IMG/VR virus record: IMGVR_UViG_3300027749_000484
Span: 1 to 23,341 of that record
Length of the DNA: 23,341 bases
DNA from: a virus
Strand: one strand, 5' to 3'
Position 1 is the stretch's first letter. The number at the start of each line of letters is the position of its first letter. Made by a program: the position numbers and the translations under genes. A model generated the notes under the pieces. It ran no database searches and was not told where the DNA came from. It saw only the letters and a program-made list of their open reading frames with translations. Positions 1 to 23,341 of this stretch are shown piece by piece.

Positions 1-323
1 TCGGGTCCACCGGCCCGACTGGCGTGGCTGGCACCAACGGAACGAACGGCGCAGCGGGAAGCGCCGGAGCGGCTGGCGCGACCGGGCCTACCGGGGCTTC
101 GGGCGCGGCTGGCAGCAACGGAGCGGCGTCCACGGTCACGGGCCCGACCGGCGTGGCGGGAGCAGCGGGGAGTAACGGCACAAACGGCACGAACGGAACT
201 AACGGCAGCGCTGGGGCGGCCGGAGCGACCGGCGCGACCGGCCCGACTGGCATCGTTTTTAGTTATGGCACGGCCGCACCGACCGGCGGAAACGCTGGCG
301 ATTTGTACCTTCGCTACTCGTGA
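1..323 (+). CDS. Collagen-like fibre protein, 5' end cut off
   Basis: The reading frame is open from the first bases of the window to the TGA at 321-323, so only the C-terminal ~107 residues are present and the true start lies upstream. The visible part is almost entirely collagen-type G-X-Y triplets (GTN, GAA, GSN, GAT, GPT), broken once by a short S-T-V-T interruption near base 130-140. It ends in a non-collagen cap of about 24 residues finishing in GDLYLRYS, an ending often seen in phage collagen-like fibres. Such proteins form trimeric stalks on tails or capsids. Several triplets are GPT, the type O-glycosylated in Bacillus BclA; a glycosyltransferase cassette lies 2.2 kb downstream in the same operon. 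Whether it is a tail or head fibre cannot be decided because the capsid genes are outside the window. Confidence 0.85.
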   Translation, partial: GSTGPTGVAGTNGTNGAAGSAGAAGATGPTGASGAAGSNGAASTVTGPTGVAGAAGSNGTNGTNGTNGSAGAAGATGATGPTGIVFSYGTAAPTGGNAGDLYLRYS

Positions 324-334
324 GGCTGACGACC

Positions 335-784
335 ATGCCACTCCGCGACCTCGCCGCAAAAATCTTCGAGCCGCAGTACGCCGGCATGGACGATCAGCCA
401 TTGGCCGACGCCGTCAACGGCCTCCGCGTCTCCGTTCGCCGCCCGGTGCCGACATGGCAAGTGCGGCAGACCGCAATCGAAGGCGGCTATTGGCCCGCGC
501 TGATTGAGGCGCGCGAATCGACCACGCCAGCCGTTCGCGCTCTGGCGATCACCGTTCTCGCGTGGATCGACGACCAGAGCGGCACGATCCAGACCGTCGA
601 CATGGACCGGCCTGCGGTGATCGGCATGAGGGCCGCGCTCGTCCAGGCGGGGCTCTGCTCGCAGGCTCAGGCCGACGCACTGTCCGCGCTGGCGGATCAC
701 TCGATCCCGTGGGCGGAATCGGTGGGGCTGCCGGAGATCGGCGTGGGGCTCATTATCAACGCTCGGAGATCGATCAATGGCTGA
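335..784 (+). CDS. Unknown phage protein, virion-module neighbour
   Basis: 149 residues from the ATG at 335, which has GAGG at 322-325 nine bases upstream. An in-frame GTG at 320 overlaps the preceding stop (GTGA) and is the alternative start, adding five residues, but it has no visible Shine-Dalgarno. The protein is soluble and helical-looking, with YWPALIEARES, an AVRALAITVLAWID segment and a C-terminal MRAALVQAGLCSQAQADAL stretch. It contains no catalytic motif I recognise. The segment from MRAALV onward resembles short phage proteins encoded beside fibre genes, but I cannot name a family. It is sandwiched between the collagen-like gene and another small virion-type gene and overlaps the latter by 8 bases, so co-translation and a structural or assembly role are likely. 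Confidence 0.75.
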   Translation: MPLRDLAAKIFEPQYAGMDDQPLADAVNGLRVSVRRPVPTWQVRQTAIEGGYWPALIEARESTTPAVRALAITVLAWIDDQSGTIQTVDMDRPAVIGMRAALVQAGLCSQAQADALSALADHSIPWAESVGLPEIGVGLIINARRSING

Positions 785-1277
785 TTTGAAATTGGCATAC
801 GGCACCGCCTCCGATTTGACGATCACGCTGGCAAGCCTCGCCACCGACGCCAGTCTGCTGACGGGCCGCGAGTCTGCGGCCATCGACAATACATCGTTGC
901 TCGTCCTCGACTATCTGGTGTCAGGAAAGATCACGAGTGGAACGTCACCAACGGCGGCAAAGTCGATTGAAGTGTGGGCCGTTGGTTCGTGGGACGGCAC
1001 CAACTGGCCGGACGTTTTCGACGGCACCGAGTCCGCCGAGACGATCACCAGCGCTGATATCAAGGCCAGCGTCTGCAAATACATCGCCGCGATGGCGACG
1101 AGTGCCACCAGCAACGTCGCCTACCATTTTGGGCCAGTCTCGCTCGCTGCTGCGTTCGGTGGCGTGTTGCCGCCGAAGATCGTGTTGTTCGTCACTCACT
1201 CGACGGCGGTGGCTCTCAATGCCACGGCTGGAAATCACCAGATTCGCCTCCAGCCCGTCTATCAGACAATCAACTGA
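777..1277 (+). CDS. Putative phage virion protein, unknown function
   Basis: 166 residues from ATG 777, with CGGAG at 764-768. The sequence is rich in T, S, A and V and looks like an all-beta structural protein: TASDLTITLASLATDASLLTGRES, then an aliphatic strand region (LLVLDYLVSGKI), VWAVGSWDGTNWPDVFDG in the middle, and a C-terminal HQIRLQPVYQTIN. This layout of an N-terminal A(S)DLTITLASLA and a central beta sandwich resembles small proteins commonly encoded in phage structural clusters. It overlaps the gene before it by 8 bases and the LamG gene after it by one base (TGATG). No enzyme motif, signal peptide or membrane segment is visible. The assignment rests on context and composition only. 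Confidence 0.75.
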   Translation: MADLKLAYGTASDLTITLASLATDASLLTGRESAAIDNTSLLVLDYLVSGKITSGTSPTAAKSIEVWAVGSWDGTNWPDVFDGTESAETITSADIKASVCKYIAAMATSATSNVAYHFGPVSLAAAFGGVLPPKIVLFVTHSTAVALNATAGNHQIRLQPVYQTIN

Positions 1278-2107
1278 TGCCACGCCAAGAGTTCTCATCG
1301 TTGCGCCAGGGCCTCGTCGGCGCGTGGTGCCCGTCGCTGGGGGCCAGCGGTCTGTCGCTGATTGACCGGAGCGGGCTCAACAACCACGGCTCGCTCACGA
1401 ACATGGGCGGCCAGGACAACTGGCGAGCGAACGGAAGCGGAGTTGCGCTTAACTTTGATGGCACGAACGATTACGTTGTCGTGCTATCCGACTCGGCGTA
1501 CCGATTTGCAACCGGACAGTCTTTTACTGTGTCCGCGTGGATTTATCCGGCGGTGAGCAAAAATCAGTCGATACTAAGTTTTCCACTGAATGGCTGGGAT
1601 ATTTACGTTTCTTCTGCGAATTATCTGGAGTTGGCAAAAGCCGGGATTGCCAATGCAGGATCGAGCGCAGCCACAAACGCCGTGACACTCAACAAATGGA
1701 GTCACGTCGCCGTAAAAAACATTGTTGGTTCAACCGTCGAGTTTTGCATAAACGGAGCGAGCGTTAGGACTGCCAGCTTTACCTCCACTTACAGCTACAT
1801 TCAAGAATTGAGGATAGGCGCAACGCAGGATGTGAGCGTTGCGGGCACTCCTGATCTGCTTGCTTGGAATGGCGCTCTCGACGACATCCGCCTATACAAC
1901 CGCGCCCTGACCCCCGCCGAAATCCGCCTCCTCGCCAGCCGTCGCGGGATCGGCCTGACGCCGCTGCCGGATCGCGGCGGCGGGTTGCCGCGGAAACTGT
2001 CGGTGAACGTGGGCGGGACGTGGCGGGCGGCGGATGCCTATGTCCGCACGGCGACGGATTGGCGGCTGTCGCAGGCGAGTGTAAACGTCGCGGGAGTGTG
2101 GAAATGA
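1277..2107 (+). CDS. LamG/concanavalin-A-like phage protein, probable adhesin or decoration
   Basis: 276 residues. A Laminin-G-3/concanavalin-like jelly-roll runs from about residue 12 to 215: LVGAWCPSL at the start, LNFDGTNDYVVV at 58-69, FTVSAWIYP at 83-91, WSHVAVKN at 141-148 and LDDIRLYNRALTPAEI at 201-216. These are the classic LamG_3 signatures for carbohydrate or surface binding. The last 40 residues contain two repeats of a VNV-(A/G)-G-x-W type (VNVGGTWRAADAYVR and VNVAGVWK), frequent at the ends of phage fibre and neck proteins. It is coupled at both ends (TGATG before, ATGA after). The central third, about 1480-1850, is visibly richer in A and T than its surroundings, suggesting a swapped-in binding domain. 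It probably contacts glycans; ligand and virion position are unknown. Confidence 0.85.
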   Translation: MPRQEFSSLRQGLVGAWCPSLGASGLSLIDRSGLNNHGSLTNMGGQDNWRANGSGVALNFDGTNDYVVVLSDSAYRFATGQSFTVSAWIYPAVSKNQSILSFPLNGWDIYVSSANYLELAKAGIANAGSSAATNAVTLNKWSHVAVKNIVGSTVEFCINGASVRTASFTSTYSYIQELRIGATQDVSVAGTPDLLAWNGALDDIRLYNRALTPAEIRLLASRRGIGLTPLPDRGGGLPRKLSVNVGGTWRAADAYVRTATDWRLSQASVNVAGVWK

Positions 2108-2448
2108 GCCTGCTGAATCTCTTCCGCAAACAAGATCCCGGCCTTGTCGCCGCGGGCGTGCCGCGGTCGAGCAAGTGGCCCGCGTGGCTGAAGGCTTTCC
2201 TCAAGGGCAAGACGTGCGTCTGCTGCGGGTCAAAAGGACCGCTCACGGGCCACCACGTCCTGCCGTTTCATCTGCGGCCAGAGCTTGAATTGTGCGAGGA
2301 GAATGTTCGCCCCGTCTGTGACGGCACGGATTGCCATTTGGTGCTGGGGCACCTCAAGGACTTTCAGCTTTTTAATCCAGACTTTGACGCCGATGCCGCG
2401 GCGTTTCTGGCGAAGCGGATGGCGGCGAAGAAGTCGCAGAACGTGTAA
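2104..2448 (+). CDS. Small HNH-family nuclease-like protein
   Basis: 114 residues from ATG 2104, overlapping the LamG stop by four bases. The reading frame is open further upstream, but that part shadows the LamG gene. Zinc and HNH features are in order: CVCC at 38-41, GHHV at 49-52 (the first H pair of HNH), EN at 66-67, CDGTDCH at 72-78 and LGHL at 81-84. The pattern fits an HNH/McrA-like beta-beta-alpha-metal fold with structural Cys. HNH proteins of this size in phages act in packaging or as homing nucleases. Here it lies inside the structural operon, away from any visible terminase, so a homing or recombination role is as likely as a packaging one. Cutting activity is inferred, not shown. 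Confidence 0.8.
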   Translation: MSLLNLFRKQDPGLVAAGVPRSSKWPAWLKAFLKGKTCVCCGSKGPLTGHHVLPFHLRPELELCEENVRPVCDGTDCHLVLGHLKDFQLFNPDFDADAAAFLAKRMAAKKSQNV

Positions 2449-2504
2449 CGCGCCCCCGTCGGGACTGACATAACCCTCGGTATGCTGCCAGCCGAGGAGA
2501 CCCC

Positions 2505-3575
2505 ATGCACGAACACCTTCACGCCTTGGCGATTCACGCCTTCTACTGCGGCGAGATCGAGACGGGACGACGAGCAAGCGAACGGCTGCTCAACATGCCG
2601 CTGCCGGACGACCTCGAGCGGCAGGCTCGGGCCAACCGCACGTGGTACACGCCGCTCCTGGACGAGCTAGCGTTTCATTTGCCCCGCCGAATCGAAGTCG
2701 AGCCGGCCCACACCGGCTGGACGACGTTCAATCCGACAATCATCCCAGACGGTACGGGCCTCCTGGCGATCGTGCGGTCGAGCAACTACCGGATCGACGC
2801 CGCCGGCCGGTATGTCATTCCGCCGGAAGACGACGGAGCGATCCGCACCGAGAACATCCTCTGCCGGATCGACCGCGACGGGAATGCTTACGACCGGCGG
2901 GTGATCGTGCCGCCGGCCTACGAGCCGAATGGGTACCCGGTTCACGGCCTGGAGGACTGCCGGCTACGTCGCACGGCGCGCGGAGTCGGAGTCTCAGCAA
3001 CGGTCCGTGACGCGGCACCGTGGACGGGCCAGTGTCGGATCGGCGTGGCGGACCTCGACGTGGGCGAGGCCCGTTTGCACGTTCTGCGAGTGCTCGAGTG
3101 GGAAGGGCTCCAGCCGCACGAGAAGAACTGGATGCCGATCGACGGCCAAGACGGCTGGCTCTACGCTGCCAACCACGGCGGCCAGACGGTCACCGTGTCG
3201 GCCGACGCCGATATGCCGGGCGTCTACGAGGTGGCCGTCCGCGGCCCGGCTCCGCATCTCGCCAAGGGATTCCGGGGCGGAGGGCAGCTCGTGCCGGTCC
3301 GCGGCGGGTGGCTGGCGATCGTTCACGAAGTGGCTCACCTTGGCGACGGCCGGCGAGCGTACGAGCACCGATTCGTGTGGTTCGATGAGACGTTCACGCT
3401 TCAGCGCTGGTCGCCGCTATTCTCGTTTCAGGGCACGAAGTCGATCGAGTTCGCCGCCGGGCTGGCGGCGCTCGACGGGCAGATCGTGGTGTCGTTTGGC
3501 GTCAACGACGCGGAAGCGTGGACGACCTCAATAGCAGAGGAGGACGTATGCGACCTGCTCGCGCCTGTCTCGTGA
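2505..3575 (+). CDS. GH130-like five-bladed beta-propeller protein with TPR-like N-terminus
   Basis: 356 residues from ATG 2505, with GAGGAGA at 2494-2500. Residues 1-60 form a helical TPR-like hairpin (AIHAFYCGEIETGRRASERLLN). Residues ~75-345 look like a glycosidase/phosphorylase propeller of the GH130/GH32-43 fold: FNPTII (75-80), LLAIVRSSNYRID, ENILCRID (116-123), GLEDCRLRR (148-156), EKNWMPI (206-212), GGGQLVPV (258-265), AIVHEV, and KSIEFAAGLA near 312-321. The blade-end D/E residues and the GLEDCR motif recall GH130 beta-mannoside phosphorylases and propeller domains fused to glycosyltransferase-TPR proteins. The gene starts a run of coupled sugar genes and overlaps the next by 28 bases. 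It may cleave, phosphorolyse or merely bind a glycan; catalysis is unproven. Confidence 0.75.
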   Translation: MHEHLHALAIHAFYCGEIETGRRASERLLNMPLPDDLERQARANRTWYTPLLDELAFHLPRRIEVEPAHTGWTTFNPTIIPDGTGLLAIVRSSNYRIDAAGRYVIPPEDDGAIRTENILCRIDRDGNAYDRRVIVPPAYEPNGYPVHGLEDCRLRRTARGVGVSATVRDAAPWTGQCRIGVADLDVGEARLHVLRVLEWEGLQPHEKNWMPIDGQDGWLYAANHGGQTVTVSADADMPGVYEVAVRGPAPHLAKGFRGGGQLVPVRGGWLAIVHEVAHLGDGRRAYEHRFVWFDETFTLQRWSPLFSFQGTKSIEFAAGLAALDGQIVVSFGVNDAEAWTTSIAEEDVCDLLAPVS

Positions 3576-4213
3576 CCGGCTACATCCGGCTCGATCTGCC
3601 GAACCGCTCGCACGGCGAATACGAACGGCTCGGCGGCGAGCTGGTCGCCGCGGCCCGCGAGGGCGGGCACGAGGTGCAGACGTTCGGCGGTCGTGTCGAC
3701 GACTGCTGGCATTGGTCGCTCTCTGAAGGTGCGACACTGCCGTTGGGCAACCCAGACAAAGACACGCGAGAGTTTCACGCGGTCCAACACGAGAAAACGT
3801 CGTGGGTGGTCGACGCCTCGGAGCGGACCGACGCCGACATCCTCGTATGGATGGACTGCGGTCTGCTTCACCTGCCGGGAATCACTGCTGACATGGTGCC
3901 GCAATTCCTCGAGCGGGCTGCCGCCTTTGCTCCGCGGGACCGGCTTGGCATGGCATCGATCTGGGGCGCGCCGTTCCGTCAGCCGGATTGGCGGTCGGTC
4001 GAGTGGTGGTGTGCCGGCGGCGTGTTCACGGTTCCCCGGTCGCTGGCGTTCGCCTGGCACGACGCTGTGGTTGACCGGGCAATTGCCATGCGATCAGACG
4101 GTCACGTCACGTGGGAAGTCAACACATGGGCCACGGCCTGGGCGAGGTGGTCAAACGTCGTTCGGCCGTGGCTGTGTGATCACAACGAAACGATTCTGGA
4201 GGCCGGCCCGTGA
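3548..4213 (+). CDS. Putative glycosyltransferase-like protein
   Basis: 221 residues from ATG 3548, chosen over the upstream in-frame GTG at 3518 because GAGGAGG lies immediately upstream. It has the layout of a small GT-A-type enzyme: an N-terminal strand (ACLVTGYIRLDL), a central ADILVWMDCGLLHL with VWMDCG at 100-105 in the place of a DxD/DxG metal-sugar motif, CAGGVFTVPRSLAFAW at 155-170, TWEVNTWATAW at 188-198 and a terminal DHNETI. This pattern (W-x-D-x-G, then GG-F, then E-x-N) resembles the HtrL/YibB family and related glycosyltransferases, but the match is from memory. It lies between a glycosidase-like gene and two GT2 genes and overlaps both neighbours, which supports a sugar-transfer role. 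Confidence 0.65.
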   Translation: MRPARACLVTGYIRLDLPNRSHGEYERLGGELVAAAREGGHEVQTFGGRVDDCWHWSLSEGATLPLGNPDKDTREFHAVQHEKTSWVVDASERTDADILVWMDCGLLHLPGITADMVPQFLERAAAFAPRDRLGMASIWGAPFRQPDWRSVEWWCAGGVFTVPRSLAFAWHDAVVDRAIAMRSDGHVTWEVNTWATAWARWSNVVRPWLCDHNETILEAGP

Positions 4214-4896
4214 GCGAATACGTCGTCGTGATCCCGACGCGGAATCGCTATCGGCTTTGCCTACGAGCGATCCGGTCGGCGCTGACGCAGACGGTCGTGC
4301 CGGCGGAAGTGCTCGTCGTCGACGACGCCTCGGAAGACCCGCGCTATCAGTGGCTCGAGGAGATCGTCGGCAGCCCGCGGCTGACGGTGATCCGGCGAGC
4401 CGTCTCGAGCCGGGATGAAACCGGTGCGGGGTTTGCCGTCGGCACCGTGCGAAACGAAGCGATCCGCCGCGTGCTGAAGGTCGGATTCGTCGGTTGGATG
4501 GCGTTTCTTGACGATGACGACGAATGGATTCCGACCAAGGCCGCGGTCCAGTTCGCGGCCGTGGGATCGAACGGACGGTACGGCGTGCTCTGCGCCAACG
4601 CCTACAACCGCGGCCCCGACGGCGTCGTGACCGGCTACCACCACGGAACGCACGGCGTGACCATCACCGACAACACCCGCGATGTAACGGCGATCTGCCG
4701 GGCCACAAACCCGGTCATCAACTCGACGGCGGTCGTTCACACTCGGATCGCCGAACGCCTTGGCGATCAGCAGGCGGCCGGATTCGGCGAGGACTGGAAC
4801 TACTGGCAACGTGCCAGCCGTCTGACCGGGATCATGCGGGTCGAGGAGCCGCTGGCGTGGTACACGGTCGGAAACCCGAAGGAATACACGCTGTGA
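4210..4896 (+). CDS. GT2-family glycosyltransferase
   Basis: 228 residues from GTG 4210 (GTGA overlap with the previous stop; GGAGG at about 4198-4202). The GT2/GT-A fold signatures are clear: YVVVIPTRNRY at 4-14, VLVVDDASED at 34-43 (nucleotide-sugar binding), FLDDDDEW at 99-106 (the DxD metal site), and GFGEDWNYWQRA at 191-202 with the catalytic ED pair. No membrane segment is present, so it should act in the cytoplasm on a nucleotide-sugar donor. The acceptor is unknown. As part of the coupled sugar cassette inside a virion operon it may glycosylate a virion protein or a host surface component. Fold assignment is firm; substrate is not inferable. Confidence 0.92.
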   Translation: MSEYVVVIPTRNRYRLCLRAIRSALTQTVVPAEVLVVDDASEDPRYQWLEEIVGSPRLTVIRRAVSSRDETGAGFAVGTVRNEAIRRVLKVGFVGWMAFLDDDDEWIPTKAAVQFAAVGSNGRYGVLCANAYNRGPDGVVTGYHHGTHGVTITDNTRDVTAICRATNPVINSTAVVHTRIAERLGDQQAAGFGEDWNYWQRASRLTGIMRVEEPLAWYTVGNPKEYTL

Positions 4897-5927
4897 AAAT
4901 TGGCATCTACGCGCTAGCGAAGGACGAATCTCGGCACGCTGCGGCGTGGGCCGCCACGACCGCGGAAGCGGATGTCCGCGTCGTCACCGACACGGGATCG
5001 ACCGACGACACCGCCGAGCTGCTCCAGGCGGCCGGCGTGACGGTGGTCCGGTCGGCGATCGTGCCGTGGCGGTGGGATGTTGCCTGGACGCAGGCGCTCT
5101 GCAATCTGCCGGCCGATGTCGACGTTGCCTTCCGGGTCGACCTCGACGAGCGGCCCCAGCCGGGCTGGCGGGCGGCGATCGAAGCGGCGTGGGACGACGA
5201 GGCCAACAACCTCGTTTACGACTACTGGTGGAGCCTTGACGACGCCGGCGGTCCGCTCCTGCGGTTCCACTGCGACCGGGTTCACGCTCGGTCGGGATTC
5301 GTCTGGCGGCAGGCCACACACGAGGGGCTCGTCTGCTGGGCCGGCGAGGTGCGGCGGAAGTTCTGCGCTGGCCTGGTCGTCGAGCACCACCGCGATCTGG
5401 GAAAGGTCCACACCGCGGACCTTACGCTCCTTCGAGTGGCGGTCCGCGAATCGCCGGACGACGCTCGCGCCCGGTGGTATCTCGCTCGGGAGATGGACTA
5501 CGTAGGCATGCCGACGGCGGCCGCGGAGTTCGCCGGCTACCTGAAGATGCCCGGCGGCTCGCCGACGGAGCGTGCCTACGCTTTCCGCCGGCTGGCGTCG
5601 ATCACCGGCGACCCGCGGCACCTCGAGCGGGCCGCCAAGGAAGCACCCGGCGAGCCGGACGCTTGGGAGCGGCTGGCGCTGGCCGCTCACCACCAAGAAC
5701 ACTGGGAGCAGTCGGCAACGCTGGCAGAGCAGGCCATCAAGTCGCCCGCGGCCACGCACGCCACCGACCCGCTGGCGAGGGCCAGGGCGGCAGAGCTGGC
5801 GTCGATCGCCCTCTGGCACCTCGGCCGCAAGGCGGACGCCCTGACGCACGCCAAGGCCGCTGCGGCACAATTGCATTGGGACGAGCGGATCGTCGGGAAC
5901 GCGGCGGCAATGGAGGCGAGTCAATGA
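4893..5927 (+). CDS. GT2-like glycosyltransferase with C-terminal TPR repeats
   Basis: 344 residues from GTG 4893 (GTGA overlap with the previous stop; AAGGAA upstream). The frame is open further upstream but there shadows the preceding GT2 gene. The N-terminal ~180 residues are a GT2 domain of the TPR-associated type: KIGIYALAKDESRH, VTDTGSTDDT at 31-40, FRVDLDERPQPGW at 80-92 (acid motif DLDE), WRQATHEGLV, and VEHHRDLGK at 163-171. From about 185 to 340 come helix-turn-helix pairs of TPR type (RARWYLAREMDYVGMPTAA, PDAWERLALAAHHQEHWEQ, ASIALWHLGRKADAL). GT2-TPR fusions occur in bacteria, including Planctomycetes, and in some large viruses. It ends with an ATGA overlap into the tail genes, so the cassette is read as one unit with morphogenesis. 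Confidence 0.88.
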   Translation: MKIGIYALAKDESRHAAAWAATTAEADVRVVTDTGSTDDTAELLQAAGVTVVRSAIVPWRWDVAWTQALCNLPADVDVAFRVDLDERPQPGWRAAIEAAWDDEANNLVYDYWWSLDDAGGPLLRFHCDRVHARSGFVWRQATHEGLVCWAGEVRRKFCAGLVVEHHRDLGKVHTADLTLLRVAVRESPDDARARWYLAREMDYVGMPTAAAEFAGYLKMPGGSPTERAYAFRRLASITGDPRHLERAAKEAPGEPDAWERLALAAHHQEHWEQSATLAEQAIKSPAATHATDPLARARAAELASIALWHLGRKADALTHAKAAAAQLHWDERIVGNAAAMEASQ

Positions 5928-6370
5928 GCGTCCACGGCGATATCAAGGCGGCAATGACCGCGAGTCTCACGGCCGTTACGTGGACCACGACTACCGATGG
6001 CGTGACCGTCGAAAGCAAGTTTTTTCCGCAATACGGGATTGAGGATCTTGCCACGCCGATCATCTGCGTCACGGACGGAGCCGTTGAGTCGGAGCGAATC
6101 GCCCGGTCGTCGCACATGCGGGATTACTCGATCGAAATCTATCTCGCTCGGCACACTCCAACGGAGGCCGAGTGCGGCGTGATGCTGAATCTTCTCGAGG
6201 AGCTGCTTGGGAAGCTCGAGGATCACACGTGGCCGGGGATCACGTGGCCGATCGGCGTCACATCGCCGCAGACCATCGTCGCCGAGAAGAACCCCGGCGA
6301 GGGCTTGGAGGAGCGAAATGTGTGGCGGGCGGGGATCGTCGTGACGTTCAAGGTGCCGAGGAGCCACTGA
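5924..6370 (+). CDS. Tail terminator/tail completion-like protein
   Basis: 148 residues from ATG 5924, with GGAGG at 5912-5916; the ATGA overlap joins it to the GT2-TPR gene. Size, the opening MSVHGDIKAAMTASLTA, the central RDYSIEIYLARHTP and a C-terminal beta hairpin (VWRAGIVVTFKVPRSH) fit small tail-completion proteins of the lambda gpU/HK97 gp10-11 neighbourhood, which cap the tail tube. There is no signature motif, so the call leans on position: it precedes an HK97-gp10-like gene and the tail-tube-like genes. The start is well supported by its Shine-Dalgarno. Alternatives are a head-tail connector or stopper. Confidence 0.6.
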   Translation: MSVHGDIKAAMTASLTAVTWTTTTDGVTVESKFFPQYGIEDLATPIICVTDGAVESERIARSSHMRDYSIEIYLARHTPTEAECGVMLNLLEELLGKLEDHTWPGITWPIGVTSPQTIVAEKNPGEGLEERNVWRAGIVVTFKVPRSH

Positions 6371-6371
6371 C

Positions 6372-7142
6372 ATGACATGGATGATGCCGAAGCAGCGAGC
6401 GACGATCACCAGTGCCGGCGGCATTCAGTTCGACGTTGATCTTTCGATGCTGGAGCCGTCCGAAAAGCGGGCGATCCGCAAGGCTCAGAACATCACGCTG
6501 TTCAAGTGGGCGGAGCTGAAGACCCGCGTCGGCACCGGGCGGGCGAAGGCGCTCAAGATCGCCGGCATGGAAGTCCGCCGCGCCACTCAGCGTTCAATGT
6601 CTGTCCGCAAGGAACTGACGTTCCCAAAGTTCATTGACGGCGGAACAAAGGACGGCCGGCAGATCGTCATTAAGCGATACCAGATCCCCAAGCCGGATCG
6701 GGTGACGAGTTGGAAGACAGACCGATTCCCGAAGGGCTTCCTGCGGTCGGACATAATTTCCGACTACGACACGGCGACCGAATCGGTGGTGATCGGCCCG
6801 CGAATGGCTCCGTCGCTGAACAAGCTGCACGAGGTCGGCGGCAGCGTGTCGCTCTGGTTCACTCCGGGCTCGGTCATCCCGAAGCGAGCCCCGAAGAAGT
6901 TCGCTGGGGCCGTCTTCGGCACGCTGTCCAACGAGCCGAAGGGCGTCCGCGAGTTCGTGGAATACCGGCGCGGCCGGCGGCTTATCTGGGGCAAGAGTTT
7001 CTTCTGGGGCCGTCGCCGGGTGAAGGGCCGCCGGTACATGGGGCAGGGGCTCGACAAGGCTGCGGAAACGATCCCTGAAGCGTTCCGCGACTTCATTTCT
7101 GGCCCGGCGTCCGGCGGTCAGAAGCAGCTCAAGCTCTTCTGA
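6372..7142 (+). CDS. HK97-gp10-like/virion morphogenesis protein
   Basis: 256 residues from ATG 6372, one base after the previous stop. It is strongly basic. Features are GRAKALKIAGMEVRRATQRSM in the N-terminal third, VVIGPRMAPSLNKLHEVGGSV near 136-156, and a basic GRRRVKGRRYMGQGLDKAAETIPEAF near the C-terminus. The pattern of 'VVIGP... LHE.GG' followed by '..RPF/YMGPAL......P' is the hallmark of the HK97 gp10/phage virion morphogenesis (gpS-like) families, which act in tail completion or head-tail joining; here Y-M-G replaces the usual P-F-M/L. It sits between the terminator-like gene and the tube-like genes, as expected. A 72-base gap with a small inverted repeat follows. Confidence 0.7.
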   Translation: MTWMMPKQRATITSAGGIQFDVDLSMLEPSEKRAIRKAQNITLFKWAELKTRVGTGRAKALKIAGMEVRRATQRSMSVRKELTFPKFIDGGTKDGRQIVIKRYQIPKPDRVTSWKTDRFPKGFLRSDIISDYDTATESVVIGPRMAPSLNKLHEVGGSVSLWFTPGSVIPKRAPKKFAGAVFGTLSNEPKGVREFVEYRRGRRLIWGKSFFWGRRRVKGRRYMGQGLDKAAETIPEAFRDFISGPASGGQKQLKLF

Positions 7143-7185
7143 CCCGCCACACCCCCTCTCCGCCCCCGGCCGCCTGGCAGACGAT

Positions 7186-7211
7186 AGAGCCACACCCCCA
7201 GCGGAGGCTCT
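7186..7211 (+). promoter_or_regulatory. Inverted repeat covering a tail-gene ribosome site
   Basis: In the 72-base gap between the gp10-like gene and the first tube-like gene, AGAGCC (7186-7191) is complementary to GGCTCT (7206-7211). The hairpin would place the Shine-Dalgarno GCGGAGG (7201-7207) in its loop and stem, eight bases from the ATG at 7215. It could tune translation of the abundant tail-tube product. Six base pairs with a 14-base loop is modest and may be chance. Confidence 0.3.
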
Positions 7212-7214
7212 CGC

Positions 7215-7553
7215 ATGGCCGGCGAAACGATCGTCCTCGGCAAGAACGTGACGTACACCGGCGTGTCAAACGTCAGTGACGGGTCGATCACGACCACGTT
7301 CACGGAGATCGACAAAACCAAGGCCGGCGACACCGAGCGGACGATTCTCCGCGGGTGGGCCGAGCAGACGCTTGACCTGACCTGCATCGACGCGCCGGGC
7401 GTGTCTGTCGGCAGCGTGGTTGTCGTCAGTGCCACCGGGGCCAACGGTCACAACCTCTCTTCGGTCAAGTTCCTTGTCACGAGCGTCAGCCAGTCTGAGC
7501 CGCTCGACGACAAGGTGACGTTTTCCGTTTCCTGCACCCGCGGCGTCCAATAA
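7215..7553 (+). CDS. Tail-tube-like protein, paralogue 1
   Basis: 112 residues from ATG 7215 (GCGGAGG seven bases upstream). It appears to be a compact beta-rich protein: an N-terminal LGKNVTYTGVSNV, a central TERTILRGWAEQTLDLTCIDAPG, and a C-terminal KFLVTSVSQSEPLDDKVTFSVSC. The last segment is shared with the two following genes (V-x-x-VS-x-x-x-PLD-x-x-V-x-F-S), as is the E-x-x-x-L-x-C-(I/L)-DA strand. The position, just before the tail-assembly chaperones and the tape measure, is where phages encode the major tail (tube) protein, and ~110 residues is near the minimum for a tube fold. I infer a tube-fold protein; which of the three is the major subunit cannot be told from sequence. Confidence 0.65.
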   Translation: MAGETIVLGKNVTYTGVSNVSDGSITTTFTEIDKTKAGDTERTILRGWAEQTLDLTCIDAPGVSVGSVVVVSATGANGHNLSSVKFLVTSVSQSEPLDDKVTFSVSCTRGVQ

Positions 7554-7565
7554 GGAGCGATCGAC

Positions 7566-7886
7566 ATGGCAGTAGCTCTCGGTCGGGACGGCGGCACACC
7601 AACGGGCGGAAACGGCGCGACGGGCGTGCTCAACGTTACGTGGAACCAAGAGGTGACCGCGATCGACGTGTCGCATCGCGGCCTCGTCAACGCGAGCGGC
7701 ATTTCGTACAAGGCCGCCACCGGCGGATTCGTGACCCGCACCGCAGAGATCGAGTGTCTTGACGCGACGGCGGTGATGACCTCGCTGGCGTCGGCCGGCA
7801 GCGGCTACATCGTTACCAACGTGTCGGAAACACGGCCGCTCGACGGGCCGGTCACGTTTACCTTGACCGCGAAAAAGACCTCCTGA
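7566..7886 (+). CDS. Tail-tube-like protein, paralogue 2
   Basis: 106 residues from ATG 7566, twelve bases after the previous stop, with AAGGAG at 7552-7557. Paralogous to its neighbours: MAVALGRDGG at the start (compare MAISLGRE in paralogue 3), VTRTAEIECLDATAVM in the middle and YIVTNVSETRPLDGPVTFTLTAKK at the end. A glycine/threonine-rich insertion near the N-terminus (GTPTGGNGATG) and the central WNQEVTAIDVSHRG differ from paralogue 1. 'ID-VSHRG..NA.G..Y' is reminiscent of tail proteins in which this strand binds the next ring. Beta-rich with no Cys cluster or membrane segment. Probably a second tube or tube-initiation subunit. Confidence 0.65.
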   Translation: MAVALGRDGGTPTGGNGATGVLNVTWNQEVTAIDVSHRGLVNASGISYKAATGGFVTRTAEIECLDATAVMTSLASAGSGYIVTNVSETRPLDGPVTFTLTAKKTS

Positions 7887-7898
7887 TCGGAGGCAGCC

Positions 7899-8255
7899 GT
7901 GGCGATTTCTCTTGGTCGTGAAACGGTGGTGACGTGGGGCGGCGTGACCGTTCCAGGCGTCCGCGACGTGCAGGTCAGTGTGGCTGGCACCATCCGCGAG
8001 ATCACGCCGTTTGGCAGCCGGGCGACGATCTCGTACCAGACCGCGTACGCAGTGTCGATCACCATCGACACAATCGACGACGCTGCGGCCACAACCGCCA
8101 TCGCCGCGGCAGTCGCGGGCACGGAGATCGCCGTCGTGACCAACGGCTATTCGTTTACGGCGGTGGTCGTCAACGTGTCTGACGCTCAGCCGCTGGACGA
8201 TGTCCGCGTCTGGTCGATTCAAATGGCAAAGACCCAAGCAGGACTTCGCACATGA
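7899..8255 (+). CDS. Tail-tube-like protein, paralogue 3
   Basis: 118 residues from GTG 7899, with GGAGG at 7889-7893. MAISLGRETVVTWGGVTVPGVRDVQVSVAG opens the protein; ISYQTAYAVSITIDTIDDAAATTAI is the central strand region, and FTAVVVNVSDAQPLDDVRVWSIQMAKTQ the end, sharing the VS-x-x-x-PLDD motif with the two upstream genes. 'G..V.GV.DV.V' at the N-terminus is common in tail-tube proteins. It overlaps the chaperone gene by four bases (ATGA), coupling it to tail assembly. The three genes probably arose by tandem duplication and have diverged well beyond nucleotide recognition. Confidence 0.65.
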   Translation: MAISLGRETVVTWGGVTVPGVRDVQVSVAGTIREITPFGSRATISYQTAYAVSITIDTIDDAAATTAIAAAVAGTEIAVVTNGYSFTAVVVNVSDAQPLDDVRVWSIQMAKTQAGLRT

Positions 8256-8767
8256 GAGAGTTTCGGGACGATCAGGGCCGCCCGTGGCACGTGTCGCTAA
8301 CCGTGTCGTCGGCCGCCCGCGTCAAAGACTTGGTCCGCGTGGTGCTGCCGCCGAAGACGGCCGACGAGCCGGCTCCGACCGAGTCGGTGCCGTTTGATCT
8401 GATCGACGCCGGTGAGATCGCTCGCACCTTTCAGGTTCTGCGGTCGAACTTCTCGGCGCTTGGCGAGACGCTGGCTGCTCTGCTTGTTCCGCAGATCATT
8501 CAGAAGGGTCTGTCGAAAGAGGACTTCCTCGACGCTCTCCGCGGCGATTCGCTTGAGCAGGGAGGGCTAGCAGTCGAGGAGGAGCTTGTGTCTTTTTTCC
8601 CCCCGCGCCTCCGCGGCGTGCTGACGGCGCTGTCGGCTCGGATGACCGAGCTGGCGGAGACGGTCACGAAGCAAGCGGAGGCGGCGCTGCTGACACCTGG
8701 GCCGTCATCTGGGAGTGCTGCGGAATCACCGGCCTTGAGCCCGACAACCGAACCCTCCGAGAGTTGA
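8252..8767 (+). CDS. Tail assembly chaperone, G-type (zero-frame product)
   Basis: 171 residues from ATG 8252 (ATGA overlap with tube-like paralogue 3). It is helical and acidic: an N-terminal FRDDQGRPWHVSLTVSSAARVKD, a FDLIDAGEIARTFQVLRSN helix, then LSKEDFLDALRGDSLEQGGLAVEEELVSFFPPRLR and more helix to about residue 150, ending in a Ser/Pro-rich tail. The D-F-x-x-x-L-x-G-D and E-E-L-V-x-F-F-P segments and the position between tube genes and tape measure fit the G half of G/GT chaperones of siphophages. The FFP codons form a strong -1 slippery sequence (8593-8605), and an open -1 frame encodes the T half. The Ser/Pro-rich end of this product overlaps T in another frame and may be little more than its shadow. 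Confidence 0.75.
   Translation: MREFRDDQGRPWHVSLTVSSAARVKDLVRVVLPPKTADEPAPTESVPFDLIDAGEIARTFQVLRSNFSALGETLAALLVPQIIQKGLSKEDFLDALRGDSLEQGGLAVEEELVSFFPPRLRGVLTALSARMTELAETVTKQAEAALLTPGPSSGSAAESPALSPTTEPSES
8593..8605 (+). other. Candidate programmed -1 frameshift site, two tandem slippery heptamers
   Basis: In the G frame the codons read TCT TTT TTC CCC CCG. This gives T-TTT-TTC (8593-8599), a canonical X-XXY-YYZ heptamer, and C-CCC-CCG (8599-8605), a second one sharing its first base with the last base of the first. A short hairpin follows directly: CCGCG (8603-8607), loop CCTC, CGCGG (8612-8616). The -1 frame has no stop from 8557 to 8970. A sequencing error in the T6C6 run is the main alternative. 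Confidence 0.6.
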
Positions 8768-8970
8768 TGGCGGCGAGGGACGCTCGCCTCGAGTCCGATT
8801 GGTGGCACACGGCGCATCAAATGGCTCTGTTCGCAAATGCCAACCGCGGGCAGGGCAAGCCGGCGATCGACGCCGCAAAGCTGAATCCGTTCACGAAGTC
8901 GAAGCCGGTGCCGGCACGGCAGGCGACGCAGGCTGATCTCGAAGAATTGTTCGGCCCCGCAGGAGGGTGA
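8599..8970 (+). CDS. Tail chaperone T domain, probably made as a -1 frameshift fusion
   Basis: The -1 frame is open from 8557 to the TGA at 8968-8970. From about 8698 it encodes a convincing protein: TWAVIWECCGITGLEPDN, then TLRELMAARDARLESDWWHTAHQMALFANANRG, and a tail ending in LEELFGPAGG. It has no good start codon before this conserved block; the first is TTG 8764 or ATG 8767, which would cut off the W..IW and GLEP part. Expression as a fusion to the upstream G reading frame is therefore the simplest reading. If slippage occurs at 8593-8599, the GT product is 116 + 123 = 239 residues, with a Gly/Ala/Arg-rich linker. G-GT pairs guide tape-measure folding and tube assembly. A separate short T product from 8764 remains possible. 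Confidence 0.65.
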   Translation, partial: PPAPPRRADGAVGSDDRAGGDGHEASGGGAADTWAVIWECCGITGLEPDNRTLRELMAARDARLESDWWHTAHQMALFANANRGQGKPAIDAAKLNPFTKSKPVPARQATQADLEELFGPAGG

Positions 8971-8973
8971 TCG

Positions 8974-10476
8974 ATGTCAGCATCAGCAGTCCGCGGCGGT
9001 CAGGTCTATGTTGAGATCGGGGCTAATCCGTCGAAATTTCTCTCGGCGCTGACGACGATCAACACCAAGATCGCCGATGTCGGCATGACGCTTGAGTATG
9101 CGGGCATGGGCATGGCAGCGATCGGTGCGGCGATCGCCGGTCCGATCATGGCTATCGGCGGGGCCTTCGTTGAGAAGACCGTCGAGATGCAGAACATGCA
9201 GCGGGCGCTGAAGGACATCGGCAACGCTGTCGGCGAGGCGGTCGCGCCAGCATTCGTCGGCATTGCCAATGTCGTCGCCGGGGCGGCGAAGGCGATCGCC
9301 AAGTTCATCCGTGACAACCAGCAGCTCGTCCGCCTGGCGGTCGCGGTCGGCGGCTACTTCACGCTTTGGGGAATGGCAACGTACGCGCTTGGCTTTGCCA
9401 TGACGACGCTTTCTCGAACGATCACGGCGTCCATCGGGCCGATCAGCGCGTTCCTGACGATCGTCAAGAGTGCGGCGGTCGCCGTCGGCGTGTTTGCGAC
9501 GAGCGGGCCGGTGCTGGCGGCCGTGGCGGTGCTCGGCGGGTTGGCTGCCGGGGCGGCGATTGCCGGCGTCGACTTTCGCAAGCTCGCCGGCGTGATCGGC
9601 GGTGCGTTTGCCAATCCGATTGGCAATCTTACGGCCGTCTTCGGTGATCTCCTCGGGACGGTCAATCTCACCGTCGAAGGCATTTACCGGGCGATCGCGG
9701 CAGGCGACCTGGCTGGGGCCGTGGATGTGCTGATGGCCGGCTGGCTGGCCGCCTGGGCTCGTGGCACGCAAGCGGTAATGGGTGTCATGGACCCGTTCAC
9801 AGAGACGGCCCAAAACGCAATGTCCGATCTCGGCGTTGGTCTGGCTGCCATGTGGGATCAGATGTGGACGGACATGGCGACGAGCGAATGGGGCGGATAC
9901 ATCCTCGGCGCAATGGACAACGTTTTAAACGGGATCATGTCCTACTGGGACAATCTCATCGGCTATCTCGAAAAGGGGTGGACGGAGATGTGGCGTCGTA
10001 TGGGCAGGATCACCGACGAGGCCGCGGCAAAGGAAGTGGCTCGCATCGATGCCGTCAACTCTGGCAACGCCGACCAGCGTGGCCGCGACAGGCCGGGATT
10101 TGCCGGTCGCACCGGGCTGACCGACCAGCAGAAAGCCAAGATGCAGCAGGAGTCTGCCGACCGGCAAGCAGCGATGTCCGCGGAAGGCGACCGGATGCGG
10201 AAAGACCGCGCCGATCGGACGGCGGCAAACGTCGGGATGCGTGCCCAGGCCGTCGCCGACGCAAACCGGAATCTTCAGGCACAAGTCAATCGGTTTCCGG
10301 TGCCGCAGGTTCCCATGCAGGCCGGGGCGCTGAAGACCGAGACGGCCGGAACGTTCTCGGCCTTTGGACTCGGACAGCTCGGCACGGGCAACATCGACAA
10401 GCAGCAGCTTGAGGAGCTGAAGAGAATCCGCGAAGAATTGCAGCGGCAGGCTTTGGCCGGCGGGATCGGACCGTGA
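8974..10476 (+). CDS. Tail tape measure protein
   Basis: 500 residues from ATG 8974, preceded by a strong AGGAGGG at 8961-8967. The N-terminus (GGQVYVEIGANPSKFLSALTTINTKIADVG) is typical of tape measures. Hydrophobic Gly/Ala-rich helices follow at about residues 38-65, 120-150 and 165-200, then Trp-rich helices (MWDQMWTDM, YWDNLIGYLEKGWTEMWRRM). Next comes a long charged coiled-coil-like segment (residues ~345-430, including QQKAKMQQESADRQAAM), and a C-terminal GTFSAFGLGQLG followed by a terminal helix (QQLEELKRIREELQRQ). It sits directly after the G/GT chaperones, the invariant siphophage order. By the known ~1.5 angstrom per residue rule the tail would be about 75 nm, short for a siphovirus. 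Confidence 0.88.
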   Translation: MSASAVRGGQVYVEIGANPSKFLSALTTINTKIADVGMTLEYAGMGMAAIGAAIAGPIMAIGGAFVEKTVEMQNMQRALKDIGNAVGEAVAPAFVGIANVVAGAAKAIAKFIRDNQQLVRLAVAVGGYFTLWGMATYALGFAMTTLSRTITASIGPISAFLTIVKSAAVAVGVFATSGPVLAAVAVLGGLAAGAAIAGVDFRKLAGVIGGAFANPIGNLTAVFGDLLGTVNLTVEGIYRAIAAGDLAGAVDVLMAGWLAAWARGTQAVMGVMDPFTETAQNAMSDLGVGLAAMWDQMWTDMATSEWGGYILGAMDNVLNGIMSYWDNLIGYLEKGWTEMWRRMGRITDEAAAKEVARIDAVNSGNADQRGRDRPGFAGRTGLTDQQKAKMQQESADRQAAMSAEGDRMRKDRADRTAANVGMRAQAVADANRNLQAQVNRFPVPQVPMQAGALKTETAGTFSAFGLGQLGTGNIDKQQLEELKRIREELQRQALAGGIGP

Positions 10477-10486
10477 GGAGAACACC

Positions 10487-11416
10487 GTGGCACTGACATG
10501 GGTTGAGGATTCTACGAGCCGGTCCGCGACGATCTTTCGGCTCGGCCGAAAAGATCCTTCTACCCGTTCGCGCGTTTGGAACGTCATCGGCACGAGCAAC
10601 GAAGACGTTCTGCACGCCGACGTGAACAGCAAGATCAGCGACTTCTACCAATACTGGAGCTACCCAGGCCAGCCGCTGGTACGGCTGCGAGCCGAACAGT
10701 ACAGCGTGACCTACCAGGGAGACGACGCCTGGCTTGTGACGGTGAACTACGAGAAGCTCGGGGCCGACGACGCGACGCAGACGGGACCGTTGAAGCGAGC
10801 GCGGTCGTTTGACACGACCGGCGGGACGCAGACGGTGACGCAGTGCCGTTTTGACCCGGTAGCGGCATCGATTGGCGAGAGAATCTATGACTCAACCGGA
10901 GCGTTGGACGGGGCCAACCGGCCGACGATGAAAGGGGCCATCAACGTTGATGACCGCGGCGTTAATGGAGTGGACATCGTCGTCCCACAGCTTACGTGGA
11001 CGGAAGGCTACGACGTGCCGACTCGGTTCGTCACCGATGCCTACGTTCGCGCCGTGCATCTGCTGACAGGGTCTGTGAACGCCGCTCCGTTTCGTGGGTT
11101 CGCTCGAGGGGAAGTGTTGTTTGCTGGCATGACTGGATCGCAGGAATGGGATCTCCAACGTGGCGACGGACCGTGGTCGCTGACATTCCGTTTCGTTGGG
11201 TCACCAAATCGTGGTCCAGACCTCGGCGGGCTGCCGGCCGAGCCGATCGGCAACATCACGGTCTACAACAAGTTCGGCCACGATTACCTTTGGATTCGGT
11301 ATGCGTCGGTCGATGACCAGAACAACAATTTGATACTCCGCCAGCCGCTCCAGGTCTACGTCAACAAGGTCTACCCGGACGGTGATTTTTCGAAGATCGG
11401 TATTGGTGTGGCATGA
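10487..11416 (+). CDS. Distal tail/baseplate-type protein
   Basis: 309 residues from GTG 10487, with GAGGAGA at 10475-10481. It opens with MALTWVEDSTSRSATIFRLGRKD and contains a strand-rich N-terminal half (YWSYPGQPLVRLRAEQYSVTYQGDDAWLVTVNYEKLG). The C-terminal half has FRGFARGEVLFAGMTGSQEWDLQRGDGPWSLTFRFVGSPN, then GHDYLWIRYA. The 'F.G...GEVLF.G.......W...F.F..SPN' segment resembles tail proteins that lie between the tape measure and fibre genes. No lysozyme, peptidase or hydrolase motif is visible, so a structural distal-tail or hub role is the best reading. It overlaps the next gene by four bases (ATGA). Confidence 0.65.
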   Translation: MALTWVEDSTSRSATIFRLGRKDPSTRSRVWNVIGTSNEDVLHADVNSKISDFYQYWSYPGQPLVRLRAEQYSVTYQGDDAWLVTVNYEKLGADDATQTGPLKRARSFDTTGGTQTVTQCRFDPVAASIGERIYDSTGALDGANRPTMKGAINVDDRGVNGVDIVVPQLTWTEGYDVPTRFVTDAYVRAVHLLTGSVNAAPFRGFARGEVLFAGMTGSQEWDLQRGDGPWSLTFRFVGSPNRGPDLGGLPAEPIGNITVYNKFGHDYLWIRYASVDDQNNNLILRQPLQVYVNKVYPDGDFSKIGIGVA

Positions 11417-12183
11417 ATGGCCGCGTGACACCGGGACCGATCAAGGGGCAACTCTCAGCGGCCGCGTTGAACCGCGCTCAGGAAGCCGCGGACATCGTCC
11501 TAGGTCAACGCGGCAACGGCATGGCGGACGGCCCGTCTGCCGGCCCGATGCCATACACCGGCATCCTGGCAAAGAATAACACCACCGGCACGGTTCGCCG
11601 CTGGGGCGTGATGAGCGTCGCCGGCGTCGTATTCACGCCGAGCGGAGCGACCGGCAACGCGACGCAGCAGTTCCAGGATCAGCCGGTCTTGAGCGGCGGC
11701 TTGCCGACTGGCGGATCGTCGTTCGTGGTGGCTGTCGAGCCGATCGCGGCCGGGAAGATCGGGCGGGTGGCTGTGGCCGGGGTTGTGCAGGCCAAGATCA
11801 ACGTCGTCAGCGAGTCTGACACGTTCGCCACCGCGAAGGACGGCGACCTCACGCAGCTCACCTCGGCGGCCAGCGGCGACGCCCAGATCCTCTGGAAGGA
11901 AAGCGGAACCGGGGCGGGCAAGTGGGCCATTGTTCGGTTCGGCGGTTCGGGCGGGGCGTCGATCCGGCTCGGTAAGGTGACGGGCACCTGGAGCAAGGGC
12001 TCGACGGCCACGGTGACGCAGTGGAAGGGCGACGGGTCGTATCAGGTCACCGGGCCGAGCGGGCCGCTGAAGTTCACGGCGATTAACCGGGCGCAGACCG
12101 TTACGGGGCCGACGGGCGGATTCTGGGTCGGATGCGAGAGTATCGACGGGACATGGCACCTCGAATGGGCGGAGTGTACGTGA
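11413..12183 (+). CDS. Unknown virion-type protein downstream of tail module
   Basis: 256 residues from ATG 11413 (ATGA overlap). The first ~45 residues are polar (LSAAALNRAQEAADIVLGQRGNGM, a short helix), then YTGILAKNNTTGTVRRWGVMSVAGVVFTP begins a beta-rich region with VVAVEPIAAGKIGRVAVAGVVQAKINVV near 100-130 and a final GGFWVGCESIDGTWHLEWAECT. 'N.TG..V.RW.V..V.G....P' and 'F.VA.EPI..G.IGR..V.GV..A.I.V' look like a repeated all-beta scaffold. I recognise this arrangement in tail-distal proteins of some environmental phages but cannot name a family. It has no catalytic motif. Its stop overlaps the start of the next gene (TGATG). Confidence 0.65.
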   Translation: MNGRVTPGPIKGQLSAAALNRAQEAADIVLGQRGNGMADGPSAGPMPYTGILAKNNTTGTVRRWGVMSVAGVVFTPSGATGNATQQFQDQPVLSGGLPTGGSSFVVAVEPIAAGKIGRVAVAGVVQAKINVVSESDTFATAKDGDLTQLTSAASGDAQILWKESGTGAGKWAIVRFGGSGGASIRLGKVTGTWSKGSTATVTQWKGDGSYQVTGPSGPLKFTAINRAQTVTGPTGGFWVGCESIDGTWHLEWAECT

Positions 12184-13259
12184 TGCTGCTTGGGGGCTCA
12201 TCGCCGTGTCAGCAGTGCGGATGCGTGTCATGCCAGACCTGCACCCGCACCTGCACCAATCCGCACACCGGCGCAGCGTTTGCCAAAGTGTTCACGTACT
12301 GGTTTTCAGGCGTCGAGGCGGGGAATCTAACCGACGGATTTTTGACCGCAAGCGGCGACAACGACACTTCTGATCCGCCCGACGGCATGGACGGCAGCGG
12401 CCCGTGGATGCAGCAAATAAGCGGCGGGTTCTCCGACGGCGGCAGTTACGGCGGCGGGACTCGGTTTCCATGCGCTTATCGGTTCTCGTTCTGGCGCAGC
12501 GTTCGCGGGCTCGGTATCGGTTCCTCAAGTACGTCCACGGCTCTAACAGAAAATGTTATCGAGCTGACCGTCACTGCGGGGGCGATTGTGTATCCCGATG
12601 GAACCGTTATCACGCCGGCCAGCGGTACGGTTGCGCTGGCAACTGTCCCTCTTGTGTCGGGCGGTGCCGATGCGGTCGATCCGCACACCGGCGAAGGATC
12701 GGTGTCGTTTGCTTTGCAGTGCCAGAACGTCGAGACGACGTTCAGTATTCAGGCACGAATCCGGTGGAACGTCCAAAAGCGGCAGCACACACTGTATGGC
12801 ATCGTGCGGGAGTGCTATGAGGAAGGGACGCCGTGTGCGACGTTTTGTAGCGGAGGCCCGCCGCCAAATACCATCTATCTTGAGATCAAAAACGTCTCGC
12901 TTTCTGGTGGCGCGACTGTGGCTGGACTGGCCGGAACGTATGTAATGACTCGCGTTCCAAACTACTGCGATTTATGGGAGCACATCGGTGCGCTGAACTG
13001 CACTCTTGGATTTTTCTCGGGATACCAGGAGACACTCTACGCTTCATCCTTGACCGTTACCTCTGTGCAGCAATCGCTGCGAAGAGTGTTTACCGTCTCT
13101 GGTGTGCCTGAGTGTGCGTTGCTACAACTGTACTGGTTTAATGCGACTCCTGTTCCTATCTGCGGAACGGGACTAATCAAGAGCGGCACGGGAGGGACGA
13201 TCTTGGTCGCAAACGGTGCAGCCACTACGGGCACGTTTGATTGGGAGATCAGCGCATGA
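12183..13259 (+). CDS. Cys-rich unknown virion-type protein
   Basis: 358 residues from ATG 12183, with GGAG at 12171-12174. An earlier in-frame ATG at 12132 has no better ribosome site and would overlap the previous gene by 52 bases. The N-terminus carries a Cys cluster at residues 9, 12, 14, 17, 20 and 24 (C-x2-C-x-C-x2-C-x2-C-x3-C), then a beta-rich body with scattered Cys (ECYEEGTPCATFC, NYCDLWEHIGALNC, PECALLQLYWF) and a C-terminal TTGTFDWEISA. The spacing suits zinc or disulfide stabilisation rather than catalysis. Bases ~12780-13200 are A/T-richer than the neighbours. It is a long, specific protein in the tail-distal region, so a spike, fibre or adhesin role is plausible but unproven. 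Confidence 0.7.
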   Translation: MLLGGSSPCQQCGCVSCQTCTRTCTNPHTGAAFAKVFTYWFSGVEAGNLTDGFLTASGDNDTSDPPDGMDGSGPWMQQISGGFSDGGSYGGGTRFPCAYRFSFWRSVRGLGIGSSSTSTALTENVIELTVTAGAIVYPDGTVITPASGTVALATVPLVSGGADAVDPHTGEGSVSFALQCQNVETTFSIQARIRWNVQKRQHTLYGIVRECYEEGTPCATFCSGGPPPNTIYLEIKNVSLSGGATVAGLAGTYVMTRVPNYCDLWEHIGALNCTLGFFSGYQETLYASSLTVTSVQQSLRRVFTVSGVPECALLQLYWFNATPVPICGTGLIKSGTGGTILVANGAATTGTFDWEISA

Positions 13260-13612
13260 ACTGCGACCTCTCCGCCCCCGACGCGACCTGCCCCCGTTGC
13301 GGCTTCGTGTCGAAGGTCCGCAACGCCATCCGCCAATGCCGCAAGCCGCTGCCGACGTTGTGCGGCCCCGCCTGCCAACTCAAACGCTCGCTGGCATGGT
13401 GGGGAATCCGCGACGACGGGAAGTGCGGCTGCACGGAGTACGCCGCACAGATGGACGCCTGGGGCGCAGAAGAATGCTTCCGCCGGATCGAGGAGATCGT
13501 CGAGCATCTTCGGGAAGCCGCGGCAACAAAGGGGCTGCCGTTCATCGCTACCGCGGCTCGGATGATGGTGGCACGGGCGATCGAGGCCGCAATGGCGGAA
13601 GCCGCACGATGA
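13256..13612 (+). CDS. Small Cys-rich, zinc-binding-type protein
   Basis: 118 residues from ATG 13256 (ATGA overlap with the Cys-rich gene). Two Cys sets are visible in the N-terminal half: CPRC at 12-15, Cys 28, C-x3-C at 36-40, then CGC at 57-59 and Cys 74. After that the protein is a helix (CFRRIEEIVEHLREAAATKGLPFIATAARMMVARAIEAA). The TCPRCGF knuckle argues for zinc binding. The pattern 'K-C-G-C-x5-Q-M-D-x-W-G-x-E-x-C-x-R-R-I-E-E-I-V-E-H-L' recurs, from memory, in small Cys-rich proteins of planctomycete genomes and phages with no known function. Its location between virion proteins and the HExxH gene gives no further clue. Confidence 0.7.
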   Translation: MNCDLSAPDATCPRCGFVSKVRNAIRQCRKPLPTLCGPACQLKRSLAWWGIRDDGKCGCTEYAAQMDAWGAEECFRRIEEIVEHLREAAATKGLPFIATAARMMVARAIEAAMAEAAR

Positions 13613-13628
13613 CCGCGGAGGGCGACGC

Positions 13629-13910
13629 ATGGCACGCCGATCAGCCACGGTCCACATCGGCCAGAAGAAGTGGAAAATCCGCGTCTGCGCGGTGCCGACT
13701 GACCGGCTCGGCGACTGCAACGACGAGACGGGCACGATCCGCGTGTCCAACAAGCTCGTCGGCGTCGACTTCGTGGAAGTTCTGCTGCACGAGTTGATCC
13801 ACGCCAGGTGGTGGTGCCTGGACGAGGGCGAGGTGACGGAGTTTGCCGAGGAAGCCGCGGCCGTGCTCGAGGCGTTCGGTGTCACCCGTGGGGAGGACGA
13901 CGATGGCTAA
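13629..13910 (+). CDS. Small HExxH metallopeptidase-like protein
   Basis: 93 residues from ATG 13629, with GGAGGG at 13617-13622. The core is VEVLLHELIHARWWCLDEGEVTEFAEEAAAVLEAF: HELIH at 54-58 is a zincin HExxH motif in a predicted helix, followed by EGE near 66-68 and E74/E75, which could supply the third zinc ligand. The N-terminal 50 residues are a short beta region (TVHIGQKKWKIRVCAV, TIRVSNKLVGVDFVEVL). This resembles minimal zincins of the SprT/ImmA-like or DUF955-like type, found in phages as repressor-cleaving or unknown proteins. At 93 residues it is near the lower limit for an active peptidase. Activity is inferred only from the motif. Confidence 0.75.
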   Translation: MARRSATVHIGQKKWKIRVCAVPTDRLGDCNDETGTIRVSNKLVGVDFVEVLLHELIHARWWCLDEGEVTEFAEEAAAVLEAFGVTRGEDDDG

Positions 13911-14931
13911 GAGACAGGCAGCCGGCAAGGCAGCCGGCGACGAGATCACGCTGATCGTCCGACGGATCGTCGCGGCACACCCGGACGCACCGGCTCGGAC
14001 GCTCGCCCGGCGGGTCGTCGAAGAGTGCAACGGGGCGATCACGCTTGAGCAGGCTCGGACGCGGGTGCGTCAGTCGCTCGGGGTGTCAGGGAACAAGCAC
14101 CGCAAGTCAATGTCTTCCAAAGACCTTTACCGCCCTCCGCGCCCCGCGGGAACGAAGATGGCGATGCCGCCGTCGCAGGCCGAGCCGTGGCTGCCGTTTG
14201 ACCTTGGCATCACGGGAAAGATCGGCATCCTGTCTGATATCCACGTGCCGTACCACGACGAGACGGCGCTGCGGGCCGCGGTCGATCACCTTCAGGGCGA
14301 GAAGATCGACGCCTTGCTCCTTAACGGCGATTGGGCCGACTTCTATTCGATCAGCCGGCACGAGAAGAATCCAAAGCTGCGGAACTTCCGCAACGAGCTG
14401 GCGGCCGGCCGCGATCTCCTGAAGTGGATGCGGCAGGAGTTTCCGAACATGCGGATCGTCGCCAAGCTCGGCAACCACGAGGAACGCTGGGAGAAGTGGC
14501 TCTGGGAGCACGCCCCGGAGATTTCCGACGATCCGATCATGGGGATCGACAATTGGTATGGATTCCACAATCTGGGTATTGAACTAGTAGCAGACAAGCG
14601 GATCATCCTCGCCGGTGCGTTGCCGATTCTGCACGGCCACGAAAAAGGCAACGGGATCAGCTCGCCGGTGAATCAGGCCCGCGGGGCTTTCATGCGGCTG
14701 CATCACACGGTGCTCGAGGGCCACGGGCACCGCACCTCGACACACTCTGAGCCCGACATGATGGGCAGCGAGACGGTGTGTTTCTCGACGGGATGTCTCT
14801 GTGACATGCGGCCGGCTTACGCACGGCTCAACAAATGGAATCAAGGCGCGGCGGTGGTGGAGGTCCACTCTGACCGCTCGTTCGACGTGGAGAACTTCCG
14901 CATCCAGAGCGGCAAGGTGAGGCAATCGTGA
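13903..14931 (+). CDS. Calcineurin-like metallophosphoesterase
   Basis: 342 residues from ATG 13903, overlapping the HExxH gene by 8 bases; GGGAGG lies at 13891-13895. The N-terminal ~65 residues are a helical domain resembling a small DNA-binding or terminase-small-subunit-like helix set (RRIVAAHPDAPARTLARRVVEE, ITLEQARTRVRQSLG). From about 105 the catalytic fold follows with the full motif series: SDIHVPYHD (D112, H114), NGDWADF (G142-D143), KLGNHEERW (GNHE 190-193), HGHEKG (244-249) and EGHGHRTST (GHGH 273-276). All metal ligands are present, so it should be an active phosphodiesterase or phosphatase. Phages carry such enzymes near DNA-processing or morphogenesis genes; the substrate is unknown. 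The gene order places it in the late operon. Confidence 0.9.
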   Translation: MAKRQAAGKAAGDEITLIVRRIVAAHPDAPARTLARRVVEECNGAITLEQARTRVRQSLGVSGNKHRKSMSSKDLYRPPRPAGTKMAMPPSQAEPWLPFDLGITGKIGILSDIHVPYHDETALRAAVDHLQGEKIDALLLNGDWADFYSISRHEKNPKLRNFRNELAAGRDLLKWMRQEFPNMRIVAKLGNHEERWEKWLWEHAPEISDDPIMGIDNWYGFHNLGIELVADKRIILAGALPILHGHEKGNGISSPVNQARGAFMRLHHTVLEGHGHRTSTHSEPDMMGSETVCFSTGCLCDMRPAYARLNKWNQGAAVVEVHSDRSFDVENFRIQSGKVRQS

Positions 14932-15725
14932 CAGACGCCGACCTCGTTACCATCGATCAACGCATCCAGAGGGCCGGTGCCGCCAACTGTTGGACGGGCA
15001 CACTCGGAAGCCTCGCTACCGACGCTCGTCGGCTGGTGCGGCACATTCAGGAGACAAGGCAAATGGCAGAGGAATACCCACAACGAATTGAAGTCCCGTG
15101 CAACACGTGCCGCGGAATCGTCGGGCTCGAGCCGACGTGCCCGTATTGCAACGGAGCCGGAAAGTATTGGAAGCGAAGCTCTCAGACTGAGCCGTGGAAG
15201 TACAGCTCCGAAGATCCGCCGTGCTTTCGCGCTGGCTTCGACGAAGCGACACACGAAAAAAGGGCGGCCGCAACGCTTGCCGCGGCCATCGCTGAACACT
15301 CGCGGCTCGCCAAGGAGCAGCTTTCTTACCCCGTTGATCACATCCTCCAGGGCGAGCGGGAGCTGAAGCATTTCACCGGCGACGAGATGGAGCCGGAGGC
15401 GACGTTGATCGAAGAGCCGGAAGGCCCCCCGGTGGCCGTGCAGCTTCTCGACACCGCACGGGCCGCGGTGCTCGATCGGCATCGGGTGTACGGCCCGCCG
15501 CAGGAGCATTTCGCACGGACGGTCGGCATGGTCAACAGCCTCTTTGCGTCGGTGCTGAAACGGCCGCTGACAACGTCCGATTGGGCTCGCATCATGCTCT
15601 TGGACAAGCTCTCCCGCGATCTCGGGCCGCGGCCGCATCCCGACAACGCTGTGGACCTAGCAGGCTACGCGGCCTGCCTTGCCGAGTGCCAGGCGTCCGT
15701 ACCCCCTGCCGGCGGCAACCCGTGA
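14928..15725 (+). CDS. Zinc-motif plus DUF6378-like phage protein
   Basis: 265 residues from GTG 14928 (GTGA overlap). Residues 58-78 hold a DnaJ-type pair, C-x-x-C-R-G (58-61) and C-x-x-C-N-G-A-G (71-74), suggesting one zinc site. The C-terminal ~80 residues (about 174-255) match the phage family I know as DUF6378: LLDTARAAVLDRHRVYGPPQEHFART, TTSDWARIMLLDKLSRDL, and DNAVDLAGYAACLAE, whose D-N-x-x-D-x-x-G-Y motif is characteristic. That family's function is unknown; it is often compared to nucleotide pyrophosphohydrolase-like helical folds. Here the two parts are fused. Residues ~80-170 look like a loosely conserved linker. An internal ATG at about 15063 could give a shorter product. Confidence 0.75.
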   Translation: MTDADLVTIDQRIQRAGAANCWTGTLGSLATDARRLVRHIQETRQMAEEYPQRIEVPCNTCRGIVGLEPTCPYCNGAGKYWKRSSQTEPWKYSSEDPPCFRAGFDEATHEKRAAATLAAAIAEHSRLAKEQLSYPVDHILQGERELKHFTGDEMEPEATLIEEPEGPPVAVQLLDTARAAVLDRHRVYGPPQEHFARTVGMVNSLFASVLKRPLTTSDWARIMLLDKLSRDLGPRPHPDNAVDLAGYAACLAECQASVPPAGGNP

Positions 15726-15750
15726 GCCGTAGCGTGGTGGGAGGTGACGC

Positions 15751-15990
15751 ATGATCTCACGGCCGACTCACTGGCGGACCGGCCCGAACGGCCGGGAAGC
15801 CGTGGCAGCCGCTGGGGACTTCGTGTCGCTGGAGCATCTGCTGCGGAGCTGCGAGAAGTCCGGCCGGATCACATCCCGGCCGGAGCGGACTGACCTTGAG
15901 CTTGAGGTGATTGCCTACCGGCTGGGGATGACGGTGGACGAAGTCCGGCGAGCGATAGCACGAGGACGCACGGAGATCACCGATGGCTGA
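15751..15990 (+). CDS. Small unknown protein, HTH-like C-terminus
   Basis: 79 residues from ATG 15751, with GGAGGTGAC at 15740-15748, an unusually good ribosome site. MISRPTHWRTGPNGREAVAAAGDFVSLEHLLRSCEKSGRITSRPERTDLELEVIAYRLGMTVDEVRRAIARGRTEITDG contains a C-terminal helical stretch with an L-G-M-T-V-D-E-V-R-R-A-I-A turn like the recognition half of a small DNA-binding helix-turn-helix. It overlaps the next gene by 8 bases. No family is recognised. It could be a regulator of late expression or a small virion component. Confidence 0.6.
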   Translation: MISRPTHWRTGPNGREAVAAAGDFVSLEHLLRSCEKSGRITSRPERTDLELEVIAYRLGMTVDEVRRAIARGRTEITDG

Positions 15991-16495
15991 CTCTCTCGAC
16001 GGGATCGTGACGACAACGACTAGCCTGACGCAGACCCAGACGGGCACCGTCGGCAGCTCGACGCGGGCTGTTTCCGTGTCGTCGGCAATGCCACTGAACA
16101 GCGTCTCGGGGCCGATTGTCGATCAGCTCTGGGTGAGCAACCGCTCTTTGGCGGTCGGGTCGTCCGAGACGCTCGACCTTCTGTCGCTCACCGACACGAT
16201 CCAGGGCGCGACCGGCATCCAGACCATGCGACAGGTCCGCCTTGTGCGGATCGAGAACAACGAAACGGTCACCGGCCCGCGGATCGTCGTCGGCCCGTCG
16301 GGGACGAACGGCTGGGGCCGTGTCGCCGGCGAGATCGGGCCGGGCGGCGAGTTGCTGGCCGTTCAGCAAACGCACGCATGGGGCGTGACGGCCACGGAAC
16401 GGGGCGTGACGATTCGCGCCACCGGGCCGACCGGCTCAGTCTCCTATTCAATCGTGATCGCGGGAACCGCCACCACCGGACCAGCGGGGTATTGA
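15983..16495 (+). CDS. Unknown virion-type protein, Thr/Ser-rich
   Basis: 170 residues from ATG 15983 (8-base overlap with the preceding gene). It is rich in T, S, G and V: SLDGIVTTTTSLTQTQTGTVGSSTRAVSVSSAMPLNSVSG, then a beta-type body (IVDQLWVSNRSLAVGSSETLDLLSLTDTIQGATG, QVRLVRIENNE, GPRIVVGPSGTNGWGRVAGEIGPGG, and TERGVTIRATGPTGSVSYSIVIAG). The 'D.L.LTD..G....T..R.VRLV.I.N' and 'N.W......I.PGG.L' strings look like the small beta-sandwich virion proteins found in phage tail-distal clusters. The clustered threonines could be glycosylation sites given the sugar cassette; that is only an idea. Confidence 0.65.
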   Translation: MADSLDGIVTTTTSLTQTQTGTVGSSTRAVSVSSAMPLNSVSGPIVDQLWVSNRSLAVGSSETLDLLSLTDTIQGATGIQTMRQVRLVRIENNETVTGPRIVVGPSGTNGWGRVAGEIGPGGELLAVQQTHAWGVTATERGVTIRATGPTGSVSYSIVIAGTATTGPAGY

Positions 16496-16496
16496 C

Positions 16497-16856
16497 ATGA
16501 CTCCAGACCAACTGCAATCCGCCGTCCTGACGTTTATCGCCTCCGCGCGGCTCAAGGCCGCCGGCGGGCTCACCGTCAGCGAGTTCGGCTCGCTGACCGT
16601 CGAGGTTATCCGCCTGGCGGTGGCCGGGCTCGACACGATCTCCAGCCTCGACGGGCCGGGGAAAAAGGCTTGGTCGCTGGCGTGCGTCGGCACGCTCTTC
16701 GACGCGGTCGCCGATTCCTGCGTGCCGTTCGTCGCCAAGCCCGTTTGGTGGATCGTCCGGCCGACGGTTCGCGCGCTGGTGCTGTCGGCGGCCGGCGGGG
16801 CGCTCGAGCAGATCCTGACGCTCACCCGTGCCGCCGCCCCGGAGCCGACCGCATGA
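16497..16856 (+). CDS. Small unknown protein, possible membrane-associated
   Basis: 119 residues from ATG 16497, one base after the previous stop; no clear Shine-Dalgarno is visible, so coupling to the upstream gene is likely. The N-terminal half is amphipathic helix (LQSAVLTFIASARLKAAGGLTVSEFGSLTVEVIRLAVAGLDTI). The C-terminal part, ACVGTLFDAVADSCVPFVAKPVWWIVRPTVRALVLSAAGGALEQIL, is hydrophobic with W-W and W-R pairs, consistent with membrane association but not with an unambiguous transmembrane span. It starts the block of small membrane-type genes, so a holin-associated or envelope role is possible. It ends with an ATGA overlap. Confidence 0.6.
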   Translation: MTPDQLQSAVLTFIASARLKAAGGLTVSEFGSLTVEVIRLAVAGLDTISSLDGPGKKAWSLACVGTLFDAVADSCVPFVAKPVWWIVRPTVRALVLSAAGGALEQILTLTRAAAPEPTA

Positions 16857-17467
16857 CCACCGCCGCTCTCCTCGCCGCCGCCGCGGTGGCCTACCTGCTC
16901 TGGACCCGCCCAGCGGTCGCGCCCGCGCTGCCGCAACTGCCGCCACTGTCGCCCATCATCCCGCCCGGAATCATGCCGCTGGGGATGCCAGGGGCAGCGG
17001 CTGCCGGCGGCCCGCACCCGCTCACGCTCCTGGCGATCCTGGCCGCGGGGGCGATGATTGCGTTCTCGATTCTGGAATCTAGAACGCCGCCGCCTGTTCC
17101 CGGCCCCGCGCCGGTGGTCGGGCTCGATCTCCGAGGCCGGTTCGTTGGGCCGGACGCCGCGACCGACGCCTCAACCACTGCCGCCCTCCTCGAGGAGCTG
17201 GCCGGCGCGATCGAGTGGGACGGGCAGCAGGCCGAGCCCCGGCTCCGCACCGGGGCCGCCTTCGACGATCTCCGCCGGTCGGCTCGGGAGCTGCGGACGC
17301 GCGGCGTCTCGCTCGGGGCTCGGCAGCCGGCCGTCCGCGACGAGATCAAACGGTTCCTCGATGCAGAGGCCGGCACCGAAGGCGGGCCGGTCGATGGTGC
17401 CGCCCGTGCGAAGTGGGTGAGGGCTTACCGGGCCGTGTCGGCCGCAGCGGCGGAGGCGACCCGATGA
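16853..17467 (+). CDS. Two-segment membrane protein, possible holin-type
   Basis: 204 residues from ATG 16853 (ATGA overlap with the previous gene); the in-frame extension upstream is a shadow. Two hydrophobic segments are seen: residues 2-17 (TTAALLAAAAVAYLLW) and about 57-73 (LTLLAILAAGAMIAFSIL), separated by a Pro-rich loop (PALPQLPPLSPIIPPGIMPLG). The remaining 130 residues are cytoplasmic-looking with charged helices (ALLEELAGAIEWDGQQ, FDDLRRSARELRTRG, VRDEIKRFLDA). Topology and position just before the peptidase suggest an envelope or lysis protein. It is much longer than classical holins because of the C-terminal tail, so that role is tentative. Confidence 0.65.
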   Translation: MTTAALLAAAAVAYLLWTRPAVAPALPQLPPLSPIIPPGIMPLGMPGAAAAGGPHPLTLLAILAAGAMIAFSILESRTPPPVPGPAPVVGLDLRGRFVGPDAATDASTTAALLEELAGAIEWDGQQAEPRLRTGAAFDDLRRSARELRTRGVSLGARQPAVRDEIKRFLDAEAGTEGGPVDGAARAKWVRAYRAVSAAAAEATR

Positions 17468-18588
17468 CCGCTCGCCAACGCACCGTCTGGACCTGGAGCG
17501 CCGTTGGCTTCGTCGTGTTCGCGGCGATCGTCGGCGCGCTCGTCGAGCGGGCCACGCACCGGCTCGCCGCTGGGGTTGAGAGCAGGTTCGGGTACACGCC
17601 GAATCCTGAAGGCACGAGAGAGTTCCTGGCCGAACTGGATCAGCCAGAGTTCAAGGGCGCGGCACCTGACGTGTTGCGAAACGCCAAGGGACGCGACACG
17701 TTCCTTTTTCGCCATGCCGATCGGGCACACCGCGCCGTCTACGGCCGCCCGTTTGAAGCGTGGAATCAAGGCAACCACGGTTCCTGCGTCTCGTTCGGGT
17801 GGGCTATGGGATCGTTCGTCGGCCAGGCCGTGGACTGGACCGAGGGAGAGTTGTCCGACCCGCCGAAGCTCGTCGCCACCGAACCGATCTACGGCGGCAG
17901 TCGGACCGCTGGCAGGCTCCCGCCGATCACGTTTGCAGGATATTCAGACGGCTCTTACGGGGCCGCAGCGGCCCGCTGGGTGGTCGGCACAAAGGCCGGC
18001 GTCGGCGGCATCCTCTACCGCCAGAAGTACGGGGCGATCGATCTCTCGACCTACGACATCTCGCTGTCGAAGGAGTGGGGGGCGAACGGCGTTCCGGCCG
18101 CTCTGGCAAAGCAGGCGACCGATCACACCGCCCAGGGCGTCGCCCTCTGCGACTCATGGGACTCGCTGGCGGCCGCGATCGAGAACGGCATGCCGGTGCC
18201 GATCTGCTCCAACGTCGGCTTTGCCGCGACCAACGTGAGGGACGCTGACGGGTTCCTTCCTCGAGGTGGCAACTGGTCCCACTGCATGGTCGTGATCGGC
18301 ATTCGGTACAAGGTCAACGGAAGCCCGCGAGACGGTGCTCTCGTTTGTAATTCTTGGGGATCGTCGTGGGTGCGAGGAGGCCGTTTTCCTGCGGACATGC
18401 CAGAGGGCTGTTTTTGGGCTGACCGCAAGGACATCGAAGCCATCCTGGCCCAGGGCGATTCGTTCGTCATCGCCGGCGTGAACGGGTGGAAGGCCCGCGA
18501 CCTTGACAACGGCGCGTGGCTCCAGCCTGCCGCCGCTCGCCCGCAACCCGCCCGCATCATTGCCAGCGTCTACTCTCTCGCCCCGTGA
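17464..18588 (+). CDS. Membrane-anchored papain-like (C1-type) cysteine peptidase homologue
   Basis: 374 residues from ATG 17464 (ATGA overlap). An uncleaved signal anchor is likely at residues 9-28 (WTWSAVGFVVFAAIVGALVE). The C1-fold catalytic order is visible: Q102 and C108 in NQGNHGSC (oxyanion Gln and nucleophile Cys), H273 in NWSHCMVVIG, and N296 in LVCNSWGSSWVRGG. This matches papain's Q-C-H-N order and its NSWG motif. The region between Cys and His (~165 residues) has the expected spacing. Papain-like enzymes are rare in phage late regions, where amidases or CHAP domains are usual. Sitting among small membrane proteins, it may be an endolysin replacement, an envelope protease, or an entry protein. 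Activity is inferred from motifs. Confidence 0.8.
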   Translation: MTARQRTVWTWSAVGFVVFAAIVGALVERATHRLAAGVESRFGYTPNPEGTREFLAELDQPEFKGAAPDVLRNAKGRDTFLFRHADRAHRAVYGRPFEAWNQGNHGSCVSFGWAMGSFVGQAVDWTEGELSDPPKLVATEPIYGGSRTAGRLPPITFAGYSDGSYGAAAARWVVGTKAGVGGILYRQKYGAIDLSTYDISLSKEWGANGVPAALAKQATDHTAQGVALCDSWDSLAAAIENGMPVPICSNVGFAATNVRDADGFLPRGGNWSHCMVVIGIRYKVNGSPRDGALVCNSWGSSWVRGGRFPADMPEGCFWADRKDIEAILAQGDSFVIAGVNGWKARDLDNGAWLQPAAARPQPARIIASVYSLAP

Positions 18589-18595
18589 GGCCGCC

Positions 18596-18868
18596 ATGAT
18601 CCTCGACCGCCGCCTTGTCGCCATCATCGTCGTCACCCTCGCCGTCGGCTGGTGGCTGGGATCCAGCCCCTCGAGCCCGATCAACCCGACGCCCCAACGG
18701 CCGGTCCTCGCCGCCGTCGGCCGGATGGCCCGGATCGCGGCCCGGCTCGGCCTGTGGATGGCGATGGCGGCCGAGCCCGCCCCGCAGCTCGAGCGGCAGC
18801 AGATCGTCAGAAGCCCGGCGGTCGACGCCGCCGGGAATCGAGTGGTAGATCACGGGGAGGGCTGGTGA
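18596..18868 (+). CDS. Small one-span membrane protein
   Basis: 90 residues from ATG 18596, eight bases after the peptidase stop, with a weak GAGG upstream. An N-terminal hydrophobic segment (LVAIIVVTLAVGWWLGS, residues 7-23) is followed by a Ser/Pro linker and a second moderately hydrophobic stretch (ILARLGLWMAMAA-like, AARLGLWMAMAAEPA). The end is polar. Such short signal-anchor proteins in the lysis region of phages are typical of holin/spanin accessories, but there is no motif to decide. It overlaps the next gene by one base (TGATG). Confidence 0.6.
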   Translation: MILDRRLVAIIVVTLAVGWWLGSSPSSPINPTPQRPVLAAVGRMARIAARLGLWMAMAAEPAPQLERQQIVRSPAVDAAGNRVVDHGEGW

Positions 18869-19017
18869 TGGACCCGATTCTTCTCGAGATCGTCCTGTGG
18901 GTCGGCGGGCTTGCCGCCGTCGGCAGCGCTGTCGGCGTGACCCTAGTTCTCGCTGCGTGGTGGCTGTTCGCGCGGCTCTCAGCGTGGTTCGACCACGATG
19001 AAGGAGGAAGCCAGTGA
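18868..19017 (+). CDS. 49-residue membrane protein, possible holin
   Basis: 49 residues from ATG 18868 (TGATG junction). One strong transmembrane helix covers residues 4-35 (ILLEIVLWVGGLAAVGSAVGV through VLAAWWLFARL), with an acidic and polar end (FDHDEGGSQ). Preceding base string GGGGAGG supplies a ribosome site. A very short single-span protein between the peptidase and a Cys-rich protein is consistent with a holin or antiholin, but many small phage membrane proteins look the same. It is coupled by a GTGA overlap to the next gene. Confidence 0.55.
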   Translation: MDPILLEIVLWVGGLAAVGSAVGVTLVLAAWWLFARLSAWFDHDEGGSQ

Positions 19018-19286
19018 CCATCTACCGCTCCCTCCTCGCCTGGCTCGCCGCCCTCTCCGCCGATCCTGCGGAGATCGACCGCGAGCCTCCGCGCGCCGCC
19101 GCGGCCGTGGCTGCGGCCTATGCAAGTTTTGCCCCCGAAACTTCACCAGCGCCGCCGCCTATTCAAGTTTGCGGCTGCGGCGGGAAGTGTGCCAACGGCA
19201 TCTATCGACCCGACGGCAAGATCGAAATGAAGTGCGAGAAGGACTGCCCCTGCTCGTGCCGCAAAATCCCCTCCCCCGGACGCTGA
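19014..19286 (+). CDS. Small Cys-rich protein at end of late operon
   Basis: 90 residues from GTG 19014 (GTGA overlap; AAGGAGGAA immediately upstream). The N-terminal half is helical (TIYRSLLAWLAALSADPAEIDREPPRAAAAVAAAYASF), then a Pro-rich hinge, then a Cys cluster CGCGGKC near 53-59 and CEKDCPCSC near 74-82, eight Cys within 30 residues. It is probably a zinc- or disulfide-stabilised knuckle. 'ADPAxIDREPPRAAAAVAAAYAxF' resembles small proteins seen beside phage lysis genes in planctomycete-like phages, from memory. No function is known. It is the last plus-strand gene before the convergent minus operon. Confidence 0.65.
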   Translation: MTIYRSLLAWLAALSADPAEIDREPPRAAAAVAAAYASFAPETSPAPPPIQVCGCGGKCANGIYRPDGKIEMKCEKDCPCSCRKIPSPGR

Positions 19287-19293
19287 CGCTCAT

Positions 19294-19303
19294 GCCCGCG
19301 GGC
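19294..19303. other. Palindrome between convergent operons
   Basis: GCCCGCGGGC is a perfect 10-base palindrome between the stop of the last plus-strand late gene (19286) and the stop of the minus-strand HTH gene (19333). The spacer is only 46 bases and G/C-rich with no T-run on either strand, so a bidirectional terminator is possible but not supported by a U-tract. Confidence 0.25.
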
Positions 19304-19332
19304 GGGCGTCGCGCCGGGGGAGGTGGACTGGG

Positions 19333-19533
19333 TTAGGATTTCCGCGGTCGCCCCATCCCCGGAACAGCCACAATTTTCGCAACGTCGCTCCGGTGGACGA
19401 ATACGGTGCCGTCGATCTCGACGCTCGGGACCGTGCCGGCCTTCACGAGCCGGTAGGCCAGGGCGCGGCTCACGCCGGCGAGCGTGGCCGCAGTGGACGG
19501 CCGGATGTAGTCGGTGGTGTTGATGCTGGTCAT
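19333..19533 (-). CDS. Excisionase-like helix-turn-helix protein
   Basis: 66 residues from ATG 19533 (minus strand), with GAGGG a few bases upstream. The longer in-frame extension is a shadow of the upstream gene. MTSINTTDYIRPSTAATLAGVSRALAYRLVKAGTVPSVEIDGTVFVHRSDVAKIV is a winged-helix/HTH_17 (MerR-like, excisionase) fold: the S-T-A-A-T-L-A-G-V-S-R-A-L-A-Y-R-L-V helix-turn-helix, then a wing with V-x-I-D-G-T-V-F-V and DVAKI. This is the usual shape of phage Xis/recombination directionality factors or small regulators. It overlaps the preceding gene (ATGA) in the minus operon beside the integrase, which supports either role. Xis is a guess. Confidence 0.8.
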   Translation of the reverse strand: MTSINTTDYIRPSTAATLAGVSRALAYRLVKAGTVPSVEIDGTVFVHRSDVAKIVAVPGMGRPRKS

Positions 19534-19793
19534 CGCTGACCCTCTGCAATCGATTCCCAATGCCGCAGCTTGTCGGCGTCGAGCGAAAAAGCGTATCCGA
19601 TTTCTCGATGGCTTCCGTTGGCGTTCACGAGTCGCCCACGCAGGCCGTTCTTGCCGCTCATGCGGGCTTGGCAGTGGCAGACGCCGCCCTTCGCCTTGCT
19701 CGCGTCTCCCTCGATCCGTTCGACGGAGAGCGTCGGGTCGGCTGCTACGGTGCAAATCGTCCGCCACGTGGTGGTGATCTTGGTCGTGGTCAT
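19530..19793 (-). CDS. Small unknown protein of integrase-side operon
   Basis: 87 residues from ATG 19793 (minus strand), with AAGGAAAAGGAA upstream. MTTTKITTTWRTICTVAADPTLSVERIEGDASKAKGGVCHCQARMSGKNGLRGRLVNANGSHREIGYAFSLDADKLRHWESIAEGQR is a compact beta-type sequence with a C-x-C pair near residues 39-41 and a C-terminal helix. No family is recognised. It is the second gene of the minus operon, after the hairpin at 19821-19847, and overlaps the HTH gene by four bases, so the two are translated together. It may be a partner or modulator of that DNA-binding protein. Confidence 0.7.
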   Translation of the reverse strand: MTTTKITTTWRTICTVAADPTLSVERIEGDASKAKGGVCHCQARMSGKNGLRGRLVNANGSHREIGYAFSLDADKLRHWESIAEGQR

Positions 19794-19820
19794 CGTGTCG
19801 TTCCTTTTCCTTGTGGTGTG

Positions 19821-19847
19821 ACCCGCCCGGCGAAGTGCCGGGCGGGT
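19821..19847 (-). other. Perfect 11-bp stem-loop between minus-operon genes
   Basis: ACCCGCCCGGC (19821-19831), loop GAAGT, GCCGGGCGGGT (19837-19847): every base of the 11-bp stem pairs. On the minus strand it lies between the stop of the zinc-motif gene (19856) and the start of the next gene (19793). No T-run follows in either direction, so it is more likely an RNA-stability or partial-termination element than a classic terminator. Confidence 0.6.
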
Positions 19848-19855
19848 GGGGCGGG

Positions 19856-20179
19856 TCAGGCTGCACTCATTTCGTAGTTGTCAACAATTTTCCGAAGGTT
19901 ACCGCATCCGTTCTTGATCTGATATTCGTCTTCGGCCGTCAGCGTAATCGCCGGGAACCGATTCCCGAACTCTGCCATCCGGAACTCTTGCGCCTCTTGC
20001 AGCGTGCAGCAGTGCATCGCGTTGATCGGGCTGAACTTGCTCTGCTTATTGACCCGGAAAGCAACCTTGCCGGTTCCGTCGCAGGTAAAGCAAATCCCGT
20101 TAGCAATTCCAGAAAACGCAGCGATGTAGCCCGACCCGCCGCACTTGTAGCATTCGCAGGTCTTCGTTTCGCTTTCCAT
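19856..20179 (-). CDS. DnaJ-type zinc-motif protein, first gene of minus operon
   Basis: 107 residues from ATG 20179 (minus strand), behind the strong AGGAGAGGA. An earlier in-frame start at 20245 would lie within the promoter and is rejected. Two DnaJ-like repeats are visible: C-Y-K-C-G-G-S-G at 10-17 and C-F-T-C-D-G-T-G at 30-37, likely binding one or two zinc ions. The C-terminal 50 residues (LQEAQEFRMAEFGNRFPAITLTAEDEYQIKNGCGNLRKIVDNYEM) are a small alpha-beta segment I do not recognise. Zinc-ribbon proteins like this are common and unassigned in phage early regions. A sigma70-like promoter with an internal palindrome lies ~40 bases upstream, so expression is likely repressible. Confidence 0.75.
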   Translation of the reverse strand: MESETKTCECYKCGGSGYIAAFSGIANGICFTCDGTGKVAFRVNKQSKFSPINAMHCCTLQEAQEFRMAEFGNRFPAITLTAEDEYQIKNGCGNLRKIVDNYEMSAA

Positions 20180-20217
20180 CGTTCCTCTCCTTGGTGGTGT
20201 CGTTCTCGTCTGCGTGT

Positions 20218-20245
20218 AGTATAGACGATCGTCCATTGTGGTCAA
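20218..20245 (-). promoter_or_regulatory. Sigma70-like promoter for the minus operon
   Basis: On the minus strand TTGACC (20245-20240) and TATACT (20223-20218) are separated by 16 bases; five of six match in the -35 and five of six in the -10. Initiation near 20211 would give a ~30-base leader to the ATG at 20179 with its strong Shine-Dalgarno. The match is the best promoter-like sequence I see in the window. Confidence 0.65.
20224..20233. promoter_or_regulatory. Palindromic operator candidate in promoter spacer
   Basis: GACGATCGTC is a perfect 10-base palindrome occupying the promoter spacer directly against the -10 of the minus operon. A repressor bound here would block RNA polymerase, making this the likely control point for the integrase-side operon. 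The binding protein is unknown. Confidence 0.45.
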
Positions 20246-20294
20246 GTGGGGTGAGAAAGATTTTTTTGGGGGCGGTTTTCCGCGTGGAAACAGC

Positions 20295-21203
20295 CTATTC
20301 CGCCTCCGGCACGAACTCGGCGTCCTCGCCGAGATCGAGTGCCGGCAGGTAGTCGAGGGCCGACCGCGTCTGCGTGATCGACGGGGCGAGGTAGTGCTGG
20401 CGGGTCATCTCCGTGCTGTGGTGCCCCAGGTGAGCCGTGGCGTCCCCGCCGCCAGCGTGAACGTAGCTCGCCGATGACTTGCGGACCGCATGGAACGGCA
20501 GGTAGCTCACGCCAGCCGTCCGGCAGAGGACGCGCAGCGATGGGTAGATGCTCGTCGGCTGTTTGCGATCCCACGGCCAGACGAGATCGTCGGGGCCGCC
20601 GCGATGCTCCTCGAGCTGCCGGCAGAGATCGGCCGGCAGAGCGTGGGAAATGTCGGCACGCCGACCCTTGCGGGTGTCAGCCGTAAACAGCACCCGACCG
20701 GCGACGAGATCGACGTTGCTCCACCGGAGCTGCATTAACTCGCCGATCCGAGCACCGCAGCACCATTGGGCATAGAGGATCGATGACCACCACCAGGCCG
20801 ACGGCAAGCTACCGGTCCGGCCGCGACGCTTGCGGGCCTGGACGATGAGCCGGCCGATGTCGGTGGCCGTGTACGCTCGCGGCACGCGGGCGATCTTTGG
20901 TCGGCGCTTCAGCCGCGGCGGTTGACCCTCGTGGAAGCCCTCTTCACGCATCCACCGCCAGAGGGCCAAAAGCTGCGAGCGATCCTTGCTTACGGTGTCG
21001 GGAGAGATCGGCTTGCCGGCTCGAGTGTTACTGGCCCGCCATCGAAGGAACTCGGCGACCCTCATGCTCGTGAGATCGCCGGCCAGCGGCTCGTGGCCGA
21101 CGAACTCGGCGAACTTGGCGACGCTGTGGAGATAGAGCACCTCGGAGCGTGGGGAAAGATCCTGAATCACGACGTATTGGCTCAGTGCTGCTGTCAGTTT
21201 CAC
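20295..21203 (-). CDS. int: Tyrosine recombinase (phage integrase)
   Basis: 302 residues from GTG 21203 (minus strand; GGAG upstream). The N-terminal SAM-like core-binding domain spans about 1-90 (YLHSVAKFAEFVG, TVSKDRSQLLALWRWMREEGF). The catalytic domain carries the full tetrad: R152 in CGARIGELMQLRW, K179 in TRKGRR, H238-x-x-R241 in FHAVRKSSASY, H261 in LGHHS and the nucleophile Y271 in RQHYL. Length matches XerC/D-type and phage integrases, and no residue is missing. It faces the tRNA-like attachment core at 21332-21352, about 130 bases upstream of its start, the expected arrangement for a tRNA-targeting integrase. Two HTH proteins flank it as candidate directionality factors. Confidence 0.95.
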   Translation of the reverse strand: MKLTAALSQYVVIQDLSPRSEVLYLHSVAKFAEFVGHEPLAGDLTSMRVAEFLRWRASNTRAGKPISPDTVSKDRSQLLALWRWMREEGFHEGQPPRLKRRPKIARVPRAYTATDIGRLIVQARKRRGRTGSLPSAWWWSSILYAQWCCGARIGELMQLRWSNVDLVAGRVLFTADTRKGRRADISHALPADLCRQLEEHRGGPDDLVWPWDRKQPTSIYPSLRVLCRTAGVSYLPFHAVRKSSASYVHAGGGDATAHLGHHSTEMTRQHYLAPSITQTRSALDYLPALDLGEDAEFVPEAE

Positions 21204-21281
21204 GACAAGGCTCCGCTAAACGGCCTCGCCTCCATGCGCGTCGTTCGATACGCTCTCGCGTGTCGCCGTGTCCTATGCCCG

Positions 21282-21297
21282 CCGGAGGTTCCTTCGG
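21282..21297. repeat. Imperfect inverted repeat between int and att core
   Basis: CCGGAGG, TT, CCTTCGG is a near-perfect palindrome (one mismatched pair) 35 bases left of the tRNA-like core. It may be an arm-type integrase or Xis site. It is short and could be chance in this base composition. Confidence 0.3.
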
Positions 21298-21331
21298 AGT
21301 GTACTGGACGTAAGGTCAGTCATAGACGGAT

Positions 21332-21352
21332 GTTCGAATCCCGCCCTCTCCG
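21332..21352 (+). other. Attachment-site core: 3' end of a tRNA-Ser gene
   Basis: G-TTCGAATC-CCGC-CCTCTCC-G reads exactly as tRNA positions 53-73: T-loop 54-60, T-stem 61-65, acceptor 3' strand 66-72 (CCTCTCC, the complement of GGAGAGG) and discriminator G73. GGAGAGG with G73 is typical of tRNA-Ser. The sequence to the left does not form the 5' T-stem strand, anticodon or acceptor 5' strand, so this is only a 3' fragment, as expected of a tRNA-targeted att core next to an integrase gene. Whether it is attP or a prophage end depends on the origin of the right-hand genes. Confidence 0.75.
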
Positions 21353-21381
21353 TTGAAACATCGGTTGGCAGGTAACAGTAC

Positions 21382-21401
21382 GCATCCGAAAAATCGGATG
21401 C
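21382..21401. promoter_or_regulatory. Perfect inverted repeat ahead of HTH gene
   Basis: GCATCCGA (21382-21389), AAAA, TCGGATGC (21394-21401): an 8-bp perfect inverted repeat 15 bases before the GTG of the HTH gene and abutting its GGAGG. As DNA it could be an autoregulatory operator; as RNA, a hairpin limiting ribosome access. Confidence 0.5.
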
Positions 21402-21416
21402 CGGCGGAGGTGCGGT

Positions 21417-21680
21417 GTGGCAAAGTTGTCTGCATCGGTCAGCGATCTTGTTCCTGTGTCTGAGGCGGCCGAAATTGCCGGTGTGCATCCCCGCACGATC
21501 CTGAAGCGGATTGAAGAAGGCAAGCTCGTTGCCGAGCGAATGGGAGCCAGGACGTTCATGGTTTTGAGGTCATCGGCAGAGGAATACGCCTCGACCGTCA
21601 GCAACCGATCAAAACGAAAGCGTGCCGACAAGGCGTCGGCCGCGATCCAACAGCAGCAAAGACCCACAAAACGCAAGTGA
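21417..21680 (+). CDS. Excisionase-like HTH_17 DNA-binding protein
   Basis: 87 residues from GTG 21417, with GGAGG six bases upstream. LVPVSEAAEIAGVHPRTILKRIEEGKLVAERMGARTFMVLRSSAEEY is a textbook helix-turn-helix of the excisionase/HTH_17 family (V-S-E-A-A-E-I-A-G-V-H-P-R-T-I-L-K-R-I, then a wing K-L-V-A-E-R-M-G-A-R-T-F-M-V and the closing Y). The C-terminus is a basic tail (NRSKRKRADKASAAIQQQQRPTKRK) that could bind DNA nonspecifically. It stands immediately beside the attachment core and reads away from the integrase, so it may be the recombination directionality factor or an early repressor. A hairpin with a T-run follows its stop. Confidence 0.85.
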   Translation: MAKLSASVSDLVPVSEAAEIAGVHPRTILKRIEEGKLVAERMGARTFMVLRSSAEEYASTVSNRSKRKRADKASAAIQQQQRPTKRK

Positions 21681-21681
21681 T

Positions 21682-21707
21682 TCGGCGTTTTTCTCGACGC
21701 CGATTTT
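21682..21707 (+). terminator. Candidate rho-independent terminator
   Basis: TCGGCG (21682-21687) pairs with CGCCGA (21698-21703), followed by TTTT (21704-21707), right after the HTH gene stop. Six GC-rich base pairs, a 10-base loop and a short T-run make a weak but plausible terminator. Confidence 0.45.
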
Positions 21708-21713
21708 GTGCTG

Positions 21714-21744
21714 TTGACAAGGGCGGATAGCGGCCCTTATCCTC
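21714..21744 (+). promoter_or_regulatory. Candidate early promoter with -35 TTGACA
   Basis: TTGACA (21714-21719) is a perfect -35; TATCCT (21739-21744) is a partial -10 at 19-base spacing (TTATCC one base closer). Long spacing and a weak -10 argue for an activator- or repressor-controlled promoter. Operator 1 fills the spacer. It would transcribe the unknown gene at 21937 and csrA. Confidence 0.45.
21719..21738. promoter_or_regulatory. Operator candidate 1 (AAGGGC-N8-GCCCTT)
   Basis: A 20-base site with 6-bp inverted arms, AAGGGC and GCCCTT, eight bases apart. It fills the spacer between the -35 and -10 of the early promoter. Site 2, 75 bases downstream, agrees with it at 17 of 20 positions, so both are likely bound by one dimeric protein. 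Confidence 0.6.
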
Positions 21745-21793
21745 CCGCCACGCCTGAGGATTGAAACGTCCAAGGGCGTTTTGGCCTAGATCC

Positions 21794-21813
21794 AAGGGCG
21801 GGTATCAGCCCTT
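21794..21813. promoter_or_regulatory. Operator candidate 2 (AAGGGC-N8-GCCCTT)
   Basis: Same 20-base arrangement as operator 1, 75 bases (about seven helical turns) further on, with identical arms and spacer length and three spacer differences. A single half-site AAGGGCG lies between them at 21772-21778, and two more fall in the start of the following gene (21946-21952, 21956-21962). Confidence 0.6.
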
Positions 21814-21879
21814 TGTGGACACTCTGGCAAGGACGCCTCGTTTCCCTCGGTGTTTCCGGGGGATGACCCGCTCGGAATC

Positions 21880-21899
21880 GTGGGTAGGATCGATCCCAC
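21880..21899. promoter_or_regulatory. Inverted repeat upstream of unknown early gene
   Basis: GTGGG (21880-21884) and CCCAC (21895-21899) flank an internal perfect palindrome GGATCGATCC (21887-21896). It lies 38 bases before the ATG at 21937. It may be a further regulatory site; the internal GATC-type palindrome could also be chance. Confidence 0.3.
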
Positions 21900-21936
21900 T
21901 AAGTGAACGGGCGTCCAGTTATCGGAGGCGGGGGGA

Positions 21937-22386
21937 ATGGAAACCAAGGGCGGCGAAGGGCGGGCGAACCAAGGACTGATTGACATCTGCTTCGGGGTCG
22001 GTCTGTCAGTGAAGACGACGGCATGGGTGATCGGCGAGTCAACGGGGCTCGTCTGGCACGAGTGGTCGGTGAGGACCGGGCTTCCAACGCCTGGCGATCC
22101 GCCGCCGAGTGCGATCCGACGGCGAGCTAGAGAAGTCCAACGGGGATGGACCGACGACCTTCGACAGCTTGCGGAATACGGATGCACTCAGCGGCCGAGC
22201 AGCAAGACCGTCGGCTATCGGCAGGTCGAGCGACGGGCGCAACAGAAGAAGTACGACGGAAATCGAAAGGCGAAGGAATGCCACTCAGGCTCGATCGACG
22301 AGAAGGCCAATCCATCACCGTGCCCGGTGATACCGAGGCAGATGACATTGTCATTCGCGTGCACAGTATCCGAGGCGATCGCGTGA
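21937..22386 (+). CDS. Unknown early-type phage protein
   Basis: 149 residues from ATG 21937, with GGAGGCGGGGGGA directly upstream. METKGGEGRANQGLIDICFGVGLSVKTTAWVIGESTGLVWHEWSVRTG is followed by a basic helical stretch (AIRRRAREVQRGWTDDLRQLAEYG) and YRQVERRAQQKKYDGNRKAKE. The pattern G-L-I-D-I-C-F-G-V-G-L-S-V-K-T-T-A-W-V-I-G looks like an HTH-like segment recognising a single partner, and 'IRRRAREVQRGWT' recurs (from memory) in short planctomycete phage proteins of unknown role. The final 36 codons overlap the csrA gene by 109 bases in another frame, so the end may be less constrained or the real stop codon may serve to couple csrA expression. The twin operators precede it. Confidence 0.6.
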   Translation: METKGGEGRANQGLIDICFGVGLSVKTTAWVIGESTGLVWHEWSVRTGLPTPGDPPPSAIRRRAREVQRGWTDDLRQLAEYGCTQRPSSKTVGYRQVERRAQQKKYDGNRKAKECHSGSIDEKANPSPCPVIPRQMTLSFACTVSEAIA

Positions 22387-22493
22387 GACTTGAAGTCTCT
22401 GCTCACGTTGAGCAGGACGTTTTCAGGACCGAGTTGTTCAACAAGATCAAGAACCAGGAGACGAATCATGGCGGCGAATGTCATGGCAGGTGA
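22278..22493 (+). CDS. csrA: Phage-borne CsrA/RsmA-family RNA-binding regulator
   Basis: 71 residues from ATG 22278 (AAGGAA-type site just upstream; the in-frame upstream extension is a shadow). MPLRLDRREGQSITV, then DDIVIRVHSIRGDRVRLEV and VFRTELFNKIK match CsrA along its length: R-x-x-G-Q-S-I, strand I-V-I-R-V, I-R-G-D-x-V-R-L, and the helix-leading V-x-R-x-E. The RNA-contact residues align with E. coli CsrA L4, R6 and R44 (here L5, R7, R50). The family binds ANGGA sites in mRNA leaders and blocks or stabilises translation. A phage copy may retune host metabolism or control phage mRNAs. It overlaps the upstream gene by 109 bases and the next by 26, so it lies in a tight early operon. Confidence 0.85.
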   Translation: MPLRLDRREGQSITVPGDTEADDIVIRVHSIRGDRVRLEVSAHVEQDVFRTELFNKIKNQETNHGGECHGR

Positions 22494-22695
22494 TGCGGAA
22501 GCGGCTGGCGCGATCGCCGGCATGATCGACCTCTATGGCCGGCGGTTGCCGGAGCGTGGCGAGGCGATCCGCGGCACGACTGCCGGCAAGCGGTGGTCTG
22601 GCACGTGCCAGCACTCGGACCAGTTTCGGCTGATCGTCGAGATCGACGACGAGGTGTTCATCACTGTCTCTCCGGCGGATATCGAGATCGACTGA
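22468..22695 (+). CDS. Small unknown acidic protein
   Basis: 75 residues from ATG 22468 (CAGGAG upstream), overlapping csrA by 26 bases. MAANVMAGDAEAAGAIAGMIDLYGRRLPERGEAIRG, then WSGTCQHSDQFRLIVEIDDEVFITVSPADIEID: an N-terminal helix and a C-terminal acidic beta hairpin. No family is recognised. The last segment (FRLIVEIDDEVFITVSPADIEID) looks like a small ligand- or protein-binding sheet. Its coupling to csrA makes it a candidate partner or modulator, which is only contextual. Confidence 0.6.
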   Translation: MAANVMAGDAEAAGAIAGMIDLYGRRLPERGEAIRGTTAGKRWSGTCQHSDQFRLIVEIDDEVFITVSPADIEID

Positions 22696-22798
22696 CAGGA
22701 CGGGCCGCGGCTGGAGGCTGTGGCAGGGAGCACGCGGAGCGTGTCGTCATGGACGGTAGCCGTCGGCGGTGGAACCACCGGCGGATCACGGAGGACGC

Positions 22799-23305
22799 AT
22801 GGCAGGCGAAGGCGTGATCCACGTTCAGCGGACGTTCCGGTTTATGCCGGCGCGGAAGCCGGCGGCTGGATCACGCAGGCCAGCGGTGCGGCTGTGCAAG
22901 CCGAAGAAGCAGCGGAATCCGGAGACGCGGGGGGCGAAGCGAGTACGGATCAGGAAGGAAGTGCGGCCGCGGATGGCGGCGTGGCTTCGGCGTATCAGAA
23001 AGAACGTGCTGGCTCGGCTGACACACACCGGAAACATGTACGCCGACCCGCGGCGAGCGGGCGGCAGATCGCTGGCGGGGGATTGTTACGTCGAGGCGGC
23101 GTTGGCCGGCGACCCGCGGATCTTGCTCGACACGATCGTTGAGTCGATCTGCGAGCTGCAAGGAGTAGGGCGGGAGGTGGAATCCACGGTTCAGCCGAAG
23201 GCGACGACGGCTCTGCCGGGGACGCCGGAGAAGGTGGAAGAGATGCGACGACGCCAGGAGCGTTTCCAGGCGTTGCACTGTGATTGGGACGCGAAGAGGA
23301 GTTAA
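22799..23305 (+). CDS. Basic unknown protein with PGTPEKV tail motif
   Basis: 168 residues from ATG 22799, with CGGAGG upstream. A strongly basic N-terminal half (RTFRFMPARKPAAGSRRP, KPKKQRNPETRGAKRVRIRKEVRPR) suggests DNA or RNA binding. The middle (LLDTIVESICELQGVGREVES) is helical, and the end TALPGTPEKVEEMRRRQERFQALHCDWD contains a P-G-T-P-E-K-V helix motif that I recall from short planctomycete phage proteins of unknown function. It follows a 103-base gap that has no supported gene. An internal start at the second Met is possible. Confidence 0.65.
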   Translation: MAGEGVIHVQRTFRFMPARKPAAGSRRPAVRLCKPKKQRNPETRGAKRVRIRKEVRPRMAAWLRRIRKNVLARLTHTGNMYADPRRAGGRSLAGDCYVEAALAGDPRILLDTIVESICELQGVGREVESTVQPKATTALPGTPEKVEEMRRRQERFQALHCDWDAKRS

Positions 23306-23310
23306 CGGAG

Positions 23311-23341
23311 ATGGCTTTGAAGATCGAACGAGGGCGGCGGC
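23311..23341 (+). CDS. Start of next gene, cut off at window edge
   Basis: Only MALKIERGRR is visible, starting at ATG 23311 behind AACGGAG, five bases after the previous stop. It reads beyond the window. Nothing can be said about function. Confidence 0.5.
   Translation, partial: MALKIERGRR

Follow-up and report, generated by a model that had tools for sequence, protein, structure and literature searches.

The four-gene glycan cassette of an uncultivated metagenomic phage (IMG/VR record IMGVR_UViG_3300027749_000484) most probably O-glycosylates threonines in one or more collagen-like fibre proteins which the phage itself encodes, mainly the Y-position threonine of Gly-Pro-Thr (GPT). This function is favoured because two gene families of the cassette track GPT-rich collagens across phages and bacteria. 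A loose 'glycan moron' is thereby turned into a specific enzyme-substrate hypothesis, in which the acceptor, Gly-Pro-Thr, is conserved and testable, and which covers a large, apparently undescribed phage group as well as bacteria.

Gene organization of the locus

The window, i.e. the whole stretch of DNA analysed, is 23,341 nt long, and the cassette occupies positions 2505-5927 as four ORFs, all on the + strand. O1 (2505-3575) and O2 (3548-4213) overlap by 28 nt, the overlaps of O2 with O3 (4210-4896) and of O3 with O4 (4893-5927) are 4 nt each (GTGA), and O4 overlaps the next gene (5924-6370, + strand) by 4 nt (ATGA). Upstream of O1 (GAGGAG) and of O2 (AGAGGAGG) there are good Shine-Dalgarno-like sequences. 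The dN/dS values of O1-O4 (0.08-0.23) resemble those of the adjoining structural genes and indicate purifying selection, and O1-O4 are therefore considered real genes. The coordinates agree with the first-pass annotation, which had described four coupled genes with overlaps at all internal junctions and into the following gene.

The same annotation had placed the cassette inside the morphogenesis operon, a context backed by the tape measure gene at 8974-10476 (phrog_28, 8e-7). The name 'tail terminator' for the gene at 5924-6370 was based on position only: it opens the shared tail module, its order is conserved in relatives, and PHROG and Pfam searches with it gave no match, so that it is best called a positional candidate. 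An integrase gene was also detected in the phage, and a search of GTDB genomes for a close prophage found none.

The proposed acceptor is encoded at the other end of the locus. The collagen-like ORF begins before the start of the window, and its visible C-terminal part (1-323, + strand) contains four GPT triplets and scores 41 bits against Pfam Collagen (PF01391, cut-off 27.2). GPT triplets had been noticed in it and put forward as the acceptor at the first reading, which had not decided between glycosylation of the virion and of the host surface. The protein terminates in a GDLYLR-type fibre tail. In long collagen runs threonine is dominant or common at position Y and proline is nearly absent from it. 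Between the collagen-like ORF and O1 there are two unknown genes, a LamG/concanavalin-like gene (1277-2107, + strand; PF13385, 2.2e-22, with virion-protein PHROGs), which probably encodes an adhesin or a fibre protein, and an HNH-like gene; the gap directly 5' of O1 is 56 nt.

Predicted activities of the cassette enzymes

Neither O1 nor O2 has a match in Pfam or NCBIfam (threshold 0.01 for O1, which may be too divergent), and folds were therefore used to classify them. In its AlphaFold model (pLDDT 93) O1 is a five-bladed beta-propeller of the GH130/GT108 type, the fold of mannoside phosphorylases and mannosyltransferases, with a helical, TPR-like N-terminal extension. The best 21 PDB matches in the structure search were all of GH130 type (Z 20.9-24.0), followed by GT108 (Z about 18-18.6), which ranked above GH43. 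The GxEDxR region is conserved, E150, D151 and R153 being invariant in 29 sequences, and aligns through D151 to GIEDARV of Lin0857, although this match is weak (E 0.078). O1 thus resembles the GH130 mannoside phosphorylases and GT108 mannosyltransferases in its fold, its GxEDxR region and its invariant Asp, but differs from them in its low identity (about 11-15 %), its helical extension and its lack of a family match. Its activity is probably beta-mannosyl transfer, and the acceptor is likely to be protein-bound, which would be a departure from GH130/GT108 enzymes.

The AlphaFold model of O2 (pLDDT 96) has the GT-A fold of nucleotide-sugar transferases, a 28-row alignment was obtained for it, and the Foldseek matches were a GT34 xylosyltransferase and GTA/GTB enzymes (3e-5, TMq about 0.5). 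O3 is a GT2 glycosyltransferase (PF00535, 3.5e-14) which weakly matches colanic and teichuronic acid glycosyltransferases. O4 combines an N-terminal GT-A/GT2 domain (phrog_13126 'beta-1,4-glycosyltransferase', 1.4e-55) with a C-terminal TPR region, to which TPR structures were matched at profile positions 195-286 (3.7e-12) and Pfam TPR families only weakly. Two O4 motifs, DTGSTD (the second T tolerates S/A) and D-x-D/E (DLDE-type), are invariant in 27 sequences. The GH130-like, GT-like, GT2 and GT2-TPR identities assigned from the letters alone are thus backed by folds and family matches.

The architecture of O4 is SgtA-like, and O4 is proposed to be an initiating threonine O-glycosyltransferase. 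According to the available part of its description, Clostridioides difficile SgtA is a protein of about 350 aa consisting of a GT-A domain and C-terminal TPRs, it transfers beta-O-GlcNAc in vitro onto threonines of the GPT repeats of BclA3, and its gene lies directly upstream of bclA3, which encodes this GPT-rich collagen-like substrate (PMC7157674). SgtA-BclA3 is the closest precedent as compared by architecture and gene context, since O4 shares both the GT-A plus TPR layout and the GPT-collagen neighbour. The substrate of SgtA is, however, a spore-coat protein and not part of a virion, and neither a GH130-fold partner nor exchangeable middle genes are described in the available text.

In relatives of the phage, O1 and O4 are the constant ends of the cassette, at its 5' and 3' sides, respectively, and the middle swaps. 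It consists of two GT genes, of one O-methyltransferase-like gene, or of GT genes together with a methyltransferase, and measures about 540, 1350 or 2000 bp. In about 100 IMG/VR loci, O1 and O4 were found as a pair directly 5' of this tail module, at identities down to about 47 %.

Co-occurrence with GPT-rich collagens in related phages

As a check on the first-pass annotation, co-occurrence of the glycosyltransferase genes with a collagen-like gene was looked for in related phages and was found: 33 of 36 distinct cassette-positive loci contain 6-65 GPTG tetrapeptides, whereas none of 11 cassette-negative relatives with the same tail genes has a GPTG-rich fibre gene, and their whole records contain at most 2 matches to the GPTG pattern. 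In locus L242 the GPT fibre gene lies just beyond the stretch examined, and the records of L080 and L086 start downstream of the expected position of this gene. All cassette-bearing tail-module relatives with sufficient upstream sequence, L242 included, have GPTG-rich fibre genes, and the case regarded at the outset as refuting, cassette-bearing relatives with neither a collagen-like nor a Thr-rich structural gene, was not encountered. Three loci (L043, L033 and L089) are without long collagen runs, but VTGPTG repeats are present in them. In the 197-kb phage L053 the cassette lies near 91.6 kb and a protein with 47 GPTG at the start of the record, 91 kb apart.

In the tail-module tree the cassette and GPTG shift only about twice, in step, and a phylogenetic sign test within the tail lineage had 1-2 independent pairs, which is too few. 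With about two in-step changes and adjoining genes, part of the correlation in this lineage is due to shared ancestry or linkage. High GC content by itself was rejected as the source of the GPT collagen: GPTG is more frequent than GPAG, GPSG and GPVG in cassette-positive loci, it is absent from related cassette-negative phages, and the GPA pattern described below retrieved O4 in 0 of 50 records.

Association beyond the tail lineage

Viral records were also chosen solely by the DNA pattern of GPTGxxGPTGxxGPTG (50 records) or of the matching GPA repeat (50 records). O4 is encoded in 15 of the GPT-pattern records and in none of the GPA-pattern ones (p 2e-5), of which 37 contain real collagen runs. 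Where one stretch holds both, O4 and the GPT collagen are 0.1-5 kb apart. The remaining 35 GPT-collagen records are without O4, and O1 is present in just 2 of the 50 and is thus not generally required. Further cases are phage DSL-LC02, in which a collagen-like gene adjoins the O1 homologue, phage DSL-LC01, in which two collagens lie upstream of the O4 homologue, and a faecal phage contig of 5 kb which encodes both an O4 homologue and a run of GPT collagen.

In bacteria (Ignavibacteriae, Actinomycetes and Rhizobiales), GXY genes adjoin those for O1 homologues. Among 119 genomes of the Mesorhizobium group, Pfam collagen was found in 27 of the 28 with O1 compared to 42 of the 91 without it (Fisher p 5e-7; p 9e-14 for at least 3 collagen matches per genome), the distance from O1 to collagen being usually within about 5 kb. 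The association recurs across phyla with differing gene order, fused GT2-GH130 proteins among them. No collagen run was found within about 8-12 kb of the partial O4 relatives of the Pseudomonas jumbo phages PaBG, Lu11 and HRDY3 or of the O1 relative of cyanophage S-SCSM2R, nor is collagen found near many of the actinomycetotal GT2-GH130 fusions.

Phage GT2 genes frequently target host O-antigen, teichoic acid or pili, and the cassette could accordingly modify the host surface, in seroconversion or superinfection exclusion, its placement in a structural operon and near a collagen gene being incidental. The weak O3 matches would fit such a role, and the integrase makes a temperate lifestyle possible, in which host modification would pay. 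This is nevertheless unlikely, as O4 tracks GPT and not GPA collagens, the cassette and the GPT collagen occur together unlinked in L053, and O1 homologues adjoin collagen genes in bacteria. Moreover, the cassette is translationally coupled between fibre and tail genes, and the family matches of its genes include no flippase or membrane-anchored glycosyltransferase.

It is quite improbable that other virion proteins, such as the major tail or capsid protein, are the acceptors and the collagen genes passive neighbours. Glycans on the major capsid proteins of mycobacteriophages Che8 and Rita are cited in the available part of PMC11256854, the cassette abuts the tail module, and the O4 relatives of the three jumbo phages lie among head and tail genes. 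On the other hand, cassette-less relatives with homologous tail genes also lack GPT fibres, and a tail-protein acceptor would not predict that O4 tracks GPT collagens in unrelated phages or O1 collagens in bacteria. The mycobacteriophages are comparable in that phage-encoded glycosyltransferases act on virion proteins, as is proposed here, but their acceptors are major capsid proteins, and Maravista, related to Che8 and Rita, has its GT genes near the genome end according to the same text (PMC11256854) and not in a fibre/tail operon.

Fibre gene and cassette might also hitch-hike together as one adjacent block, with no relation of enzyme to substrate. This would agree with the adjacency of the genes and with the tail-lineage tree, in which only about two changes, both congruent, are seen, but it is very unlikely to explain most of the co-occurrence given the 91 kb separation in L053, the GPT specificity, and the recurrence in different phyla with other gene orders, including fused GT2-GH130 proteins.

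Proposed function

In the favoured reading, glycosylation of the phage's own collagen-like fibre, O4 would most likely bind the repeats and attach the initial sugar, in the way that SgtA acts on BclA3, and O1 would most likely add a beta-mannosyl unit. The variable middle genes, O2 and O3 in this phage and sugar O-methyltransferase-like ones in some relatives, could then extend or cap the glycan in a lineage-specific manner. Through overlapping translation within an operon of structural genes, the enzymes would be made alongside the nascent fibres. The phage would probably benefit from a triple helix which is stable and protease-resistant although it has no hydroxyproline, from a fibre surface with variable glycans, or from both.

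We tentatively consider it possible that phages and bacteria share one dedicated modular system for collagen O-glycosylation, in which a GT2-TPR enzyme resembling SgtA starts the glycan, a protein mannosyltransferase of the GH130 fold is its partner, and the capping enzymes can be exchanged. The collagen helices of prokaryotes and viruses would then be stabilised by glycosylated Y-position threonine in place of hydroxyproline, and the phage fibre would owe glycan types that differ between relatives to the variable middle genes. If this is true, protein glycosylation gains a GH130-fold enzyme and the SgtA/BclA principle reaches viruses. It could also help to account for the stability of bacterial and viral collagens, which are usually without prolyl hydroxylation, and for the frequent threonine at their position Y.

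Other glycosylated collagen-like proteins

Literature searches on GH130 with phage and collagen and on collagen glycosylation in Mesorhizobium gave nothing relevant. A virus enzyme glycosylating the virus's own collagen-like protein, as proposed for the cassette, is represented by Mimivirus L230, a collagen lysyl hydroxylase/glucosyltransferase (PMC9614988); L230, however, places glucose on hydroxylysine, belongs to a giant virus of amoebae and involves another enzyme and gene set. The exosporium glycoprotein BclA of Bacillus anthracis, BclA being the comparison made in the first-pass annotation, likewise carries oligosaccharide side chains on its collagen-like region, but is without a phage link. 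The BclA glycan is of the rhamnose/anthrose kind.

Results

The 23,341-bp IMG/VR virus record carries a cassette of four overlapping genes, O1 (2505-3575), O2 (3548-4213, overlapping O1 by 28 nt), O3 (4210-4896) and O4 (4893-5927), the last two each overlapping the preceding gene by 4 nt. The dN/dS values of 0.08-0.23 across O1-O4 indicate purifying selection on all four genes. Upstream of O1 lie a collagen-like gene truncated at the start of the window (41 bits to Pfam Collagen), two uncharacterised genes, a LamG gene (2.2e-22) and, between the latter and the cassette, an HNH-like gene (2104-2448; phrog_144, 1.6e-5), which is variably present among close relatives. ORF coordinates, overlaps and neighbours confirm the four-gene overlapping cassette that the first-pass annotation had described within its operon. 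Coupling into the next gene also holds, with a 4-nt overlap between the end of O4 and the gene starting at 5924, while the name tail terminator given to that gene reflects its position only. Further downstream are three small tandem tail-protein-like genes (7215-8255) and the tape measure gene. By sequence comparison, the first of the tandem genes is similar to the second (2.7e-7) and the second to the third (1.2e-4); the set and its order are retained in most relatives and possibly represent a multi-subunit or decorated tail tube.

Pfam and NCBIfam searches with O1 gave no match. The O1 structure predicted from a 29-sequence alignment (pLDDT 93) had as its top PDB matches exclusively GH130-type mannoside phosphorylases/hydrolases (Z 21-24), followed by GT108 mannosyltransferases (Z ~18, about equal to or slightly above GH43 enzymes). 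The invariant GLEDxRL region of O1, which contains D151, lines up with GIEDARV in Lin0857 of Listeria, which is the catalytic region of GH130 enzymes. The predicted structure of O2 (pLDDT 96) matches GT-A enzymes, O3 is a GT2 protein, and O4 matches phrog_13126 (1.4e-55) and has DTGSTD and DLDE motifs and a C-terminal TPR region.

Scans with O1 and O4 as queries gave 60 and 80 loci, respectively. In the mapped loci O1 and O4 were nearly always found together, directly upstream of the common tail genes, at identities from 95% to ~47%. The region between them occurs in three sizes, encoding one Methyltransf_24 protein (~540 bp), two GT-type genes (~1350 bp) or O2, an O2-like paralogue and a methyltransferase (~2000 bp). 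Such fixed ends flanking an exchangeable middle suggest a glycan whose core is constant and whose decoration varies.

With the conserved gene at 10487 as query, a scan retrieved cassette-less phages that have the same tail module; where tested, their records contained neither O4 nor O1, and tail-fibre-like genes directly precede the common tail module. The suggestion that the cassette co-occurs with GPT-triplet collagen was borne out: 6-65 GPTG motifs were present upstream in 33 of 36 distinct cassette-positive loci, and not a single one in any of the 11 cassette-negative loci, a contrast that amounts to one or two independent events, since on the tail tree about two changes suffice for the cassette and about two for the GPTG trait. 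As to the remaining three positives, one (L242) has a GPT fibre gene just beyond the fetched stretch, and the other two (L080, L086) are incomplete and begin downstream of the expected position of the GPT gene. Loci lacking long collagen runs still have VTGPTG repeats. At position Y of the long runs in cassette-positive phages, threonine ranks first or second in frequency and proline is nearly absent.

Discussion

Comparative evidence supports the interpretation of the cassette as putatively glycosylating a collagen-like phage protein. C. difficile SgtA is a 358-aa GT-A and TPR enzyme whose gene is located immediately upstream of bclA3, and it attaches beta-O-GlcNAc to Thr residues in peptides derived from the GPT-rich collagen region of BclA3 (PMC7157674). 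O4 matches SgtA in length and domain architecture and in the type of gene that accompanies it, and for this reason we propose a scheme in which O4 would start the glycan on threonine, O1 would add a beta-mannose-type unit, and the middle genes would extend or methylate the glycan. Initiation by O4 is the best supported of these steps; the sugar and the order of transfer are inferred, as is a possible benefit, such as a more stable helix, resistance to proteases, shielding or adhesion. The cassette is a putative system in which SgtA/BclA-like glycosylation of collagen is joined to that of phage virions; it also has a GH130-fold partner and an exchangeable middle, neither of which was found described for such a system in the literature.

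It is possible that the cassette modifies other virion proteins. O4 relatives in the Pseudomonas jumbo phages PaBG, Lu11 and HRDY3 (L602, L603, L604) are located between tail and head-protease genes with no nearby collagen, so O4-family enzymes more broadly may act on other virion proteins. Modification of the host surface is also possible. However, neither of these explanations predicts the contrast seen in viral records chosen solely by DNA pattern, in which an O4-family protein was encoded in 15 of 50 records with GPTGxxGPTGxxGPTG (E at most 6e-72) and in 0 of 50 with the GPA analogue (p = 2e-5), 37 of the latter having real collagen runs. O1 was present in only 2 of the 50 GPT-pattern records. 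Of the two genes, O4 therefore accompanies GPT collagens more generally, whereas O1 is a partner in the lineage of the window and in some bacteria.

Hitch-hiking alone could be proposed to explain the co-occurrence, but it leaves unexplained both the bacterial loci and a 197-kb phage (L053) with the cassette amid nucleotide-metabolism genes and a protein with 47 GPTG motifs 91 kb away. In Synechococcus phage DSL-LC02 the neighbours of the O1 homologue are a collagen-like gene rich in Thr and two FkbM methyltransferases, and in Actinomycetia phage DSL-LC01 two collagens lie upstream of an O4 homologue. In a single GTDB scan, GXY genes were found near O1 homologues of Ignavibacteriae, Actinomycetes, Rhizobiales and Rhodospirillales, some of which are GT2-GH130 fusions, in about 10 of 25 loci. 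Pfam Collagen was present in all 11 such genomes, compared to 3 of 14 control genomes. Within a single genus group (Mesorhizobium, 119 genomes), collagen was found in 27 of 28 O1-positive and 42 of 91 O1-negative genomes (Fisher p 5e-7), and three or more collagen hits in 18 of the 91 O1-negative genomes (Fisher p 9e-14), both p-values being nominal because the genomes are related. According to the listed coordinates, the O1 homologue and collagen are usually 3-5 kb apart in this group.

In Mesorhizobium-group loci (L328, L332, L335, L337, L348-L367), GH130-like domains occur in proteins of up to ~1300 aa. Large collagen-like genes of the GAT/GPT type often lie 3-5 kb away, and in some cases an O4 homologue is adjacent to the gene with the GH130-like domain; this is apparently an uncharacterised bacterial collagen locus. 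On an Ignavibacteriae contig (L319), a single protein has two O1-like domains in tandem, and a collagen-like gene with 137 triplets lies nearby.

Elsewhere in the window, a tyrosine-type integrase (20295-21203, minus strand; phrog_1, 6.5e-32) and a small DNA-binding-like gene nearby indicate that the phage is probably temperate; no close prophage was found in GTDB genomes. The gene at 17464-18588, kept in relatives, has papain-like peptidase motifs recognised by eye (NHGSCVSFG, NSWGSSW), and its protein had no match in a Pfam search. The PHROG name phosphofructokinase (6.9e-18) for 14928-15725, matched by Pfam to DUF6378 (1.4e-14), looks misleading.
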